From Nitrospirota bacterium (lineage in GTDB: Bacteria; Nitrospirota; Nitrospiria; Nitrospirales; Nitrospiraceae), in contig JAUXVD010000016.1 in assembly GCA_030684575.1 (NCBI GenBank), positions 62,001 to 126,000 on the forward strand: a stretch of 64,000 nucleotides of DNA, read 5' to 3'. This document shows positions 1-64,000 of this stretch, piece by piece (within the stretch, counting starts at the first letter, position 1; each line of letters begins with the position of its first letter). Under the pieces are notes generated by a model. It ran no database searches. It was not told the origin of the DNA and saw only the letters and a list, made by a program, of their open reading frames with translations. The position numbers and the translations under genes are program-made.

Positions 1-1
1 G

Positions 2-601
2 CAACAGTCCGGCAAGACGCTGATTGACATGCTCAAGCTCGATTTGATCGTCGGAAGCGGGGGGATTCTGTCCCATGCGCCGCGCCGCATCCAGTCGATG
101 CTCATGATGGTGGATGCCTATGAACCGCTCGGAGTGACGAGGCTCTCGGTCGACAGTATCTTTATGATGCCGCATCTGGGCATGCTCTCGGCGATCGATG
201 AGAAGGCGGCAACCGATGTCTTCGTGCGTGATTGCATGGTCTACCTGGGGACTTGTGTCGCGCCGATCGGGCAGGGGAAAGAGGGAGAACGGTGTGCGGA
301 CTATGCCATCACGTTCTCTGATGGCCGGATCGACAAGGGGCAACTTTCATTTGGCGATCTGCGGCTGGTGCCCCTGGCCAGCGATCAGAAGGCCTCGATC
401 ACGATTCAACCGGAGAAACAGGTAAATCTCGGGGCAGGGGTAGGAGTTGCCGTCACGCGCGAGGTGCAAGGCGGTGTGGTGGGACTGCTCCTTGATGGGC
501 GCGGACGTCCCTTGCAGTTGCCGACCGATCGCGATGCCAGAATGGCATCGTTGAAGAAATGGTATCAGGCCGTCGGATTGTACCCAGGAAGTGATGTGTG
601 A
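2..601 (+). CDS. MutL-like protein (GlmL/MutL family), C-terminal part
   Basis: The reading frame is open to the left edge, so only the last 199 residues are present; the Met at base 29 is internal. The sequence carries the SGGxLSHAPRR and EPxGVTRLxVDSIFMMPxLGxLS blocks that I recognise from the GlmL/MutL family, ASKHA-type ATPase-like proteins first noted beside glutamate mutase. No mutase subunits are visible here. It is the first visible gene of a co-directional run with a KOW protein and four membrane proteins, so a role in that cluster is more likely than in glutamate fermentation. Its TGA stop (599-601) lies inside the left arm of a dispersed palindromic repeat. Confidence 0.8.
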   Translation, partial: QQSGKTLIDMLKLDLIVGSGGILSHAPRRIQSMLMMVDAYEPLGVTRLSVDSIFMMPHLGMLSAIDEKAATDVFVRDCMVYLGTCVAPIGQGKEGERCADYAITFSDGRIDKGQLSFGDLRLVPLASDQKASITIQPEKQVNLGAGVGVAVTREVQGGVVGLLLDGRGRPLQLPTDRDARMASLKKWYQAVGLYPGSDV

Positions 602-681
602 TGAGTGAAGGGTGATGGGCGGGAAAGGCTATAAGAGAATGTGCGATCTGTACCCATCACGCATCACTGATCACCTATCAC
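598..681. repeat. Dispersed palindrome, GTGATGGGTGATGAG type, copy 1
   Basis: The left arm (598-619, GTGATGAGTGAAGGGTGATG) and right arm (652-681, ending CTGATCACCTATCAC) are imperfect inverse complements around an unrelated centre of about 30 bases. The left arm supplies the TGA stop of the MutL-like gene and the right arm ends 12 bases before the next start. Related copies lie at 3804, 15163, 21288 and 22815. Confidence 0.75.
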
Positions 682-693
682 GGCATTAAAACT

Positions 694-1824
694 ATGGCCC
701 ATTCCTACACTCCAGGCCTCACCGTTACCGAGCAGGCAACCATCCGTCGCCGACGGCTGTTGTCGCTGCCTGGCACCGTGCTGGTGGCAGCGGGGGAGAC
801 GGTGCGCGCGAATCAGCCGGTCGCTCGTGCAGAATTGCCAGGGAAGGTCTATCCCCTGAACCTCGCCAATCAGTTGGGTGTGGCGCCGGACGAGATCAAT
901 GAATATTTGATCAAAAAGGCCGGCGATCCGGTCAACAAAGGCGAGATCCTGGCCGAGAACAAGCCCCTCATCAAGTGGTTCAAGACGGAAGTGCTCTCGC
1001 CGATCACCGGTGTCGTGGAATCCCTATCCACGGTCACGGGCCAGGTGCTGTTGCGGGAGCCGCCGCGCGTCCTGGAGTTGCTGGGTTATGTGGACGGGCT
1101 CATTGTCGAGGTGATTCCGCAGCAGGGCGTCTTCGTCGAGACGGATTGTAGCCTGGTGCAGGGCATCTTCGGCATCGGTGGCGAAACCAGAGGCGAGATC
1201 GTGATTGCCGTGACGTCGCCGGACGACGTGCTCACGCCGCGTCACCTGACGCCGGCCATGAAGGGCAAGGTTGTTGTGGGAGGTTCCTTCATCTCGTCGG
1301 AGGCGTTGACGCGCGCGAAAGAGGTGGGGGTGGCAGGGTTGGTTATTGGCGGCATCCATGATAAGGATTTGCGCGCACTCCTGGGCTACGATCTTGGCGT
1401 GGCTATCACAGGCACGGAACAGGTCGGCTTTACGCTCATCCTCACTGAAGGGTTCGGCACCATTCCTATGGCCGATAAGACTTTCAATCTGCTCTCTGCC
1501 CATGCGGGCCAAGAGGCATCCATTTCCGGCGCGACGCAAATTCGTGCCGGAGTCATCAGGCCGGAGATCATCATCCCTAAAAGCGGTTCTGCGGGCAGGC
1601 GGGGCGCTGTCACCATGCCGGAGCGGGAAGGCATCCGGATCGGCGACCAGGTGCGCATCATTCGCGATCCCCTGTTCGGGAAGATCGGCGAAGTCGCGAG
1701 TCTGCCGCCGGATCTTCAGAAGATTCCGACTGAGAGCGAAGTGCGCGTGATGGAAGTCCGCTTTGCCGACGGCAGCAGGGTGATGATTCCCAGGACGAAC
1801 ATTGAATTGATCGAGGGGGCCTAG
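694..1824 (+). CDS. Conserved protein with lipoyl/hammerhead-like N-terminus and C-terminal KOW motif
   Basis: A soluble-looking protein of 376 residues with no signal peptide. The N-terminal 130 residues (GTVLVAAGETVRANQPVARA, then LSPITGVVES) look like a barrel-sandwich or lipoyl-type fold as in RnfC or HlyD, but no lysine-bearing lipoyl motif is evident. Residues 310-376 (GDQVRIIRDPLFGKIGEV, then MIPRTNIELIEG) resemble a KOW/NusG-type domain. I do not know its function. It lies between the MutL-like protein and the FN3 membrane protein on the same strand, and probably works with them. Domain assignments are by eye. Confidence 0.8.
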   Translation: MAHSYTPGLTVTEQATIRRRRLLSLPGTVLVAAGETVRANQPVARAELPGKVYPLNLANQLGVAPDEINEYLIKKAGDPVNKGEILAENKPLIKWFKTEVLSPITGVVESLSTVTGQVLLREPPRVLELLGYVDGLIVEVIPQQGVFVETDCSLVQGIFGIGGETRGEIVIAVTSPDDVLTPRHLTPAMKGKVVVGGSFISSEALTRAKEVGVAGLVIGGIHDKDLRALLGYDLGVAITGTEQVGFTLILTEGFGTIPMADKTFNLLSAHAGQEASISGATQIRAGVIRPEIIIPKSGSAGRRGAVTMPEREGIRIGDQVRIIRDPLFGKIGEVASLPPDLQKIPTESEVRVMEVRFADGSRVMIPRTNIELIEGA

Positions 1825-1899
1825 CAGGATGCTGAAAACGTCTGCCAGCTTCGCTCTCGACTCGCCTGCGGCCTTGCTGAACAGCCGGTTTGAGCATCC
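1825..1899. repeat. Truncated CAGGATGCTGAAAA-type palindrome overlapping a start codon
   Basis: The left end (CAGGATGCTGAAAACGTCTG) and right end (GGTTTGAGCATCC) match the ends of the roughly 120-base elements at 6867, 8242, 9309 and 43380. The central CGTACC palindrome and about 50 bases are missing. The annotated ATG at 1829 of the next gene lies inside this element, so residues 1-24 of that reading are repeat-derived. Confidence 0.7.
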
Positions 1900-3160
1900 C
1901 GCCTTATGGAAGGTATCGGTGCTCCTGCTCGTGGCTATTCTGAGTCAGTCATGGTTGCCGGTGTTTGCCCAAACAGCCGAGACGAAGAAAACCCTCTCTC
2001 CTCCGCAAGACGTTCGTGTCTTCGATACCCCCAGCGATGGTGGCGGCAGCTTGACCCTGGTCTGGGCTCCCGCGCCCTACGATAGTGCCGCGACCAAGTA
2101 TCAGATTTTACTGAGCGAGGGGATTGCGTTGCCGGACCCGGCTGCGATGAAGGTCGTGGCGGAGTTCCCTGCGAATCAGCATTATGTTCGTGAATCCAAG
2201 TGGCCCTGGTGGACAAGGCCGGCGACTAGAGACCAGCACCAGTTCACGCTGAGGAATGGACGAGGCGTCGAACTGAAGGACGGAGTCGTCTATAGCGTTG
2301 CCGTGGCTGCGGTCCTGAGTGACGACCGTGGCATCTCCCAGCCGGTGCAAGCGATGTCGCAACCGAACTGGATGAACTGGAATCAGATCAATAATTTGCT
2401 TCTGGCGCTATTGTTCGGTGGGATCGTGTTCTATGCGATCAGTACGGCCAGAAAGCGGGAGATCTTTCTCAGGCGCATTCCCGGCCTCGATGCCGTAGAT
2501 GAGGCCATCGGTCGTGCGACCGAGTTGGGCAAGCCGATCCTCTACTTGACCGGCGCCCATGACATGAGCGATCCCTCCACCATTGCCGCGGCGGTCATCC
2601 TCGGGCGTGTGGCCAAACGTACGGCGGCCTACGAGACAGAGTTGCTCGTGCCGCACCGCGATCCCATCACCATGGCCGTCTGCCAGGAAATTACGAAACA
2701 GGCCTACCTGGAAGCAGGCAAGCCGGATCTCTACAAGGACGATTCGAACTTTTTCATTACATCCGATCAATTCAGCTATACCGCGGCAGTGGACGGCATC
2801 ATGCTGCGGAAGAAGCCGGCTGCCAACTTCTTTATGGGGTCCTACTTCGCGGAAGCCTTGCTGTTGACGGAAACAGGCGCGAGTACCGGTGCTATTCAAA
2901 TCGCCGGGACGGACTCCGATCACCAGTTGCCGTTCTTCGTGACCACCTGCGACTACACCTTGATCGGAGAGGAGCTTTACGCGGCCAGTGCCTATCTCTC
3001 CAGGGAACCTGTGCAGGTCGGCACGTTACGCGGTCAGGACATCGGTAAGGCGCTCATCCTCGGGGTGCTCGGCGTCGGGACCATCCTGGCCACCCTCGGG
3101 GTGCTGCTCGATGCGCAATGGCCGCAACTGTTTCTGGATGTCTTCAAGGACGTGAAATGA
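1829..3160 (+). CDS. Fibronectin type III domain membrane protein (DUF6754-like)
   Basis: 443 residues if started at ATG 1829. A better start may be GTG 1919, which has GGAAGG five bases upstream and begins directly with a signal peptide ending near PVFAQ; the codons before it come from a repeat. Residues about 58-175 form an FN3-like domain (PQDVRVFDTPSDGGGSLTLVW). A membrane helix follows (LLLALLFGGIVFYAI), then a conserved cytoplasmic region (GKPILYLTGAHDMSDPSTIAA) and a C-terminal helix (ILGVLGVGTILATLGVLL). The middle resembles proteins labelled DUF6754. It is translationally linked to the next gene by an ATGA overlap. Function unknown. Confidence 0.75.
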   Translation: MLKTSASFALDSPAALLNSRFEHPALWKVSVLLLVAILSQSWLPVFAQTAETKKTLSPPQDVRVFDTPSDGGGSLTLVWAPAPYDSAATKYQILLSEGIALPDPAAMKVVAEFPANQHYVRESKWPWWTRPATRDQHQFTLRNGRGVELKDGVVYSVAVAAVLSDDRGISQPVQAMSQPNWMNWNQINNLLLALLFGGIVFYAISTARKREIFLRRIPGLDAVDEAIGRATELGKPILYLTGAHDMSDPSTIAAAVILGRVAKRTAAYETELLVPHRDPITMAVCQEITKQAYLEAGKPDLYKDDSNFFITSDQFSYTAAVDGIMLRKKPAANFFMGSYFAEALLLTETGASTGAIQIAGTDSDHQLPFFVTTCDYTLIGEELYAASAYLSREPVQVGTLRGQDIGKALILGVLGVGTILATLGVLLDAQWPQLFLDVFKDVK

Positions 3161-3807
3161 TTTTTCTTCGCCGACAGGTGCCGCTCCTGATCACGCTCAT
3201 CACCGGACTCGTGTTCGCGGGACAATATTATGTGCCGCACCCGGCCTCGGAGCTGATGTTGACCTCCGTCACCAAATGGCTCCAGATCATCGGCGGATTT
3301 GCGCTGGTGCTGGGAGTCAGCAGTTTGTTCCAGGTCCATGCCGTGAAGATCCGCCGCAAGGAAGCGGGGTGGGGTTATAGTTTTGTGCTGTACCTCAGTA
3401 TGTTGGGGACGATCGCGGTCGGTCTCTGGTCCAACGGCAAGGAAGCCGTCGACGGCGCGATGACATCCTTTGGCTGGGTCTATAACTACATGATGGTCCC
3501 GCTGCAGGGGACGATGTTTGCGATTCTTGCGTTGTTTATTGCTTCTGCCGCCTATCGGTCCTTCCGTGCGCGGAGCCGTGAGGCGGCGGTGCTGCTCATT
3601 GCGGCGGTCATCGTCATGATGGGCCGCGTCCCGCTCGGAGAATATCTCATCCCGCTCAGCGGCGATCTCTCTCAGTGGATCTTGAACGTGCTCAACGCGT
3701 CGGTGCGACGCGCGATCCTGATCGGCGTCAGTCTCGGCACCGTCGCGCTCTCTATCAAGATTATCTTCGGCATGGAACGGTCGTATCTCGGCGGGGGGAA
3801 AGAGTGA
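3157..3807 (+). CDS. Integral membrane protein of the MutL/KOW/FN3 cluster
   Basis: 216 residues. The start chosen is the ATG at 3157 because it overlaps the upstream stop in an ATGA, typical of coupled translation; a longer frame begins at 3118 but has no better signal. About six hydrophobic helices are visible, including LLITLITGLVFAGQYYV near the N-terminus, and no catalytic motif. A loop containing SNGKEAVDGAMTSFGWVYNY may face the membrane surface. The TGA stop at 3805-3807 is supplied by a dispersed repeat. Function unknown; probably part of a membrane complex with its neighbours. Confidence 0.75.
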   Translation: MIFLRRQVPLLITLITGLVFAGQYYVPHPASELMLTSVTKWLQIIGGFALVLGVSSLFQVHAVKIRRKEAGWGYSFVLYLSMLGTIAVGLWSNGKEAVDGAMTSFGWVYNYMMVPLQGTMFAILALFIASAAYRSFRARSREAAVLLIAAVIVMMGRVPLGEYLIPLSGDLSQWILNVLNASVRRAILIGVSLGTVALSIKIIFGMERSYLGGGKE

Positions 3808-3866
3808 TGGGTGATGAGAAAATGAAGGTGTCTTTTCCCTGCCTATCACTGATCACCGTTCACTGG
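3804..3866. repeat. Dispersed palindrome, GTGATGGGTGATGAG type, copy 2
   Basis: The left arm GTGATGGGTGATGAG (3804-3818) and right arm CCTATCACTGATCACC (3842-3857 region, extending to 3866) form an imperfect inverted repeat filling the whole space between two membrane-protein genes. The repeat TGA is the stop codon of the upstream gene. Confidence 0.75.
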
Positions 3867-3874
3867 TCGCGCGT

Positions 3875-4720
3875 ATGAGTTTCGCTGAACGCATGCTGAA
3901 AATCGACCGGCGGATCATCTTTCTGGTGATCGGCCTCTGCACGTTGTTGCCGCTGCTCTATCCGGTCGGGTTGCCGATCAAGATTTCGCCGGAGGTGCGC
4001 GGGGTCTACGACTACATCGAGTCGCTCCCTGAGGGCTCCGTGTTTCTCCTCTCACTGGACTTCGATCCTGCCTCGAAGCCGGAGCTGCATCCGCAATCGA
4101 TCTCGCTGTTACGGCATGCCTTCAGGAAGAACCTGCGCGTGATCGCGATGACGCTCTGGGTCTCCGGCACCGGCATGGCCGATCAGGTCGTCACGCAGGT
4201 GGCCCGCGAGATGGGCAAGGAAAGCGGGAAGGACTATGTGTTCCTTGGCTGGAGTCCAGGCGGGACCGCCGTGATCATCAATATGGGGCAGGATCTCTAC
4301 GGGGCCTTTCCTGCCGACTATAACGGCAAGCCCACGAAGGGCATGCCGGTGCTTCAAGGTATTGCCAATCTGCGGGATGTGAACTATGCGATCAGCCTGG
4401 GCGCGGGGAATCCCGGCGTAGAAGCCTGGTATGTGTTCGGCAAGGACAAGTACAAGTTCGAACTCGGAGGGGGCTGCACCGGCGTGATGGCGCCGGGGCT
4501 CTATCCGCTGTTGCGGAGCGGCCAGATCAACGGTCTCATCGGCGGCTTGCGTGGCGCGGCAGAGTACGAGACCTTGATGGGGCAAAAAGGGAAAGCCATT
4601 GCCGGCATGGATGCGCAATCCGCCACCCATCTCGCCATCATTGTGCTCGTCATTCTCTGTAACCTGTTCTATTTCTCCCTGCGCAGGCAGGCCAAGCTGG
4701 CGGGCCATTCGGGAGTATGA
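3875..4720 (+). CDS. Conserved membrane-anchored protein of the MutL/KOW/FN3 cluster
   Basis: 281 residues with one N-terminal helix (IIFLVIGLCTLLPLLYPVGL) and one near the C-terminus (LAIIVLVILCNLFYFSL). The 220 residues between them are soluble and probably form one globular domain outside the cytoplasm or at the membrane face. Notable segments are LPEGSVFLLSLDFDPASKPE, GKDYVFLGWSPGG and ELGGGCTGVMAPGLYPLL. I do not recognise a catalytic signature. Six bases separate it from the following membrane-protein gene, so the two are almost certainly co-transcribed. Confidence 0.75.
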   Translation: MSFAERMLKIDRRIIFLVIGLCTLLPLLYPVGLPIKISPEVRGVYDYIESLPEGSVFLLSLDFDPASKPELHPQSISLLRHAFRKNLRVIAMTLWVSGTGMADQVVTQVAREMGKESGKDYVFLGWSPGGTAVIINMGQDLYGAFPADYNGKPTKGMPVLQGIANLRDVNYAISLGAGNPGVEAWYVFGKDKYKFELGGGCTGVMAPGLYPLLRSGQINGLIGGLRGAAEYETLMGQKGKAIAGMDAQSATHLAIIVLVILCNLFYFSLRRQAKLAGHSGV

Positions 4721-4726
4721 GGACCA

Positions 4727-5476
4727 ATGCCGATTGAAACCATCATCGGGGCCTGGGTGGCGACGGGGTTGACCCTCTTCATCTTCTCGTTCCTCTATAA
4801 GGACAATCCGCTGTTCAAGTTGGCGGAGAACCTCTACGTTGGCGTGTCGGTCGGCTATACCATCGTCAAGACCTACGACACCGTCGTCGTGCATCTCGTC
4901 TGGAAGCCGATTGTCGAGAACGGGGAATGGGCCTTGCTGGTCCCGGTTGCCATCGGGGCGCTCATGCTCACGCGGTATGTGCCCAAAGCCGCCTGGCTGT
5001 CGCGGTATGCCTTCGCCTTCATTGTGGGCGTCGGGTCCGGGCTCGCGATTCCGCGAGTGATTTCTTCGTACATTCTCAAACAGATTGAGGACACGGTCCG
5101 CCCTCTTCTCGTGATGGTACCTGGCGAGGGACTGACGTTTACCTGGAATCTCCTCAACCCGGCCAGCAGCATCAATACCATCATCATCCTGATCGGGGTC
5201 AGCTCCGTCCTGTTTTACTTTTTCTTCTCCGTTGAGCATACGGGGCCCGGCAAGGTTGTCGCGCGGACCGGAATCCTCTTCCTGATGATCGCCTTCGGCG
5301 CGGCCTTCGGGTATACCGTGATGGCCCGCATGTCCCTCTTGATCGGTCGTTTGACCGACCTCATCGAGTTCACCGATCCCTCCTATGGCCGGCCGAGCCT
5401 CTGGCTCCTGGGTGTGACCATCCTCACCTTGGCGGTGATGGCTCGACGGTCTGGCAGTAAGCCAGAAGAAGAGTAG
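4727..5476 (+). CDS. Polytopic membrane protein, last gene of the MutL/KOW/FN3 cluster
   Basis: 249 residues with about seven predicted helices, for example IIGAWVATGLTLFIFSFLY and TGILFLMIAFGAAFGYTVM. The short polar loops include YKDNPLFKLAENLYVG near the N-terminus. No family is recognised beyond its constant company. It closes the run of six plus-strand genes; a large imperfect hairpin follows directly after its stop and may end the transcript. Confidence 0.75.
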   Translation: MPIETIIGAWVATGLTLFIFSFLYKDNPLFKLAENLYVGVSVGYTIVKTYDTVVVHLVWKPIVENGEWALLVPVAIGALMLTRYVPKAAWLSRYAFAFIVGVGSGLAIPRVISSYILKQIEDTVRPLLVMVPGEGLTFTWNLLNPASSINTIIILIGVSSVLFYFFFSVEHTGPGKVVARTGILFLMIAFGAAFGYTVMARMSLLIGRLTDLIEFTDPSYGRPSLWLLGVTILTLAVMARRSGSKPEEE

Positions 5477-5562
5477 GTCTGTCTGGTCTATTCGGTCTAT
5501 CTGGTCTAGCGAGATCAACCGGATAGACGAGATAGACCGAATGAACCAGATAGACCAGACCG
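5477..5562. repeat. Imperfect inverted repeat of GGTCTATCTGGTCT units
   Basis: The left arm (5477-5510) is built of repeated GGTCT(A/G)T(C/T)TGG words. The right arm (5521-5562) is its imperfect reverse complement (AGATAGACC words), with about ten unpaired bases at the centre. It follows the stop of the last membrane-protein gene and precedes the next ribosome-binding site by about 45 bases. It could act as a transcript-end hairpin, but no T-run follows. Confidence 0.65.
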
Positions 5563-5617
5563 ATGGTTGCAGCTTCCGTAATCGCTTGGTTACAATGGCG
5601 CTCCAACAAGGAGCGCC

Positions 5618-6865
5618 ATGACTACTACAATCACGACCCCCCACGACCCCAAGCAATGCCCCGCTCTGCGTAACCTTCAGTTCTCACCGATCAAAGAGGG
5701 TGAGGAACAGTTCATGGTCCTCTGGGACCCCACGGGGCTGAGCAAAGAAAAGCTCGTACTGCCGCTCAACTATTTTTTCATCATTCAGCATTTCGACGGC
5801 GAACATTCGCTGGCGGAAATCGGGGCGCTCTATCTCAAACGATTCGGTGAATTCCTCGTGCCCAGCAAGATCGATCAGCTGGTCGTCGATCTGAACGAGA
5901 AGCTGTTCCTGGAAGGTCAGCGTGCCGAGGACGCCCGGCGATTGGCGCGTGAAACCTATCGGCAGAGTCCGTTGCGTGGAGCCGCGTTTGCCGGGCGGGG
6001 ATACGAAGCCGATGGCGCGAAGCTGAAAAAGCAGATCGATGGATTCTTTACGTCGAAAGAAGGACCGGATTTCAAACCCTCAGAGAATGCGGGGAAGAAG
6101 ATCAAAGGCCTCGTCGCTCCGACCTACGACCTGAAACAAGCAGGGCCGATCTATGCCTGGGCTTACAAAGAGCTGCAAGATGCGGAGCAGCCGGATCTGT
6201 TCGTCATCATCGGCACGGCCTCTGCCGGATTGGACCATGTCTTTGCCGTGACGGATAAGGATTTCGAGACACCGCTCGGGGTTGTCACTGCCGACCAGCC
6301 GATTCTAAGTCAGCTCAAGGCCAAGCTCCCGGCCTTCTTTGAAGACGATCTTTGCCATCAAGCGGAACAGGCCATCGAGTTTCAGCTCCCCTTTCTTCAG
6401 GACATCGTGGGGAGCAAGAAGCCCTTCACGATCGTACCGATCCTGAGTGCCTTCTCTGCGGCGAGTCTGGGAGATCCAACCGTTCGCCAATCGGTCGATC
6501 AATTCTTGACCGGGCTGCGCGAGGTCCTTACGCAATCGGGCAGGACCTACTGCGTGATTGCAGCGGGGGAGTTGGCTCATTTGGGCATGCGCTACGGAGA
6601 CAAGGCGCCCCCGACGGACTTCTCCTTCCATCGTTGTATGCAGTTCGACCTGGAGATGTTGAAACCGGTCGAGGAGCGCCAGCCGGAAGAGTTCGCCAAC
6701 TACATCAGGAAAGAGCAGGACCAGCGCCGGATCTCCGGTTTCTCCCCCATCTATTCGTTGCTCCGGCTGATCGATGCGGAGAGCGGGCAGGTGTTGCGGT
6801 ATGATCGCGGGATCACGGATCAGTACAATTCGACGGTCACATACGCATCGATGGCCTTCTTCTAA
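5618..6865 (+). CDS. amrB: AmmeMemoRadiSam system protein B (MEMO1 family)
   Basis: 415 residues; an AAGGAG site six bases before the ATG fixes the start. The C-terminal 280 residues match the MEMO1 family, a fold related to LigB-type dioxygenases: KIKGLVAPTYDLKQAGPIYAWAY, FVIIGTASAGL, and a late IAAGELAHLGMRYGD segment. The N-terminal 110 residues are an extra domain seen in some family members. In the classical set this protein is paired with an AMMECR1 protein and a radical SAM enzyme; neither is adjacent here. The role in the cell is not established. Note that the usual histidine in the first motif (VxPHAGYxxSG) is replaced by threonine (APTYDL), so the metal site may be altered. Confidence 0.85.
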   Translation: MTTTITTPHDPKQCPALRNLQFSPIKEGEEQFMVLWDPTGLSKEKLVLPLNYFFIIQHFDGEHSLAEIGALYLKRFGEFLVPSKIDQLVVDLNEKLFLEGQRAEDARRLARETYRQSPLRGAAFAGRGYEADGAKLKKQIDGFFTSKEGPDFKPSENAGKKIKGLVAPTYDLKQAGPIYAWAYKELQDAEQPDLFVIIGTASAGLDHVFAVTDKDFETPLGVVTADQPILSQLKAKLPAFFEDDLCHQAEQAIEFQLPFLQDIVGSKKPFTIVPILSAFSAASLGDPTVRQSVDQFLTGLREVLTQSGRTYCVIAAGELAHLGMRYGDKAPPTDFSFHRCMQFDLEMLKPVEERQPEEFANYIRKEQDQRRISGFSPIYSLLRLIDAESGQVLRYDRGITDQYNSTVTYASMAFF

Positions 6866-6866
6866 T

Positions 6867-6991
6867 CAGGCTGCTGAAAAAGGCCACCAACTTCGTTCTC
6901 GGTTCGTCACAATCCTCAACGTACCCCTGAGGGTACGCCTCCGGTTGTGACTCGCCTGAGGCCTCGTTGGATGACCTTTTTGAGCAGCCTG
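6867..6991. repeat. CAGGATGCTGAAAA-type palindromic element, copy 2
   Basis: The ends CAGGCTGCTGAAAAAGGCC and GACCTTTTTGAGCAGCCTG are inverted complements, and the centre holds CGTACCCCTGAGGGTACG, a seven-base perfect palindrome with a four-base loop. It starts one base after the amrB stop. The whole could fold into a roughly 125-base hairpin. Confidence 0.8.
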
Positions 6992-7016
6992 TCGTGGAAA
7001 CTCCTGAGAGGGGAGC

Positions 7017-7221
7017 GGGGTAGCTGGGACGATCCCTGTACTCGCGCAACGCGCGGCCTCCGAAGTATGGGAAGGGTAGCCTGGTCGTTCTCCTGCTCGC
7101 GGAATGCGCACGATAAGAATGTGCTCGTTCGACGCGCGCAATCGAGGATCGACCAGGCCACCCCTGAAAATGAAATGGGGATTGGGAAGCCGCGCGCAGT
7201 TGAGATCATCCCAGCCACCCC
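7017..7221. repeat. Nested inverted repeat of about 205 bases
   Basis: The outer arms are GGGGTAGCTGGGACGATCC (from 7017) and GATCATCCCAGCCACCCC (to 7221), with further matching GCGCGGC words inside. The inner arms are GGGTAGCCTGGTCGTTCTCC (7075-7094) and GATCGACCAGGCCACCC (7148-7164). The two arm types resemble each other (GGGTAGC(C)TGG-CG), so the element looks like a doubled hairpin. Open frames across it on the minus strand are not protein-like. Confidence 0.65.
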
Positions 7222-7420
7222 TTAGTGAGTAATAACCCGTTGCTGCCTTCCCTTTCGGCTTCGTACCACTGCTAGTGGACCATTTCCTGCGCTGCTGCGA
7301 ATTAACAACCCGCAGGTCAAACAAGCTGACAGACGGATAGCCAGGGCTGTTCATTTGACCCCTTCGGAACAAGATTGCTATATATGCGTGGAACTCACCG
7401 GCAGCCCAAGGAGAGAAAAC

Positions 7421-7900
7421 ATGGTTGATATCCCAAGCATTACAGCTGCCATTAGTGGACTCAGGACAGCGGCAGAGATTGCGAAGGCCATGAAGGGCCT
7501 TCACGACTTGGCGGATATCCAAACCAAGGTCATTGATCTTCAGAGTGCCATTCTTGATGCCCAAACCAGTGCACTTACGGCGCAGTCTGACCAATTCACC
7601 TTGATGCAAAAGACTCGTGAGCTTGAAGAAGAAGTTAGCCGCGTTAAGGCATGGGATGAGACAAAACAGCACTACCAACTGATAACCCCTTGGGCTGGAT
7701 GTCATGTCTATGCGTTGAAGGAATCCCAAAAGGGAACCGAGCCTCCGCATTGGATATGTCCCCAGTGTTACGAGGATGGCAGAAAATCGATCTTGCATAA
7801 TTCTCAAAAGCACGACCGTAGGACTCAGTGGATAATCAAGTGTCACCATTGCTCCTTCGATAGTGATAGACAAAATGAGGCTGAACGCGCATACGTTTAA
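7421..7900 (+). CDS. Accessory protein with coiled coil and C-terminal zinc ribbon
   Basis: 159 residues from the ATG at 7421, chosen because AAGGAG lies just upstream; an open frame extends further back without such a site. Residues 1-85 are helical (IPSITAAISGLRTAAEIAKA, then a heptad-like LMQKTRELEEEVSRV). The C-terminus has CPQCYEDG and CHHC pairs, a likely zinc ribbon. Small proteins of this pattern are common in phage-like and other accessory regions. Its base composition is visibly richer in A+T than the neighbours, which suggests transfer. Function unknown. Confidence 0.75.
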   Translation: MVDIPSITAAISGLRTAAEIAKAMKGLHDLADIQTKVIDLQSAILDAQTSALTAQSDQFTLMQKTRELEEEVSRVKAWDETKQHYQLITPWAGCHVYALKESQKGTEPPHWICPQCYEDGRKSILHNSQKHDRRTQWIIKCHHCSFDSDRQNEAERAYV

Positions 7901-8241
7901 AGCCAGGCGTGGCCGTCCTCAGTCACTTCTCATCCTCGCTGCCTTATTTTGCTACCACGCTGCTATCAGGACAGGACAAGCCTGCCCCATCAGCACCAAC
8001 CGTGTTTGTCTTCTCAGTTGTGGTTTTTTGGGGGCTTAGATTGTCTCAGGTAGGACGAGGGGTAATTCGCAAACCGCAGGTCAGGTCCTATCAGCTCAAA
8101 TATATCTTCATCCCCCCCATCGATGTCGCTGATTTCAGTAGCGCTGCCTGTGTTTTGAGCGGGCTAGCAGGCGTGACAAAACTTGGGCATGCGAAAATTA
8201 CGGTTGAAATATTTCATGTGGCATGGAGGCCTTAATCGCCT
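7901..8241. other. Stretch without a supported gene
   Basis: A 108-codon plus-strand frame (7909-8235) is open, but it lacks a ribosome-binding site and does not read like a protein. I see no RNA gene or repeat here. The composition resembles the preceding accessory gene, so it is probably part of the same acquired segment. Confidence 0.4.
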
Positions 8242-8364
8242 CAGGATGCTCAAAAAGGCCGTCCAGCAAGGCCGCAGCGAGTGAAGGGCCGAGGCGTACC
8301 CGTAGGGTACGTTGAGGATCTGAATGATGCGAGAACGACGCTGGCGGGCTTTTTCAGCAGCCTG
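8242..8364. repeat. CAGGATGCTGAAAA-type palindromic element, copy 3 (left copy of a direct repeat)
   Basis: The ends CAGGATGCTCAAAAAGGCC and GGGCTTTTTCAGCAGCCTG are inverted complements, and the centre holds CGTACCCGTAGGGTACG, a seven-base perfect palindrome. It is nearly identical to the copy at 9309 and in the same orientation, so the higBA genes are bracketed by direct repeats. Confidence 0.85.
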
Positions 8365-8369
8365 CTGAG

Positions 8370-8432
8370 TTAGACGATCCGTCGCAGGATAGGGATTTGC
8401 TGCACCAGCGCGACAGCAGGAAGCGTTAAGGC
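8370..8432 (-). pseudogene. 3' remnant of an acyltransferase gene
   Basis: Read on the minus strand this gives TIALTLPAVALVQQIPILRRIV and a stop. That closely matches the last 21 residues of the intact acyltransferase at 9450 (TIVIAFTAVALMQRIPILRRVV in that gene). The stop codon is the same distance from the adjoining palindromic element in both places. Similarity fades beyond about 8432. It is the end of a duplicated or recombined paralogue. Confidence 0.75.
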
Positions 8433-8466
8433 AATGGTGGCGTCGCAGTGTGAAGCAGGTGCTGGA

Positions 8467-8937
8467 CTAGGGTACTCGCACTTTCCGCCTCTTGGTCGTG
8501 AGGGATTTGGTTGTGCTGGTGGCGAGGGGCATAAATACCGAGGGCGAGACGCCGAACCGTGCGGCGAGGTGGGCGATTTGGCGGACGTTCAGGTCGCGTT
8601 TGCCCGACAAGATTTCTGACAGCACGCCCTGGCTGCCGATCTCGGGCAGATCGGATTGCGCGAGCTCATGATCCTCCATCAGGCTGCGCAGAATTTCAGG
8701 CCCGGAGGCGTCGGGTGTGGCGACATGGGCGTCCTCGTATGCCTCAATAGAGAGGGCCAAGGTTTCAGCCAAGTCGGCGAGGGCATGGGTGTCCTGTTGG
8801 CCGATTTCGTCGAGAATGTCATCAAGGACGTCTACGGCTCGGTCGTATTCCGTCTTGGTATGCAACGGGCCCAAGGGAATCTGTTGCCGAATGCGGCGGT
8901 AGTCGGCGTTCACGTCATGGATGTATTTGGCGAGCAT
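8467..8937 (-). CDS. higA: HigA-type antitoxin
   Basis: 156 residues. The C-terminal half is a helix-turn-helix of the Xre/HigA type (SLMEDHELAQSDLPEIGSQG, then ISGKR-like SEILSGKRDLNVRQIAHLA and FGVSPSVFM). The N-terminal half is acidic and helical, as in HigA proteins with a toxin-binding extension. It begins two bases after the HigB stop with GGAGG upstream, so it is coupled to the toxin gene. Expected role: neutralise HigB and repress the operon together with it. Confidence 0.85.
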   Translation of the reverse strand: MLAKYIHDVNADYRRIRQQIPLGPLHTKTEYDRAVDVLDDILDEIGQQDTHALADLAETLALSIEAYEDAHVATPDASGPEILRSLMEDHELAQSDLPEIGSQGVLSEILSGKRDLNVRQIAHLAARFGVSPSVFMPLATSTTKSLTTKRRKVRVP

Positions 8938-8939
8938 AA

Positions 8940-9227
8940 TCAGGTCCTCCAGGCGTCTCGGTCGTACTCGGCATGTGTGAGCACGTGCCGGAGATAGACT
9001 TTTTTCCGGTTGTAATGAATGGCCGCTATCAGTCGGAACTTGTTGCCCCCGATGTTAAAGACGGTCATCCCGCCCACTTGATCGGCGGAGGGGAATGTCT
9101 TCCGTAGACCGGTGAATGAGGCATAGTCGGTCTTCCGAACAATGGCGTACCAGGCGTTCAGCGGAGCCCGTGCATCCGGATGCGCTCGCGCGAACTCCGC
9201 CAGTCGTTTTCGCGTGATTATATGCAC
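8940..9227 (-). CDS. higB: HigB-type mRNA interferase toxin
   Basis: 95 residues from the GTG at 9227 (MHIITRKRLAEFARAHPDA), the start that matches the family; a TTG six codons upstream would lengthen it slightly. Family hallmarks are PLNAWY, VFNIGGNKFRLIAAIHYN and VYLRHVLTHAEYD, the RelE-fold toxins that cut mRNA on ribosomes. The toxin gene precedes the antitoxin gene, the usual order for higBA. The pair sits between two direct repeats, consistent with mobility. Confidence 0.88.
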   Translation of the reverse strand: MHIITRKRLAEFARAHPDARAPLNAWYAIVRKTDYASFTGLRKTFPSADQVGGMTVFNIGGNKFRLIAAIHYNRKKVYLRHVLTHAEYDRDAWRT

Positions 9228-9238
9228 GTGATGATGAT

Positions 9239-9253
9239 ATCTCAATGTGAGAT
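9239..9253. promoter_or_regulatory. Likely HigA operator overlapping the higB start region
   Basis: ATCTCAATGTGAGAT is a perfect inverted repeat, six bases per arm with a three-base centre. It lies 12 bases upstream of the GTG start of higB. Autorepression by HigA at such palindromes is known for the family; the link here is inferred from position. Confidence 0.5.
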
Positions 9254-9308
9254 GTGCGTCAAGCGTGCGAGGGGTAGATGTTCATGGCGATGGTGAGTGC
9301 CCACCATG

Positions 9309-9443
9309 CAGGATGCTCAAAAAGGCCGTCCAGCAAGGCCGTCCAGCAAGGCCGTAGCGAGTGAAGGGCCGAGGCGTACCCGTAGGGTACGTTGAGGCTC
9401 TGAACGATGCGAGAACGATGCTGGCGGGCTTTTTCAGCATCCT
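9309..9443. repeat. CAGGATGCTGAAAA-type palindromic element, copy 4 (right copy of a direct repeat)
   Basis: Nearly identical to the element at 8242, with an extra tandem copy of GTCCAGCAAGGCC near its left end. The central CGTACCCGTAGGGTACG palindrome is retained. It ends six bases from the stop of the acyltransferase gene, exactly as the left copy abuts the acyltransferase remnant. Confidence 0.85.
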
Positions 9444-9449
9444 ACTGAG

Positions 9450-10508
9450 TTAGACGACCCGTCGCAGGATGGGGATTCGCTGCATCAGTGCGACAGCTGT
9501 AAATGCGATGACAATCGTTGCGACGAAGGTGATGGGGATGTAGTAGAGGGGGCGGAACATGGCTGGCATTGTGGTGTGGTAGAGGTTTCGTAACAGCTCG
9601 ACGACGATTGGATGGGCGACATAGACTCCCAACGTCCAGGGAGCCAAGCGCTGCGCGATCGACTGAACGGTTGGCGAGAGCGACGCTTGGAGGAGGACCA
9701 TGAAGACGGTGACCGCCATCACCATGATGGTGGGACTCAGGTCCTCATAGAAATAGAAAGACCAGCGGCTTTCCAGACCATTTACTGAAACGGACAGGGC
9801 CGTGAACAGGGTCGTGACGAGAATCGCTCCAACCAAGACCATGCCATATGGCGCTGGGCGGTTTGCGAGGACCCGGACACAATAGAGTCCGGCAAAGTAA
9901 TAGGCGATGTAGGGAACGAATAGGGTGAAGGCGCTGGTGGCCAGAAAATCGACCATGTTGGCCCCCAGCGCCAGGGCCGCCATGACGACGATCGCCTGAC
10001 CCAGTTGTTTCGAGTCGAGACTGGACGCTGCCGTTGCCAGAAAAGGCGTCACGAGGTAGAGCCCCGCGATGAGGAAGAGAAAGTAGAGATGGATGTAGGG
10101 CCGTCCAGCAATCAGGTCTAGCGCGATCGTATTGAGGGTGAGCGGCTGGTGCCAGAAGAACGCACGCCAGGCCAGATAGACGACTGACCAGAACAGCAGC
10201 GCTGGTAAGAGCCGGTTCATGCGTCTGGTCCAGAACTCACGAGGGCTGGTCTGTTTCTTTCCATCGAGCAGCAACGCGCCGCTCAACATGACAAACACCG
10301 GCACAGCCCATCGCATGGCACTGTCGATGAAGTTGGCCATATGCCAACTGATCGTTCCCAGTTGCTCCGGTTGCATGACGGTGGTGGCGGCGAGGTGTAG
10401 CAACACGACCGCCAGACAGGCACAGACTCGTATGACGTCGAATGAGCCTGATCGCTGAGCCACGGCTGTGGCCTGGGGTGACGGTGCGGTATCGAATGGA
10501 GGGTGCAC
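9450..10508 (-). CDS. Membrane acyltransferase (acyltransferase 3 family)
   Basis: 352 residues, polytopic, GTG start. The N-terminal FDVIRVCACLAVVLLHLAA and the VPVFVMLSGALLL segment are typical of acyltransferase 3 proteins (WecH/OafA type), which transfer acetyl or other acyl groups to sugars of extracellular glycans; the histidine in VLLHLA is the conserved one. It starts 11 bases after the giant glycosyltransferase gene on the same strand, so the two probably form an operon making or decorating a polysaccharide. The acceptor is unknown. Confidence 0.85.
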   Translation of the reverse strand: MHPPFDTAPSPQATAVAQRSGSFDVIRVCACLAVVLLHLAATTVMQPEQLGTISWHMANFIDSAMRWAVPVFVMLSGALLLDGKKQTSPREFWTRRMNRLLPALLFWSVVYLAWRAFFWHQPLTLNTIALDLIAGRPYIHLYFLFLIAGLYLVTPFLATAASSLDSKQLGQAIVVMAALALGANMVDFLATSAFTLFVPYIAYYFAGLYCVRVLANRPAPYGMVLVGAILVTTLFTALSVSVNGLESRWSFYFYEDLSPTIMVMAVTVFMVLLQASLSPTVQSIAQRLAPWTLGVYVAHPIVVELLRNLYHTTMPAMFRPLYYIPITFVATIVIAFTAVALMQRIPILRRVV

Positions 10509-10519
10509 AGCGGTCGATT

Positions 10520-13500
10520 CTACCGTACTAGTGTCGGTTGGCTCGCCTGGTTGACGGAGTCTGCCGCCATGTTCTTTTCACTAAAACGAGCCAGCACATT
10601 GCGGGTCATCTGTTGCGCTGCCGGACTGAGCCGCGATGTGCGGAGGGTTGGAACAGCGTAATCGTCCAGGCCCCAACTCCACTGGATGGTGCCGGTCGAA
10701 AAGACGATTGCGCCATGCGCCGCGTTGTAGACCGTAACGGTTCCCTCATGTTGGGCTAACGGTGCACGCGCGATCACATGAGTGGTCGATGGGATCGCCT
10801 CACGCCCTCCGTCCACTTCATAACCCAAGAGCCCCGGCAAGCGGTCGCCTTGCTGTAATCCCGTTCCATTGAGGATCCAATGGGAGGCATCCTCAACCAC
10901 GAAATCTCCATCGACTGGCGCGTCGGTTTCAAGAAACATGCTCCCGATCAAGGCGGCTTCAGGCCGGCTCACGGGAGGATTGCGCCATTTCGTCGTCACG
11001 AGGTAGTCGTTCGTGGGATCTTGATCGATCTGCAAAGGATCGTGCCAGGGGGCGTTCTCTTTATACGAGACGAGGGTCCTGTTCGATTCACCAGTGAGCC
11101 GGCTCGGTTCCAGGCGAATTTGCCAGTAGCAGGTATTGGCGGAGAAGAATCCCAGATGGGTGCCATGGTCACGCGCCTGCTCGACATGGCGGCGCATGTC
11201 CCAGCTCCAATATTCATCATGTCCGACAGAGAGGAACGCCTGGTGGGATGCCAGGAGCGCTGGGGTGGCATGGACATCGATATTCGTGGCATAGGTCACG
11301 TCATAGCCTTCCCGCTCCAACCAGCGCACCATATTATATTCCCAGCCTGCGGCCGAGTCCTGGTAGCCGATAGGGAAGGAGTTGGACGTGAGGAAATCTC
11401 CTGCGCCAACGCCCTGTGCTGCAAGCGGGAGAGGGCTGATGGCATAGGGACGATTGAAGGAGACCTTTGCGGCTTGCCCTCCTGCACTGTTAAAGGCATA
11501 GAGCGATTTGCCGCCCCAATTATTGTACGCCTGGAAGGTCGTGACGCTTGATTGGACGAGATAGGTCGAGGGGCGTGCATCGTCACGGACGACAAAAATA
11601 ATATAGCTTTGAGCGCTCGTCGGTTCAGCCGTCAGCTTCGCCAAATAGATCCCGCTGGCCCAGTCCGTCGCGTCCGATCGATTAAGCGGGATGCTCAGGA
11701 TGAGGGGATTGTCCCATCGGCACTCGATCAGGCCGGTGTCAGGATTCGTCGTGGGTTGTGATTGCACCTGCCCCTTCAGCCGAACGGGCCCGGCGATTTC
11801 TCGTGCACCGGTTCCCTGATACCAGCCCATCCGGTAAATCTGCAGGGTATAGAAGTCCGCCTTCGTATTGACGAAGAATGCCAGCTTGTCTCCTCGATTC
11901 ACACTGGTCAGCGAGGCAAAGCCTTCAATCTCCCGATGCAGCGCCGGGCGCGTCAAGACCCAGTCGGTCGTGCCGGGCTTCCGATTCTCCAATTGAATAG
12001 GGGAGAGGGTTCCGTCCACTGCACCCAAGAGAGCCGCCGGCGCAAAGACTTCCAGTAATGCGCAGCAACTGGAGAGGGCGAAGTAGAGGGAGCTTTGCTC
12101 ACGGAGATTCTTGAGCATGGCCGGGATTCGCCAGAGATAGGCTGTGCTGCCAACCATCCGTTGTCCGATGGCTTCCAGGGATGGGACAAGGCGTTGAGGC
12201 CGCAGGCTCTTCCAGGCAGGCTGCAGATCCTCCAGGCTCTCAGCGAACCCGATGAATGAGGAAATGGCATAGCCAAAGAGCGCGCCGTTCACCAGGGCAA
12301 AGGCCGCCGAGATCCATCGGCCCTGCGAGGCGTAGAAGAGGCCCGTGACACAGCAGAGCAGCAGGAGTCCGTATTCAAGGGCCACGTAGAGCGCGGGTGC
12401 ACCGGTTCGCCCGAGTACTTTGGGTGTGCGCCGGAAGGGAATTTTTTCGCCCGTGACGAGTTGCTGGATGGATTTCATGGCACCGCCGAGATGTACGGGC
12501 AGCAACAGGAGATTGAGCGCATAGACTCGCATGAAGTCCATGAGGCCTCGATAGCGCAGGATCGACAGATCGCGAGCATATAGAAAGAAATAGGGCATGG
12601 CGGTCATCGACAACCAGACGGTCATGAGCTTGGAGGAGAAGGGGACCACCAATAGCAGCAGGACACAGATGGGGGACAGCGCCATCGAGGTCAGATAATG
12701 CAGTTGGTAGAAACTCTGCGGGGCGAGTGCCGGGGTTTTCGGCACGTTCCTGAGATACCGGAGGAGTTTGGGCAGAATGAGGAGCCCTCCGTTGGCCCAG
12801 CGGCCTCGTTGGATAATGAGCGAGCCGAAATCGCCTGGCGTGGCGCTATAGGCCAGCCGCTCCGGGTAGTTAAAGAGCCGCCATCCTCGTGCCATCAAAT
12901 CGACCGTCGATTCCGTGTCTTCAATCACCGTGCGATCCTGGATGTAGCGCCGGATGATCCCGTGCTGGGTCGCCTCTTCGACGCAGATGTCTTCCAGCGC
13001 CGTTTTTCGGAGGAGCGCGTTTGCGCCAACCCAAAAGGTGGCGCCGAAGTAGGTGAAGCCTTGATGCAGGAGATATTGAATGTCGGTGGTCGCTCCAGCG
13101 GTTCGTTCGAGCAGGCCTGGTGCGTTCGGAATGGCGCTGTAGGGAGTCTGTGCCACGGCGAGTCGTTCATTGCCAGGCTGCTCCATGATCTGAACGAGAC
13201 GGACGGCATAGTCCGACAGAATGAGACTATCCGCATCTAAGGTAATGACATAGGGCGAGTCCGGGATTTCATAGGAGCCCTGGAGGTCCGTCGTTTCCTC
13301 TAGCATGAGTCCGGTCGCGTGCGGCACTTCATGCAGCCGCCGGCCCATCACGCCGAGATAGCTGTTCAGGTTCATCGCCTTGTTCAGTTCATGCGAGAGG
13401 TTCTGATAGCGTTTTCGTTCGAAGACCGCGATGTCTGCCTGAAATACGGCGGCCAGAGAACGGTACTCGGCGAGCAGGAGGCGCTCCTGTGGCGCGTGCT

Positions 13501-14257
13501 CCTCGGAAACAGCCTGGGCCTGGCGATGCCAATGCGCAGCCCGCTCGTCATATCGACGTGCCGGCCCACGGAGAATATGCTCGGCAAACCAGGCGTCAGA
13601 ATGCGTACTGTCGGGCAAGCGATCGGCCTGCTCCTGAAACCACTGTGCCGCATGTTCGTAGGCCTGGGCTAACGCGACATATTCTTGTGGACGTTCGCGC
13701 ACGCCGGTCTGCTGGCGCAACATGAATTGCACCAGCAGGCTCTCAAAGTAGCGAGCCTGGTCGTCGAGCAGGGCATGGAGTTCGGCCGGCATGGACCGGG
13801 CAGCCAGCAGGGCTTCACGATCTTCTGCCGTGCGTGGATTCGGCGGATTGTCCAACAACAGCACGACCCGCTTGTGCGGATATTCCTGCAACGCGGCGGA
13901 GAGTAGGGTTTGACGGATGACGTTCGTTTCTTCTTTGTACGAAGGCACGAGAATCGTCAGGAGCGGTGTTGGCGCGACGAACGATTGTATCAACTCATCT
14001 CTGGTGGCTGGGACATGGCCGAGCCAGCGTTTCAGGTAGGCCAGCCTGGCCAATTGATAGCCGAAGTTCCCGGAGATCAGAAATCCCACCAACAAGAGGA
14101 AGACCATGGCTTCGACGACATGGAAGAGATTCCCTTGTTCGAGCTCTTCGCTGAACACCGTGGCAATGGACCAGAAAAACAATGTGACGGCGATAGCTGT
14201 CGCCACGATCGTGGTTTTGGTCAGACTGATTTCAAAGCGGACTTGTGTAGCAGTCAT
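10520..14257 (-). CDS. Glycosyltransferase 2 fused to an N,N-dimethylformamidase-like domain
   Basis: 1245 residues, GAGGAG before the ATG. Two N-terminal helices (about 17-35 and 45-63) precede a processive-type GT-2 domain: LTILVPSYKEE (100-110), DADS (341-344), IEDTES (435-440) and QRGRW (473-477). A long helical insertion (about 160-300) separates the first motif from the DAD motif. Several helices follow (about 515-665). From about 745 the protein changes to a soluble domain like the large subunit of N,N-dimethylformamidase (FFVNTKADFYTLQIYRMGWY, NNWGGKSLYAFNS, SVGHDEYWSWDMR). The fusion suggests polymer synthesis linked to an amide- or glycan-modifying activity; the substrate is unknown. 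Confidence 0.85.
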   Translation of the reverse strand: MTATQVRFEISLTKTTIVATAIAVTLFFWSIATVFSEELEQGNLFHVVEAMVFLLLVGFLISGNFGYQLARLAYLKRWLGHVPATRDELIQSFVAPTPLLTILVPSYKEETNVIRQTLLSAALQEYPHKRVVLLLDNPPNPRTAEDREALLAARSMPAELHALLDDQARYFESLLVQFMLRQQTGVRERPQEYVALAQAYEHAAQWFQEQADRLPDSTHSDAWFAEHILRGPARRYDERAAHWHRQAQAVSEEHAPQERLLLAEYRSLAAVFQADIAVFERKRYQNLSHELNKAMNLNSYLGVMGRRLHEVPHATGLMLEETTDLQGSYEIPDSPYVITLDADSLILSDYAVRLVQIMEQPGNERLAVAQTPYSAIPNAPGLLERTAGATTDIQYLLHQGFTYFGATFWVGANALLRKTALEDICVEEATQHGIIRRYIQDRTVIEDTESTVDLMARGWRLFNYPERLAYSATPGDFGSLIIQRGRWANGGLLILPKLLRYLRNVPKTPALAPQSFYQLHYLTSMALSPICVLLLLVVPFSSKLMTVWLSMTAMPYFFLYARDLSILRYRGLMDFMRVYALNLLLLPVHLGGAMKSIQQLVTGEKIPFRRTPKVLGRTGAPALYVALEYGLLLLCCVTGLFYASQGRWISAAFALVNGALFGYAISSFIGFAESLEDLQPAWKSLRPQRLVPSLEAIGQRMVGSTAYLWRIPAMLKNLREQSSLYFALSSCCALLEVFAPAALLGAVDGTLSPIQLENRKPGTTDWVLTRPALHREIEGFASLTSVNRGDKLAFFVNTKADFYTLQIYRMGWYQGTGAREIAGPVRLKGQVQSQPTTNPDTGLIECRWDNPLILSIPLNRSDATDWASGIYLAKLTAEPTSAQSYIIFVVRDDARPSTYLVQSSVTTFQAYNNWGGKSLYAFNSAGGQAAKVSFNRPYAISPLPLAAQGVGAGDFLTSNSFPIGYQDSAAGWEYNMVRWLEREGYDVTYATNIDVHATPALLASHQAFLSVGHDEYWSWDMRRHVEQARDHGTHLGFFSANTCYWQIRLEPSRLTGESNRTLVSYKENAPWHDPLQIDQDPTNDYLVTTKWRNPPVSRPEAALIGSMFLETDAPVDGDFVVEDASHWILNGTGLQQGDRLPGLLGYEVDGGREAIPSTTHVIARAPLAQHEGTVTVYNAAHGAIVFSTGTIQWSWGLDDYAVPTLRTSRLSPAAQQMTRNVLARFSEKNMAADSVNQASQPTLVR

Positions 14258-14589
14258 GAAACTCCTCTGGATGGTCCAGTCCCTTACGCAATCGGTGTGC
14301 CAATCGTCGATGTCGAAATCATTGATGTTTTGCGGGGAAACACCAGATCGCTCGAATGAGCTGAGGCGGTTATGTTAGCTCGTATGAATTCCTCTACCAA
14401 ACATGTCTGAGGAGACATGTTCCGGTTCCGGGAACCAGTAGCCGAACGGACTATGTCGTGTTTTGACGGAACAGAAAGACGTGAAGAGCGGGCAAGAACC
14501 TAGAGATTCTTATCGCATTTCAATCGGATCACCGTCCACCTCACCTCGCGGAGTCCTATTCACTTCCAACAAACTCGCCTGTTCGCTCC
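14258..14589. other. Intergenic region with two small palindromes
   Basis: No gene is seen between the glycosyltransferase start and the cyclophilin stop. ACATGTCTGAGGAGACATGT (14401-14420) is a perfect eight-base inverted repeat with a four-base loop, and GGTTCCGGGAACC follows at about 14423-14435. They could be operators for the divergent-side promoter of the glycosyltransferase operon or a weak terminator; no T-run is present. Confidence 0.45.
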
Positions 14590-15111
14590 TTACTCCTTCA
14601 CGGTCATGGTCATGGGGATCGGTTCGAGGGGATTGTCGCAGTCGTCTCGAACCGCCGCGACGATCTTATCTACCACATCCATCCCTCGAAAGACTTCGCC
14701 GAAGACCGTATAGGTGCGGTCGAGTCCGCTGTTGTCTGCAACACTGATGTAGAACTGTGATCCACTGTCGTTAAAATCCCTGGTGCTATTACTTTCCCGT
14801 GGCACCTTGGCCATGGCGATGGCGCCCCGTTTATGTGGCCGATCGCTGGTTTCAGGGTTGAGCCAGTATCCGGGGCTACCCGACCCATGTAGGGAGCGGT
14901 CTGGGTTCTTGCTCAGCGGATCGCCGCCCTGAATGATGAATCCAGGAACCACGCGATGGAAGGTGGTTCCATTGTAGAACCCCATTTTCACGAGTTTGAT
15001 AAAGTTTTCGACGTGCCGTGGCGCATCATCCGGGTAGAAGCGAATTTTGATCTCACCGAAGGGCGTCGTAATGGTGACGCGCGGATCGATTTTCTGAAAT
15101 TGCATAGTCAT
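14590..15111 (-). CDS. Peptidyl-prolyl cis-trans isomerase, cyclophilin type
   Basis: 173 residues from ATG 15111; a TTG at 15129 would add six residues, and neither start has a strong ribosome-binding site. The cyclophilin core is clear: FIKLVKMGFYNGTTFHRVVPGFIIQGGDP with the catalytic arginine in FHRV, then GSQFYIS and VFGEVFRGMDVVDKI. No signal peptide is visible, so it is probably cytoplasmic. It catalyses proline isomerisation during protein folding. An insertion with DRSLHGSGSPGYWLNPE is typical of bacterial and archaeal short cyclophilins. Confidence 0.9.
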   Translation of the reverse strand: MTMQFQKIDPRVTITTPFGEIKIRFYPDDAPRHVENFIKLVKMGFYNGTTFHRVVPGFIIQGGDPLSKNPDRSLHGSGSPGYWLNPETSDRPHKRGAIAMAKVPRESNSTRDFNDSGSQFYISVADNSGLDRTYTVFGEVFRGMDVVDKIVAAVRDDCDNPLEPIPMTMTVKE

Positions 15112-15162
15112 AGGGGATGAATGTAACAAGGCGAGAGGCAGTGGGGCAAGTGGCCTGAAGAC

Positions 15163-15256
15163 GTGATGGGTGATGCGAGATGAGTCATCGGTGGGTGGGG
15201 AAAGCGAAGAGGTGAGGGGGATTCTGATACGTACTGATCACTCATCACCCATCACT
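15163..15256. repeat. Dispersed palindrome, GTGATGGGTGATGAG type, copy 3
   Basis: Left arm GTGATGGGTGATGCGAGATG (15163-15182) and right arm CTGATCACTCATCACCCATC (15235-15254). Read on the minus strand the right arm supplies the TGA stop of the MFS transporter gene. Confidence 0.75.
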
Positions 15257-16523
15257 TCTTTAATCCCTTGCCCGGATCAATCTTGAACCATAAGAGCCCG
15301 CCTAGAATGGCGACGGCTGCGGCAAACCCTAACGAGACCGGCCATCCCCAATGGTGAGCCAGCCAGGGCGTCAGGGTTGGGGAGATCGCGCCGCCGATGT
15401 TGGCGCCGGTGTTCATGAGTCCGGACAATGTGCCTGCATGGGATTTTGACAGATCGGTCGTCGAGGCCCAGTAGGCGCCGACGGAAAAGTAGAGCCAGCC
15501 CGCGCCGAACGACAGACTGGTGATCGCGAGGGTGGGAGATTCGATGAGGGCTCCCAGGGCAATGGCTGATCCGGCCAGGACCATGCCGGTCATGCCGGTG
15601 ACGGCTCGTCCGGTGGTGAGTCCGTACCGGACCGCGAGTCGATCTGTGACCCATCCGCCTAGGGGGCAAAACACCAGCATGGCCACAAAAGGAGCCGAGG
15701 CATAGAAGCCACCGCGAAGCACATCGAATCCGCGAACATTCACCAGATACAAGTAAAACCAGGACAGATAGACGTAGGCGACATAGCCGAGGCAACTGTA
15801 GCTGATCACAAGCCACCAGATGGTGGGCGTCTGCCTGAATGTACGCCAGGGCACAGCGGTGTCCGACGTTCGCTCGATCTGGGCCTCTGTGCCGGCCTGT
15901 ACCCAGGGATGTTCGTGGGGATGGTTACGCGACAGAAGCCACCAGAGGAGTCCCATCCCGATGCCGAGCAGACTCGCAAGATAGAACACGGTTTGCCAGC
16001 CCCAGTTCACCATCACCCAGGCGGCAATGGGCGGCGTCAGGGCAGAGCCCAATCCGATGCCGCCGATCGCGATGCCGATGCCGAAGCCTCGCGCCTCAGT
16101 CGGGAACCAATTGGTGACGGCGCGGTTGAAAGCAGGCAGGGCCACGGCTTCCCCCATCCCCAGGCAGAACCGGACGAGCATCAGTGCGCCGACAATGCCG
16201 ACGAGGCTCGCGAGGGAGGAGGCCGCGACCATGGCGGTCAATGCCGTGCAGATCGACCACCAGACAAGTGCGATGGTGAGCACGGCTCTGGCGCCCCAGC
16301 GATCGGCCAGCCAGCCGCCGGGAATCTGAAAGAGGGCGTAGCCGACGACGAAGGCCGAGAAGATCCAGCCCATCTGTTGATCGGTGATCCCGTAGGCCGG
16401 CATCATCTGCCGCGCGGTGACAGAAATGTTGACGCGGTCGATATAGGTCACGACGCTGATCGAGAACAGGAGGGCGAGAATCAGCCAGCGGATTCTGGTC
16501 GGTTGAGATAGTGGCGTTGTCAC
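15252..16523 (-). CDS. Major facilitator superfamily transporter, anion:cation symporter type
   Basis: 423 residues with 12 hydrophobic segments and a GTG start. The N-terminal motif YIDRVNISVTARQMMPAYGI and the loop GGWLADRWGAR are typical of the ACS branch (hexuronate, glucarate and phosphate-ester carriers). The second half repeats the pattern with GGWVTDRLAVRYG. The substrate cannot be told from the sequence; organic anions are most likely. No catabolic gene is adjacent. The stop codon is contributed by a dispersed repeat. Confidence 0.85.
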   Translation of the reverse strand: MTTPLSQPTRIRWLILALLFSISVVTYIDRVNISVTARQMMPAYGITDQQMGWIFSAFVVGYALFQIPGGWLADRWGARAVLTIALVWWSICTALTAMVAASSLASLVGIVGALMLVRFCLGMGEAVALPAFNRAVTNWFPTEARGFGIGIAIGGIGLGSALTPPIAAWVMVNWGWQTVFYLASLLGIGMGLLWWLLSRNHPHEHPWVQAGTEAQIERTSDTAVPWRTFRQTPTIWWLVISYSCLGYVAYVYLSWFYLYLVNVRGFDVLRGGFYASAPFVAMLVFCPLGGWVTDRLAVRYGLTTGRAVTGMTGMVLAGSAIALGALIESPTLAITSLSFGAGWLYFSVGAYWASTTDLSKSHAGTLSGLMNTGANIGGAISPTLTPWLAHHWGWPVSLGFAAAVAILGGLLWFKIDPGKGLKK

Positions 16524-16731
16524 AAGAGATGATCGTGTTGGAGTGCCAAGGTGAGCGCCAGCAAGTATACCGAGTCTTGCTGAGGATCACCAGCATCCGG
16601 TCTCGATGGCGTGTGAAAACCCCTGTCGCGACGCAGACTTCGTAGATTTCATGCAGGTGATTCGGTAAGATGATCTCCTCACCGCAGCGAGGCGGTTCAC
16701 CCACAGCGTACAATCGATTGAGGGAGCAGGA

Positions 16732-19700
16732 GTGGTTCGATTTCGGTTTATTGCCGTACTCATCGCGATCCTATTGATCGCCGGGGGGCTCTTCCTCGCC
16801 TATTCGCCCTATCTGACGGGTGACGATTACCTCAAAGAGTTTTTCCTCCAACAGCTCGAGCAGAGTATCGGCCGCAAGATCGACGTCCATCGCATTAAGC
16901 TGGTCCTCTTCCCACGTATCAGATTGGAGCTGACGCAGGTTGCGATTCATGACCGGAATTCCGAAGATATTGTCTTGTCGGCCAAGAAGTTGGATCTAGT
17001 CTTGCGGCTGCTTCCGTTATTGCGCAAGCAGGTGGTGGGGAAACGGTTGCTGATTGAAGAACCGACGTTGACGCTTCGGCGCGATCGTAGCGGGCACTGG
17101 AACCTCTTCGATCAGGTCGCGCAAGGAGGCGAGGCCGATCAGGATGCGGTGCAGACGATGAGCCGCATCTTCCGCATTCGCGAGGCGACGTTGGTGAACG
17201 GGAAGCTGATCATCATCGACGACGGACGTCCGGATGGGACGCGCACCCTGGCCTTGGAGTCGGTCGAGGCCTCGCTGGTGATCAGAGCGGAGCGGGGGCA
17301 GGCGGATCTGCACGTCTCTGCCGGTCATGCGGGTGAGAAGGGCCTATCCGCCATATCTCTGGCAGGCATGATTAGTTCCGCCCAGCGGCAAACATTGGCA
17401 CCCGACGATCCCTCGGCCTCACAGCTGAGACTCCAGTTCGATGGCAATGTTGAAGCCGCGAGTCTCAATCTCCGAGAGGTTGTAGATTTCTTTGGGCCAC
17501 GTCCGGTTCCTGAACAGGTGCAGGGTGTCGTGAATGTGCATAGCCTTGTTCGAGCCGCGCCTGGCGTGGCGGGTTATGATGTGCTGTTGTCCGATCTGTC
17601 TGCGAACCTCGAACAACTGACGCTCACAGGCCAAGCGAGCCTCTCCGGTCTATTGACGGTTCAGCCCACGTTTGCGCTGACCTTTTCGGCATCCCCGATC
17701 CAGCTCCGCCAGTTACTCGCGCAGTTGCCGGCGCAGTGGGTGCATCCGCAGTTGCCGGCGATCATGCAAGACCGGGAGATCGACGGGACGGTGGAGATTG
17801 TCACCGCCACCGTCACAGGGTCGGCGGCATCAGGACCGCAGCTCTCGTTGACCGGGGAATTTCGCCTGAGCCAGGGGCAAGCACTGATCGGAGATAGCCG
17901 TGTCCCGGCCAAAGATTTAGCTGCCGTCGTCTCGGTCGAACCAGGTCGCCTCAGGGTGTCGAATCTCAGCGGACTCTATGGCGCGATTCATATGAGTGAG
18001 AGTAAGGCGCTCATTTCGTTTTTAGAGGCGGGGCCCTGGCTTGAGATGGACATTGCTGGAACGATGGCCGCGGCAGACCTGTTGCAGCTTCTTTCGAAGA
18101 CCGTCAAGTCGGAGCAACTATCGCGGGTGTTAGCGGCGTCGCGTGATGTCGAAGGCATGGCCAGTCCCACGTTTCGTTTGGTTGGTCCGCTCAATCAGAC
18201 CGGTGGCGTGACCTTTGCCGGGGGCGACATTACTGTCACGCATGTCGGTCTGACGAATCCCTCGCTGCCCGAGCGATTGACCGGGTTGCAGGGTCGGTTC
18301 GTGCTGACGGATGGCGGGACGCAGTTCGATGAGGTGACGGGGCATGTGGGGGATCTGGCCGTGCGGATCCATGGTGGCATCACAGGAGGTAGTGGCAGCG
18401 CCTTTCAGGACTTCTTGATTCGAGTCAACGGCGATGCGGGCCATATGGCCAAGTTGCTTCCTTCGAAAGCCATTCCAGCCGGAACGATCGATGGGCTGGT
18501 CAACGGCGCGCTCGTCTTGACCGGTCCAACCCTGTCGCCACACATCCGGGGTGAGGTCGTCTTGACCGAATCGAAAGTGACGCTGTCCGATCTGGTTGAA
18601 AAGCCGATCGGCGCTCCGGCGACGGTGGAGTTCGAGGGGACGATTCCGCAGGCTTCCGGGGTCGTCCTCGACAGGATTGAGCTGATCGTGCCGCCGATTC
18701 GATTGCCGATCAAGGGCAAGATTCAGTTGGGCGAACATTTTTCGATCGATGCCGCACTGTCAACCGGTACCCTGTCGTTGTCCCGTGTGCCGGAATGGAT
18801 TGCCAAGGGCGGGTTTGAGGCAGGGAATATCGAGTTGTCGCTCGACATGAAGGGAAAGGACCTCAATTGGAAAACATGGCGGACCACCGGGTGGCTGGCC
18901 TTAACCAATGGGTTGATGAATGCCAAGGGGGCCGAGGGGCCCATCGAGGATTTGTATCTGCGAGTCCATTTTGTGAAGAACGGCGCGGAGATTAAACGGC
19001 TGTCGTTCCATCTGCTCGACAGCGATCTTGCGCTGGAAGGGACGATCCGGAATTGGGCGTCGAAACCGCTGATTACGGCGAAGATCGAGTCCAATCAAAT
19101 GGATCTGGACCTGCTCATCCCCAAAGGTGAGCGGTCGCCCATTCGAGAATTTCTGGAAATCCTGGCAGAGACCAGCAAGGTCCAGGTGATGGCGTCGATG
19201 GTGCGCGGCCATTACAAACATCTCAAATTTGGAAGCCTCTCCGCCCGTATCACCATTCAGGACGGCGTGCTGGATGTGGACCGTTTGTCCGGCCGATCGA
19301 CCAGTGGAGACGTGGCTGGACGTATCGTGGTGCAATTGCCCCGGAGGGAGCCGGCCGATGCCGAGGTCTCGGTTCGGGCGACGGGGTTGCTGGTGGAAGA
19401 TGTGCTGAAATTTTTCGACTCCAAGGGGGGCGTGATGACAGGGGAAGCTCGGGTGACGGGGACGATCCGTGGACATGGAAAGAATCCTCACGGGCTCTAT
19501 CCCACATTGAACGGCAAGGTTGATGTCTTACTTGAGAACGGACGCATCCTCAAATCGCAGGAACGGGCTATTTGGAAGATCATCAGTATTTTGAATCTTC
19601 CCGCCGTGCTGCAAGGGAAAGTCAATCTGGAGAAAGAGGGCCTGTCCTACAACAAGATCACGGCGACGATTCTTGCGCGGAACGGACTGTTCGAGACCGA

Positions 19701-20094
19701 GAATCTGATCATCGACAGCCCGATTGTGAAGATTACTGCGGCGGGAAACTTCGATTTACCGACCGATCAAGTCGATATGGTGTGGGCCGTCAGTCCGTTC
19801 GGGTCGTACTCGCAATTCTTGAAAACGATTCCACTCTTCGGGCGGCTCTTTGCCGGAGAACGCAAAGGGTTGGCCACGGCATTGTTCTCCGTCAAAGGAT
19901 CCATCGCGGATCCGGAGGTGACCTACCTGCCGATGAAGTCGTTTGCCAGCGGCGTAACGGGCTTGGCACAGCTGGCGTTTGATGTGTTGCGGAATACGGT
20001 GATGCTGCCGATCGATCTCATGACGCCTGATGAGGATGCAGGCGTGGGTAAGGAGGCCCTCTCCATGCCTGAACCGGTTCCATCCGCGCCTTGA
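16732..20094 (+). CDS. AsmA family envelope protein
   Basis: 1120 residues, GTG start with GGAGCAGGA upstream. One N-terminal helix (FIAVLIAILLIAGGLFLAY) anchors a very long, beta-rich periplasmic part. The N-terminal AsmA region is recognisable (LEQSIGRKIDVHRIKLVLFPRIRLELTQVAI) and so is the C-terminal AsmA_2-like end (NLPAVLQGKVNLEKEGLSY, then GNFDLPTDQVDMVWAVSPFG). Proteins of this group (AsmA, TamB, YhdP) are bridge-like and are linked to lipid transfer and outer-membrane homeostasis. It is transcribed divergently from the MFS gene. Confidence 0.85.
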   Translation: MVRFRFIAVLIAILLIAGGLFLAYSPYLTGDDYLKEFFLQQLEQSIGRKIDVHRIKLVLFPRIRLELTQVAIHDRNSEDIVLSAKKLDLVLRLLPLLRKQVVGKRLLIEEPTLTLRRDRSGHWNLFDQVAQGGEADQDAVQTMSRIFRIREATLVNGKLIIIDDGRPDGTRTLALESVEASLVIRAERGQADLHVSAGHAGEKGLSAISLAGMISSAQRQTLAPDDPSASQLRLQFDGNVEAASLNLREVVDFFGPRPVPEQVQGVVNVHSLVRAAPGVAGYDVLLSDLSANLEQLTLTGQASLSGLLTVQPTFALTFSASPIQLRQLLAQLPAQWVHPQLPAIMQDREIDGTVEIVTATVTGSAASGPQLSLTGEFRLSQGQALIGDSRVPAKDLAAVVSVEPGRLRVSNLSGLYGAIHMSESKALISFLEAGPWLEMDIAGTMAAADLLQLLSKTVKSEQLSRVLAASRDVEGMASPTFRLVGPLNQTGGVTFAGGDITVTHVGLTNPSLPERLTGLQGRFVLTDGGTQFDEVTGHVGDLAVRIHGGITGGSGSAFQDFLIRVNGDAGHMAKLLPSKAIPAGTIDGLVNGALVLTGPTLSPHIRGEVVLTESKVTLSDLVEKPIGAPATVEFEGTIPQASGVVLDRIELIVPPIRLPIKGKIQLGEHFSIDAALSTGTLSLSRVPEWIAKGGFEAGNIELSLDMKGKDLNWKTWRTTGWLALTNGLMNAKGAEGPIEDLYLRVHFVKNGAEIKRLSFHLLDSDLALEGTIRNWASKPLITAKIESNQMDLDLLIPKGERSPIREFLEILAETSKVQVMASMVRGHYKHLKFGSLSARITIQDGVLDVDRLSGRSTSGDVAGRIVVQLPRREPADAEVSVRATGLLVEDVLKFFDSKGGVMTGEARVTGTIRGHGKNPHGLYPTLNGKVDVLLENGRILKSQERAIWKIISILNLPAVLQGKVNLEKEGLSYNKITATILARNGLFETENLIIDSPIVKITAAGNFDLPTDQVDMVWAVSPFGSYSQFLKTIPLFGRLFAGERKGLATALFSVKGSIADPEVTYLPMKSFASGVTGLAQLAFDVLRNTVMLPIDLMTPDEDAGVGKEALSMPEPVPSAP

Positions 20095-20135
20095 CCGACC
20101 TCCCCCCCCATGCTAGATTCCGAGGAATATTTACT

Positions 20136-21281
20136 ATGGCGCCATCAACTACATCATCTCAACGAGCCACCGTCTTTATCGCTGCCAGTGAGAGCGACTC
20201 CAATCTCTATTACGCGACGAAGTTTATCGCGCCGGACCCCTTTATCTATCTAGAGATTAAGGGGGAACGGATTCTGGTGATGAGCGATCTCGAAATGGAT
20301 CGGGCAAAAAGCCAATCGTCCGTCGATCGGGTGCTCTCGTATTCGGAGGTCGAGGGGCGAGCGAAGACGCAAGGCATTGCCGAGCCTGGTACCGTCGAAG
20401 TGATTCATATCCTCTTGCGAGAAGCCGGCATCACGCAGATCACGGTCCCGGCGAACTTTCCCTTCGGCCATGCCGTGAAGTTCCAGTCGTTGGGGTACCA
20501 GCTGCATCCAAAGCGGGATCCGTTTTACGAACAACGCGTGGTGAAGACTGCCGAAGAAGTGCGCTACATCGAAGCGGCTCAGCGTGCGACCGAGCAGGCG
20601 GTTGCGGCAGCCCATGAACTGTTGCGCCAGGCGTCGATCAACAACGATCAGCTCTGGCACGAGGGTGTGCCGCTGACGTCGGAGCGCGTCAAAAAACTAA
20701 TCAATGTTGCCTTGATGGAGTGCGACTGTGTGGCCCAGCATACCATCGTTGCCGGAGGAGAGCAGGCCTGCGACCCGCACAACGAAGGCAGTGGTCCGTT
20801 GCCCGCTCACCGCAGCATTATCTTCGACGTGTTTCCCCGTTCGGCTTCCAACCGATATTTTGCCGACATGTCCAGGACGGTCGTACGAGGGACCCCGAGC
20901 CCCGAACTGAAGAAGCTTTACCAGACGGTCCTGGATGCGCAGGAAGAGGCCATCACGAAAATCAAAGATGGGGCGGATGGGAAAAGAATTCATCAGGGTA
21001 TCTGTGCCAGGTTTGAAAAAGCCGGCTACCAAACCGGCCTGGTGAATGGCCGGATGCAGGGCTACTTCCACGGCACGGGACATGGAGTCGGTCTCGATAT
21101 CCATGAAGCGCCTCGCATTAGCCGGACCGGATCGTTGCTTCAAGAAGGTCACGTCGTGACCGTCGAGCCCGGCCTCTATTATCCAGGCCTCGGCGCCGTC
21201 CGCATCGAGGATATGGTGCTCGTCACAAAAGACGGTTGCCGTAATCTGACGAACTCTCCGAAGATTTTCGAATTAGGCTGA
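20136..21281 (+). CDS. M24 family metallopeptidase (Xaa-Pro aminopeptidase-like)
   Basis: 381 residues from ATG 20136, preceded by GAGGAA; a TTG at 20091 overlaps the upstream gene. The pita-bread catalytic domain is in the second half with all expected metal ligands: Asp in IIFDVFPR, Asp in YFADMSRT, His in HGTGHGVGLDIHE, Glu in VEPGLYYP and Glu in RIEDMVLV. The N-terminal creatinase-like domain is short. It should hydrolyse X-Pro peptide bonds in the cytoplasm. It follows AsmA closely and is probably co-transcribed. Confidence 0.88.
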   Translation: MAPSTTSSQRATVFIAASESDSNLYYATKFIAPDPFIYLEIKGERILVMSDLEMDRAKSQSSVDRVLSYSEVEGRAKTQGIAEPGTVEVIHILLREAGITQITVPANFPFGHAVKFQSLGYQLHPKRDPFYEQRVVKTAEEVRYIEAAQRATEQAVAAAHELLRQASINNDQLWHEGVPLTSERVKKLINVALMECDCVAQHTIVAGGEQACDPHNEGSGPLPAHRSIIFDVFPRSASNRYFADMSRTVVRGTPSPELKKLYQTVLDAQEEAITKIKDGADGKRIHQGICARFEKAGYQTGLVNGRMQGYFHGTGHGVGLDIHEAPRISRTGSLLQEGHVVTVEPGLYYPGLGAVRIEDMVLVTKDGCRNLTNSPKIFELG

Positions 21282-21287
21282 GAAGCA

Positions 21288-21388
21288 GTGACAAGTGATC
21301 AGTGATAGGTGATGGGTTCTGGCGCAATGAGCCCTGTGCCTGTCGCGAGATAACTGCTACCGATCACTTATCACCCATTACTGGTCAC
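21288..21388. repeat. Dispersed palindrome, GTGATGGGTGATGAG type, copy 4
   Basis: Left arm GTGATCAGTGATAGGTGATG (21296-21315, with a further GTGACAA at 21288) and right arm GATCACTTATCACCCATTAC (21362-21381). It fills the gap between the peptidase stop and the start of the iron-sulfur protein gene at 21396. Confidence 0.75.
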
Positions 21389-21395
21389 GTCTCCT

Positions 21396-22370
21396 ATGCG
21401 CCTCACCTTCACAATCCAACGATTCAACCCCGAAGTTGATTCCACGCCCCATCCTCAAGAGTTCCGTCTCGATGTCGGTCGTGGAATGACGGTGCTCGAC
21501 GCGCTCATTCGTATCAAAAACGAGTGCGATGGGAGCCTGGCCCTTCGATATTCCTGCCGCTCTGCGATTTGTGGTTCCTGCTCGATGACGATCAACGGGA
21601 GCGAGAAGCTCGCCTGCCGGACGTCTCTTCGCAAAGAACTCGACCGGCATGGGCGCATCATCGTGGCGCCGCTCCGCAACATGCCGGTGATCAAGGACCT
21701 GGTCGTGGATATGGCTCCGTTCTGGGAGAAGATCCGCAACGTGCATCCCTGGCTGGTGCCGTCGGCCCGGCCATCGTACGGAGTCTTAGGTGCTCAGACG
21801 ACGGCGTGGGATCATGGCAACCCTGAGTTCCATAATGTCGATGCCTGCATCATGTGTGGTGCCTGCGTCGCGGCCTGCACGGTGCATGAAGTATCGAAGG
21901 GCTTTGCCGGTCCCGCAGCCTTGGCGAAGGCCGATCGCTTTCTCTCCGACCCACGCGAGGCCCCGTCGGCGACGCGCGCCAGGCTGTCGGCTCTCCAGAG
22001 TGAAGATGGGATCTGGGACTGTACACGCTGTAACTTCTGCGTCGAAGTCTGCCCGAAAGATGTCAAACCGATGGAGGCGATCATCCGGTTGCGGCGGGCT
22101 TCGCTTGAACGAGGTATGACCACGACCGGCGGTGCCCGTCATATCCTCGGATTTGCCGATCTGGTCGAACAGCAGGGGCGTTTGAACGAAGCGATCATGC
22201 CACTCAAAGTGGTCGGGTTTGCACCGCGTGCGGTCTGGCGGATCGTGCCTCTGGGCCTCAAGATGTTATTCAAAGGGAAAGTGCCCAATCCTTTCGGACA
22301 TGCGATCCCCGGACTCAGCCACCTCCAGGCGCTCATTCAACGAGTGCGACGTTCGACCTCTCCAGTCTAA
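21396..22370 (+). CDS. Succinate dehydrogenase/fumarate reductase iron-sulfur subunit
   Basis: 324 residues. The N-terminal ferredoxin domain holds the [2Fe-2S] cysteines (CRSAICGSCSM and a later C). The C-terminal domain has CIMCGACVAAC for a [4Fe-4S] cluster and CTRCNFCVEVCPKDVKP for the third cluster. In typical SdhB/FrdB the third motif lacks its second cysteine and binds [3Fe-4S]; here that cysteine is present. The C-terminus is longer than usual by about 80 residues. The flavoprotein and membrane subunits are not adjacent. Expected role: electron transfer in quinone-linked succinate/fumarate conversion or a related reductase. Confidence 0.85.
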   Translation: MRLTFTIQRFNPEVDSTPHPQEFRLDVGRGMTVLDALIRIKNECDGSLALRYSCRSAICGSCSMTINGSEKLACRTSLRKELDRHGRIIVAPLRNMPVIKDLVVDMAPFWEKIRNVHPWLVPSARPSYGVLGAQTTAWDHGNPEFHNVDACIMCGACVAACTVHEVSKGFAGPAALAKADRFLSDPREAPSATRARLSALQSEDGIWDCTRCNFCVEVCPKDVKPMEAIIRLRRASLERGMTTTGGARHILGFADLVEQQGRLNEAIMPLKVVGFAPRAVWRIVPLGLKMLFKGKVPNPFGHAIPGLSHLQALIQRVRRSTSPV

Positions 22371-22375
22371 CCTCG

Positions 22376-22810
22376 ATGGCCTGGACCCTTCGCTGGCTTG
22401 AAGACATTGCCATGGCCGATGCCGCTTTCGAAGTCGACGCGTCGTCGGTCGAGGAGGTCTTTCTGGGTGCAACAGAGGCCCTCCTTCAAAGCCTGGCAAA
22501 CCCCGTTACCGTATCTGGCGGATGGGAGCGGTCGATTGAACGGACCGACATGGACCTCTCGGCCCTGCTGTTCGATTGGTTGTCGGAGATTGTCTATTGG
22601 AAAGATGCCGCAGGGGTGGTCTTCCGGGAAGCACCGCTCACGTTGGCTCAGGCGGGAGACGTCTGGTTGTTACAAGCACGGTTGATCGGCGCGCCAGTGG
22701 ACTACCGGACTCAAGAGCTTCATGCCGATGTGAAGGGGGTGACGAAACATCTGTACCATGTGACTGAGGAAGCTGGGCGCTGGAAGGCATTGGTGGTGTT
22801 GGATGTATGA
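22376..22810 (+). CDS. Archease, RtcB cofactor
   Basis: 144 residues, five bases after the iron-sulfur gene. The archease pattern is clear: RWLEDIAMADAAFEVDA at the start, DLSALLFDWLSEIVYW in the middle, ELHADVKGVTKHLYHV and a terminal VLDV with the conserved last aspartate. Archease speeds guanylylation and turnover of the RNA ligase RtcB, whose gene follows directly. A cytoplasmic role in RNA repair or splicing is expected. Confidence 0.88.
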   Translation: MAWTLRWLEDIAMADAAFEVDASSVEEVFLGATEALLQSLANPVTVSGGWERSIERTDMDLSALLFDWLSEIVYWKDAAGVVFREAPLTLAQAGDVWLLQARLIGAPVDYRTQELHADVKGVTKHLYHVTEEAGRWKALVVLDV

Positions 22811-22814
22811 AGAA

Positions 22815-22843
22815 GTGATGGGTGAGCGGTGATGAGTGATGAG
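22815..22843. repeat. Single arm of the GTGATGGGTGATGAG repeat
   Basis: GTGATGGGTGAGCGGTGATG followed by AGTGATGAG matches the left arm of the palindromes at 598, 3804, 15163 and 21288, but no right arm follows. It lies between archease and rtcB and overlaps an upstream in-frame extension of rtcB, which argues for the later rtcB start. Confidence 0.6.
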
Positions 22844-22861
22844 TTGAGAGTGAATACGGAC

Positions 22862-24295
22862 ATGAAAGTGAATCGGATCTCCGATGAGATTTGGGAAATC
22901 CCCACGTCTGAAAAGTCCGGCATGTTGGTGCCAGCCAGGATTTATGCGACGAGGGGCATTCTTCAGGCCATGGATTCCGGGGTCTTCGATCAGGTGACCA
23001 ATGTCGCCTGTCTGCCAGGCATCAGACGGTATGCGCTCTGTATGCCTGATGGGCATTGGGGTTATGGATTCCCGATCGGGGGTGTCGCGGCGTTCGATGC
23101 GCAGGAGGGCATCATCTCTCCCGGCGGCGTCGGCTACGATATCAACTGCGGTATGCGGCTGATTCGAACAGACTTAACGCTGGCGGATGTGCAGCCGCAT
23201 CTCGAGAGGCTCATGACCGAACTCTTCAGGAAAGTGCCGGCCGGCGTCGGGGCGAGCGGGTTCGTTCGGCTTTCGCGGGAGGAATTTGGTCGTGTGATGA
23301 CTCATGGGGCCAAGTGGTGTGTGGATCGTGGATATGGGTGGCATCGGGATCTCATTCGCATGGAAGAAGGCGGCTGCATCGAGGGGGTCGATGCGTCGGT
23401 CGTGACCGACCATGCCATTCAACGAGGCATCAATCAGCTGGGAACCTTGGGGTCGGGCAATCATTACCTCGAAGTTCAGGTGGTCTCGAACGATCGGATA
23501 TTCGATCCGGTCACGGCTGCGGCGCTTGGGATTACCGGCCACGAGCAGATCGTGGTGATGGTGCATTGTGGGTCACGCGGGTTCGGACATCAGGTCGCGA
23601 GCGACTATCTCAAGGTATTTGAAAAGTCCATGCGCCGGTATGGCATCACGGTGAAGGATCAACAATTGGCCTGCGCGCCGTTTCGGTCTCCCGAGGGGCA
23701 GGAGTATTTTTCCGCCATGAACTGCGCCGCGAACACGGCGTTTGCCAACCGCCAGGTCATCACCCATCAGATTCGCGAAGCCTTCGCGACGGTGTTCGGT
23801 CAGTCTGCGGAGGCCTTAGGAATGGAGCTGGTCTATGACGTGGCGCACAACATCGCCAAAGTCGAACGGTATCCGGAAGGGGAGCTCGTGGTGCATCGCA
23901 AAGGCGCGACCAGAGCATTCGGGCCGGGGAGTCCGGAGCTCCCGGCTCTATTTCGGCAGACCGGCCAGCCGGTCATCTGTGGGGGATCGATGGAGACCGG
24001 TTCCTATCTGCTCGTGGGGACGGATCACGCGGTGCGCGACACGTTCGGCTCGACGATGCATGGAGCCGGAAGAACGATGTCCCGCGCGCAAGCGAAGCGA
24101 ACGGTTCGTGGCAGGGAATTGCTGGAACAGATGCAGCAGCGCGGTATCCTGGTTAAGGCCGTGTCGATGTCAGGCCTCGCGGAAGAGGCAGGCTTGGCCT
24201 ACAAAGACATTTCTGAAGTGGTGGAGTCGGTCGGTCGGGCGGGAATCACAAAAAAGGTGGCGGAATTAAGACCGATTGGCAATATAAAGGGGTAA
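22862..24295 (+). CDS. rtcB: RNA-splicing ligase RtcB
   Basis: 477 residues from ATG 22862; the frame is open back to 22829, but those codons are repeat-derived. Family hallmarks: GVGYDINCGMRL with the metal-binding Asp and Cys, LGSGNHYLEV, VHCGSRGFGHQV, and GSTMHGAGRTMSR with the histidine that becomes guanylylated. RtcB joins 2',3'-cyclic phosphate and 5'-OH RNA ends using GTP and manganese. It is paired with archease. No RtcA cyclase or RtcR regulator is seen nearby. Confidence 0.93.
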   Translation: MKVNRISDEIWEIPTSEKSGMLVPARIYATRGILQAMDSGVFDQVTNVACLPGIRRYALCMPDGHWGYGFPIGGVAAFDAQEGIISPGGVGYDINCGMRLIRTDLTLADVQPHLERLMTELFRKVPAGVGASGFVRLSREEFGRVMTHGAKWCVDRGYGWHRDLIRMEEGGCIEGVDASVVTDHAIQRGINQLGTLGSGNHYLEVQVVSNDRIFDPVTAAALGITGHEQIVVMVHCGSRGFGHQVASDYLKVFEKSMRRYGITVKDQQLACAPFRSPEGQEYFSAMNCAANTAFANRQVITHQIREAFATVFGQSAEALGMELVYDVAHNIAKVERYPEGELVVHRKGATRAFGPGSPELPALFRQTGQPVICGGSMETGSYLLVGTDHAVRDTFGSTMHGAGRTMSRAQAKRTVRGRELLEQMQQRGILVKAVSMSGLAEEAGLAYKDISEVVESVGRAGITKKVAELRPIGNIKG

Positions 24296-24313
24296 CTACA
24301 GAAGGAGATGTGC

Positions 24314-24667
24314 ATGGATAAGCGGCAGCATCCCCGGTTCCCCGCCAGGTTTCACAGTTCCTTTACCTCTGTTGCGGTGGTCAGTGGAGAGGGTGAAGTG
24401 ATCGATCTTTCGCAGCGAGGCTGCTGCGTGGTCTGCAAGACCGCCGTGCATCCGGGAGGCATGATCACGCTCCGTGTCCATGTCCTGCCGGATGAGCCGT
24501 CGATCACCATTCAGGAAGCGGTCGTGCGGTGGACGCGCGAGGGTCGATTCGGAGTCGAATTCGTGTCCTTCATCCCTGGAGAATGGGCTCGCTTGCAACA
24601 TGCCGTGACGCAGTTGGAACTACACCCCTACCAGCGACCGACTGACGAGACATCCGAAGTGGCGTAA
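24314..24667 (+). CDS. PilZ domain protein
   Basis: 117 residues from ATG 24314, which has AAGGAG seven bases upstream; an ATG at 24308 is too close to that site. It is a single PilZ domain with the KRQHPRF (RxxxR-type) and DLSQRG (D/NxSxxG) motifs that bind cyclic di-GMP. There is no output domain, so it may act as an adaptor that binds a partner when c-di-GMP is high. It follows rtcB by 18 bases but is unlikely to share its function. Confidence 0.85.
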   Translation: MDKRQHPRFPARFHSSFTSVAVVSGEGEVIDLSQRGCCVVCKTAVHPGGMITLRVHVLPDEPSITIQEAVVRWTREGRFGVEFVSFIPGEWARLQHAVTQLELHPYQRPTDETSEVA

Positions 24668-24726
24668 GGGCCCTCCTCCATGCGCTGCCCGGTCGTCAGA
24701 TTCTTCCCGATTCACGATGCAGGGGA

Positions 24727-26424
24727 TCAGCCGTTTCGTCGAAACCCATAGAGCAACGTGATGTTGATTCGCCGGCAGAGGTACTCGTCCTTGAAGGCGA
24801 TCTCGTCCGTTTCGTGGAACAGGTCCGAGTTGAAGACGATTGCGCGATTGGTGCGATAGGGGATCTTCACCGTCTGCGCGCCCACCTGCTTGAGCCAGGC
24901 GAGAATCTTCGGCTTGTTCTTGTCGCTGTTATATTCCTGAAAGTTCCAGTCTCTCGGCGCTTCCTTGTCGTACACGAGCAACCCGCCCGTTTCCTGATTG
25001 AGGTTCGCCTCATCTGGCGTCACCCAGAAATTCACATTGACCGCCGCCGCGTCGGCATGGATGTTGAGCCCGCGTCTGGTGCTGTCATGTTTGAAGGCCC
25101 AGGCCTGGGTGAGCCGATGTTGCTTGAAGATGCGGGGAAACTTCAACCGCAGTTCTTCGGCAATTTGGAGGAGCAGGGGCGAGGCGAATCCATCGCCCAG
25201 AAACGCTCCGATATAGCCATTTTCGTAATCCTTCTTCCAGACGGTGGACTCCCAACAAAAATGGCGCAGGGCGTCCAATGCGTCGGGATTCAGCAGCCCG
25301 TCGATATAGGTGACCTCCGGTTGCTGAGCCAGATAGCGGGATTCCACGGCTTCGACATTCAAGTCAGGATGGAGTGCGCCATCCGGGAGATGCGGATTCG
25401 GCGCGCGATACAGGAGCCGATTGAACGAGGCCGCAACCGGCGCGAGCGTGTGTGGAGCGATGGGAATTCGATTGCCTGGATCTGGGCGCGTTCGCAATTC
25501 GCCATCGAGTTGTTGGAGTGCCTGGAAGTAGGGACGATGCTCGTCATGTAGGAGTTGTCGCTCGAACAAATACTGAATTTGCTCAAGATCATGGGTGATA
25601 CGTGAACGGTAGACGAAGGACTCGGTCACGGGCTTGGCATGATCATGTTTGGCTGTCGCCGCTCGTTGGAGGCAATCGACGGCCTTCTCATATTCTCCTG
25701 CCCAGGACCAGGCGACGCCGAGATTGTAGAGGGCCTTCAGATAGCCGGGCATGATTGTGAGCGCCCCTGCGAATGACGCAATCGCCTCGTCCAGCGATCC
25801 AGTCTCCATCAAGGCCAGGCCCAGATTGTTGAGCGCTTCGACATGGGTCGGCTTCAAGTGAATGGCCTGACGATAGGAGGCGAGCGCACGTTCCATCTCG
25901 CCCTGTTCCTTGAGGGCGGCGCCGAGGTTGTTATGGGTGTCGGCATGGGATGGATTGACGGTCAGGGCCTGTTGGTACGCCTCAATGGATTCAGCGAGCG
26001 CACCGCGGTCTTTGAGCACATTGCCCAGGTTGATCCAGGCCTCAAGATGCCGTGGGTTCACTGTGACGGCCTGCCGGTAGGCGCGGATGGCTTCGTCAGG
26101 ACGAGCCGCTTTCTGGGCCACGACGCCAAGGTTAAACGAAAAGAGCGGCGAGGCCGGAGCCTGTTCGATGGCGCGAGCGATAGTGGTGATGGCCTCGTCG
26201 AATCGATTGAGTCGGTAGAGCAAGAGGCCGAGATGATGTAATGCGTCCGGATGGTTCGGGGCCAAGTCGAGGGCCCGCCGATAGGCGCCTTCTGCCTCCT
26301 GAAGTCGGCCTCCTTGCAGATGTGCGGTGCCTTCATTCATCAAGGCACGGAGGGCCGCGGAATCTGGCGCTCGGTCAAGCTTGGCCTGTTGCGTATCGTG
26401 GGAGCGACCTTTGACTGGTTTCAT
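24727..26424 (-). CDS. TPR protein with a C-terminal 2-oxoglutarate/Fe(II) oxygenase-like domain
   Basis: 565 residues from ATG 26424; a TTG at 26487 would add 21 residues, and neither has a good ribosome-binding site. Seven or more TPR units run from about 25 to 260 (repeated A..NLG..L...G and A...P). The C-terminal part has NIHADAAAVNVNFW with an HxD pair, NRAIVFNSDLFHETDEI with the distal histidine, and RRINITLLYG with a possible 2-oxoglutarate-binding arginine. This suggests hydroxylation of a protein or glycan partner bound by the TPRs. The substrate is unknown. Confidence 0.78.
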   Translation of the reverse strand: MKPVKGRSHDTQQAKLDRAPDSAALRALMNEGTAHLQGGRLQEAEGAYRRALDLAPNHPDALHHLGLLLYRLNRFDEAITTIARAIEQAPASPLFSFNLGVVAQKAARPDEAIRAYRQAVTVNPRHLEAWINLGNVLKDRGALAESIEAYQQALTVNPSHADTHNNLGAALKEQGEMERALASYRQAIHLKPTHVEALNNLGLALMETGSLDEAIASFAGALTIMPGYLKALYNLGVAWSWAGEYEKAVDCLQRAATAKHDHAKPVTESFVYRSRITHDLEQIQYLFERQLLHDEHRPYFQALQQLDGELRTRPDPGNRIPIAPHTLAPVAASFNRLLYRAPNPHLPDGALHPDLNVEAVESRYLAQQPEVTYIDGLLNPDALDALRHFCWESTVWKKDYENGYIGAFLGDGFASPLLLQIAEELRLKFPRIFKQHRLTQAWAFKHDSTRRGLNIHADAAAVNVNFWVTPDEANLNQETGGLLVYDKEAPRDWNFQEYNSDKNKPKILAWLKQVGAQTVKIPYRTNRAIVFNSDLFHETDEIAFKDEYLCRRINITLLYGFRRNG

Positions 26425-26839
26425 GATGAGGTTGGTCTTGTACTCCTCAGGATCTGATGCCGTGAGGGTATACGAATATCGACGCAATGGTCAAAGGGCG
26501 GGTCCCCAGCAGAATGCGGGGAAAGGTCGTCTCGTACTATTGCTCAATCTGGTTCCTTTGGTTTGAACAACAACCAGATCAACCAGAGAGATCAGTGTGA
26601 TCGCGTCATGTCAGCACTCTCGGATCTATCATCGGTTCCAGCTGTTCTATCCCGATGCCAGAACAGAGGGCGGATGACCGACGGTGTGTGAGGGCGTCAG
26701 CCCAGGATTGTCTTTGTCCCAGCGATAGGCTATGTAGTGCGCAGCCGCTGTCTCCATCATCAGCCGCGCGTGCTTTTTCTCAAGGAGATATGCGTTACGA
26801 TCCATGTTTCATGGGTATTTGGAGTAGAGTGTCATATTG
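26425..26839. other. Divergent intergenic region
   Basis: This is the shared upstream region of the TPR/oxygenase gene (minus) and the epimerase gene (plus). CTGGTT (about 26561) and AACCAG (about 26583) could pair into a weak hairpin. No gene, RNA or clear promoter pair is identified. Confidence 0.35.
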
Positions 26840-27784
26840 ATGATCACCCCCACGCCAGACAGTGAGATCTTCCTGTCTTTCGCCAACCAGCGAGCCGTGC
26901 TCTCGCCTTGGGGCGCGTCCTTACGCCGGTACTTCACGGTGGAAGCCGATGGCGGCGAAACCGATATCCTCTGGGGCTATTCGGGCGGCAGCAATAAGAA
27001 GGGCGGACAGGGAGACGTCTTAATCCCGTTTCCTGGACGCGTCGCTGAGGGCCGCTATTCCTTCGATGGGCAGGCATTGCAACTCGATAGGAACGATAAA
27101 GAAGGGCCGAATGCGATCCACGGGTTTGTCCGGACCTTGCCCTGGGCGATCGTGTCGGCCGATTCGCGTTGCGCCTCGTTCGAGGTTCGCCTGGATGCCG
27201 AGTCCTATGGCCCTCGAGGCTATCCATTTTCTCTCGACATTCGCGTCACCTACAGTCTAGATCGTCAGGGCTTGTCTTGTGCATTTGCCGTACGGAACGT
27301 GGGGGATCAAGCCGCGCCGGTCGGGGTGGGGTTTCATCCCTATTTTACCGTAGGCACGTCGCGTATCGATGAGGCTGAAGTCAAGATCCCTGGCTCGGGG
27401 TATCTGGAGTTCAATGAACGGCTCGCGCCGACCGGCACCATCATTGCTGCGGCCGGCACCGACTGGGATTATCGTGACTATCGACGGATCGGCAGTCGGC
27501 GCTTCAATCACTGCTATGTACAACTTGAACGAGATGCGGAGGGAATGGCCACGGCTTCCTTGCGCCATGACGGAAGCGGTCGGGCCATCGACATCGTGAT
27601 GGATCGCTCGTTTTCTGCTGTCGTGGTCTACACCGGCGATGCCATTGTCGAGGCTCCGCGGCGTGCGTTTGCCATCGAGCCGATGACCTGCGCGAGCGAT
27701 GCCTTCAATCACCCCGAATGGGGTTTGAAGCGGCTGGCCCAGGACGAAACCTTCTCAGGGCAGTACAGGGTCCGATACCGGTAG
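26840..27784 (+). CDS. Aldose 1-epimerase (galactose mutarotase family)
   Basis: 314 residues from ATG 26840. The fold is recognised from GASLRRYFT, GRVAEGRYSFDGQALQL, NAIHGFVRTLPW with the catalytic-type histidine, VGVGFHPYFTVG with the second histidine, and FAIEPMTCASDAFNHPEWG with the catalytic glutamate. It interconverts alpha and beta anomers of a hexose in the cytoplasm. It is not next to other sugar genes, so the sugar cannot be named. No signal peptide is seen. Confidence 0.88.
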   Translation: MITPTPDSEIFLSFANQRAVLSPWGASLRRYFTVEADGGETDILWGYSGGSNKKGGQGDVLIPFPGRVAEGRYSFDGQALQLDRNDKEGPNAIHGFVRTLPWAIVSADSRCASFEVRLDAESYGPRGYPFSLDIRVTYSLDRQGLSCAFAVRNVGDQAAPVGVGFHPYFTVGTSRIDEAEVKIPGSGYLEFNERLAPTGTIIAAAGTDWDYRDYRRIGSRRFNHCYVQLERDAEGMATASLRHDGSGRAIDIVMDRSFSAVVVYTGDAIVEAPRRAFAIEPMTCASDAFNHPEWGLKRLAQDETFSGQYRVRYR

Positions 27785-27962
27785 CATGCGGGGCTCTTTC
27801 CTCTAGACCGCACCTGTCTCCCGCACTAGAATCTCACGGTGCATCATTTCAAGGTGAACTCTTGCTTGTCGACGTTGTGCCTGTATGCCGAACGGGTAGT
27901 ATTGCGTGGGCAGTAACTGCAGCTGAGCAGCTGCCGCCTTGAGGGGGGCTGGAGGTGAATCG

Positions 27963-28373
27963 ATGACCGAGGGCAAGAACAATCAGAACCCTCCTCAGCC
28001 GGCTGAATTAGTTGTGAGTGCTGAACGGCATCAACGGCTCCATGATATCGTGCTGTACGTCAAGGCCCTTCATCATTATATCGATCCGGACATGTACCGC
28101 ATTTCACTCGAAAAGTTGGAGGAACTTGAATGGTGCGTCGAAGGGGTCGAGTGTGAGCCTGAGGGGTCTCTTGAACATCTCGGGTTCGCCATGAAGGTGT
28201 CCTGGGAGGATCTGTGTTTTCTTGAAACTGTCGTCAGCGCGGCGGATACCTATTCGCATAGAGCATCCACCGGCTGGCGGGTTGAGGGGATTACCGACCA
28301 GGGGTTTGACGATTTATTGAAATGGTTGGCACGTTCGGAGGACGAGTTATTCCGATCGAAGCTCAAAACGTGA
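27963..28373 (+). CDS. Hypothetical protein, acidic, soluble
   Basis: 136 residues from ATG 27963, which has GGAGG upstream; an upstream in-frame start at 27939 lacks one. It is mostly helical and acidic (LEKLEELEWCVEGVECEPEGS), with no signal peptide or membrane segment. I do not recognise a family. It is 60 bases upstream of the OmpA lipoprotein gene on the same strand. Confidence 0.6.
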   Translation: MTEGKNNQNPPQPAELVVSAERHQRLHDIVLYVKALHHYIDPDMYRISLEKLEELEWCVEGVECEPEGSLEHLGFAMKVSWEDLCFLETVVSAADTYSHRASTGWRVEGITDQGFDDLLKWLARSEDELFRSKLKT

Positions 28374-28444
28374 TCGATCCACTTTTCTTCTTCCCGGAAC
28401 TGCGGTACTCTCCAGGGAGGCTTTAATGAGCGAGGATGAATTCA

Positions 28445-29128
28445 ATGATGACACGATATGTTTCCATCGGTCGTATGGCGCTCCTCATGGGTTCCGTATT
28501 CTTTGTTGTCGGCTGTGCCGCCCCTTCACCCGCGCCGTCCGGCAGTCATGGTAAGCAGTTCACGACGATGTGGGAGGAGATTTACGGACGGCTCAAACCG
28601 GAAATCGATAGCGGCAATATTTCCGTCGAGCGTGGTGAGGTCACTCTGGAGAGTCCTTCTGTCACGAATGACCAGGCGAGCACCAACTCCGATAACGCAG
28701 GGCTGTCTTCGTCTGCCGCAGCCCTAGGTACGTCTGTGCCAGGAGCGGCATCGCGTGAGTTTATCCGCATTCGATTGACCGATCGCGTACTCTTCGACTC
28801 GGGAGACGATCAGGTCAAAGCTGATGGGGTCAATGTGCTGAGCAGGCTTGGCCGTATTTTAGCAGGGGAAAATGGGCTTGAAATCGTCATTCAGGGCTAT
28901 ACGGACAATGCCTCTATCCGCGAGCGTCTCCGCTCAAAATTTTCTGACAACATGGCGCTGTCCCAGGCTAGAGCGGAGAATGCCGCGCAGATACTCCGGA
29001 GCAACGGTGTGGCCGATGAGAGCCTGCGGTTGGAGTGGTTTGGGGAGAGCCGTCCCATCAGCAGCAACGACTCCGAGGAGGGGCGACGTCGAAACCGGCG
29101 TGTCGAAATCATGATTACCCCGAAGTAA
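28445..29128 (+). CDS. OmpA-family lipoprotein
   Basis: 227 residues from ATG 28445, placed eight bases after GAGGA; ATG 28436 is in frame but lies on top of that site. A lipoprotein signal ends in FFVVGC. After a low-complexity linker (about 65-100), the OmpA/MotB peptidoglycan-binding domain begins: RVLFDSGDDQVKADG, IVIQGYTDNASI, LSQARAENAAQIL and SNDSEEGRRRNRRVEI. It should tether the outer membrane to peptidoglycan. The TPR protein gene follows four bases later. Confidence 0.87.
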   Translation: MMTRYVSIGRMALLMGSVFFVVGCAAPSPAPSGSHGKQFTTMWEEIYGRLKPEIDSGNISVERGEVTLESPSVTNDQASTNSDNAGLSSSAAALGTSVPGAASREFIRIRLTDRVLFDSGDDQVKADGVNVLSRLGRILAGENGLEIVIQGYTDNASIRERLRSKFSDNMALSQARAENAAQILRSNGVADESLRLEWFGESRPISSNDSEEGRRRNRRVEIMITPK

Positions 29129-29132
29129 CGGT

Positions 29133-30068
29133 ATGGGGCAGAGACTTGTGCTGCAGTATTTTGCCGGAGTATGTGTGCTTGGTGCCTCTGTGATGGTAGG
29201 ACTCTCCTGCTCCTCCCTCGCTGATGCGCATGATAAACGGTTCCTTGTCGCTCAACCACCCGCTCCGCTGAATAACCAGACGCCACAAGACATGGCGTGG
29301 TCGTGGCTTCGCAGGGGACAGGCGTTGAGGGCCAGCGGCGATCTCCGCGCCGGGATCGACGCGTTTCGCCGGGCCATCGCACTTCAGCCCCGTGATGCCG
29401 AGGCCCATTACCTCTTGGGGGTGGCTCTCGAAGAGGCGTACGATGTGGACGGGGCACTCGCAGAATTCGAAACGGTCGTCCAGCTAGCCTCGAACCATCT
29501 CAACGGTCAATTTCGGTTGGGTGTCCTGTATGGGCAACGCGGCGAGCATGACGGCGCCATTCGTGCGTTCAGTGCGGTGTTACGATCCAATCCTGAACAT
29601 CTACTCGCCCGTTTCAATATCGCATTAGCGTTTCGCAAGACCGGCGATGACCTGTGGGCGAAGCGGCACCTGGAGCTCGTCCTGAACCAGAACCCGCGCC
29701 ATAGCGGCGCGCACACGAGTCTGGGCAATATTTATTACGCCGGTGGAGACATCGCGCAGGCCATCGCGGAGTATCGCACCGCATTGGCCAGCGAACCCGG
29801 CTATGTACGGGCCCGCCGAAACCTGGCTGTGGCGCTCAAACAACAAGGCGACCTGCCTGGAGCCATTGCCGAATATCGAGCCGCGATCGGTTTGCAGACC
29901 ATGGATCCGGCGTTGCAGATCGAGTATGCCGATACCCTTTTGGCGGGAGGGGAGACAACCGCGGCCGCGGTCGCCTACCAGCAGGCTCTTGTCCTTTTAC
30001 CCCAGACCCGGGATCAGTCAGACCTCCGCCGCCGGATCACGCGTCAACTCCAGCAACTCACACCGTAA
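29133..30068 (+). CDS. Secreted or periplasmic TPR protein
   Basis: 311 residues. The N-terminal hydrophobic stretch (LQYFAGVCVLGASVMVGLSCSS) is a signal peptide, possibly a lipoprotein signal. About seven TPR repeats follow from residue 50 (AWSWLRRGQALRASGDLRAG, then AHYLLGVALEEAYDVDGAL and others). The gene starts four bases after the OmpA lipoprotein, so the two are co-translated and probably act together at the cell envelope, with the TPR part as a scaffold. Confidence 0.8.
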   Translation: MGQRLVLQYFAGVCVLGASVMVGLSCSSLADAHDKRFLVAQPPAPLNNQTPQDMAWSWLRRGQALRASGDLRAGIDAFRRAIALQPRDAEAHYLLGVALEEAYDVDGALAEFETVVQLASNHLNGQFRLGVLYGQRGEHDGAIRAFSAVLRSNPEHLLARFNIALAFRKTGDDLWAKRHLELVLNQNPRHSGAHTSLGNIYYAGGDIAQAIAEYRTALASEPGYVRARRNLAVALKQQGDLPGAIAEYRAAIGLQTMDPALQIEYADTLLAGGETTAAAVAYQQALVLLPQTRDQSDLRRRITRQLQQLTP

Positions 30069-30129
30069 TGCGATGACGTGGGGCTCCTGCAGGCCGGCCG
30101 TAGGGGGGCTTCCGGCGTAGCCGCGGGTC

Positions 30130-31893
30130 TTACAATGGTGGGGCTGAGGCCACGATACGGAACCGCACTTCATCTACCAGGGTATCGGCGGTCGTCCGTT
30201 CTCCCGTGAATAGTCCACAGTGGTAGAGGCCTGCGGTCCATCCTTTTTTGGGCGGGGGCAACATGAAATAGCCGGATTGGTCGTTCATGGTTGTCATGAC
30301 ACGGTCTTGTGCGATGGCTTGTTGAGCTTCCGTCATCTCGGATGTTTCCGCCACACAACGTGCGGTGAGAGGCATGGCATCAAATGAAGCCGAGACCAAC
30401 CCAAATACCAGGTAGATGTCTTGTTGTGACGTGGGAAAGCTATCGCCAGGGCTCAGCGGAATAAACTCATGAGCGCCGGTGGGAAAATCGTCCCGCACGA
30501 TTTTGCTGGCCGGGATGACGAAGCGAAACCAACTGAAGTCTGCATCTCTCCCCATGAGCGACGCTCCGGTGTCCAGCGGTTGTTGCGGTTGAAATCGTGC
30601 GGCGGCTCGCGCATAGAGCTCTTCTTCCGGAGAGACGGTGGAAGCTGCAGGTTCTACCGGGGCGGTGCGGTCTGCCGCTTCGTGGTCCGCCAGTTTGGCT
30701 AACTCCGGAACATGAGGCCGCACCTTCTCGAGCCACCGTGCGATCTTCTTTTTATCTAACAGCCGTGTGTCCGGTGGGAACTGCACATTTTTGTTGTTCC
30801 GTTCAAATTCGACGGCCGCGTCATAGAGCGTTTTAAAATGGACGAATGCGTCTTCCCATTGTTCCAGGTCCACGAGACATTGGCCCATCCGATAGACCGT
30901 ATCGGCATAGTCTTCTTCGCTGGGGTCGAGGTTGGAGACCTTCCCAAATACCGTCAGCGCATCCTTGCATCGGCCAAGCTGCATGAGCGTCAGCCCGAGT
31001 TGATGGTTGGCCAGGGGGTCATTGGGATTGAGGGTCAGCAATCGTTGATAAATCGGCTCGGCCTCCTGATACCGGCCCATCGAGAAGTGTCTCCAGGCCT
31101 CTGCGCGTATGGACGCCCATTCCTTGCGCTGGGCGCCGGTCATGTCCTTGGTAAGCACCGGGTCGAAACGGCGGCCTCGATCAATAGAGGTGCCATGGAT
31201 TTGTGAGAGCAGATTTCTGGCTGGGAGCTCCAGCGGAGCACCGGGGGGGACCTTGTGCAGCACATACTGCACGTCCGCCTCGGCGCCGTCATAGTCCAAT
31301 ACGTCAAATCGCGCGCGGGCCAACGTCAATCGCCAGCCGAGCATATCCGGAACGAGTGCCACGGCTTTCTTGTACGATTCGAGCGATTGCTCAAGGCGAT
31401 CCTGCTTCCTGAGCTCTTGTGCCAGCCTCAGGTGGACCAAAGGATTTTTCGCATCGACTTCTGCAATGCGTATTAATTCGGCGATGGACTCCTCACTCTG
31501 CCCGGACCGCGTCAAGACGCTCCACTTGGCCCATCGGACATCCAATGCGGTCGGGGTTTTGGTGAGGACGGTCTCATAGGCCTCGACCGCTTCCTGGGGG
31601 CCCCGAGATGCGGCGAGGATATCACCGCGTAATTTTCTGAGCGTGAGCGCGGAAGGATATTCTTGAATGCCCTGGTCGAGGATCTCGAGCGCCGCGCTCG
31701 TCGTGCCGCCTTCCCAGACCGCTTTGGCCCGTTCGACGATGCCTTTTTCCGACGGAGTTGGTGGATCCTGTGCGAATGCCCGGAGCGTCATCGTGAATAC
31801 CAGCATGAGCGGTATCAGGAGGAGGAGGGGGTACGCATACGATTGTCTTTGACCGGGCATCTTGTGCATGGGAGAGGGCAACCTTCGATTCAT
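30130..31893 (-). CDS. Exported TPR protein
   Basis: 587 residues from ATG 31893; the frame is open for 55 codons more, but that part does not look coding. A signal peptide (YPLLLLIPLMLVFTMTLRAFA) is followed by TPR units from about 35 to 350 (PLVHLRLAQELRKQDRLEQS; DPLANHQLGLTLMQLGRCKD). The C-terminal 190 residues form a different region with a beta-rich end (DFSWFRFVIPASKI, TAGLYHCGLFTGERTTADT) that resembles an added soluble domain. It is convergent with the TPR gene at 29133. Function unknown. Confidence 0.75.
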   Translation of the reverse strand: MNRRLPSPMHKMPGQRQSYAYPLLLLIPLMLVFTMTLRAFAQDPPTPSEKGIVERAKAVWEGGTTSAALEILDQGIQEYPSALTLRKLRGDILAASRGPQEAVEAYETVLTKTPTALDVRWAKWSVLTRSGQSEESIAELIRIAEVDAKNPLVHLRLAQELRKQDRLEQSLESYKKAVALVPDMLGWRLTLARARFDVLDYDGAEADVQYVLHKVPPGAPLELPARNLLSQIHGTSIDRGRRFDPVLTKDMTGAQRKEWASIRAEAWRHFSMGRYQEAEPIYQRLLTLNPNDPLANHQLGLTLMQLGRCKDALTVFGKVSNLDPSEEDYADTVYRMGQCLVDLEQWEDAFVHFKTLYDAAVEFERNNKNVQFPPDTRLLDKKKIARWLEKVRPHVPELAKLADHEAADRTAPVEPAASTVSPEEELYARAAARFQPQQPLDTGASLMGRDADFSWFRFVIPASKIVRDDFPTGAHEFIPLSPGDSFPTSQQDIYLVFGLVSASFDAMPLTARCVAETSEMTEAQQAIAQDRVMTTMNDQSGYFMLPPPKKGWTAGLYHCGLFTGERTTADTLVDEVRFRIVASAPPL

Positions 31894-32218
31894 ACGCAGT
31901 GAGATTCTTTCTTCAGGATGTACTATACCAAGAACCGATGTGACGGTGAAATACGTCCTGCCGCACAAGAGAACGCGCGGGTACTTGGTGAGAGACAGGG
32001 GCGGTGCGTAGGATTCGTGCGGGTTACGGTGTACGTTTGCGAGGCTGCCGATAACCAATCGCGTGAATGCCAGGATCGCTAGCTGAGGTGCGATCAGATA
32101 GGTTTATAGCGGTCTCGGCATTGTTTCGCCTGTGAGATCGGATTCACCTGATGGACGAAATGGGCCGGATCGCCGCAGTGGTTTCTGCGTAGCGTCAGAC
32201 GTATCAGGCCCGTTCAGG

Positions 32219-32626
32219 CTACCGCACTTGAGGATCGGTTGGCCTTGGCAAGAACTGGTGGATGGATTTTAATAATCGCTCCGCGGCAAATGGTTTTTGC
32301 ACATATTCAGTCGCGCCAAGATTTGCGGCCAGGGTCATCGTCTCTGTTTGTGTGTTGGCGGTCAGAAGAATGACCGGAATCCATTGCCATTCCGGCGTTG
32401 TTCTGACGATCCGCAAGAGTTCCAGTCCTGTCAGTGATGGGAGCATGATGTCGAGCAACAGCAAGTCCGGTGGAGGCGTCGTCGAGATGAACTGCTGAGC
32501 CAACTGCCCGTCGCGGAGATGTGTGACGCCATAACCTTCTCGTTCAAGAATAAACCGCAAGAGACATGCGGTATCTTCATGATCTTCCACGACGAGGACT
32601 GTGCCGTTTCCACCGACTGGTTGCAT
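32219..32626 (-). CDS. Single-domain response regulator
   Basis: 135 residues from ATG 32626, whose first base is the last base of the upstream stop (TGATG), so translation is coupled. A CheY-type receiver: acidic pair in VVEDHED, phospho-acceptor Asp59 in LLLLDIMLP, conserved Thr in LLTAN and Lys in VQKPF. There is no output domain. It is the last gene of a phosphorelay operon with a hybrid kinase and Hpt protein. Confidence 0.88.
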   Translation of the reverse strand: MQPVGGNGTVLVVEDHEDTACLLRFILEREGYGVTHLRDGQLAQQFISTTPPPDLLLLDIMLPSLTGLELLRIVRTTPEWQWIPVILLTANTQTETMTLAANLGATEYVQKPFAAERLLKSIHQFLPRPTDPQVR

Positions 32627-33087
32627 CAATGTATCCCTCTCATCTTGGAATGTGGTTCTTTCAGTCTGGTGGGTGAGGCCATTCGCCCGACAGATGTCTG
32701 CTCCAGCATCTGTTGCAAGCGATGATGAATCACTCCCACGCCCCATGACTTGATGATGTAATCGTTCGCACCCTCGTGCAGCATGCGCTCGATGTCTCCC
32801 GCGAACGAGTCGCCGGACACCACCATCACCGGAACCTGTTCCCAGCCAGGCTTGGTGCGAATGATCTTCAGTAATTCAAATCCATTGATGTAGGGAATGA
32901 CGAGGTCGAGCAGGATAGCTCGAGGCGGTGCGATATCCTCCATCATGGATACGGCCTGACGGCCATCTCTCGCCTGGACGACGGACATCCCTGACTGTTC
33001 AAGGTGGAGCGTGATGAGGTCTGCCGTATCCTCTTCGTCCTCAATGAGGAGGACCACGCCTTGTTTCGTTTTCTTCTGTTTCTTCAT
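32626..33087 (-). CDS. Single-domain response regulator, atypical
   Basis: 153 residues from ATG 33087, which has AGGAGG ten bases upstream; the frame extends further back into the Hpt gene. Receiver domain with IEDEED and Asp61 in ILLDLVIPYINGF. The usual Lys-Pro near the end is replaced by KSW (IIKSWGVGV), so signalling through the alpha4-beta5-alpha5 face may differ. A C-terminal tail of about 25 residues follows the domain. Second-to-last gene of the phosphorelay operon. Confidence 0.82.
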   Translation of the reverse strand: MKKQKKTKQGVVLLIEDEEDTADLITLHLEQSGMSVVQARDGRQAVSMMEDIAPPRAILLDLVIPYINGFELLKIIRTKPGWEQVPVMVVSGDSFAGDIERMLHEGANDYIIKSWGVGVIHHRLQQMLEQTSVGRMASPTRLKEPHSKMRGIH

Positions 33088-33151
33088 GATGTGCGTTCCT
33101 CCTACTGCGTTCTTGGTCGGCTGCATGGACGACTCCATGTGTGTCGATCTC

Positions 33152-33502
33152 CTAGTCATCAGACGTCTCTTCAATAAAGATTACGTCGACTCGATCGAGA
33201 TACGAGCCAAGGTGGCGTAGCTCTTCCTCAATCTGATGAATGAGGCGCTGCTTTGCTGCGGCTTCAATGGTTGCCCCCATCGTGGTGATGGCGGTGAATC
33301 CATAACTTCCTCCTGCTCCTTTCATGCCATGTGCGATCGTGCGCAGGCTCTCGAAGTCCTGTGCCGCAAGGGCTTTTTGCATCGTGATCACCTCGTTTTT
33401 CCGGTTCGCCATGAATCGTGGAATGAGGGGCGCGAACGAGGCGTCGACAGGCACGATGACCGGTCCCGATGGAGCGGGGCCTCTTGATGTATGTTCGTTC
33501 AT
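33152..33502 (-). CDS. Histidine phosphotransfer (Hpt) protein
   Basis: 116 residues from ATG 33502. The Hpt motif is IAHGMKGAGGSYGF with His58 as the probable phosphorylated residue, followed by the helical IEAAAKQRLIHQIEEELRHL. It has no other domain. It begins 19 bases after the hybrid kinase and is followed by two lone receivers, so it should pass phosphate from the kinase receivers to them. Confidence 0.87.
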   Translation of the reverse strand: MNEHTSRGPAPSGPVIVPVDASFAPLIPRFMANRKNEVITMQKALAAQDFESLRTIAHGMKGAGGSYGFTAITTMGATIEAAAKQRLIHQIEEELRHLGSYLDRVDVIFIEETSDD

Positions 33503-33521
33503 AAGTCGGGGTCTCACGGTT

Positions 33522-35942
33522 TTAGGCTTTGTGGCCCGATGGCTGCCCGGTATGTTCCAGAATTGACGTGAGTAAGGCCTGCTTTTTCAGAGGTTTCGTG
33601 AGATGAGCCATGCATCCAACCGCCAGACTTTTCTCGAGATCCTCTTTGAAGGCATTTGCAGTGAATGCCACGATCGGGGTCGGGACCCGTTGTTGTTCAC
33701 ATTCCCATTGACGAATGGCTTCCGTGGCTTGATAGCCGTCCATGACCGGCATCTGGATGTCCATGAAGACCAGGTCATAGGTGCCGGTGCGAAACTTTTT
33801 CAGCGCGACCGCGCCGTTTTCCGCCATGTCCAACTGGTAGGGAGTCTCTTTTAAGAACAGCGCCACTACATCGCGATTGTCCTCCAAGTCCTCGGCGAGC
33901 AGGATGCGGAGCGGGCGAAGGTCGGTGGGGCTTGGCTGAGCCGTCGGCTCCGGCGCGGGAGGTGCCCCCACCTTCGCTGCGGGATTCAGCGCTTCCGCAA
34001 GCGAGGTCAATAGCCGTGCTCGGCTGATGGGCTTGTGGACATAGCTGGCGATTCCCACTGCGCGGGCGCGGAGGGCAGAGTTGCCACGCATATCCGAGGC
34101 ATGCATGACCAAGGGAAGTGTTGTGAATTCAGGCCTAGAGCGAATGGCCTGGGCAAGCTCGAGTCCATTCATGCCCGGCATATGAAAGTCCAGGACCGCG
34201 AGCTGAAACGGCTCGCCTCGACGCCGGGCGTCGTCCAATACGGCCAGTGCAGTCAGCCCATCCTGGGCTTCGCTCAGGATGACCCCCATGCGCGTGAGGA
34301 ACTCGCGGACGATCATCCGATTAGTCTCATTGTCATCCACAATGAGCATTCGGCATCCCTGCAGGACGAGGACGGGTTGCTCGGACATCGTTGCGAGCCC
34401 GGGTACTGTGGCCATACGTAGGACGAATGACAGTGTGCTGCCATGCCCTTCCATACTGATGACCTCGATGTGACTGCCCATCAGTTCTACAATCCGTTTG
34501 GAAATGTTCAGCCCGAGCCCGGTGCCGCCATACTTTCGTGTGGTGGAGGAATCGACTTGAGTAAAGCTGTCGAAGATGGTTTGGATTTTGTCAGCGGGGA
34601 TGCCGATCCCCGTGTCGGAGACCGAGACGCGGAGTGTGGTGAAGCCGGCCTCGTTCCCGATGGGGTCGATACGCATGATGATTTCGCCACGCTCCGTAAA
34701 CTTGATGGCGTTTCCCACGAGATTCACGAGCACCTGGCGCAGGCGTGTCGGATCACCCATGACATAGGGCGGCACATCAGGATGCACAAAGGCCACGAGT
34801 TCGAGCGCCTTGGCGTTGGCCCGCACGGACATCAGCTCTGCGGTCTTGTCCACAAGGTCAGCGAGATTGAATGGCACCGATTCCATTTCTAGATGGCCGG
34901 TTTCTATTTTTGTCAGGTCAAGAATATCGTTGATCAAGTCGGTGAGGCTTGTGGCTGCTCGGCTGAATCGCCGCACATATTCCTGCTGTTCGGTGGTGAG
35001 GGTGGTTTCTTGAAGTAGATCGGCCATGCCGATGATGGCATTCATCGGGGTTCGAATCTCATGGCTCATTGAAGCCAGGAATTCGCTTTTGGCCTGTGTA
35101 GCCTCAATGGCACGCGTGTGAGCCTTCGCCAACTCAAGATTTCGGTGCTCCATTTCTATGGCCGCCTGCTGCAGCGTGGCCTCCGTTCTTTTTCGCTCGG
35201 TGATATTGACGATGGAGGCGAGCACCTGTGTGCCGTTCGACGTTTCGATCGGATTGAGACCCAGTTCGACCGGGAACTCGGTCCCGTCCTTGTGGAGGCC
35301 GAAGAGGTCACGACCGGCGCCCATGACGCGAGTGGTTGGATTCTGGAAGAACGTGGTGCGCAGGTGTGGATGCTGGGACCGGAACCGGTTCGGAATAAGC
35401 TGTTCCACAGGTTGGCCCAAGAGCTCTTCACGGCGATAGCCGAAGAGCTGTTCGATCTGGGCATTGACTAGGAGGAGCGTGCCACTCTGGTTTACGATCA
35501 ACATGCCGTTGGGTGCCGACTCCACGATCTGGTTCTGACTGTTGGCCAGGAGGATCTTGTCTTCTTCGATTTGACGGACCTTGGCAAGGTGGTTTTTGAA
35601 CAGCTCAACCATCATCATGGCGATGACGAGTAAGAAGATCGTGAGGCATCGATTGATGAAAGCATATCTGCTGTCTTCTCCAGGAGGGGAGAGGATATAG
35701 CCCGCAATGACCAGACCTATCGTGACTATCCCGATGAGCCTTGCGGTTCTATGATCGCGAGTCCCCACGGCGAGGGCCACCGGGAGGAGATACAGCACCG
35801 GAATAGCTACGCCCAAGGGGGTGATAGTTTCGATCATGAGGATCGTGAAGCAGAGGCCGCCGATAGTCCACGAGAGCCATTGAGGAGCAGCCGCGCGGGG
35901 TTTCAGCAACGTTTGGTACAGATACCGTTCCAGTAGTTTCAC
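33522..35942 (-). CDS. Hybrid sensor histidine kinase with two receiver domains
   Basis: 806 residues, GTG start overlapping the GAF gene stop (GTGA). Four hydrophobic helices (about 25-115) form a small membrane sensor region. A PAS domain follows (about 135-250), then the HisKA box SHEIRTPM with His294, the HATPase (N at NLVGNAIKF, G1 at DTGIGIP, G2 at GTGLGL), receiver 1 (Asp585 in AVLDFHMPGMNG) and receiver 2 (Asp728 in FMDIQMPVMDG). The layout matches BarA/TorS-like kinases but without a C-terminal Hpt, which is supplied by the next gene. Confidence 0.92.
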   Translation of the reverse strand: MKLLERYLYQTLLKPRAAAPQWLSWTIGGLCFTILMIETITPLGVAIPVLYLLPVALAVGTRDHRTARLIGIVTIGLVIAGYILSPPGEDSRYAFINRCLTIFLLVIAMMMVELFKNHLAKVRQIEEDKILLANSQNQIVESAPNGMLIVNQSGTLLLVNAQIEQLFGYRREELLGQPVEQLIPNRFRSQHPHLRTTFFQNPTTRVMGAGRDLFGLHKDGTEFPVELGLNPIETSNGTQVLASIVNITERKRTEATLQQAAIEMEHRNLELAKAHTRAIEATQAKSEFLASMSHEIRTPMNAIIGMADLLQETTLTTEQQEYVRRFSRAATSLTDLINDILDLTKIETGHLEMESVPFNLADLVDKTAELMSVRANAKALELVAFVHPDVPPYVMGDPTRLRQVLVNLVGNAIKFTERGEIIMRIDPIGNEAGFTTLRVSVSDTGIGIPADKIQTIFDSFTQVDSSTTRKYGGTGLGLNISKRIVELMGSHIEVISMEGHGSTLSFVLRMATVPGLATMSEQPVLVLQGCRMLIVDDNETNRMIVREFLTRMGVILSEAQDGLTALAVLDDARRRGEPFQLAVLDFHMPGMNGLELAQAIRSRPEFTTLPLVMHASDMRGNSALRARAVGIASYVHKPISRARLLTSLAEALNPAAKVGAPPAPEPTAQPSPTDLRPLRILLAEDLEDNRDVVALFLKETPYQLDMAENGAVALKKFRTGTYDLVFMDIQMPVMDGYQATEAIRQWECEQQRVPTPIVAFTANAFKEDLEKSLAVGCMAHLTKPLKKQALLTSILEHTGQPSGHKA

Positions 35943-36418
35943 GGCCTGCCCCTCAGATCGGTCAGTGCCTGTCCTTGTTCGTCGGTGAATTGCCGTGGGC
36001 TGCAGTCAATGACGCTGAATGTCCTCAGGGCATGCTTTTCGGGGGTGTTCGGCAGAGTTCCAGCGTACAAGCGGATGAAGGGATTCTCGGTGACCAATGG
36101 GTTGATAGCCATGCGAGAGTCTGCCAGCGTATTAGGTAGGTCAAGGATCGTGCGCGGGAGCATGGCATGGGCGCAACAGGTGAGCCCGCGTGAGGCCTCG
36201 TACATTGTCGCTTCGACCTTCGCCTTGAACCATTGCCGAGTGAGGTCGATGAGACGCACTGATGCGATGGATATGCCACAGATTTGCGAGGTAAGACGGA
36301 TCAGCTCTTCGAGGGCTTCTTCGGGAACCGTGTCGAGGATCTTATCAGTATGCAGCGCCTTGAGGCGGGCCGATTCGTTTTGCGGGAGGGGAGCAACTTC
36401 CATGAGGGACCTCACCAT
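35939..36418 (-). CDS. GAF domain protein
   Basis: 159 residues; ATG 36403 with GAGG upstream is an alternative start. It is one GAF domain of the type often fused to kinases (RLKALHTDKILDTVPEEALEELIRLTSQ, RGLTCCAHAML, NPLVTENPFIRLYAG, FSVIDCSPRQFTDEQ). The gene overlaps the kinase by four bases, so it looks like a detached sensor module that works with it. Ligand unknown; CC in the helix before the pocket is notable. Confidence 0.8.
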   Translation of the reverse strand: MVRSLMEVAPLPQNESARLKALHTDKILDTVPEEALEELIRLTSQICGISIASVRLIDLTRQWFKAKVEATMYEASRGLTCCAHAMLPRTILDLPNTLADSRMAINPLVTENPFIRLYAGTLPNTPEKHALRTFSVIDCSPRQFTDEQGQALTDLRGRP

Positions 36419-36794
36419 ACTTCTTTTGTGCGGTCACCGTTAGCCCAGCACGGTATCCTCTATTTGCCGGTCTCAATGGGGCAGAATGCTAGGGGTAGTT
36501 TCTAGCGCCTTGAGGGGGGGAGGGATGCCAGATGATAGTACCCCTTACATCCTTCTTTCGGTTGAGAGCCTGGTTTACTTGAGTACCCACTGGAGGAAGA
36601 CGGCCGTGTGAGCGGTGAGCGAGGCAGGATGTCCAGCAATCCACGCTGCGGAGAGCCAAAACTGGGGTATTCTATGTTGTTGCACCTCTGTTCCACCGGG
36701 CGGGAACCGATGGATCCCAGCGAGTCTTTCCAGTAGACTTGCCCCGGAGCGGATCGCCTTACAATAATGGGTTCTCATCTCAGTCACGAGCTTC
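36419..36794. other. Intergenic region between divergent genes
   Basis: It separates the GAF/kinase operon (minus) from trmL (plus). A short CAGGATGTCCAGCAATCC word near 36630 recalls the CAGGATGCTGAAAA-type element but is too short to call. I see no gene, RNA or clear promoter. Confidence 0.35.
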
Positions 36795-37256
36795 ATGTTT
36801 GACGTCATTCTCTACCAACCGGAAATTCCTCCAAACACCGGCAACATCATTCGGCTCTGTGCCAATACTGGCGCAAGATTGCATTTGGTAAAACCTCTTG
36901 GGTTTACGCTGGAGGATAAGCAATTACTGCGAGCGGGACTGGACTATCACGAATTTGCCACGCTCACGGTTCATGAGAGTTGGGAAGACTGTGCCGCATG
37001 CTTCAAGGATGGTCGTCTCTTTGCGGTTTCGACCAAGGGGACGCAGCAGTATGACTTGGTTGCCTTTCGCGCCGGCGATGCCTTTGTGTTCGGTCCGGAA
37101 AGCCGCGGGCTACCGGCCGAGATTCTAGGTTCGGTTCCCGTGCAACAATGTATTCGCGTGCCGATGGTGCCGGGTAACCGGAGCCTCAATCTCTCCAACG
37201 CTGTGGCGGTCGTGGTCTACGAAGCCTGGCGGCAGCTGGGATTTGGAAAGGGGTGA
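36795..37256 (+). CDS. trmL: tRNA (cytidine/uridine(34)-2'-O)-methyltransferase
   Basis: 153 residues, the full length of a minimal SPOUT enzyme. Motifs: PEIPPNTGNIIRLCANTG at the N-terminus, FGPESRGLP (motif 2), and the knotted C-terminus [26 protein letters not shown]. It methylates the ribose of the wobble base in tRNA-Leu isoacceptors using S-adenosylmethionine. A decayed second copy lies at about 39174. Confidence 0.92.
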   Translation: MFDVILYQPEIPPNTGNIIRLCANTGARLHLVKPLGFTLEDKQLLRAGLDYHEFATLTVHESWEDCAACFKDGRLFAVSTKGTQQYDLVAFRAGDAFVFGPESRGLPAEILGSVPVQQCIRVPMVPGNRSLNLSNAVAVVVYEAWRQLGFGKG

Positions 37257-37309
37257 GGAGCTGATCGCCGATAGTCGCTGCAGGAGAATCTGGACTCTCG
37301 TTGTTCCGG

Positions 37310-37600
37310 CTATTCGCTATGAGCCATTGGTTCCTCTAGGTCCCCCTCTTTGAGACAGTGCCCGAAGCCCTGTTGCTCGGCAATGTAGTAGGCATAGTGC
37401 AGGGCTGCGAGGTTGGCAATCCGTTCTTCTGCCTCGTCGCGCGTATCAGCATAGATGATCTGGATGTCATATCGCGCGGTGAGGGCATCAAGGAAATCGA
37501 TCAATTCAAATCTTATGATATTGATTGAGGCGACCTCCGGCTTTCTGATGGATCGCAGGTGCAGGGGGGAATCTATCGAGGCATGCAGATGCTGCTGTTC
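37310..37600 (-). pseudogene. 3' fragment of the DnaJ-domain gene
   Basis: The last 56 residues (IDFLDALTARYDIQIIYADT onward) are almost the same as the C-terminus of the DnaJ protein at 42426. Upstream, KAGGRLNQYHKI is also matched, but a one-base insertion (about 37511) shifts the frame. Beyond about 37600 the similarity fades and the J domain is absent. It is a truncated, frameshifted duplicate. Confidence 0.8.
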
Positions 37601-37809
37601 ATGTCAGGCTCTCTTGATTTCCGCGTCGATGGCGATAGGCACTCGTTCCTTCCACATTTGTGGTATTGCTGGTCGTCATCACAATCAGTGAAAATGTACT
37701 AGAGGTAGCCTGATTCGATAGTCAGGATGGGTAGTTTGTTTGTAGAGTGCGCGACGCCATTATCATTCATGAGAGATGACATTTTCCCTGCAGCAACCAA
37801 GGTGGATGT
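37601..37809. other. Intergenic region upstream of the CotH-family gene
   Basis: No gene is supported here. It contains the fading edge of the DnaJ-gene fragment and the upstream region of the CotH-family gene. Confidence 0.3.
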
Positions 37810-39096
37810 ATGACTCGATTCTATGTGTCGATTGTCGTGTGGTGTCTTGTTGCGGTGATCGGATGTGGCGCGAGCAACGAGGCGCCCTCCACCAGTTCGC
37901 CATCAGTGCAGGCGGCCGTAGCCGAGGCGCTGCCCATGTTGAGCATCTCAACCAACAGAGGGGTTGAGATAACAAGCAGAGAGGTCTACGAAGCCGGGCG
38001 CTACACCCTCACCAGCGAGAATGGGCAGCTCCTCATGGACAGCACACTGGAAATTCGTGGGCGTGGGCATTCCACCTGGGATTTGATGCCGAAAAAGCCG
38101 TATCGCCTCAAACTGACAAGCAGCACATCGTTATTGAGTATGCCGGCGAACAGACATTGGGTATTGCTCGCGAATTACTCGGACAAGACCTTGATGCGCA
38201 ACGACATTGCCTTCGAGCTTAGTCGTCGGATGGGGATGGAGTACACGCCTAGGAGCACGTATGTCGAATTGCAGTTGAACGGGGCCTACCGTGGTATCTA
38301 TCAATTAGTTGAGCATGTGCGGGTTGGGCCGAATAGGGTCAACATCCCAGAACTTAACGTTGGAGATACGGGGCCAGATGTGATTTCTGGTGGGTACCTG
38401 ATAGAGATTGACTCTCGCCGAGGCGAGGACTTTTGTATCGAGTCGGCGAGTTCGGCAATGACGTTTTGCCTGAGCAATCCAGACAAATTACTGGAGCCTG
38501 GATGGGGAGCGCAGCGTGCCTATATCGAGGGGTACATTGCTCAAACCGAGCAGGCGATTTTCTCCGGTCAATTCGCCGATCCGGGTGCAGGCTATGCAGC
38601 CTATCTCGATGTGGACTCAGCCATTACGTACTATCTCATCAATGAGGTTTTTAAGAACGTCGACGGCAATCTTCGACTGAGTACGTTCCTGTATAAGAAG
38701 CGCGACGGGAAGTTGACCTTTGGCCCTGTGTGGGATTTCGATCTCGCCATCGGCAATGTGAACTATGGTCACGCCGATTTGACAGATGGCTGGCATATCC
38801 GCTCTGCGCCCTGGTTCAGGAGGATGTTTGAGGATCCTGTGTTCGAAGGGAAGGTCAAAGTCCGTTGGGCTCAGTTGAAGGCAAACGGCGATCTCGACAG
38901 TCTGTTCACCTTTGCCGACCGTAGGGCTCAATGGCTGAGCAAGGTCCAAGTGAGAAACTTCCAAACGTGGGATATATTGGGCATCTATGTCTGGCCGAAT
39001 CGCGTGGTGACGGGTGCCTATGACCGCGAGGTGGTTGCGATGAAGGACTGGCTGCGTGAGAGGATCGCCTGGATGGATGCGCAGCTAAGCCTTTAG
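37810..39096 (+). CDS. CotH-family lipoprotein
   Basis: 428 residues. A lipoprotein signal ([12 protein letters not shown], Cys19) directs it to the envelope. The CotH kinase-like fold is shown by [63 protein letters not shown], and [12 protein letters not shown], the family's catalytic DFD-type segment. Family members phosphorylate proteins (spore coat CotH) and also occur as secreted proteins in non-spore-formers. No target is visible nearby. Confidence 0.87.
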
Positions 39097-39173
39097 CGGT
39101 CAGAGTTATTCGCAGGTGAGTGTTTCGTCTATTCGTCTTGAGGTTTGGGTCCCTCATACCCGAGTGCCCGCTA

Positions 39174-39468
39174 TTCTTGCGGTCATTCTCCACCAGACCC
39201 CTCTAAACACCGGCAACATCATATGGCTGTGCGCGAATACGGGCACAAGATTACATCTCGTGAAGCCTCTGGGCGTTACGCTGGTTGACTATGCCGCCGG
39301 CGATGCCTTTGTGTTCGGTCTGGAAAGCCGTGGGTTACCGGGTGAGATTTGGGGGGTGGCGAGCAACAGCGTACCCGCATCCCCATGGTCCCAGGGAACC
39401 GGAGCCGCAATCTTTCTGCCGCTGTGGCGGTGGTGGTCTACGAAGCCTGCGGCAGGCTGGTTTCGGAA
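39174..39468 (+). pseudogene. Decayed copy of trmL
   Basis: In one frame it reads [34 protein letters not shown] and then [18 protein letters not shown], matching TrmL with about 50 internal residues deleted. After about 39350 the match continues in another frame ([27 protein letters not shown]). An internal deletion plus a frameshift make it nonfunctional. Confidence 0.85.
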
Positions 39469-39535
39469 CGCATGCCTGACGCCGCCGGCCGTTATCCCTT
39501 TTCGTCACCCTTTGTGGCGATGACCGGACTCGCCA

Positions 39536-40786
39536 TCATCGGCTGGTTCGCACGGCTTTCACGATTTTCGCCCGCCTGACCTGTTCCAGGAAGCGGTCCG
39601 GCGGTAGGGACGGTGGGACGATTTCGACCGCTTGCCAGCCTCCGGTCAACGCGCCTTTGTGTCCCTGCATCTCGTTGACCCATTGATCGATGCTTTCCTG
39701 ACTGGTCCCCTCGCTGAACGTCACCCAAAACAAGAAGGGTTGTGGCTGGCCATTCGGGCGGACCTCGGCAACCTGCGGCGCTTGGGTTGCGTCGCCCTGG
39801 CGGGCGACGACTGGGTTGTCGCGGTCCGACACAGTGTTTTTCGATACCTCAATTCCGGCTGACTTCAGTCGTTTCTTCAGGTCCAGATTGTGTTGCTCCA
39901 GGTCGACCATTCCTTTGGAGAGCGTGTCGTTTGCCGTCATGAGGCTATGGATTTCAGCCTCGAGCTGTTGTTGCTCGGTCTGGGACTTGCTCATGAGCAG
40001 GTGCGCCATGCGCTGCACCTCACGGTCTGATCCGCTATGTCGTTTTTCTATCTCCTGCTTGACGGTGAGTACACTGGATGCCACCGTTTCCTGCGTCGAG
40101 GATAGCTTGGCCATGGATCGCTGCAGCTGTGTCATGCCCTGTTGTTGCGTCTGAATCGTGTCCACGGCTTTCGCCTGCAGCTGTGCGAGATCGGCCAATT
40201 GCTGTTTGAGCGTCGTGAGTTCAGCCAGCGGGGCCGCCAAGGGAGCGTCCGTCTGTGTCACGAGTGCCGGCGCCGTCCTGGAGACGAAACGTTCCGCCGC
40301 CAAGCCCACCACCATGATAGCCAACAGCGCATGAGTGAAGGCGAAGGCTCTCATGCCGGGAACGGCCGCAGTAGAGGGACCCGTGGTGGGGTTGGCGGTG
40401 AGGCCGGCCCACGTCTGCTGGACTCGATGCCAGAAGCTCAGCGTCGGGATGACTACGGCGCTGACCGATCCGCCCTGCTCGTTGTTATGGACTCGAAGCT
40501 CAATCGAATCGCCGGCGAGCGGAATGCGGCTGGTTCTGAAGCCGTCTTCGGGAGCGCAGAGACCGCCGAGTAGTATGCCGTCTTCCGTCCGGAGTTGGAC
40601 GGTGTTGATACGGGTATGGTTCTGCATGTGCAAGGTGGCGTCGGCTCCGGTGAGAAATCCGACGCGCCGCTGATTGACAAACACCTGGACCGTATCCGAT
40701 GAGTCGCAGGCAGATCGGCGCCGACCCTGCTTCAACGCCAGGAGGAGTTGTGTTCGATAATTGGTGAGCTCCCGATCTTGTTCCAT
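39536..40786 (-). CDS. Membrane protein with long coiled coil
   Basis: 416 residues, AAGGAG before the ATG. Residues about 33-115 look beta-rich (VQVFVNQRRVGFLTGADATL, then IELRVHNNEQGG). A single membrane helix lies near 148-168 (FTHALLAIMVVGLAAERF). A coiled coil extends from about 190 to 330 (LQAKAVDTIQTQQQGMTQLQ). The last 70 residues are a small domain (FLFWVTFSEGTSQESIDQWV). It is encoded 40 bases after the sigma-like gene and could be its membrane partner. No family recognised. Confidence 0.7.
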   Translation of the reverse strand: MEQDRELTNYRTQLLLALKQGRRRSACDSSDTVQVFVNQRRVGFLTGADATLHMQNHTRINTVQLRTEDGILLGGLCAPEDGFRTSRIPLAGDSIELRVHNNEQGGSVSAVVIPTLSFWHRVQQTWAGLTANPTTGPSTAAVPGMRAFAFTHALLAIMVVGLAAERFVSRTAPALVTQTDAPLAAPLAELTTLKQQLADLAQLQAKAVDTIQTQQQGMTQLQRSMAKLSSTQETVASSVLTVKQEIEKRHSGSDREVQRMAHLLMSKSQTEQQQLEAEIHSLMTANDTLSKGMVDLEQHNLDLKKRLKSAGIEVSKNTVSDRDNPVVARQGDATQAPQVAEVRPNGQPQPFLFWVTFSEGTSQESIDQWVNEMQGHKGALTGGWQAVEIVPPSLPPDRFLEQVRRAKIVKAVRTSR

Positions 40787-40826
40787 ACTCTCTCCTTGTG
40801 CCGTTCGGTCCCTCGTGGATGTCGCC

Positions 40827-41702
40827 TCAGGGCCGGACGCGCAGTTCCACTCGCGGCTTTTCTACGGTCGTTGTTGCGTTGCAACCGAGATCCCAGGCCG
40901 TTTGAATACAGTCCAGACACAGTGCAAGATGCCAGATCCGGTACTCACACCCGTAGCCCTGGACGAACATGTCCTCCCATTGGCTGCGGGAGAGGCAGGG
41001 ATAATGGTTCGGTTCGCTTTTCCGGTAGTGCGCCTGCGCGAACCGGACCATCCGATCAGCCTCGCTGTTGAATCGGTGAGGATGATGTTGCTGTTGGCTG
41101 ATGAGTTCGTGTAATTCCTCGCTGCTGATCCCCATCTCATCGACTGTCCGCTGCCAGCCGGATTCCCGCCACCGATGAAAGTTCTTATAGATCCGCTGGC
41201 TCTCCGATCCATTCAGGCCCATCATCGCGATGACCTCTCGAGGCCCTAATCCGTAGCAGTGATAGTAGAGGGCAATCAACGCATCACGGCTGATGGAGGC
41301 CCGTGCCACAAGCCCGTCGAGAAACCGGCCGAGGGGTGTAAGCAGGTCCGGATGGTAGCAAAACGGCTCGGGTCGGCTGTGTTGCTTGGCGACCAGCGAG
41401 TCCAAAAGGAACAGCGGCCGGCAGGGGAGTTCGCTCCGTCCGCAGACGAGAAACTGCTCGAGATATTCAGCCCCCCAGCGGAGGACGAATTTTTCATGCG
41501 CGACGTCGTCGTTCCACTGGCCGGTTTCGCGCAGGAATCTTTTCGTATAGGTAGACGCCCGATCCAATAGGATCGGCAATGCCTGAGATACGACCCGGTC
41601 GAAGTCCTCCGGCGTGGTCACGACCTCGTCGAGCCTTCCTGTTACCGATGGACGGTCTGGCATTGCCTGCTCTCTCGTGAGGATATGCCCTATAGCAGCC
41701 AT
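40827..41702 (-). CDS. Possible sigma-70-like DNA-binding protein
   Basis: 291 residues; ATG 41702 has GAGGG upstream, ATG 41663 is an alternative. Residues about 140-190 (SRDALIALYYHCYGLGPREV and IAMMGLNGSESQRIYKNFHR) resemble a region-4 helix-turn-helix of sigma factors. The N-terminal part (EDFDRVVSQALPILLDRAST) is helical, as in a region 2, but I cannot confirm it. The C-terminal part has paired cysteines (YGCEYRIWHLALCLDC). The downstream single-pass protein would fit an anti-sigma role. This is a tentative reading. Confidence 0.5.
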   Translation of the reverse strand: MAAIGHILTREQAMPDRPSVTGRLDEVVTTPEDFDRVVSQALPILLDRASTYTKRFLRETGQWNDDVAHEKFVLRWGAEYLEQFLVCGRSELPCRPLFLLDSLVAKQHSRPEPFCYHPDLLTPLGRFLDGLVARASISRDALIALYYHCYGLGPREVIAMMGLNGSESQRIYKNFHRWRESGWQRTVDEMGISSEELHELISQQQHHPHRFNSEADRMVRFAQAHYRKSEPNHYPCLSRSQWEDMFVQGYGCEYRIWHLALCLDCIQTAWDLGCNATTTVEKPRVELRVRP

Positions 41703-41875
41703 GTGTATTGTCCCTCTGAATTGGTTACCCGCGCATTGGATAAATCCTGTCCATGGTCAGCCGATTTGTCCGTTGTGCCGGTCGTGTCATGCTTGGTAGA
41801 TGTAAAAGTAAGCCTTGCATAGGGCAGGGTCGACTCGTGTTTTTCTTATCATCATACTTATATTTGGAGGTTCTT

Positions 41876-42100
41876 ATGAAAAAGGCAAGCGGGTTTCTGG
41901 CGTTGATGGCATTCCTCAGCTTCGGCACGATGTCCACCGTGGCGTTTGCTGATGGGGATAAGAAGGAAGAGCAGAAGGATAAAGGCGGCCACGTGGTGAT
42001 GTTGAGCGACGATAAGAAGGAAGAGAAGAAGGACAAGGATGGCCACGTGGTGTTCAGCGACGACAAGAAGGATGAGAAGAAGGATTCGGCCGGCAAGTAA
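41876..42100 (+). CDS. Small exported protein with charged repeats
   Basis: 74 residues from ATG 41876, eight bases after TGGAGG. A signal peptide (FLALMAFLSFGTMSTVAFA) leaves a mature part of about 50 residues made of two and a half repeats of DDKKEEKKDKDGHVVFS type. The mature protein is almost all Lys, Asp and Glu with HVV cores. A strong terminator-like hairpin follows. Function unknown; an ion- or polymer-binding periplasmic peptide is conceivable. Confidence 0.7.
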   Translation: MKKASGFLALMAFLSFGTMSTVAFADGDKKEEQKDKGGHVVMLSDDKKEEKKDKDGHVVFSDDKKDEKKDSAGK

Positions 42101-42111
42101 GCCGGTGCATA

Positions 42112-42136
42112 GGGGCGCGGCTGATCGCCGCGCCCC
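42112..42136 (+). terminator. Terminator-like hairpin after the small exported protein
   Basis: GGGGCGCGGC and GCCGCGCCCC form a perfect ten-base stem with a five-base loop (TGATC), 11 bases after the stop codon. The downstream bases are not T-rich, so it may need Rho or act as an RNA-stabilising hairpin. Confidence 0.6.
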
Positions 42137-42425
42137 ACTCTCTCGCTGTGACCGTGCTTCGTCATGGTGGCAATCAACTCATCTGCCGGGAGAAATTGGT
42201 TTCCTGAATACCGTAATCTTACCCAACCATGATGGTTCATGGCTAGTACCAGCCGTCCTTCCTGCCCGTCCAGCTCCGCAGTCATGACCGTCTTCCCTGA
42301 GTGACGGTGGCTTGCTGGTCCAGCATCTTCGACCTGAGCGGAATAGCTATGGAACCTGTCAGGCAACAGTCCCGGTATACCTAGTTCGCAACCCGCTGCA
42401 TCAGCGAAGTAACGGACAGAGGCAC
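42137..42425. other. Stretch without a supported gene
   Basis: A minus-strand frame starting at 42366 reads TAELDGQEGRLVLAMNHHGW and is somewhat protein-like, but it has no good start signal and runs into the hairpin and the antisense of the small exported gene. It may be a gene remnant. Nothing else is seen. Confidence 0.3.
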
Positions 42426-43325
42426 TTACAAGTCATCCTCTTTCAGGCACCGTCCGAATCCCTGTTGTTCGGCAAAATAATAGGCATAGTGCGTGGCGGC
42501 GAGATTAGCGATGCGTTCTTCCGCCTCGTCACGGGTGTCCGTGTAGATCACCTGGATGCCATATCGGGCGGTGAGGGCGTCCAGAAAATCCATCAACCCG
42601 ATCTTGTGATATTGGTTAAGCCGTCCTCCGGCTTTCCGGTGCTGGAGCATGCCTTCGATGACGAGGAAGCGGGCAGGAAAGGCGAGGACCTGTTCGAGCT
42701 CACGGAGAAACGGTGTGCGGTTGTGCGAAGGGTTGGAGAAGACCGTATAGAGTTCTTCGACGCCGATGCGTTTGATGCAGAGTAATTCGGGGACTTCAGC
42801 AATGGCGTAGCCGCTGACGGGTAAGGTCTCTCGCATGGTTCCGGCGATACGCACGAAGCCATGAAAGTCGTAGGGCTGGAACTCGCGAGGGTCGACGTAG
42901 AGATGAATGGCCGGCACCATGACTTTCGGTTGGCCCTGCTGAGACAATAGCATGATCAGTGATTGAGGTCCGCGTGGACCTTGGTCGAATCGTGAGGGCT
43001 GTTGCGCACGTGGCGGGGTAGAGGCGTACGATCCGGAAGTGGGGCTTGCCGTTGGGGCTGGGCTGGTTGCCGGCTTCTGGGAGGCCGAGCCTTGCGTCTT
43101 GGCATCGTAGCTGGCGCGTGCGGCCTGATCGCTGAGCGTTTGATAGGCCTGGTTAATCAGTTGGGTCCTGGCTTCCGCTTTCCGATGTAAGGCCGGCGCA
43201 TGGCCAAATCGATCCGGATGCCAGACCTGGATCTGTTCAAGCCATGCCTTCTTGATCTCCGCATCCGTTGCGGTGGAGAGCAGCTCCAGCAAGGTGTAGT
43301 AGTTGACGATTCGCTCTACCGGCAT
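42426..43325 (-). CDS. J-domain protein
   Basis: 299 residues. The N-terminal J domain (YTLLELLSTATDAEIKKAWL, HPD at 36-38, INQAYQTLSDQAARASYD) should stimulate an Hsp70 ATPase. A Pro/Ser/Thr/Ala-rich linker (about 78-118) leads to a C-terminal domain (about 125-299) of unknown type (KVMVPAIHLYVDPREFQPYD). The end of this domain is duplicated as a broken fragment at 37310. No membrane segment is seen. Confidence 0.85.
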   Translation of the reverse strand: MPVERIVNYYTLLELLSTATDAEIKKAWLEQIQVWHPDRFGHAPALHRKAEARTQLINQAYQTLSDQAARASYDAKTQGSASQKPATSPAPTASPTSGSYASTPPRAQQPSRFDQGPRGPQSLIMLLSQQGQPKVMVPAIHLYVDPREFQPYDFHGFVRIAGTMRETLPVSGYAIAEVPELLCIKRIGVEELYTVFSNPSHNRTPFLRELEQVLAFPARFLVIEGMLQHRKAGGRLNQYHKIGLMDFLDALTARYGIQVIYTDTRDEAEERIANLAATHYAYYFAEQQGFGRCLKEDDL

Positions 43326-43379
43326 GATCGCTCCTGTTCAAGGTCACGGAGTGTAACGGAGTCATAGTCTGAGATCTAG

Positions 43380-43501
43380 CAGGATGCTGAAAAAGTCCAC
43401 CAGCGGCGTTCTCGCTTCACGAAGAGGCTCAACGTACCAACCCGTACGCCTCGCCTCTTCGCTCGCTGCGGCCTTGCTGGGCGGCCTTTTTGAGCATCCT
43501 G
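43380..43501. repeat. CAGGATGCTGAAAA-type palindromic element, copy 5
   Basis: The ends CAGGATGCTGAAAAAGTCC and GGCCTTTTTGAGCATCCTG are inverted complements; the centre has CGTACCAACCCGTACG. It lies between the J-domain gene (minus) and an acyltransferase gene (plus), and would extend that gene's frame if the earliest start were used. Confidence 0.85.
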
Positions 43502-43690
43502 TGGTTGTTCCAACCACGGTGCCACTCGGAGCAAGTTGGCTATGTTCTCTCTCATACACCGAGTTTTCCGCAGCCTGCTAGCCTGAACCATTCATGCCTC
43601 ATCGAAGTGAGCCGGCGGCGAAATCGCTTGGACGAATGTCGGGATGCTGGCAGGATAGCCTACAGGTATGTGGCGAAGAGGCTTTTCCCT

Positions 43691-44788
43691 GTGACATTGT
43701 CCAACTATACGCAAGGCCGTGACAATAATTTCAACTTGATTCGCATCATGGCGGCGCTTGCCGTACTGGTCACGCATAGCTTTGCCCTGGCGACCGGGAC
43801 GGGGGCTGCTGAGCCGTTTCGAGACAGTCTTGGCATGACCATGGGCACGATTGCTGTCGATTTCTTCTTTGTGACGAGCGGCTTTCTTGTCACGGGCAGC
43901 CTCGTGATGCGGCAGAATGCCTGTGAATTTCTCTGGGCCAGATTCTTGAGAATTTTCCCCGCTCTGCTGGTCATGTTGCTCCTGACCGTGTTCGGACTTG
44001 GCCCGTTCCTGACCTCGCGGCCCCTCTCGTCCTATTTCACGGATGTTCTGACGTATGGGTATTTGGTGAAATGCGCAACCCTCATCAGCGGGGTTTGGTA
44101 TAACCTGCCCGGGGTGTTTGATGACAACCCGTACAGGCACGCCGTGAACGGGTCTCTATGGTCTTTGCCCTATGAGATTCGGATGTATGTCATCGTCGTG
44201 ATGGTCTGGCTGGTATTTCGGCGAATCCAGCGCATCGGCGGCAGAGCCTTTTCAATAGCGATTGTGTCAGCGACCCTTGTGACCGGTCTGATTGTCATCA
44301 CGCGCCACATCGAAGGTCTCCCCGCCGATCAATTCAGTACATTGTTCTTTATGTTTTTTTCTGGTGCCTCCTGTTGTCTTCTCAAAGAACAGATCGCGAT
44401 GTCTCATGGGCGTTTCTGCTTCTGTGCGGTGGCGCTGCTGTCATCGGCCCTGGTCGGCCCCCGCACATTCTTTATCGCCTATCTGCTGACCATCGCCTAT
44501 TCGGTGTTGTATCTGGCCTACATTCCTTCCGGACCTGTCAGGATCTACAATCGTGTCGGCGACTATTCCTATGGCGTTTATATCTATGCGTTTCCTGTTC
44601 AGCAGTCGGTTGCCGCCTTGCTTCCTGGCGTATCAGTCCTCCTCCTGTTCCTCATGTCTGCCTGTATTACCCTCTCACTCGCGGTCCTGTCCTGGCACCT
44701 CATTGAGTGGCGGGCGCTTGCGTTCAAGGGAAGTGTCTCCTGGTGGGCCGGGACGTCTCCGAGCCTTCGTCCAATCTTCCGGGAATGA
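43691..44788 (+). CDS. Membrane acyltransferase (OafA/acyltransferase 3 family)
   Basis: 365 residues from GTG 43691, nine bases after AGAGG; the frame is open back into the repeat at 43490, and GTG 43670 is another option. The first residues NYTQGRDNNFNLIRIMAALAVLVTHSFAL include the conserved RDNNFNLIR...HS block of the family. About ten helices follow, with DFFFVTSGFLVTGSL and GSLWSLPYEIRMYV. It should acylate an envelope sugar. It differs clearly from the acyltransferase at 9450. Confidence 0.85.
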   Translation: MTLSNYTQGRDNNFNLIRIMAALAVLVTHSFALATGTGAAEPFRDSLGMTMGTIAVDFFFVTSGFLVTGSLVMRQNACEFLWARFLRIFPALLVMLLLTVFGLGPFLTSRPLSSYFTDVLTYGYLVKCATLISGVWYNLPGVFDDNPYRHAVNGSLWSLPYEIRMYVIVVMVWLVFRRIQRIGGRAFSIAIVSATLVTGLIVITRHIEGLPADQFSTLFFMFFSGASCCLLKEQIAMSHGRFCFCAVALLSSALVGPRTFFIAYLLTIAYSVLYLAYIPSGPVRIYNRVGDYSYGVYIYAFPVQQSVAALLPGVSVLLLFLMSACITLSLAVLSWHLIEWRALAFKGSVSWWAGTSPSLRPIFRE

Positions 44789-44936
44789 ATAGCGGCTCAA
44801 CAGCCGTAGGTGTTTCAGCCTGCTGACCGGCCGCGGGTAGTCGTCTGCGGTCGTCTTGCTCTGTGCAAGAGCAGTCTGGTAGGGTCACGTCTGTGATTGG
44901 CCACGAGGCTCAACCCCTGTACAGAGGAGAACTACA

Positions 44937-45371
44937 ATGGGAGAAGTCGAGACAGCCCCTGATGTTGCCGCCAAGGTGATTGAGGATCTGACATCGTTAG
45001 AAGTGGATCCGACCAAGTGCGAGCGTCTCTATAAGGCCGCGCTGATTCAATCCAGTTCAGGCGTGACCTATCGGATGTTGGCCAAGGTGCTTGAAACCGG
45101 CAAGGTAGACCTCGTCCATTACGGGTGTGATTTGGATGCGGACGGTAAACCTGTGACGAAGTGGAAGATCCGGCGCATCCTTGAGCAAGCACCCGAACGG
45201 TTCGACAAAGAGCTGGAGGCCATCAAGAAGGGTATCGCAGACGATGGCGAGACCGTGCAAGGCGCATGGCTGCATGATATGACCGGCATGGCAGATGTGG
45301 CGGCACAGGGCAAGAGCTTGGAAGAATGGTCGCGGAACACGACCGCAGAGGCCAAGAAGAAGCCGAGCTAG
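44937..45371 (+). CDS. Hypothetical soluble protein
   Basis: 144 residues with a good ribosome-binding site (GAGGAG). It is helical and charged (APDVAAKVIEDLTSLEVDPT, then YRMLAKVLETGKVDLVHYGC), with no signal peptide. I do not recognise a family. It is convergent with the ATP-grasp gene downstream, so it probably stands alone. Confidence 0.6.
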   Translation: MGEVETAPDVAAKVIEDLTSLEVDPTKCERLYKAALIQSSSGVTYRMLAKVLETGKVDLVHYGCDLDADGKPVTKWKIRRILEQAPERFDKELEAIKKGIADDGETVQGAWLHDMTGMADVAAQGKSLEEWSRNTTAEAKKKPS

Positions 45372-45412
45372 CGATCAATCACCGGTTGCCTCTGTGGGTG
45401 GCGGGGCCGTCG

Positions 45413-46705
45413 CTAAAAACGCATGGATCGTGATTGTGGCGTGAGTGGCGGCGACTCGTTCTGCGCCGACGGTGAGGCCGAGATGACGACCGTCAATCGG
45501 CGGTGCGCGTCCCGTAGCGACTGCTCCACCTCCTCCGGTGTCGTTCCCCGTGCCAGGAGGAACCCCAGGTAACGCGTCCCTTCCGGGAGCGGGACGAGTT
45601 CATCGCCAGGCTGTGCGGTGATCGTCAGTTCGACAATCCCTGGTACGGCTCTCGCGTCAGCTTGTCCCCGTACGTCACTCAGCCTGCCAGCATATGGGAT
45701 AGGGAGCATCATCACTCCCGCCGCATGCTCCTGTCTGGTCAGGGTCGGGATCGGCATCCGCAGCGCATGGCGGATGATCAGCTCTTCGAGCGACATGCCG
45801 GAGGCGAAATCAAGCATACTGGAACAGCGGCCACCGATCGCCCGCGCTGCCATCTCAATGACCCACAGGCCATCGGTATTCACACGAAACTCTCCATGCA
45901 CCGGCCCTTCCTGTAGTCCCAGGGCCAGCGCCGTTCGCTCAGCACAGTCGAGAATCTGTTGCTGGACCTCAGCCGGAAGGCGCGAAGGGGTCACATAGAT
46001 CGTCTCTTCGAAAAAAGGGCCATCCAGTGGATCGGGTTTGTCGAAGAGCGCCAACATCTGCAATGTGCCGTTCGTGAGTAACCCTTCCAGCGCCACTTCG
46101 CATCCTGGCACAAAATCCTCCGCGAGGATCCAACGGGCCTGCTCATCGCGCGCAGCCCAACCCAAGTCGGTGAGGAGCGCGCCGACACGGTGGAATGCCG
46201 TACAAAACTCTTCCTCATCGTTCGCACGAATGACCCCACAACTGGCGGAGAGGATCAGCGGTTTCAGGACGCAGGGATAGTCCACCTGCTTTGCGAACGT
46301 TCGTGGATCGCCGTCGAGGGGGTAGACGCGATGGTGAGGCACGGGAATACCCTGCCTGGATAGGCGCTCCCGCATCTCGCGTTTATTACCGGTGGCTGTG
46401 ACGGAGGCAACAGAATTGTGGGGGAGCCTCAGAGCTTCTGCGATCACTGCTGCCGCGACGGCGGTTCGGTCGTCGACGCCGATCACCGCATCGATCGGGT
46501 GTTGTCTGGCGAATTCGGCGGCGGTGCGTGCGGCCGCCTCTGGATGGTGCAGGTCAAGCAGCAAGACATCGTCCGAGGAGATCGGAACGCCTTCGGCAAC
46601 CCGCTCCATGCCCACGGTTACTGAGACGGGCACCAGGCGGGCCGCTTCGAGGAATGCCTCTGCTCGGTAGGTCGTGGCCGGCAGAAGCAAGAGCAGTCTC
46701 GGCAT
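45413..46705 (-). CDS. ATP-grasp enzyme of the CCAEP radical SAM operon
   Basis: 430 residues with a classic ATP-grasp layout. The N-terminal preATP-grasp part (IDAVIGVDDRTAVAAAVIAE) is followed by NKREMRERLSRQGIPVPHHR, the lysine in YPCVLKPL, a Ser-rich loop (LILSASCGVIRA), and the metal-binding stretch GPVHGEFRVNTDGLWVIEMA with AARAIGG. Such enzymes join a carboxylate to an amine or thiol using ATP, as in peptide or cofactor assembly. It is the third gene of an operon with a radical SAM protein and a DUF169 protein, nine bases downstream of the latter. Confidence 0.87.
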   Translation of the reverse strand: MPRLLLLLPATTYRAEAFLEAARLVPVSVTVGMERVAEGVPISSDDVLLLDLHHPEAAARTAAEFARQHPIDAVIGVDDRTAVAAAVIAEALRLPHNSVASVTATGNKREMRERLSRQGIPVPHHRVYPLDGDPRTFAKQVDYPCVLKPLILSASCGVIRANDEEEFCTAFHRVGALLTDLGWAARDEQARWILAEDFVPGCEVALEGLLTNGTLQMLALFDKPDPLDGPFFEETIYVTPSRLPAEVQQQILDCAERTALALGLQEGPVHGEFRVNTDGLWVIEMAARAIGGRCSSMLDFASGMSLEELIIRHALRMPIPTLTRQEHAAGVMMLPIPYAGRLSDVRGQADARAVPGIVELTITAQPGDELVPLPEGTRYLGFLLARGTTPEEVEQSLRDAHRRLTVVISASPSAQNESPPLTPQSRSMRF

Positions 46706-46714
46706 GATATCTGT

Positions 46715-47437
46715 TTAGCCGGCGATAGGGGTGGCTGTTCCTGCGCGTCTTCGGTGAAAGGCTTCTAACTGCCGATTCGCCTCGGCGATGATCGACAGTT
46801 TATCTACCACGTCGACCAGTTTTGCGCCTGGGATCGTGTAATAGCCTTCGTCATCCCCGAGCCCGGTGTAGACGCGGTTGCCGATGCAGCCAAAACTGCT
46901 GGCCGTCTGTTCCGATTGCAGTGTTTCCGGAATGATGGCGCAGGTCGGCCGCCCCATGGTGGCGCTCCCGCCTGCGATGCCGGCGGACTGTGCAGCCTCT
47001 GCCAGCAGCATCAGTTGCCTGACGGTTCCCCGGATCAGGACCAGGTCTGGGGTGAAGGTTGCCTGTGTCATCGGCGCATAGAGTGCCACGCGAAAGGGTT
47101 CTTGCCGACGCGGGATCGTCGGAATATCGGCCATCGTAAGGTACTCCAGTCCCACCATGGTCTCGACGAGCCCGTTGAGCTCAGTCGCGACCTGTGGTGG
47201 TAGATCCACACCATGGGTATGGGCACCGACCGGACAGGTATAGTGGTCCGAGGCTTCGGTATAGAAGGTCTGGCCTTCCGCGGCAAGTTTCCAATAGCCG
47301 CATCCTGCCGGTGCCGTGGCGGTGACCCGTGGAATATCCGCCGGGGCTGTGTCTCGAAACGCAATTGCCACTGGAGATCGCTTCAATCCCAATAGTTCCT
47401 GGATCTTGGTGCCCTGTGTCATCAGTTCAGCTTGCAC
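46715..47437 (-). CDS. DUF169 family protein
   Basis: 240 residues, GTG start with GAGGGGG upstream. The DUF169 pattern is clear: LGLKRSPVAIAFRDTAP, PAGCGYWKLAAEGQTFYTEA, HYTCPVGAHTHGVDL, and the later TMGRPTCAIIPETL and FGCIGNRVYTGLGDDEGYYT. Cysteines in these blocks are conserved in the family as I know it and could bind a metal. The biochemical function is not established. It lies between the radical SAM and ATP-grasp genes of one operon. Confidence 0.85.
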   Translation of the reverse strand: MQAELMTQGTKIQELLGLKRSPVAIAFRDTAPADIPRVTATAPAGCGYWKLAAEGQTFYTEASDHYTCPVGAHTHGVDLPPQVATELNGLVETMVGLEYLTMADIPTIPRRQEPFRVALYAPMTQATFTPDLVLIRGTVRQLMLLAEAAQSAGIAGGSATMGRPTCAIIPETLQSEQTASSFGCIGNRVYTGLGDDEGYYTIPGAKLVDVVDKLSIIAEANRQLEAFHRRRAGTATPIAG

Positions 47438-47473
47438 GATTCGTCCCCCTCTTGATGTGTTGTCACCAACATT

Positions 47474-48994
47474 CTAGATCTCTCCATGCCCCTTTGTCAG
47501 GAGCGGCTTAAACTGTCGGGTCGTTGGTTCAGCGCAGCAGAACCAGGACTCCGTGAGACGAGGTGGTTTTTGACGATTGAGCCTGGCGGGCGTTGGGCGA
47601 GTCGAGGGACTCGTTAGACGTCCGGCCATCTCATGGGCCACAGTACGAATGCGATCAAAGGTCAGCATCGCGTCTGTCTCGTCCTTTGCACTGGCCTCCA
47701 CGATCCCACTTACTGCCTGATGCAGCCGGTCCATCCGCTCGTCCGGATGTGTCCAGGGATATTGAAATCCGGCCTGATCGAGCGCACCGAGAAACTGTCG
47801 AATATCAGATTGGTCGAGCAGCGCCGATCCTGGAGGAACCAGGAGGCGAATGCTCAGTTGGACCGGATCGGTTGCATCGATCAGGTCATGCATGTCCACC
47901 ATGTCTAACATGTAGAGGTAATCGTCCAGGCTGGTCCAGGGTGTAAACGCGACGAGCGACGGGCGAAGGGCGATACCGGCCTCGCGTAGAATGTTGAGCG
48001 CGGAGATGATGTCGGCCCCCGTATGGCCCTTCTGGAGCACCTCCAGAACAGGGTCGCTGAACGACTCTACGGCGGAGATCACGAACAGGCATCCCTGCGC
48101 GCGCAAGTCCGGCATCAGGGCACGGCGCTTCAAGAGATGCTCGATTTTTGCGGTGAAATCGAACGTCAGGCGTGGGAACTCTTCATGCATGGCGCGAACG
48201 ATGTTCAGGGAATGTCCTGGGCCGTTTAAGAAATCAGGATCGCCAAACGTGATATGGGTGGCGCCTGCTTGCACCTGGCGCCTGATGTCTTCCAGGACGA
48301 CGGACTCAGGCACGAGCACGAAGCGTCCGTCATAGACCGGCACGATCGGGCAATGGAGACAGTGATGGAGACATCCGCGGCTGGCTTCGACGTATCCGAC
48401 CAGCCGTTCGGCGCCCTGCTCTTCGAGCCGGGCATACCGGTCCAGCATCGGGAGCCCTCTGCGACTTGGGATGGGATGCGGGACCGCTGACGCTGTTGAG
48501 GCATACCCACGCTGCAGCGAGGGGCTGACCATTCGGTGTCGTGAGCTGACTCCTTCGAGGAGGTTGATGGCCTGATTCCGATCGAGTGTTTCGAGGAGTG
48601 ACCGCAGGGGAACCTCATACTCTCCCCCTACGACAGAGTCGGCGAGTGTCTGAAGTAAATAGTCCGTATTGATCGAGGCATACAGCCCGTAGAAGCAGAT
48701 GTGGCAGGCTGGATTCATCGTCCGGATCAATTCGGCGACTCGCACGCCCAGCCGGAGCGCCGTATGCATGGGCACTGAGATGCCGACAAAATGTGCGAGC
48801 CTGAGGGCTGCTTCATCCAGGTCATCAATTGCGATGTCGAGCCCGGTCGGCGCAAATCCTGCCTGTTCGAGAAATCCCATCGGTTGAGCAATGCCGATGG
48901 GTTGGTGTCCGAGTTCATAACAGGAGATGAGGAGGATTGCGCCGGGCTGTCGCAGGGCTGATCGTCGGTCTGTAGATTCTGTCAGCTGTTCCAT
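47474..48994 (-). CDS. B12-binding-type radical SAM protein with CCAEP tail
   Basis: 506 residues. Residues about 18-135 form a cobalamin-binding-like domain (ISCYELGHQPIGIAQPMGFL). The radical SAM motif is CLHHCLHC (Cys208, 212, 215), followed by ITFGDPDFLNG and FDFTAKIEHLL. Near the end WFCCAEP (Cys486, Cys487) matches a tail that I recall as CUAEP or CCAEP, in which one cysteine is selenocysteine in some relatives; here both codons are TGC. The substrate is unknown. First gene of a three-gene operon with DUF169 and ATP-grasp proteins. Confidence 0.88.
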   Translation of the reverse strand: MEQLTESTDRRSALRQPGAILLISCYELGHQPIGIAQPMGFLEQAGFAPTGLDIAIDDLDEAALRLAHFVGISVPMHTALRLGVRVAELIRTMNPACHICFYGLYASINTDYLLQTLADSVVGGEYEVPLRSLLETLDRNQAINLLEGVSSRHRMVSPSLQRGYASTASAVPHPIPSRRGLPMLDRYARLEEQGAERLVGYVEASRGCLHHCLHCPIVPVYDGRFVLVPESVVLEDIRRQVQAGATHITFGDPDFLNGPGHSLNIVRAMHEEFPRLTFDFTAKIEHLLKRRALMPDLRAQGCLFVISAVESFSDPVLEVLQKGHTGADIISALNILREAGIALRPSLVAFTPWTSLDDYLYMLDMVDMHDLIDATDPVQLSIRLLVPPGSALLDQSDIRQFLGALDQAGFQYPWTHPDERMDRLHQAVSGIVEASAKDETDAMLTFDRIRTVAHEMAGRLTSPSTRPTPARLNRQKPPRLTESWFCCAEPTTRQFKPLLTKGHGEI

Positions 48995-49382
48995 GGCGGG
49001 TTCCTGCGTGCAATCCGATAGCCTCTCACAGGTAACATACCGGGAAGAGTTGGCGCAATGCGACAGGATTCCCTCGAAGCGGTGTGATTACGCCATGCGC
49101 CATGCGCATGATTCTAGAAGGTTGAGGCGTCACTCGCGCATGGGTTTTACAGTGGCTGTGCCTCCTGCTAGACTGACGCCCGTGCAGGTTTGGTTGTGAC
49201 TATCGGGTGGTCCGCGGCCATGGTGCCTCTATCATGGTCAGCGTCTCGGTGCCAGGAGCGCACGATCAAGCTCCGCCAATCAAGACCGTCAACGCACACA
49301 CATGTATAACCAGAGAGCACTGTCTCCGAGTGGCCAACACTTGGCGGGATGGCGCTTTCGGAAAGATCGGTCACAGACCTAG
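48995..49382. other. Divergent intergenic region
   Basis: It lies between the radical SAM operon (minus) and tex (plus). No gene, riboswitch or repeat is recognised. It must hold promoters for both sides, but no confident -35/-10 pair was found. Confidence 0.35.
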
Positions 49383-51803
49383 ATGGTTTCTCCAACGACT
49401 CAGCCAGTTTCAGATGCCGCTCAGCTCAAGATTATCCCGCTCATCGCCAAGGAGCTCGGCGTAGGAGCCCATCAGGTCGCAGCCGCAGTCGCCCTGCTCG
49501 ACGAGGGTTCGACCGTGCCGTTTATCGCACGGTATCGCAAGGAGGTGACGGGCAACCTGGACGATACCCATTTGCGTACGTTGGAGGAACGGCTCCTGTA
49601 TCTGCGTGAATTGGAATTGCGCCGCACGGCGATTTTGGCCTCGATCGAGGAGCAAGGCAAACTCACCGATCTGCTGCGCGGCACCATTGAAGCCGCCGCG
49701 ACCAAACAAACGTTGGAAGACCTCTATTTGCCCTACAAGCCCAAGCGCCGCACGCGCGCGCAGATTGCGCGCGAAGCGGGGTTGGAACCATTGGCCGATG
49801 GCCTGTTTGCCGATCCGACGCTCGACCCTGAGCTGGAGGCCGTGAAGTATGTGAATGTGAAGCCTGCGTCTGAGGGCGTCGACGCCATCAACGTGCCGGA
49901 CGCCAAATCTGCGCTTGAGGGTGCGCGGGATATTCTGGTCGAGCGGTTTGCCGAGACCGCCGAGCTGCTCGCCAAGTTGCGGACCCGCCTCTGGGACCAG
50001 GGCGTCGTCACATCGACCGTGATGAAGGGCCAGGAAATGGCCGAGGAAGAAAAGTTCCGTGATTATTACGCCTACTCCGAAACCATCCGCACCATTCCCT
50101 CTCATCGCGCCCTCGCACTATTCAGGGGCCGCGCGTTGGGCGTCTTGAAGATCGACTTGGGCCTGGGCGAGGCATTGGAAGCGGTCGTGCCGCATCCCTG
50201 CATCGCCACCATTGCGGCGCATGTCGGCATCGAAGACCGGGGCCGTCGCGCGGATAAGTGGCTGATGAGTGTCTGCGATTGGACGTGGCGGGTCAAAGTA
50301 CTTTTGCATCTCACGGTGGAGTTGCTGGTGCAATTGCGCGAAGCGGCGGAAGCCGAGGCGATCAAGATTTTCGGTCGCAATCTGCATGAGCTGTTGCTGG
50401 CGGCGCCGGCCGGTCCGAAGGCCGTGCTCGGCCTCGATCCCGGTATCCGTACCGGTTGCAAGGTGGCGGTGGTGGATGCGACCGGCAAGTTGCTGGAGAC
50501 CACGACCGTGTATCCGCTCCAGCCGCGCAATGACTGGCAAGGATCGCTGGCGACGCTCGCACGGCTGGTCGTGCAACATGGCGTTGAATTGATCTCGATC
50601 GGCAATGGGACGGGAAGCCGGGAGACCGACAAGCTGGCTATCGAGGTCATTAAATTAGTCGTGGGGCATAAGCCGGAACAGAAAGTGGCCAAGATCGTGG
50701 TCAGTGAAGCCGGGGCATCGGTCTATTCAGCGTCGGCCTTTGCTGCGGCAGAGTTTCCTGAATTGGATGTGAGTCTGCGCGGGGCCGTTTCCATTGCCCG
50801 TCGTTTGCAAGACCCGCTGGCAGAGTTGGTGAAGATCGATCCCAAGGCCATCGGCGTCGGCCAATATCAGCACGATGTGAACCAGAAGGCGTTGGCACGA
50901 TCGCTGGATGCCACCGTCGAAGATTGCGTGAACGCTGTCGGTGTGGACGTCAATACGGCGTCGGCTCCGTTGCTTGAACGGGTGTCGGGTCTGAATAAGG
51001 TGCTGGCGAAGAATATCGTCGAGTACCGCGATGCCAATGGTCCGTTTGCGAACCGGACCACGATCCGAAAGGTGCCGCGCCTTGGCGATAAAACGTTCGA
51101 ACAGGCCGCTGGATTTCTGCGTATCAATGATGGCGACAATCCGCTGGATCGCTCCTCGGTCCATCCGGAAGCCTATCCGGTGGTCGAGCGCATTCTGGCG
51201 CGCATTGGTAAAGGTATGATGGACGTGATGGGTCAGCCTGCAGTCTTGAAGGGATTGTCGCCCGCGGATTTCACCGATGAGAAGTTCGGTGTGCCGACGG
51301 TGCGGGACATCCTGACCGAGTTAGAAAAACCTGGCCGCGACCCGCGTCCGGAATTTAAAACAGCCACCTTCCAAGAAGGCATCGAGTCGCTGACCGACCT
51401 GCATCCCGGTATGGTCCTCGAAGGCGTGGTGACAAACGTCGCGGCCTTCGGTGCCTTCGTCGACGTCGGCGTACATCAGGACGGGCTCGTGCACGTATCG
51501 GCGCTGGCTAATAAGTTCATCAAGGACCCCCATGAGGTCGTCAAGCCTGGTCAGATCGTGAAGGTGAAGGTGCTGGAAGTCGATGTGAAGCGCCAGCGCA
51601 TCAGTCTGACTATGCGGCTTGACGATGTGCCCGGGAGTGGTTCGGTTTCTAATCGCGCACCAGCTGAGGCCTCTACGGGAGCCGCACGCGATCAACGAGA
51701 CCGGCGTCCGTCAGCACCTCAGCATGCCCCGGAGCGTCAGGCACAGCCGGCCGGGACGATGGCGATGGCCCTGGCGCTTGCCCGTGCCAAGCAGAAGACT
51801 TAG
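49383..51803 (+). CDS. tex: Tex family RNA-binding transcription accessory protein
   Basis: 806 residues, the full Tex length. In order: the N-terminal helical domain ([20 protein letters not shown]), the YqgF/RNase H-like fold ([21 protein letters not shown]), the helix-hairpin-helix part ([20 protein letters not shown]), and the S1 domain ([29 protein letters not shown]). A basic, Pro/Ala-rich tail follows. Tex binds nucleic acids and acts in transcription and translation-linked processes. The ribosome-binding site before the ATG is weak. Confidence 0.93.
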
Positions 51804-51847
51804 CGCATCGAGAGGCGAGGGCTATTAAATTATTGGAGAAGACGATC

Positions 51848-52663
51848 GTGAAAATTGAGGAGAACCCAGGGATTGGGTCCGTACGTGAACTATGGCGGTA
51901 CCCCGTGAAGTCGATGCTGGGGGAGCAGTTGGCCATGGTAGCTGTGACTGAGCGAGGACTCCAGGGTGATCGCCGGTTTGCATTGCTCGACCGTGAGACC
52001 GGACATGTGGTGAGTGCAAAGAATCCCAAGCGTTGGCCTAGTCTGTTTACGTTTCAGGCGCGCCTCCTTCCAGGAGCTTCGATGGGCGTGGAGATTACGC
52101 TTCCGGATGGACGGATTGTCACGGAGTCTTTGCGAGAGGTGGATGCTGTCCTGTCTCAGCAACTTGGCCGAACGGTCACGCTTACGACCGTGCCTCCGGC
52201 TCAGCCTCTGTTGGAACAATATGTTCCCAATCTGGATGGCCTGGTTGAGCGGGACAGCGAGACCACGGTGAAGATGCCTCCCACTACCTTCTTCGATGAA
52301 GCGCCCGTCCATCTATTGACGACTGCGACGCTTGAAGCCTTGCAATCGCGCTATCCGGACGGGCTCTTTGATGCGCGGCGGTTCCGGCCCAATGTAGTCA
52401 TCGATCCTGGAACTTCGGACCCCGTTTTTTTGGAGAACGACTGGAAGGGGCATGTTCTTGCAATAGGTTCCCATGTTCGGTTGTCAGTCACGAGTCTCTG
52501 CGCGCGCTGTGTGATGACGACGTTACCGCAACATGACCTACCTCAAGACCGAGGGATACTTCGTGCGGTAGTCCAGCATAATCAGGGTATGGTAGGGGTG
52601 TTGGCCACAGTCGTCACGCCGGGCTCTGTGCATGCCGGGGATATGGTTCGCCTTGAGGGCTAA
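51848..52663 (+). CDS. MOSC domain protein
   Basis: 271 residues from GTG 51848, nine bases after TGGAG; a TTG at 51833 would add five residues. An N-terminal MOSC beta-barrel (VRELWRYPVKSMLGEQL, ERGLQGDRRFALLDRETG) precedes the MOSC domain with FRPNVVIDPG and the conserved cysteine in VTSLCARCVMTTLPQ. MOSC proteins handle molybdenum cofactor sulfur or reduce N-hydroxylated substrates. No partner redox gene is adjacent, and it follows tex by 44 bases. Confidence 0.88.
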   Translation: MKIEENPGIGSVRELWRYPVKSMLGEQLAMVAVTERGLQGDRRFALLDRETGHVVSAKNPKRWPSLFTFQARLLPGASMGVEITLPDGRIVTESLREVDAVLSQQLGRTVTLTTVPPAQPLLEQYVPNLDGLVERDSETTVKMPPTTFFDEAPVHLLTTATLEALQSRYPDGLFDARRFRPNVVIDPGTSDPVFLENDWKGHVLAIGSHVRLSVTSLCARCVMTTLPQHDLPQDRGILRAVVQHNQGMVGVLATVVTPGSVHAGDMVRLEG

Positions 52664-52797
52664 GGTTTCCTCGGTCGGGTCGGGTTAGACCAGTCCTCGC
52701 AATGGGCGAGACCAACCAACATCGCAGCACTACGTGGCCGGTCTCGCACTTCAGGCATGAGGAGCCATGGCCCCTGGCGGATTGGATACAGCGTCTG

Positions 52798-53400
52798 CTA
52801 GCGGTGCGATGGCGCAGGCCGATGATGCAAGAGCGCCGGCCCCAGCGGGAGCAGTGGGTGGCCGGTGAAGGCGGTCGTGAGGCTGGAGACCGCGTGATAA
52901 AACGCCATGAGTCCTACGAGGATGTGGAAGATGCCCGGGAGCATTTCAGATAGTAGATCCACGTGTGCGAGGAAGGTGGTGAAGAAGGTAATTGTAATGA
53001 CGGCATGCAGGGCGCAGAGCGTCGTATTCCGATAGGCGGTGAGGTACACCATGATGGCAGAGAAAAAGAAATAGACCAGGGTGATCGGTGCATACAGCAC
53101 CATGCTGAGATGAAAGGTGGTGCTCGCACTGACGAGTTTCGCCATGCAGACGGTGGTCCAGAAGAATCCGTACATGGTCAGGGCAGTGCCGCCGAGTTGC
53201 TCGTGATAACGGATGTCGGTCATGCCAGCCAGGATTTGCACGATGCCGCCGAAGATTAAGGCAATAACCAGCGTGCCAACTCGATCTTGGTCAGGAATTC
53301 CACCCAACTGCGCGACTCCCAGGGTGAGAGCACCGACCGCCAGCCCGAACAGGCCAATGGCTAAGACATCGATTCGTCGCGGGTGTAATTCGTCGGGCAT
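52798..53400 (-). CDS. Acetate-uptake-type membrane protein (GPR1/FUN34/YaaH family)
   Basis: 200 residues from ATG 53400, which follows AAGGAG; an earlier in-frame start at 53442 lacks such a site. Six helices are visible. The start IDVLAIGLFGLAVGALTLGV and FGGIVQILAGMTDIRYHEQLGGTA, then YGFFWTTVCM, match the family of acetate/succinate-type carriers or channels (SatP/YaaH). The usual NPAPLGL motif is degenerate (IDVLAIGL), so the substrate may differ. Confidence 0.8.
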   Translation of the reverse strand: MPDELHPRRIDVLAIGLFGLAVGALTLGVAQLGGIPDQDRVGTLVIALIFGGIVQILAGMTDIRYHEQLGGTALTMYGFFWTTVCMAKLVSASTTFHLSMVLYAPITLVYFFFSAIMVYLTAYRNTTLCALHAVITITFFTTFLAHVDLLSEMLPGIFHILVGLMAFYHAVSSLTTAFTGHPLLPLGPALLHHRPAPSHR

Positions 53401-53508
53401 GAGGACTCCTTGTTCATGTTCTTGTAGTGCTGTGACTGTCAAGACGTGGGAGCATGCAAGAGCAGGGGCAAAAAAACAAGGCCCATACAGGAGGGATGTG
53501 CGCTGGCG

Positions 53509-54123
53509 TTATAGCCGGGGAGCCGGTTTCGTTTTGAAGAAATCTCCGCCTTTCACGGATTCGTCGTCCGTGCCCCAGGCGATCTGTTTATCCTGTCGTT
53601 TCATGAGTGGCACATGTTTGGAACAGTGGATATAGGCTTCTTCGACGTCGATGATGATCCAGGCTTCAGGGCGGCGTCCTCCCTTCATTCGAGAGGCTTC
53701 GACCATGCCGGCTGGAAGATGGGGGAAGGTGGTGAGGTCATCGGGGCTGAAGACCCGAGCAGCTCCATTCACATGTAATCCCACCGTGCTCTGATAATAG
53801 TCGAGAAAGATCATCCCGATCTGCGGGTTTTCTAGAATATTACCCACGCTCGCCAGGACGCCGTTTCCCCGATATTCCGGATAGGCGACGGTCTTTTCAT
53901 CGAGCACCTGGACGAATCCCGGTGTGCCGGCGCGGAAGGAGCAATCGCAATGGCCCGCCGCATCGGCAGTGGCGATGAAGACCATTTCCTGCCGGGCGAT
54001 GAACTGCTGCATCAGGGGATTCAGATAGTCCAGCATCTGATTGGCATAAAACGATGCGGCGCGGGCATTGCTACCGAATCGTTGTTGCGCCTGCTGTTCT
54101 GCTGGCGAGGCTGGGCGTTTCAT
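53509..54123 (-). CDS. Pyridoxamine 5'-phosphate oxidase-like flavin-binding protein
   Basis: 204 residues from ATG 54123 (CAGGAG upstream); a 50-codon extension is open but looks non-coding. The PNPOx-like split barrel shows FIARQEMVFIATADAAGHCD, NGVLASVGNILENPQIGMIF and the later VHVNGAARVF-type strand (TVGLHVNGAARVFSPDD). Such proteins bind FMN or F420-type cofactors and reduce small molecules, or act as general flavoproteins. The conserved Cys pair CDCSF is notable. It is downstream of, and co-directional with, no other gene. Confidence 0.82.
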   Translation of the reverse strand: MKRPASPAEQQAQQRFGSNARAASFYANQMLDYLNPLMQQFIARQEMVFIATADAAGHCDCSFRAGTPGFVQVLDEKTVAYPEYRGNGVLASVGNILENPQIGMIFLDYYQSTVGLHVNGAARVFSPDDLTTFPHLPAGMVEASRMKGGRRPEAWIIIDVEEAYIHCSKHVPLMKRQDKQIAWGTDDESVKGGDFFKTKPAPRL

Positions 54124-54693
54124 GGGCACACTCCTGGTCACAGATTGCCGATTGCCATGGCGTCTGGACCCATTGTCCATCACGAAAGACCCGTTTGTCG
54201 AATGCGTTACAGAGGATGCCGAACTGCGAAGGGGCTCAGGATGCCTTGTCGGTGTGCCAATCTCAGCTTGCACGAACGGCTACCAGTAACTTTCATAGCT
54301 GTCTCCTGAAGAACTCCGGTGTGACCTAAGAGTTATGAAGCATTTTTGTGACGGGAGCGGAAATCACCTAAAATTGTACAGGGCTCTCTGCCTCGCCAAG
54401 GCTACCAACGTAAGGCCAGAGGCCTCTGCCATTGCATCGCATGGGGCCAATCAGGTCACAGTGTCACCGGTCGCGACATCATTTCCTCCGCCAGATAATC
54501 AGCGGATTCACAATCAAACCCTGTGAGTTTGGCTGGCTCGGGGGTGGCATCTTGTTTGCTTACGTGAAATTGCGTCGGCCGCTAGGCCTAGCATCTCATA
54601 TTGACGCGGAGCTCCAGCTCTTGGATACTATCGGCTCTTCTTGCCTCTAGCGTAGCGTGCCTCGAACCTGGGTTACAGGAAAGGAGCAACGTT
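54124..54693. other. Long leader region upstream of the exported-protein array
   Basis: No gene is supported in these 570 bases. It separates the PNPOx-like gene (minus) from the array (plus) and carries the candidate promoter near 54601. Small open frames on both strands have no ribosome-binding sites. Confidence 0.4.
54601..54631 (+). promoter_or_regulatory. Candidate sigma-70-type promoter for the exported-protein array
   Basis: TTGACG (54601-54606) followed after 17 bases by GATACT (54624-54629) resembles -35 and -10 boxes. The first gene of the array starts about 60 bases further on. Support is by sequence similarity only. Confidence 0.35.
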
Positions 54694-55614
54694 ATGACGC
54701 GAACCCCTCTTCGCTGCAATCCCGGCCCCTTCTTGGTTATCTTCATGCTGTTCGTCGCGTCAGCGCTTACTCACGCGGCTCAACCTAACTATGATCCGCC
54801 GCAACCCTCGGCAGAGTTCGGGACGCCGGAGGCCACGGCGAAGATCGCGGCGAAGGCCGAGTTTTTGGACGTCGTCGGCGTCAAGGTCGGCATGCCGCTC
54901 AAAGATGCGGTGGAGGCGGTGAAGGCGCACAACGCGAAACTCAAACTGGAACCCCAGTTCAAGTTTGAGTTTGAAGCGCTGCCCGGAGTCGTCATGACGC
55001 CGGTGATGGCCTCTACAAAAAATGTGAGCACGGCCTCCGATCCAGGGATTGAGTATTTCGGCCTCCACCTCACCTATGCGCCAAATGAGGTGTTTGTCTA
55101 TGGCGTATGGCGCGATTTCTGGTTCGATAAGCCGGGGAGTCAGCCGCCGGTCGACACCATTTTGGCCGGCATGAGAAAGAAGTACGGTCCGGAGAGCGTG
55201 AGGGACGAGAGCACGCTTCTGCTCTGGGTCTTCGATGCCCAAAAGCAGCAAGTGATGGGAGCGAAGGCTAAGGAAATCTGGCAGAAATGCGGGAACCAGT
55301 GGATGGCGGGAGCGGACTACCCCCGAGGCAATATCTCGCAGCAGGTGACGAAAGGGTATTACAGCGTCAGCGACGGGAGGGACGAGCACGGCGGGATCTG
55401 CCATTCGCACTCGCTCGTACAGGCAAGATATGCGGCCGACACCCCGCGAGGAGCGTCGCAGCCGCTCATCATGAACGTGAAGGTCAGCGCCTATAATCGT
55501 CAATTGGAGGCGAGCGGCGTCACGGCCACGAATGTCCTCTTGACGCGCGAGGCCAACAAGTTAGCGGAGAAGCGGAAAGAGGAGGCCGGAAAGCGTGCCG
55601 GTCCGAAGTTCTGA
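54694..55614 (+). CDS. Exported protein, tandem family member 1
   Basis: 306 residues from ATG 54694 (AAAGGAG upstream). A signal peptide ends near LTHAAQ. The rest is the family domain: FGTPEATAKIAAKAEFLDVV, GVKVGMPLKDAVEAVKAHNA, LPGVVMTPVM, LTYAPNEVFVYGVWRD, then a repeat-wide YGPESV block, GGICHSHSLVQARY, and the C-terminal helix ending in GPKF. I do not recognise this family. Related copies occur at 55723, 57223, 60243 and, more divergent, 61226, so it is the first of five paralogues. Confidence 0.75.
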   Translation: MTRTPLRCNPGPFLVIFMLFVASALTHAAQPNYDPPQPSAEFGTPEATAKIAAKAEFLDVVGVKVGMPLKDAVEAVKAHNAKLKLEPQFKFEFEALPGVVMTPVMASTKNVSTASDPGIEYFGLHLTYAPNEVFVYGVWRDFWFDKPGSQPPVDTILAGMRKKYGPESVRDESTLLLWVFDAQKQQVMGAKAKEIWQKCGNQWMAGADYPRGNISQQVTKGYYSVSDGRDEHGGICHSHSLVQARYAADTPRGASQPLIMNVKVSAYNRQLEASGVTATNVLLTREANKLAEKRKEEAGKRAGPKF

Positions 55615-55722
55615 CGCATGGGCAAGGAGTAAGAGCTCGAACCAAGGAGAGTGATCAAGTAGACGGAGATTTCTACGACTCTTCATCGGACAGCACATTC
55701 ACCGTTCACAAGGAGACTTGCT

Positions 55723-57180
55723 ATGCGACCTCGTTGGCTCACGGCATGTATCGGTGTGGCGTCCATTTTCCTTGCCGAGTTCGGGACTCCCGTTACAGCC
55801 CCCGTCATCGCGGCGGACAATGCCGGTGGCGATATCATGCCCATCTGTACGATGCCCAAGTGTCTCAATCCTCGCGTCACCACCAAATCCGGTATCGGTA
55901 CCGCCAATGCCACTGCAGAAGCCAAGGTCTCCCCCGAAGACGCCGCCAAATGGTGCGCCACGTACAAACCGATGGACAAACTGTGCGTGAAAGAACAAGT
56001 CCGATCCGGCTGGGTCGGCTTTAGGGGGCTCTATCGTGCCAGCGCGGACTGTGTGGCTGGACGCATGACTCCGATCGATGGCAACACCTACATCTATATA
56101 GGTGTGTGGGAAGACGGGCCAGGAAAGGGACGACCGAAATTTACCACGACGAATCGCCAATTCCCCCACACGAAATGGGATGAGACGGGGGTGGCGATCC
56201 ATCCGTCAGGAGAAATTACAGGATGGGGTGGCGGGAGCCCCAATCTTGCGGCGCAGTGGGAAGTGCTGTGCGCCGGCGCTCCCGCGCCTGCGACGGCCGC
56301 TGCGAGCACGCCTCAGCCGGCGGCTCAGGCGCAGCCGGGCGTACAGATGCGGCCTAACGAACTCCAGCAATTTCCTACCGAAACGCAGCTCCAGACGGCC
56401 GACTTCGGGACGCCGGAAGCGACGGCGAAGATCGCGGCGAAGGCCGGATTCGTGGATGTCGTCGGGGTCAAGCTCGGCATGCCGCTCAAAGCCGCGCTAG
56501 ATGCGCTAAGAGCTCATAACTCAAACTTTGTCATGGAACCCGTGACCATACCACCGTACGAGGCGCTACCCGGCGTGGCCATGAATCCGTTACTCACCTC
56601 CAAGAAAAACACGAACACGCCTTCGAGTCAGGAGAAGGAGTATGTCGGCTTACTCGTTACGATGGCGCCGAGCGAGCCCTTCGTCTGGGGCATGTGGCGT
56701 GAAGTATCGTACGAGAAGGAAGAGAGCCGGCCGACCATCGAAACCGTTCAGGCTGGACTCAGAAAGAAGTATGGTCAGGAGAGCGTGAAGGATGTCAGCA
56801 ACAGACTCATTTGGATGTACGATGCCCAGGGGCAGCAAGTGATGAAAGCCAAGGCCGACGAGATCCTCACGAAATGCGTGTCTGTCTGGATGGTGGGCCT
56901 GGGCCAACAGGCGCAACTGCATGCGGGCTATTTCAATCGGCAGATCGTGGGAGGGTACTTCAATTCGAGTTACGGGAAAGACTCTTTCAACGGACTCTGC
57001 CAGTCATACTCGCTTGTGCAGGCTGAGTATACGGGCCGATCCGTGATGGTCAGTGCCTCCAATCGTCAGTTAGAGGTGAGCGGTGTGACAGCCTCGCATA
57101 CGCTGTTGATGCGTGAGGCGACCAAGCTCGCGGACAAGCGGAAGGGAGACGCCGAGAAACGCGAGGTGCCAAAGTTCTGA
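55723..57180 (+). CDS. Exported protein, tandem family member 2, with an extra N-terminal domain
   Basis: 485 residues, AAGGAG before the ATG. After a signal peptide, residues about 35-185 form an additional domain with six cysteines (CTMPKC, WCATY, KLCVK, DCVAG, LCAG) that the paralogues lack. A Pro/Ala/Gln linker (about 186-222) leads to the family domain: DFGTPEATAKIAAKAGFVDV, VKLGMPLKAALDALRAHNSN, LPGVAMNPLL, KKYGQESVKDVSNRLIWMYD, GLCQSYSLVQAEY, and a C-terminal helix ending in VPKF. Function unknown. Confidence 0.75.
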   Translation: MRPRWLTACIGVASIFLAEFGTPVTAPVIAADNAGGDIMPICTMPKCLNPRVTTKSGIGTANATAEAKVSPEDAAKWCATYKPMDKLCVKEQVRSGWVGFRGLYRASADCVAGRMTPIDGNTYIYIGVWEDGPGKGRPKFTTTNRQFPHTKWDETGVAIHPSGEITGWGGGSPNLAAQWEVLCAGAPAPATAAASTPQPAAQAQPGVQMRPNELQQFPTETQLQTADFGTPEATAKIAAKAGFVDVVGVKLGMPLKAALDALRAHNSNFVMEPVTIPPYEALPGVAMNPLLTSKKNTNTPSSQEKEYVGLLVTMAPSEPFVWGMWREVSYEKEESRPTIETVQAGLRKKYGQESVKDVSNRLIWMYDAQGQQVMKAKADEILTKCVSVWMVGLGQQAQLHAGYFNRQIVGGYFNSSYGKDSFNGLCQSYSLVQAEYTGRSVMVSASNRQLEVSGVTASHTLLMREATKLADKRKGDAEKREVPKF

Positions 57181-57222
57181 TGCACGCACATGAAGCCGGA
57201 CTTTCAACGAAGGAGACCCATC

Positions 57223-58368
57223 ATGAAGAAGAGGACCGTCCTGAAGGCCGCAGCATGGGCACTGATCATGCTGGTGTCTACCTGGGGAGCTCCAAGCGTC
57301 TCGACAGGAGAAGACTTTCTCGAGAAGCTGAAGAAGGCCGCTGAGCAGGCGGCACAACAACGGCAACGCCAGCAACAGCAGCAACAAACTGGTCAACCGC
57401 GCCAATCGCAAGCCCCACAACAGCAGCCTCAGGCTCAACAGTCCTCACAGAATAAGCAGCAACCGCGGGAGCAACCAGGAAGAAGTGTCAGCTCGTATCC
57501 CAACGAAAAACCACTACCTTCTCCGGACTTCGGCACTCCGGAAGGCACGGCGAAAATTGCCGCTAAAGCCGGGTTCCTGGATGTCGTGGGCATCAAGCTC
57601 GGCATACCGGTTAAGGAAGCTGTGGAAGCGTTGAAGGCGCACGACGCGAATTTCAAGGTGCAGCCTATTACTTTGCGTGAGTATGAGGCGCTGCCCGGCC
57701 TGGTCATGACCCCGATTCTCCTCGCACCGAACCCTGGTGGTCCTAGCGCCGTGAGCGGAGATGATTTCACCCTCTTCATCACCTATGCGCCGAACGAAGC
57801 GTTTCTTTGGGGCCTCTCACGCAATCTCGGGTTTGGCAGGGAAGACAGCCGGCCGACTGTCGACAATACATTGGCCGGATTGAGAAAAAAGTATGGTCCC
57901 GAAAGTGCTAAGCAAGTGGGTGCCAATCGGCTCATTTGGATCTACGATGTCCAAGGGCAACAGGTGATGGGCGCCAAGGCCATGGATATCTACAACCTGT
58001 GCTCTCAGACCTGGTCCGTGAAACTCGGAGGAGATGCCGCCGGCGGCAATCGTCCCGACCACAACAGTCAGTTCTCCAACTCGTACTTCGATCAACAATT
58101 GAAAGGCACGTACTACTATGGAACGGGTGGCTATGGCTCCCCGGGCGGGGTTTGTCACGCGCATTCGGTGTTGGACGTCTACTATACACATGCCACTCCG
58201 GCAGGTTCGACGGCGGATTTGATGAGTAGCATGACCATGGGCGCCTTCAATCGACAATTAGAGGGGAGCGGCATCACGGCAGCGCATACTCACTTGATGG
58301 CTGCGGTGGATAAATTGAATGAGAAACGAGGAGAGGAAGAAGGAAAGCGCGGCGGGATGAAGTTCTGA
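57223..58368 (+). CDS. Exported protein, tandem family member 3
   Basis: 381 residues from ATG 57223 (AAGGAG upstream). The signal peptide (LKAAAWALIMLVSTWGAPSV) is followed by a Gln-rich stretch (about 40-95) that is low-complexity and probably extended. The family domain starts near 105: DFGTPEGTAKIAAKAGFLDV, IKLGIPVKEAVEALKAHDAN, LPGLVMTPIL, ITYAPNEAFLWGLSRNLGFG, KKYGPESAKQVGANRLIWIY, GGVCHAHSVLDVYY, ending in GMKF. Function unknown. Confidence 0.75.
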   Translation: MKKRTVLKAAAWALIMLVSTWGAPSVSTGEDFLEKLKKAAEQAAQQRQRQQQQQQTGQPRQSQAPQQQPQAQQSSQNKQQPREQPGRSVSSYPNEKPLPSPDFGTPEGTAKIAAKAGFLDVVGIKLGIPVKEAVEALKAHDANFKVQPITLREYEALPGLVMTPILLAPNPGGPSAVSGDDFTLFITYAPNEAFLWGLSRNLGFGREDSRPTVDNTLAGLRKKYGPESAKQVGANRLIWIYDVQGQQVMGAKAMDIYNLCSQTWSVKLGGDAAGGNRPDHNSQFSNSYFDQQLKGTYYYGTGGYGSPGGVCHAHSVLDVYYTHATPAGSTADLMSSMTMGAFNRQLEGSGITAAHTHLMAAVDKLNEKRGEEEGKRGGMKF

Positions 58369-58436
58369 GGCAACGCCACTATCCAGAGGCAAGGCTGTCC
58401 GATGATAGGCGGCGAAACCGCGAAGGGAAGTGTGAC

Positions 58437-59585
58437 ATGAAGCAAATCTTCAAAGTGACGCTCGTATTTGCGTCGATCTTGACGGCCGCGTTCTCGACGG
58501 ATGCGATGGCCGCCAGAAAACAGAGCCCCACCGATCAACTCAGCCAGGCACTCAAGCAGGCCGGGCTTAAGGAAGTGGAAAATGAAGTCGTGCGTCAACT
58601 CGGTCAGGCCATCGAGGTCGGGGCGCCGTTGCGGCTCGATCACCGCACCGCCTTTCCGCCGACGACCGTCCCCATCGACAACTTCCATCCCAAGAAGCTG
58701 GAGTTCACTCCAGAAACCATGAACCAGCCGCTCGAGCCCGGCGACTACACGCTCGATGTAATCGGACATTGTACGAGGTGGTCGTTGCACTACCCTGGCC
58801 GTGGTCTGGCATACAAGTTGGCCCGCCTGCAGGGACGGCAGGCCGAGGTGATCAGCGAGCTGTACCATCGCGGAACGCAGCAGGGTATACCGCCTTTTGG
58901 GCTCCACGCGATGGCTTGGCGTATCCAAGGCGGCGTGCCGCTCAAACATTGGAGGTCTCGTGAGCAAGAGCTGGTCCATCAGCTTATTCCGGAATACGAG
59001 AGTTCATTGCAAGGGGATTATCTGGAGCAAATCCGAGAGATATACAGCAAGGCGGCTACGTTGGGGAAACTGCCCCGCTATGAAACCATGCTGAGCCGGA
59101 TGGGCCCCGTTGGGGAGACTGTGATCGAGCTGCAACGAGCTCGAAAGATCCTCGCCAATAAGACGCTGGCTGCAGAGCGGATGCCTGAACTCCTCTACGG
59201 TCGCCCAAGAGATGGATTGCCGCGAACGCTCACCGGCGGACCGAATGATCCCCCTTCGTCCTGGTCCGAAATCGCGCCCGGTGTATTCGCCCGGCTGACG
59301 ATCATACGGGGAAACCTCGGTCGAAATGTGCTGGATCTCCGGGTCGCGCCACAGGACCGCATCACCCCGGTGTCCCATCATCCCAGAAACACGTTCGCCA
59401 TCTTGCCTGTGGCACTGATGGCTCAAATGTCACCGGAGAGATCGTGGACTTTCGAGGATTTGATGAAATATATCAGCGGACTGATCGGGTATCCAGAAGG
59501 GCGCCCCGCTCAGGCCTTGATTCTCGCGCCCAAAGTTTTCTGCACGGGGATAAACGATTGTGGCTTCATCGGCATCCGCGGATGA
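58437..59585 (+). CDS. Exported protein of unknown function within the array
   Basis: 382 residues. A signal peptide (VTLVFASILTAAFSTDAMA) marks export. It is unrelated to the tandem family. Visible segments are GDYTLDVIGHCTRWSLHYPG, LARLQGRQAEVISELYHRGT and GLHAMAWRIQGGVPLKHW in the first half, and a C-terminal SWSEIAPGVFARLTIIRGNL with a terminal CTGINDCGFIG. The pattern feels like a conserved domain, but I cannot name it. It lies 68 bases after member 3 on the same strand. Confidence 0.7.
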   Translation: MKQIFKVTLVFASILTAAFSTDAMAARKQSPTDQLSQALKQAGLKEVENEVVRQLGQAIEVGAPLRLDHRTAFPPTTVPIDNFHPKKLEFTPETMNQPLEPGDYTLDVIGHCTRWSLHYPGRGLAYKLARLQGRQAEVISELYHRGTQQGIPPFGLHAMAWRIQGGVPLKHWRSREQELVHQLIPEYESSLQGDYLEQIREIYSKAATLGKLPRYETMLSRMGPVGETVIELQRARKILANKTLAAERMPELLYGRPRDGLPRTLTGGPNDPPSSWSEIAPGVFARLTIIRGNLGRNVLDLRVAPQDRITPVSHHPRNTFAILPVALMAQMSPERSWTFEDLMKYISGLIGYPEGRPAQALILAPKVFCTGINDCGFIGIRG

Positions 59586-59668
59586 CGACGAAATTAAGGC
59601 ATGCAGTTTTGGGGGAGCCGTAGGTACCACGGTACAGGTGAGTTGAAAGGTAGGACTGGGATCTTAAT

Positions 59669-60169
59669 ATGATGGCTTTCCGATCTCTCGCATTGATTGT
59701 AGCGATTGGCATGGTGGGTGTCTTCCCGAGTGCTGGGGTTGCGCAGAGTGATGAAGGTACCGCGCGTGCCGAGATCGCCAAGTGGGCCGGGAGTGACGAC
59801 ACCGATGCGTTTCTACGTCAGCCTGCGGTGCGTGCGGAACTGCAGAAGCTCCTTGGTCCGGAGTTGAAACATCTCCTGCACAACCTGAACGTGAGAGGCT
59901 CGGTGGAGCTGATCGGCTGGACCCTGACAGTCAGCGGCAACGCGCCGCACCAGGGCACCGAGGAAGAAGCGATCATGTGCGTCGTGCCAGGCACCAGTAT
60001 GGTGGAGGCTGCCATCTTATCGGCGGGCACCGTCACGGTCTACACGCGCGCGGAACAATACGAGTACACAAACCGATGCATCAAGGATTGGATCACGCTC
60101 GCCAATTCCGGCCATGCCGATAGAATGCAACAGCCGGCGAATGTGCGAGTGGTCCCACCCGCACGTTGA
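59669..60169 (+). CDS. Exported Ivy-like protein (possible lysozyme-inhibitor fold)
   Basis: 166 residues with a signal peptide (LALIVAIGMVGVFPSAGVAQ). The mature part resembles the Ivy family of C-type lysozyme inhibitors: AVRAELQKLLGPELKHLLHN, GSVELIGWTLTVSGNAPHQG, EEEAIMCV and VEAAILSAGTVTVY. In Ivy the loop is a disulfide-bounded CxPHxC; here it is NAPHQG without cysteines, so classic inhibition may be lost. Assignment is by motif only. Confidence 0.5.
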   Translation: MMAFRSLALIVAIGMVGVFPSAGVAQSDEGTARAEIAKWAGSDDTDAFLRQPAVRAELQKLLGPELKHLLHNLNVRGSVELIGWTLTVSGNAPHQGTEEEAIMCVVPGTSMVEAAILSAGTVTVYTRAEQYEYTNRCIKDWITLANSGHADRMQQPANVRVVPPAR

Positions 60170-60242
60170 AGCTCGCCGTACGAGTAGGGAAGGACAAGTG
60201 ACTGACATTTCAGCGCGGTTCACCTTTTACCGGGAGACTATT

Positions 60243-61187
60243 ATGCCTCTGAGGATTTCAGTAGTGGGTGCGGCAATTGTCGGTGTTGCGTTGGTTCTTG
60301 GATGGATGCAGCCGGCTTCGGCTGCCGATCAATTCCAATCGGGCGCCGATTTGCTGGGCACGCCGCCGCCTCAGCCGTCCGGGCCTCCGCCGAACACCGG
60401 CACGCCGGAGGAGACGGCGAAGCTCGCCACCGCAGCCGGTAAGTATGACATCGCCGGAATGAAGCTCGGCATGCCGCTCAAGGAAGCCATGCAGACGCTC
60501 AAGGCGCACAATCCCAAGCTGCAGATGAAAAAGGACACGATTAAATATGATGTGCTGGGTGGCGAACTGCTCTACGGCCTCACGTTCACGAGCCCGGAGG
60601 AACGGTTTATCTTCCAATTGACCATGCCGCCCAATCCCATTGTCGTCTCCAAACTCGCCCGCACCCTGACCTTCACAAAGGAGACGGCGCCGACCCAGCA
60701 GGCGCTCGTCGAAGGTTTGATCAAGAAATACGGCCAGCCCAGTTATGACAATGGTCCCAATCAATTTAACGATACCAATCTCCGTATCATCAACTGGCTG
60801 GACGATGCCGATGGCAGCCGGATGAAAGATGAGACCGGTCAGCTATGCACGACAAGTAACTCGTTTACGGGCATACCGTATCGTTCGGCCGACGCTGCGC
60901 AAATACAACCGTCTGGAGTGGCGATGCTCCTCGAGTCGCGTTTTTCCATCGGCCAGGGAGATGTCTGTGAGACACGCCGGATGGTCCAGGCCAGGCTCCA
61001 GCGATGCTGCCAGCGCCAGAACATCTTGGCGGGGCCGGATCTCGTCGGGGCGCTCGTCGTGCTCATGGGCGATGGCCCGCTGGACGAACAAGCCACCGGG
61101 GCGACGCATCAGTTGTTGGTCAATGCCGTCAAGGCGAAGGATGCGAAAGAAAAAGAAGGTGCACAGAAAAATAAGCCCAAACTCTAA
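60243..61187 (+). CDS. Exported protein, tandem family member 4
   Basis: 314 residues from ATG 60243 (GGGAGA upstream); upstream in-frame codons overlap the previous gene. Signal peptide (AAIVGVALVLGWMQPASA). Family domain: NTGTPEETAKLATAAGKYDI, MKLGMPLKEAMQTLKAHNPK, then KKYGQPSYDNGPNQF and CCQRQN. It has diverged in the middle (no LPGVVMTP block), and ends NKPKL. Function unknown. Confidence 0.72.
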   Translation: MPLRISVVGAAIVGVALVLGWMQPASAADQFQSGADLLGTPPPQPSGPPPNTGTPEETAKLATAAGKYDIAGMKLGMPLKEAMQTLKAHNPKLQMKKDTIKYDVLGGELLYGLTFTSPEERFIFQLTMPPNPIVVSKLARTLTFTKETAPTQQALVEGLIKKYGQPSYDNGPNQFNDTNLRIINWLDDADGSRMKDETGQLCTTSNSFTGIPYRSADAAQIQPSGVAMLLESRFSIGQGDVCETRRMVQARLQRCCQRQNILAGPDLVGALVVLMGDGPLDEQATGATHQLLVNAVKAKDAKEKEGAQKNKPKL

Positions 61188-61225
61188 GCGAGGCGTCCTC
61201 GATCGATTTCATGGACAAGGAGGTG

Positions 61226-61993
61226 ATGGTGAATATTGTGATTCTAGCGCTCGCGTGGTTGCTCTTTCTGGGTGGCGGCGTTGGGAATGCGGCAGAACCG
61301 AAACTGCCCGATACCTTGGGCATCGCCCTCGGTATGCCGGTCAAAGATGCGGTGCAACGGATGAAGGAGCTCGGCCTGGCGATCCACGCGGCTGAGACGA
61401 ACCCTTCGAATATTCTGGAGAAGCCGCTGTTGCATGAACTCGCTGGCAGCAAGGCCATGATGGGAAGCATGTCGGGAGAATCGTTGAGGGTCAGTATCGC
61501 GACGCCGCCTCATTCGCAGGTGGTGTGGCAGGTCTTCCGGACCTCGCAATTTCCTGAACAGGCGCGCCCTGCCAGCGCCACCATCCTGACATCGTTACGG
61601 GAAAAGTATGGCCCAGAAATCTGGAAGGAACTGGATGGAGCCGGTCACCCACGGGTGGTCCGCTGGCTGTTCGACGAACAGGGCCGCGCGTTGACTGGAG
61701 AAGCCAATGCGATGCTCGCCCGGGGCTGTAACTCCTACAGTCCGAACAACGGGACGTTCAATACACCAGCGGGACAGCGTGATCCCTGCTACGGGATCGT
61801 GCATCTCGAAGCGAAGATCAACGCGTTGTCCAAGCCTGGAGTCGCGGATACGCTGGAGATCAAGCTGATGCATGGGCCTCTCGCTAGGACGTTCTTCCCC
61901 GCGACAGAAGCCTGGATTCAAGAACAGCAAGCCAAGGCGGCTAACCGGGAAGTGGAAAAGGCGAAGCAGCAGGGGGTGAAGCCCGCTTTGTGA
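61226..61993 (+). CDS. Exported protein, tandem family member 5 (divergent)
   Basis: About 255 residues; AAGGAGG lies only two bases before ATG 61226, so GTG 61229 may be the real start. Signal peptide (IVILALAWLLFLGGGVGNAA). The family core is reduced to LGIALGMPVKDAVQRMKELG, REKYGPEIWKEL, VRWLFDEQGRAL and CYGIVHLEAKINAL. The amino-terminal FGTPEATAK block is absent. Most divergent paralogue; ends GVKPAL. Confidence 0.68.
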   Translation: MVNIVILALAWLLFLGGGVGNAAEPKLPDTLGIALGMPVKDAVQRMKELGLAIHAAETNPSNILEKPLLHELAGSKAMMGSMSGESLRVSIATPPHSQVVWQVFRTSQFPEQARPASATILTSLREKYGPEIWKELDGAGHPRVVRWLFDEQGRALTGEANAMLARGCNSYSPNNGTFNTPAGQRDPCYGIVHLEAKINALSKPGVADTLEIKLMHGPLARTFFPATEAWIQEQQAKAANREVEKAKQQGVKPAL

Positions 61994-62036
61994 TAGTGAG
62001 ACGTGCTGCTGTTCGACCATTGGGGAGGGCCTGTTT

Positions 62037-62735
62037 ATGCGCTGGTGGATCGTGTTCATGTTCCTGCTGATTCCCATGCCTCCGTCTGTTCAGGCGGATC
62101 AGCCGCAGGTCGATATTGTGAAGATGCCAGCCCAAGTCGGGACGCGGTACTTTGACCCGAAGCGGCCGCCACGCGAAAGGCCGCCGCTGGAGGGGCCTGA
62201 GGAAGCAGTTTGCGCGGGCGATTTTCTCTCTGATGCTTCGGTCGGTGCGCAGGCGATGCAGACGGATGCGACGCATGCGAAGGGGACGGTCAACCGGATC
62301 AAAGTGACGCTGCAGCTCAATATGACGATCTGGCTGCCGAACAATCCGCAGAAGTGGACCGTGGAACACGAAGAGGGGCACCGCCAGATTTCGGAATATT
62401 ACTATCAACACGCCGAACCGATCGCCCGCCGCGTCGCGGAGTCATACCTCGGCAAAACCTTCGATATCAGCGGCAGGGACTTGCGCCGGGCCTTGAGTGC
62501 CGCGGTGGGAAAGATCTCAGAGGAAATTACCAACGAATACAACCGTCAAATGCCAATCGAGACGACCCAGGCTCGCTACGACGAGATTACCGAGCACAGT
62601 CGTAAGGACATTCCGGTGCCGGATGCCGTCGCGCAGGCTCTGAAGGAAACCTATCCGGGCCAGTCCTGGGCTACCCCAGCTATGGCACCCCCCTCGGTAA
62701 CCATACCAGAACCACGCGCTGTGCCAAAGTTCTAA
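62037..62735 (+). CDS. Exported protein with HEEGH motif (possible metallopeptidase)
   Basis: 232 residues with a signal peptide (WWIVFMFLLIPMPPSVQA). VEHEEGHRQISEYYYQHAEP contains an HExxH motif (H-E-E-G-H) in a helix, a zinc-protease signature, similar to secreted proteins of the DUF922 type. The upstream strand RIKVTLQLNMTIWLPNNPQK would be an edge strand. Unlike the family paralogues it has no FGTPE domain, yet its C-terminus ends in VPKF as theirs does. Activity is untested. Confidence 0.65.
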   Translation: MRWWIVFMFLLIPMPPSVQADQPQVDIVKMPAQVGTRYFDPKRPPRERPPLEGPEEAVCAGDFLSDASVGAQAMQTDATHAKGTVNRIKVTLQLNMTIWLPNNPQKWTVEHEEGHRQISEYYYQHAEPIARRVAESYLGKTFDISGRDLRRALSAAVGKISEEITNEYNRQMPIETTQARYDEITEHSRKDIPVPDAVAQALKETYPGQSWATPAMAPPSVTIPEPRAVPKF

Positions 62736-62783
62736 GCCGACGATTGGGTTGCTCACCCGTGCTTCCTTATAAAGGAGGCGGTC

Positions 62784-63120
62784 ATGACTGTCACCAGGAT
62801 ATTTGCCGCGATGCTTTGCGTAGCCCTGCTCTGGACATCCGGAGCAGGGGCACAGAAGTGAAACCGCTGTGGTCCGCGCGATTACTTCATTGCTCGCTCA
62901 GACTGCCCCAGCGCTGCAGCACATGCCGGCAAACACATGGTGCATGCTTGTAAATTGTGGACCAGCGAGGCCGTGCCGACTCGGTTGGTTCGCAGGCTCG
63001 AAGACAAGACCTGCTCGATGAAGGCAGTTGGTCAGCCTCCGCGCTTCATGATCGAGACATATTTTCAATCCTTCGGAGATTCAGGCCGGCATCCGCCGAT
63101 GCGTCCAAGCCGGATGCATC
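62784..63120 (+). pseudogene. Signal-peptide-only gene with in-frame TGA, then Cys-rich frame
   Basis: AAAGGAGG precedes an ATG that encodes a signal peptide (IFAAMLCVALLWTSGAGAQ) and stops at TGA 62859-62861 after 25 codons. The same frame stays open beyond it and reads NRCGPRDYFIARSDCPSAAA, then HACKLWT and KTCSMK, with evenly spaced cysteines. This looks like a small exported Cys-rich gene broken by one base change (for example TGC or TGG to TGA). I see no SECIS-like hairpin to support selenocysteine. The 3' end is uncertain. Confidence 0.5.
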
Positions 63121-64000
63121 TTAGGTGCCCATGTCGTACTTTTTTAGCTTGGCGAGGAGGGTCTTGTAATCGATGTGAAGGGTCTTGGCCGCCTGGGTCT
63201 TGTTGCCGGCGCTGGCTTCGAGGACGCGTTGGATATGGAGGCGTTCGATCTCGTCCAGGGATAAGTGCAATTGATCTCCCGACTGCAGCCTGTTTCTGGT
63301 TTTCGGCAACAGCGCGAGCACGTCTTCTTGACCGATTGGGCCCGTTCCCTGGCTCATCAGCACGATACCCTCAATCACATTGCGGAGCTCACGTATGTTG
63401 CCGGGCCAACTGTAGGTAGTCAGCGTCTGTATGGCCTCTGGCGAGAGTGTCCGTGTCGTAGTTCCCGGGATGCGCAGTGTCGAGAGGATGTGCTCGGCAA
63501 GTTGTGGTAGATCCTCCTTCCGTTCGCGGAGTGGAGGGACGCGGAGCGTGACGGTGTTGATGCGGTAGAGCAGGTCGTCCCGGAATCGGCCTTGGTGCAC
63601 GAGTTCCTGGATGTCCTGGTTCGTGGCTCCGACCACACGGACATTGGCCTGGAGCGTACGAGTACTGCCGACGGGGCGGTATTCGCCACGATCTAGGAAG
63701 CGTAACAGGCTCACTTGCATCGGGCCGGGCATCTCGCCCAGTTCATCCAAAAAGAGTGTGCCTCCTTCGGCGGCGGCAATGAGCCCTGGCTTTGCCGCGT
63801 TCGCGCCGGTAAACGAGCCTTTTTCATGGCCGAAGAGTTCGCTCTCCAACAGGTCACGGCTGACGGCGCCGCAGTTGATGGCGATGAAGGGTCCGCTGGC
63901 GCGCCGACTCAAGTCGTGGAGTAGCCGCGCCGCGATTTCTTTGCCCGACCCGGTTTCTCCCTGAATGAGCACGGTTGCGTTGGATGGAGCCACCTGCGCG
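63121..64000 (-). CDS. Sigma-54-dependent transcriptional activator, C-terminal part
   Basis: The frame is open to the window's right edge, so the N-terminal region is missing. Walker A is GETGSGKE, followed by the GAFTGA-type loop as GSFTGA, Walker [14 protein letters not shown], and sensor motifs ([33 protein letters not shown]). A Fis-type DNA-binding helix-turn-helix closes it ([34 protein letters not shown]). It binds upstream enhancers and remodels sigma-54 holoenzyme. Convergent with the exported array, so not its obvious local regulator. Confidence 0.92.

What the first reader, a model, noticed from the sequence alone, without database searches (positions are those of the whole stretch)
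45413..48994. Operon of CCAEP-tail radical SAM, DUF169 and ATP-grasp proteins
A B12-type radical SAM protein with the Cys-Cys version of a tail that is Cys-Sec in some relatives is encoded with a DUF169 protein and an ATP-grasp ligase, 36 and 9 bases apart. The set looks like a pathway: radical chemistry, a cysteine-rich partner, and ATP-dependent ligation. I know no described product.
Basis: partly seen in the sequence, partly recalled or inferred. Interest (0 to 1): 0.75.

Follow-up and report, generated by a model that had tools for sequence, protein, structure and literature searches.

The report
Obligate radical-enzyme and amino-acid-ligase pair
Three neighbouring genes in a Nitrospira-like bacterium encode a radical enzyme related to the maker of an arsenic antibiotic, an amino-acid-joining enzyme and a cysteine-containing protein; the first two occur together in nearly every genome checked that has either, which points to an undescribed biosynthetic pathway.

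Summary
In detail: three minus-strand genes, 36 and 9 bases apart. The first is a member of NCBIfam NF040546 (CUAEP/CCAEP-tail radical SAM), the second is DUF169, the third an L-amino-acid-ligase-type ATP-grasp enzyme. In 295 genomes of the phylum the radical SAM gene occurs in 19 and the ATP-grasp in exactly the same 19; in 8 of these the genes lie on different contigs. A Chloroflexota order repeats it: ATP-grasp in 37 of 38 genomes with the radical SAM gene, 2 of 9 without. DUF169 is in 16 of the 19 and 1 of 276 others. The nearest relative is ArsL (arsinothricin synthesis): 56 of 97 conserved columns are shared, yet the two are separate clades and arsenic genes are not associated. Best reading: ArsL-like transfer of SAM's 3-amino-3-carboxypropyl group to an acceptor held by the Cys-Cys/Cys-Sec tail makes an amino acid, which the ligase couples. 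Module: near certain. Chemistry: inferred. Product: unknown.

The parts
47474..48994 (-). CCAEP-tail radical SAM protein (NF040546), 506 aa; CxxxCxxC cluster motif at residues 208/212/215; C-terminal tail with Cys486-Cys487 (Cys-Sec in some relatives)
   Evidence: AlphaFold2 model pLDDT 90.7, pTM 0.90
46715..47437 (-). DUF169 (PF02596, COG2043) protein, 240 aa, GTG start, invariant Cys46, Cys68, Cys166, Cys184
   Evidence: model pLDDT 92.2, no confident PDB match
45413..46705 (-). L-amino-acid-ligase-type ATP-grasp protein, 430 aa (PF18130, PF13535, PF18603)
   Evidence: family profile best PDB match BL00235 L-amino acid ligase 3vot, 228.5 bits

Best explanation
The operon is the Nitrospirales form of a widespread two-enzyme module. 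SHOWN: (1) a CCAEP/CUAEP radical SAM protein and a dedicated L-amino-acid-ligase-type ATP-grasp protein are near-obligate genomic partners, with DUF169 almost always present in this phylum and an NfuA-type iron-sulphur carrier beside the ATP-grasp in other lineages; (2) the radical SAM protein is sister to ArsL and shares most of its conserved core and a C-terminal Cys-Cys. [quoted passage not shown] (4) the ATP-grasp protein then activates a carboxylate with ATP and joins that amino acid to another one, giving a dipeptide-like product; (5) the four-cysteine DUF169 protein and NfuA supply or protect iron-sulphur clusters or electrons. The acceptor X is not known; arsenic is not favoured. Estimated odds: module 0.95, ligase makes an amide bond to an amino acid 0.7, ACP chemistry 0.5, tail holds the acceptor 0.45, whole chain about 0.35.
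For: Co-occurrence, phylum: radical SAM 19 of 295 genomes, ATP-grasp the same 19 of 295, on different contigs in 8 of 19; weakest positive 529.9 bits. DUF169 16 of the 19 and 1 of the other 276. Patchy even within the window's genus: 3 of 10 genomes listed for it. Elsewhere: 28 of 34 radical-SAM genomes given have the ATP-grasp, 24 of the 30 of those whose locus showed none nearby. Order of Dictyobacter: radical SAM 38 of 47, ATP-grasp in 37 of those 38 and in 2 of the 9 others. Sister relation to ArsL: 319.7 bits to NF040542, next best family 41.2; 32-37% identity; 56 of 97 conserved CCAEP columns carry the same residue in at least 4 of 5 ArsL, both tail cysteines included. A ligase of the same broad class lies near the ArsL-type gene in 5 of the 6 ArsL-type plasmid regions opened, but from a different branch, so a ligase was recruited twice next to enzymes of this clade. 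Iron-sulphur context: NfuA within 500 bases of the ATP-grasp in 20 loci, radical SAM inside a SUF-type gene run in L055 and L065, YggX-like gene directly upstream in 5 loci.
Against: No enzymology of NF040546 was found; ACP transfer is carried over from ArsL at 32-37% identity, below ArsL's family cut-off (319.7 against 450), and the two are separate clades. The alignment of the two tails bridges a long gap. The module profiles were built partly from proteins lying beside the radical SAM gene, so detection, though not absence elsewhere, leans towards it. Genomes of a phylum are related, so Fisher p values overstate independence. 6 of 34 genomes lack a hit and 2 of 9 have the ligase without the radical SAM; these may be incomplete assemblies, which was not tested. 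NfuA is missing from all 9 module genomes of the window's order, including the window's own.
Confidence: 0.4

Rival explanations
1. It makes an organoarsenical, as ArsL does: As(III) bound by the tail receives the ACP group, giving hydroxyarsinothricin, which the ligase turns into a peptide prodrug or export form.
For: Sister family to ArsL; tail Cys-Cys/Cys-Sec could bind As(III); ArsL-type clusters also hold an ATP-grasp gene; an ArsB-like pump gene lies about 3 kb upstream in Ktedonobacteria loci (5 loci hit), 265 and 284 bits in the two scored, under the 457 cut-off.
Against: No ArsR, ArsQ, ArsN1, CobW-like, MFS or aquaporin hit, and one weak ArsM hit, among 1744 ORFs of 132 loci. Acr3 arsenite exporter in 5 of 19 module genomes against 145 of 276 others. 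The two ATP-grasp families are not sisters.
Confidence: 0.12
2. A cobalamin-dependent class B radical SAM C-methyltransferase acting on a small amino acid or peptide, which the ligase then extends.
For: Fold is that of B12-type radical SAM proteins: MgmA Z 25.4 (rmsd 3.8, 370 aligned), OxsB Z 25.2 (4.8, 445), TsrM Z 24.4 (3.3, 403); PF02310 31.1 bits.
Confidence: 0.2
3. The module modifies a protein rather than a metabolite, for example adding amino acids or an ACP group to a protein of iron-sulphur assembly such as NfuA or DUF169.
For: NfuA beside the ATP-grasp in 20 loci; SUF setting in L055, L065; some ATP-grasp enzymes act on proteins (recalled).
Against: Closest solved ATP-grasp relatives are deposited as free-amino-acid ligases; NfuA absent from Nitrospirales module genomes; no conserved short peptide gene was seen, though ORFs under 70 aa were not scanned.
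Confidence: 0.12
4. A chance gene arrangement in one lineage with no shared pathway.
For: Linkage is lost in many lineages.
Against: Co-occurrence persists without linkage.
Confidence: 0.02

Closest known systems
ArsL, arsinothricin biosynthesis radical SAM protein (NF040542)
   Same: Radical SAM with CxxxCxxC, 56 of 97 conserved columns, Cys-Cys at the C-terminus, often near a ligase-type ATP-grasp gene
   Different: Separate clade at 100/100 support, window protein under ArsL's cut-off, tail CCAEP/CUAEP not RCCLKC, no arsenic operon around it
NF040546 CUAEP/CCAEP-tail radical SAM (seleno)protein
   Same: The window protein is a member, 668.7 bits
   Different: A named model without a described function; the obligate ligase partner and the DUF169/NfuA links were not in the papers found
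L-amino acid ligases BL00235 and BacD
   Same: ATP-grasp with LAL C-terminal domain; profile match over almost the whole chain, 228.5 bits to BL00235, 115 to BacD
   Different: A distinct family, members 39-75% identical to the window protein, the window protein 22-31% to 12 other ligases tested
DUF169 / COG2043
   Same: PF02596 95.1 bits
   Different: At least three subtypes are associated with this module; function unknown
NfuA iron-sulphur carrier
   Same: Partner in other lineages: NifU-like domain with CxxC, with an A-type or Nfu_N front domain
   Different: Not found in the window's genome

Membership tests
NF040546 CUAEP/CCAEP-tail radical SAM | Score over curated cut-off 500 bits | tested here: met
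   668.7 bits over positions 1-467 of 468
NF040546 CUAEP/CCAEP-tail radical SAM | C-terminal C(C/U)AEP motif | tested here: met
   WFCCAEP at residues 484-490; UGA version in 12 of 12 loci examined for it
ArsL (NF040542) | Score over curated cut-off 450 bits | tested here: not met
   319.7 bits
ArsL (NF040542) | RCCLKC tail | tested here: not met
   Tail is FCCAEP
ArsL (NF040542) | Arsenic resistance/biosynthesis genes nearby | tested here: not met
   0 of 132 loci for ArsR, ArsQ, ArsN1; 1 weak ArsM; 5 ArsB-like
ArsL (NF040542) | Transfer of the ACP group of SAM to As(III) | not testable with these tools
   needs enzymology
Cobalamin-dependent radical SAM methyltransferases | B12-binding domain | tested here: inconclusive
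   PF02310 31.1 against cut-off 32.1; fold match to OxsB/TsrM/MgmA and to AprD4
Cobalamin-dependent radical SAM methyltransferases | Binds and uses cobalamin | not testable with these tools
   no ligand modelling or assay
L-amino acid ligases (ATP-grasp) | ATP-grasp domain plus LAL C-terminal domain | tested here: met
   PF18130, PF13535, PF18603 over cut-off; profile positions 21-412 matched to BL00235
L-amino acid ligases (ATP-grasp) | ATP-dependent joining of two amino acids | not testable with these tools
   needs an assay
Selenoproteins (for U-tail relatives) | In-frame UGA at a Cys position, open reading frame and conserved motif beyond it | tested here: met
   12 of 12 loci, next stop 13-27 codons on
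Selenoproteins (for U-tail relatives) | Sec machinery (SelB) in the genome | tested here: met
   SelB over cut-off in 8 of 11 U-tail genomes, also in 8 of 17 C-tail genomes
Selenoproteins (for U-tail relatives) | SECIS hairpin after the UGA | tested here: inconclusive
   folding z-scores from -5.2 to +0.25 over 12 loci, mostly weak

The most novel reading that the evidence does not exclude
The module makes a new, widely distributed small metal or iron-sulphur ligand: radical ACP transfer builds an amino acid and the ligase turns it into a nicotianamine-like or thiol/selenol-handled dipeptide that works with NfuA, SUF, YggX and DUF169 in iron-sulphur homeostasis, across Nitrospirota, Chloroflexota, Gemmatimonadota, Actinobacteria-like lineages and others.
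Probability: 0.18. Interest if true: 0.88.

Novelty: new variant of a known kind. Interest (0 to 1): 0.68.

Why it matters
To my knowledge ArsL is the one enzyme of this clade with a reported reaction, and that reaction is a rare SAM cleavage. A widespread sister family, tied to a dedicated amino-acid ligase and to iron-sulphur proteins but not to arsenic genes, predicts a second use of that chemistry and an unknown metabolite or cofactor in environmental bacteria, including named Thermogemmatispora and Dictyobacter strains. The two-gene set is small enough to reconstitute, so the function of a named but unexplained (seleno)protein family becomes directly testable.

Tried and rejected
Shared ancestry of the two ligases: because ArsL-type clusters carry an ATP-grasp gene, I expected it to be the sister of the CCAEP ligase. 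It is not: the window ligase scores 37-69 bits against five ArsL-cluster ligases and 93-134 bits against seven other plasmid ligases. Kept only as a parallel.

Arsenic link: tested with Acr3 over 295 genomes and with 14 query proteins of ArsL-type clusters against 1744 neighbouring ORFs of 132 loci (two of the 14 were ArsL and its ligase, as positive controls); no support apart from an ArsB-like gene in Ktedonobacteria.

DUF169 fold: Foldseek best E 0.25, VIA-align best Z 5.2 (rmsd 4.2, 100 aligned), a level the tool calls common; no conclusion. SECIS hairpins by single-strand folding: mostly not better than shuffles. Literature: no paper held mentions CUAEP, CCAEP or RCCLKC, DUF169 with radical SAM and ATP-grasp, or arsinothricin with ATP-grasp; two selenoprotein papers cited by a review were not held. 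A formyltransferase-like gene in 4 Ktedonobacteria clusters and a SAM methyltransferase beside the ligase in two Gemmatimonadota loci are lineage-limited and were not pursued.
Full report
WHAT IS THERE. The first is a full-length member of NCBIfam NF040546, CUAEP/CCAEP-tail radical SAM (seleno)protein, at 668.7 bits against a cut-off of 500. The second is DUF169 (PF02596, 95.1 bits) and the third an ATP-grasp protein with the domain set of L-amino acid ligases (PF18130, PF13535, PF18603). The window's genome has one NF040546 protein over the cut-off.

CO-OCCURRENCE IN THE PHYLUM. In 295 genomes drawn from the window's phylum the radical SAM protein is found in 19 at E <= 1e-60, 18 over the cut-off. 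A profile of the ATP-grasp family (A2, 18 rows) finds matches at E <= 1e-50 in 19 of the same 295, and they are the same 19. The weakest scores 529.9 bits. In 8 of the 19 the two genes lie on different contigs, so the match is not a by-product of linkage. The module is patchy: 3 of the 10 genomes listed for the window's own genus have it. DUF169 (A1, E <= 1e-25) is in 17 of 295: 16 of the 19 and one other. Fisher p values are 2.6e-30 and 1.6e-22, but genomes in one phylum are not independent and the profiles were built partly from proteins beside the radical SAM gene, so I rest on the pattern rather than on p.

CO-OCCURRENCE ELSEWHERE. The scan of genome contigs returned 79 named loci, from Nitrospirota, Methylomirabilota/Rokubacteria, Chloroflexota, Gemmatimonadota, Planctomycetota, Ignavibacteria/Bacteroidetes, Myxococcales, Elusimicrobia, Betaproteobacteria and Actinobacteria-like lineages, by the records' titles. 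I gave 34 of these 79 to a genome-wide search for the ATP-grasp, mainly those where none was seen nearby: 28 of 34 have it, at 336 bits or more. Of the 30 whose locus showed none, 24 have it elsewhere. In the order of Dictyobacter the radical SAM protein is in 38 of 47 genomes and the ATP-grasp in 39: both in 37, radical SAM alone in 1 (a truncated hit), ATP-grasp alone in 2, neither in 7. In several of these genomes the genes are megabases apart on one contig, for example G392 and G344.

Around ATP-grasp genes that are away from the radical SAM gene, a NifU-domain protein recurs. Of 132 loci, 24 hold it, 80 hold the ATP-grasp, and in 20 the two lie within 500 bases, 14 of the 20 on the same strand. 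It has a CxxC NifU domain with either an A-type (IscA-like) or an Nfu_N front domain, i.e. NfuA/NFU1-like. In the phylum it is in all 10 module genomes outside the window's order, in none of the 9 inside it, and in 3 genomes without the module; the window's genome gave no match. In L055 and L065 the radical SAM gene sits in a run of SUF-type genes (read from the ORFs by eye) followed by the Nfu gene. In 5 loci a YggX-like gene (oxidative damage protection protein) is directly upstream of the radical SAM gene. DUF169 is linked in at least three subtypes, before or after the radical SAM gene, with four invariant cysteines. In L029 the radical SAM and DUF169 reading frames run into one. The common theme is iron and iron-sulphur handling.

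WHAT THE RADICAL SAM PROTEIN RESEMBLES. The second-best NCBIfam family is ArsL, 319.7 bits, the third 41.2 bits. [quoted passage not shown] a later enzymology paper, Yao et al. 2024, is known to me here only through PMC12159101, found passages). Against five ArsL-type proteins from plasmids, the window protein is 32-37% identical, and 56 of the 97 columns conserved in 51 CCAEP cluster representatives carry the same residue in at least 4 of 5 ArsL, including the cluster motif and both tail cysteines. The aligned tails bridge a long gap. The tree separates the two families fully (100/100). So it is not ArsL: score, tail and neighbourhood all fail; but it is ArsL's sister. The model (pLDDT 90.7, pTM 0.90) matches AprD4 best (Z 26.9, rmsd 3.8, 414 aligned), then MgmA, OxsB and TsrM; the fold is therefore that of B12-type radical SAM proteins, which does not show that B12 is used.

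THE TAIL. Of 98 loci listed (some of them the same contig fetched twice), 87 show the C(C/U)A tail by the pattern used: 76 Cys-Cys, 11 Cys-Sec; two more read CCSEP, and nine are truncated, frameshifted or missed by the script. Twelve UGA loci, including Thermomicrobium roseum whose annotated gene stops at the UGA, all read on into AEP with the next stop 13-27 codons later. SelB is over its cut-off in 8 of 11 U-tail genomes and 8 of 17 C-tail ones. In the Dictyobacter order 24 of 38 matches contain an in-frame TGA (its position was not checked there).

THE LIGASE. The family profile's best solved relative is the L-amino acid ligase BL00235 (228.5 bits, profile positions 21-412), then BacD (115 bits). 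Five of six ArsL-type plasmid regions opened also encode an ATP-grasp protein near the radical SAM gene (the Pseudomonas amygdali region does not). These two ligase families are not sisters. I read this as two separate recruitments of an amino-acid ligase next to enzymes of one clade, which fits a clade whose product is an amino acid.

ARSENIC. If the acceptor were arsenic, arsenic genes should follow. Acr3 is in 5 of 19 module genomes and 145 of 276 others. Among 1744 ORFs of 132 loci, queries for ArsR, ArsQ, ArsN1, the CobW-like, MFS and aquaporin genes of ArsL clusters find nothing; ArsM finds one weak hit; ArsB finds five loci, the four listed being Ktedonobacteria, and the two scored give 284 and 265 bits against a cut-off of 457. 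Arsenic is thus possible but not favoured.

HOW IT MOST LIKELY WORKS. SAM is cleaved to give an ACP group; the tail, by its two adjacent soft ligands, holds or delivers the acceptor; the resulting amino acid is joined to another by the ATP-grasp ligase; DUF169 and Nfu support the clusters. These steps are inference from homology and partner identity; what is shown is the partnership and the sister relation.

LITERATURE. Searches of the held library found no paper with CUAEP, CCAEP or RCCLKC, none with DUF169 plus radical SAM plus ATP-grasp, and none with arsinothricin plus ATP-grasp. In a 2026 selenoproteome review (PMC13188914, found passages) searches of the text for NF04054, NF0405 and AEP found nothing. 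DUF169 appears in three papers read in passages only: as a gene listed for a Slackia-type genome in a YedE context table (PMC5322559), a gene whose interruption gave high fitness under nitrate in Desulfovibrio (PMC4001038) and an occasional SepRS neighbour in archaea (PMC8762117). Subscription papers and preprints are not held, so this is no proof of absence.

VERDICT. A real, strongly conserved module with an unknown product. The radical SAM family is already named; the obligate ligase, the DUF169 and Nfu links, and the evidence against arsenic are what is added here.

Noticed in passing
L126 430-1662, L127 735-1958, L128 5566-6771, L136 6703-7767, L137 6455-7771: ArsL-type (RCCLKC-tail) plasmid clusters of Alicyclobacillus, Priestia, Pantoea and Klebsiella carry an ATP-grasp ligase gene with ArsR- or ArsM-type genes, suggesting that arsinothricin-like amino acids may be made into peptides there.
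   Followed up: partly
L124 7962-9398: The annotated Thermomicrobium roseum CUAEP gene stops at the in-frame UGA; the reading frame continues with AEP and more, so the annotation is truncated at a likely selenocysteine.
   Followed up: yes
L029 9986-12271: Radical SAM and DUF169 reading frames are continuous in one 761-aa ORF; a natural fusion or a sequencing error.
   Followed up: no
L078 8580-9557 and relatives in L067-L069, L071-L076, L081: A formyltransferase-like gene (104.8 bits to fmt, cut-off 201.5) lies divergent and upstream of the radical SAM gene in 11 Ktedonobacteria loci.
   Followed up: partly
L067 913-2232, L069 5682-6998: ArsB-like pump gene about 3 kb upstream of the radical SAM gene in Ktedonobacteria, under the ArsB cut-off.
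   Followed up: partly
window 41753-42100: Small ORF with repeated acidic/lysine-rich units (SDDKKEEKKDK-like); the opposite strand also has a long repetitive ORF.
   Followed up: no
L084 3407-4453, L082 11461-12594: In two Myxococcales loci a related protein follows the radical SAM gene; the L084 one has an EgtB/SenA-like region (about 81 bits).
   Followed up: no

Follow-up and report, generated by a model that had tools for sequence, protein, structure and literature searches.

Bacteria of the genus Nitrospira, which inhabit flocs and biofilms, rank as major oxidisers of nitrite and, to our knowledge, little is known of the components that they carry at the surface or outside the envelope. 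What, then, is a group of paralogous exported proteins encoded side by side in a Nitrospira genome, and how might it be controlled? The stretch of DNA analysed as a whole, referred to here as the window, is 64,000 nt long (G000:C16:62001-126000) and lies within a genome of 3.79 Mb. A first-pass annotation had described in it a tandem array of five exported paralogues of an unrecognised family, expanded by duplication with domain gain and mixed with an Ivy-like and a HEEGH protein, and had proposed a role such as defence or surface binding. The features discussed are collected in Table 1.

Table 1. Features of the array and its surroundings, by position in the window. Loci in other genomes are named L022 (in G002), L023 (G009), L024 (G024), L063 (G236) and L119 (G003).
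Feature	Position	Strand	Evidence
Variable 8.9-kb island, pyridoxamine-oxidase-like gene to NtrC-type response regulator	54227..63136	.	Empty site in congeners
Conserved block CAGGTCACAGTGT, candidate upstream activator site	54452..54464	+	Identical in L022, 3 mismatches in L024
Sigma-54 -24/-12 element TGGCATCTTGTTTGCT	54545..54560	+	Cross-species conservation
Sigma-70-like promoter TTGACG-N17-GATACT	54601..54629	+	Conserved in window, L022, L023, L024
P1, exported core-family protein, 306 aa	54694..55614	+	BLASTP, genome profile search; mature part modelled, pLDDT 81.9
P2, six-Cys domain, linker and core, 485 aa	55723..57180	+	BLASTP, alignment
Six-Cys domain of P2, whole-gene fusion	55837..56277	+	63% identity to stand-alone gene
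P3, core-family protein with Gln-rich linker (about 57334-57484)	57223..58368	+	BLASTP
U1, exported, unrelated to core family, 382 aa	58437..59585	+	No library match
Exported protein earlier labelled Ivy-like, 166 aa	59669..60169	+	No Pfam match; L022 orthologue
P4, core-family protein, 314 aa	60243..61187	+	BLASTP; orthologues in G009 and G236
P5, minimal core-family protein	61226..61993	+	BLASTP; orthologues in G009 and G024
HEEGH protein, 3'-truncated relative to 427-aa homologue	62037..62735	+	G005 homologue
Relic of lost HEEGH C-terminal part	62946..63074	+	51% identity to G005 protein residues 377-418
NtrC/AtoC-type sigma-54 response regulator, continues past window end, histidine kinase next	63121..64000	-	Domains of G009 orthologue

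The five proteins (P1 to P5) share a core of approximately 230-280 aa, and their homology is far above chance. All-against-all BLASTP gives 53% identity between P1 and P2 (E about 1e-91) and 46% between P1 and P3, the P1-P3 group ranging from 46 to 53%, and E-values of about 4e-21 and 3e-10 for P1 against P4 and P5, respectively. A profile built from the five rows recovers exactly P1 to P5 from the whole 3.79-Mb genome, a sixth row (E 0.03) being P2's own N-terminus and not an extra member. Together with their signal-peptide-like starts, these searches bear out the presence of five exported paralogues at this place.

Across 14 homologues no variation is seen at R, KYG, W and D, and very little in a DxxG..LGMP turn (at its LGM glycine) or at a C-terminal Cys; a second Cys is common. 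Two of the motifs that had been read as common to all five proteins do not hold throughout; the FGTPE..TAK block becomes TGTPEETAK in P4 and is missing from P5, and KYGxES, exact in P1-P3 only, reads KYGQPS in P4 and KYGPEI in P5. The invariant residues are mainly of turn and core types (G, P, KYG, W, D, R), and because those of the 14 homologues include no His/Ser/Asp catalytic set, the core proteins are probably non-catalytic.

None of the libraries searched contains this family. The core domain of P1-P5 matches nothing in Pfam or NCBIfam above the curated cut-off, the rows below it being at chance level, confined to P3 and P5, and in P3 derived mostly from the Gln-rich linker; PHROGs and PADLOC models give no match to the core, and a profile search of PDB sequences gives no meaningful one. 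The check for a known family with a housekeeping role also matched nothing, so the earlier description as unrecognised stands and, judged by these searches, this is an unannotated exported family. Its signature (D..G...G[MQ], KYG, W, and a C-terminal helix and tail) is found in single proteins of other Nitrospiraceae (L028 and L029), with hmmsearch E-values of 2e-8 and 6e-11. Two proteins from alphaproteobacterial plasmids, WP_199202327 (Mesorhizobium) and WP_129392837 (Sphingosinicella), align to the core with an hhalign probability of 81-82% and share the signal-peptide-like start, D..G...G[MQ], KYGP, W, and the C-terminal helix and tail, although they are single genes outside any array and annotated as hypothetical; this likeness is suggestive of homology.

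An AlphaFold2 model of the P1 core (pLDDT 81.9, pTM 0.81) predicts an antiparallel sheet and helices, with a long helix at the C-terminus; for full-length P2, the first 193 residues of the model, which include the six-Cys domain, are unreliable (pLDDT <50). No known fold could be assigned to the core from the families that these comparisons listed: Foldseek against PDB and BFVD returned nothing at E<=0.001, and the rows listed by the VIA fold comparison lie inside the noise, a best Z of 7-8 being typical for models that have no true match. The top solved structure for both models is 6xtd_B, the Serratia RhsI1 immunity protein (PDB 6XTD), with 122-123 residues aligned at an rmsd of 4.8-5.3 Å and 8% identity and a Z of 5.6-6.0, below that noise level. 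The DUF4309 protein YjgB (4ygt; Z 5.7 in one model) and the beta-lactamase inhibitory protein BLIP (Z about 3) also fall within the noise, and no sequence similarity between them and the core was found.

These rows nevertheless invite the reading that a BLIP/RhsI-like core neutralises toxins or enzymes secreted or injected by competitors. Such an array of immunity proteins or inhibitors would explain both the paralogues and their variable presence, and the island-like distribution and apparent exchange of P5 between lineages, described below, would suit it. Beside the sub-noise Z values, however, it has to contend with the lack of any toxin-like gene among the eight genes of the array, and with the export of all array proteins, whereas many immunity proteins are cytoplasmic. 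No Rhs effector linked to the array was seen. The eight proteins match 0 PADLOC families and PHROGs is empty for them, and dN/dS values of 0.13-0.25 for P1-P5 give no sign of diversifying selection. The defence role first proposed is not supported by these findings, and we regard immunity as an unlikely account of the array.

The domain gain put forward in the first-pass annotation is, by contrast, well founded for P2, as its six-Cys domain is an independent module. A stand-alone six-Cys gene in the same genome (G000:C12:108459-108896) encodes a protein 63% identical to the P2 domain, further stand-alone six-Cys proteins occur in G163 and G170, and the P2 orthologue of G002 is devoid of the domain. 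The alignment of P2 to the stand-alone protein starts in the signal region and continues to the latter's end, CAGAPAPA, beyond which the ancestral P2 linker VQxRPxxxQQ...ETQLQTADFGTP resumes. P2 therefore arose when a whole gene, that of a stand-alone secreted protein, was fused in front and replaced P2's own signal peptide. The Gln-rich linker of P3 is common to the P3 orthologue of G002. In a gene tree, P1, P2 and P3 of the window and of G002 form separate supported pairs and the protein from G236, which represents another genus, groups with P4; the duplications must accordingly be old and precede the split of the species compared.

The paralogues belong to a set of eight co-directional genes (54694-62735) with intergenic gaps of 41-108 bp, in which no terminator-like sites were found between genes on the + strand. 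All eight have a signal-peptide-like start, an export call made from N-termini read by eye and with a crude script, and an RBS-like sequence ahead. As far as sequence can tell, the eight look like one operon of exported, non-lipoprotein products. The five paralogues are clustered within it, and are tandem in a looser sense than first described, since two unrelated exported genes separate P1-P2-P3 from P4-P5, which the HEEGH gene follows.

The first of these two, U1, has no match in Pfam, NCBIfam, PHROGs or PADLOC; homologues 25-28% identical are found on cyanobacterial plasmids (Gloeothece, Nostoc), one of them two genes from an M48 metallopeptidase. For the second, the label Ivy-like had to be dropped, as it has no Pfam match of any kind, the Ivy family included, at E<=1; it has an orthologue in L022 and fragments in G014, G006 and G024. 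The HEEGH protein is present as described, albeit in a 3'-truncated form, and over residues 1-217 it is 72% identical to its G005 homologue. In the latter the motif is HAEGH, so that the Glu on which catalysis by an HExxH peptidase depends has not been kept; no Pfam peptidase match was obtained either, and identification as a metallopeptidase is not supported. The new end of the truncated protein, VPKF, resembles the tails of the array proteins, and 13 nt there are identical to the end of P2. The C-termini of P1-P5 and the HEEGH protein conform to [PMA][KA][FL], a tail restricted to this locus among the predicted exported proteins of a 464-kb genome sample. Since the HEEGH gene that bears this tail is truncated, the likeness may be due to chance or recombination, and a C-terminal sorting tail was set aside.

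How might the operon be switched on? Upstream of P1 lies a -24/-12 element whose counterparts are TGGCATCTCGCTTGCT in L022 and TGGCACTCTGCTTGCT, a perfect match, in L024; it is thus kept in three species with GG/GC fixed and flanks poorly conserved. Sites of equal quality number 12 in the 464 kb of genome sample, which gives a roughly 1% chance of one in the 420-bp upstream region, conservation uncounted. Counts at two mismatches within the window are at chance level, and the site is credible because of its position and cross-species conservation only. The block CAGGTCACAGTGT is found once in the window and adjoining 20 kb, and its position points to a putative role as upstream activator site. 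In L023 the sigma-70-like promoter stands in front of P4, and G009, which retains P4-P5 and the response regulator, has lost the sigma-54 element; none was found ahead of the P4-like gene of G236. In the window genome the sequence features expected of a sigma-54 operon are seen, namely a -24/-12 element in which GG and GC are invariant, RpoN (encoded at G000:C5:19028-19510) and a sigma-54 enhancer-binding regulator.

That regulator and a HAMP histidine kinase are convergent with the array, downstream of it. The orthologue of the response regulator in G009 contains Sigma54_activat, Response_reg and HTH_8, the window protein carries the GSFTGA loop, and the adjoining kinase has HisKA, HATPase_c and HAMP. 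The array adjoins the same pair in the window, G009 and G236, the last with different flanks, and from this arrangement, although proximity does not amount to control, its transcription seems to be switched on by the neighbouring pair through sigma-54. The pair is also present in five genomes that have no island, and must therefore have other targets.

The sensor region of the kinase is weakly similar to the four-helix ligand-binding modules 4HB_MCP_1 and TarH, both below cut-off. This, and a neighbourhood conserved in two genera, could mean that the core proteins are accessories to signalling that bind the periplasmic sensor of the kinase and set its activity, much as CpxP sets that of CpxA. 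Five paralogues, however, exceed the needs of feedback and, with five genomes carrying the pair but not the array, we regard such a role as improbable.

A somewhat better, though still unlikely, alternative is that the products are structural proteins of an extracellular matrix or floc, regulated in the manner of RpoN-dependent PEP-CTERM proteins. In floc-forming bacteria, control of exported proteins by RpoN and a two-component system is documented (PMC9850573), and the PrsK/PrsR system of Aquincola and Zoogloea (PMC9850573) likewise couples exported proteins with a promoter for RpoN and a two-component system of the NtrC type; the Gln-rich linker of P3 and an OmpA/PA14 protein inside the G002 array would also fit. 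Unlike the proteins of that system, those of the array have no PEP-CTERM motif at their tails, the eight-gene array includes no polysaccharide genes, the response regulator scores 329.4 bits against the PrsR model (TIGR02915), below its cut-off of 502.6, and PrsK is absent among the histidine kinase matches listed.

The distribution of the array is patchy, with matches in 4/32 genomes and absence from most congeners. In G017, G021, G011, G001 and G003 the site is empty and the pyridoxamine-oxidase-like gene abuts the response regulator; for G017 and G021 the homologous stretch extends to 54226 of the window, an identical left breakpoint in both, and resumes from about 63137 with ~0.1-0.2 kb between, and G017 shares 97% of Tex residues with the window. 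The tblastn map of G003 shows both the pyridoxamine-oxidase-like gene and that of the histidine kinase in pieces (L119:5784-6360 and 7879-9192), perhaps owing to frameshifts or assembly errors. Copy number differs between relatives, a point that the first-pass annotation had raised for checking. The G002 array reads P1-P2-P3-'Ivy'-OmpA/PA14-P5b, that of G009 consists of P4-P5 only, and in G024 an intact P5 follows a deletion scar in which the P1 start, the 'Ivy' gene end and the P4 end are joined. Remnants are found in G005 (a P4 tail and a full-length HEEGH gene) and in G014 and G006 ('Ivy' pieces), and G236 has P4, a pseudogene, P5b and a HEEGH relic beside the same kinase-regulator pair. 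Given that order and linkage are shared with G236, ancestral presence and repeated loss is the simplest history.

Several observations accompany this survey. The OmpA/PA14 protein of G002 (L022:7124-8344) is of outer-membrane type, a 467-aa exported protein that belongs to no Pfam family lies beside the G236 array (L063:9108-10511), and the G024 scar (L024:8001-9176, RSF48) is in a locus on the opposite side of Tex. AmoC is absent from the window genome, G002 and G009, and present in G024, G005 and G014; multi-gene intact arrays thus occur in AmoC-free genomes and decayed ones in three AmoC-bearing genomes, too few to conclude on a comammox link. No relatives were found in viral contigs and P1 and P5 have no significant match in plasmids, so an origin in phage or plasmids was rejected.

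P5 appears to depart from vertical descent. Between G024 and G009 its dS is 0.21, against 0.82 for Tex, and nucleotide identity is 91% vs 83%; among G009, G024 and the window, dS for P5 is 0.21-0.29, against 0.81-0.82 for Tex of G024, suggesting that P5 was exchanged between lineages. The dN/dS of P1-P5 is 0.14-0.25 between the window and relatives, and 0.13 for P5 between G009 and G024, compared with 0.27 for the 'Ivy' gene; the values for Tex are 0.04-0.07 and those for the kinase-regulator pair 0.10-0.15. By these ratios the array proteins are constrained, somewhat relaxed and non-diversifying, and such purifying selection indicates that the genes are in use and argues against an arms race. 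It also tells against a further view, that the array is a lineage-specific expansion, dispensable because its function is weak or redundant, that is decaying across the genus. The scars and relics of G024, G005, G014 and G006, the pseudogenes of G236 and the absence from most congeners favour decay, yet intact copies are under selection, promoter elements are conserved and ancient orthologous groups persist across genera, and we think this view unlikely to be correct.

The reading that we prefer, and hold tentatively, is an operon under control of sigma-54 and the adjoining two-component system, whose exported core proteins are non-catalytic binding modules. The operon would be transcribed from tandem sigma-54 and sigma-70-like promoters ahead of P1, with the membrane-anchored sensor kinase and NtrC/AtoC-type regulator most likely activating the former on a signal from the envelope or outside. 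The core proteins would be secreted to the periplasm or beyond, where their most likely binding partners are one another, the envelope or some ligand from outside; the added six-Cys domain and Gln-rich linker would diversify what is presented. The regulatory half of this scheme is supported by sequence; that the regulator acts on this promoter, the final location, the binding role and its molecular target are what we infer. A comparative study ties sigma-54 control to the bacterial exterior (PMC3162934) and, with the work on floc formers cited above, makes a surface or floc role plausible by analogy; the core proteins may serve in surface binding. A wider and more doubtful proposition is that the family, unrelated in sequence to described ones, constitutes an interaction kit of Nitrospira, switched by a two-component system and sigma-54, and shaped by lineage exchange and whole-gene fusion.

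The operon, sigma-54 and the two-component system are ordinary known parts; the new element is the protein family, which comes with a regulatory handle, and the system itself is not of a new kind. For the exterior of Nitrospira, the locus supplies a defined unannotated family together with a predicted regulator and promoter and, as close relatives occur naturally with and without it, the role of this exported operon is directly testable.
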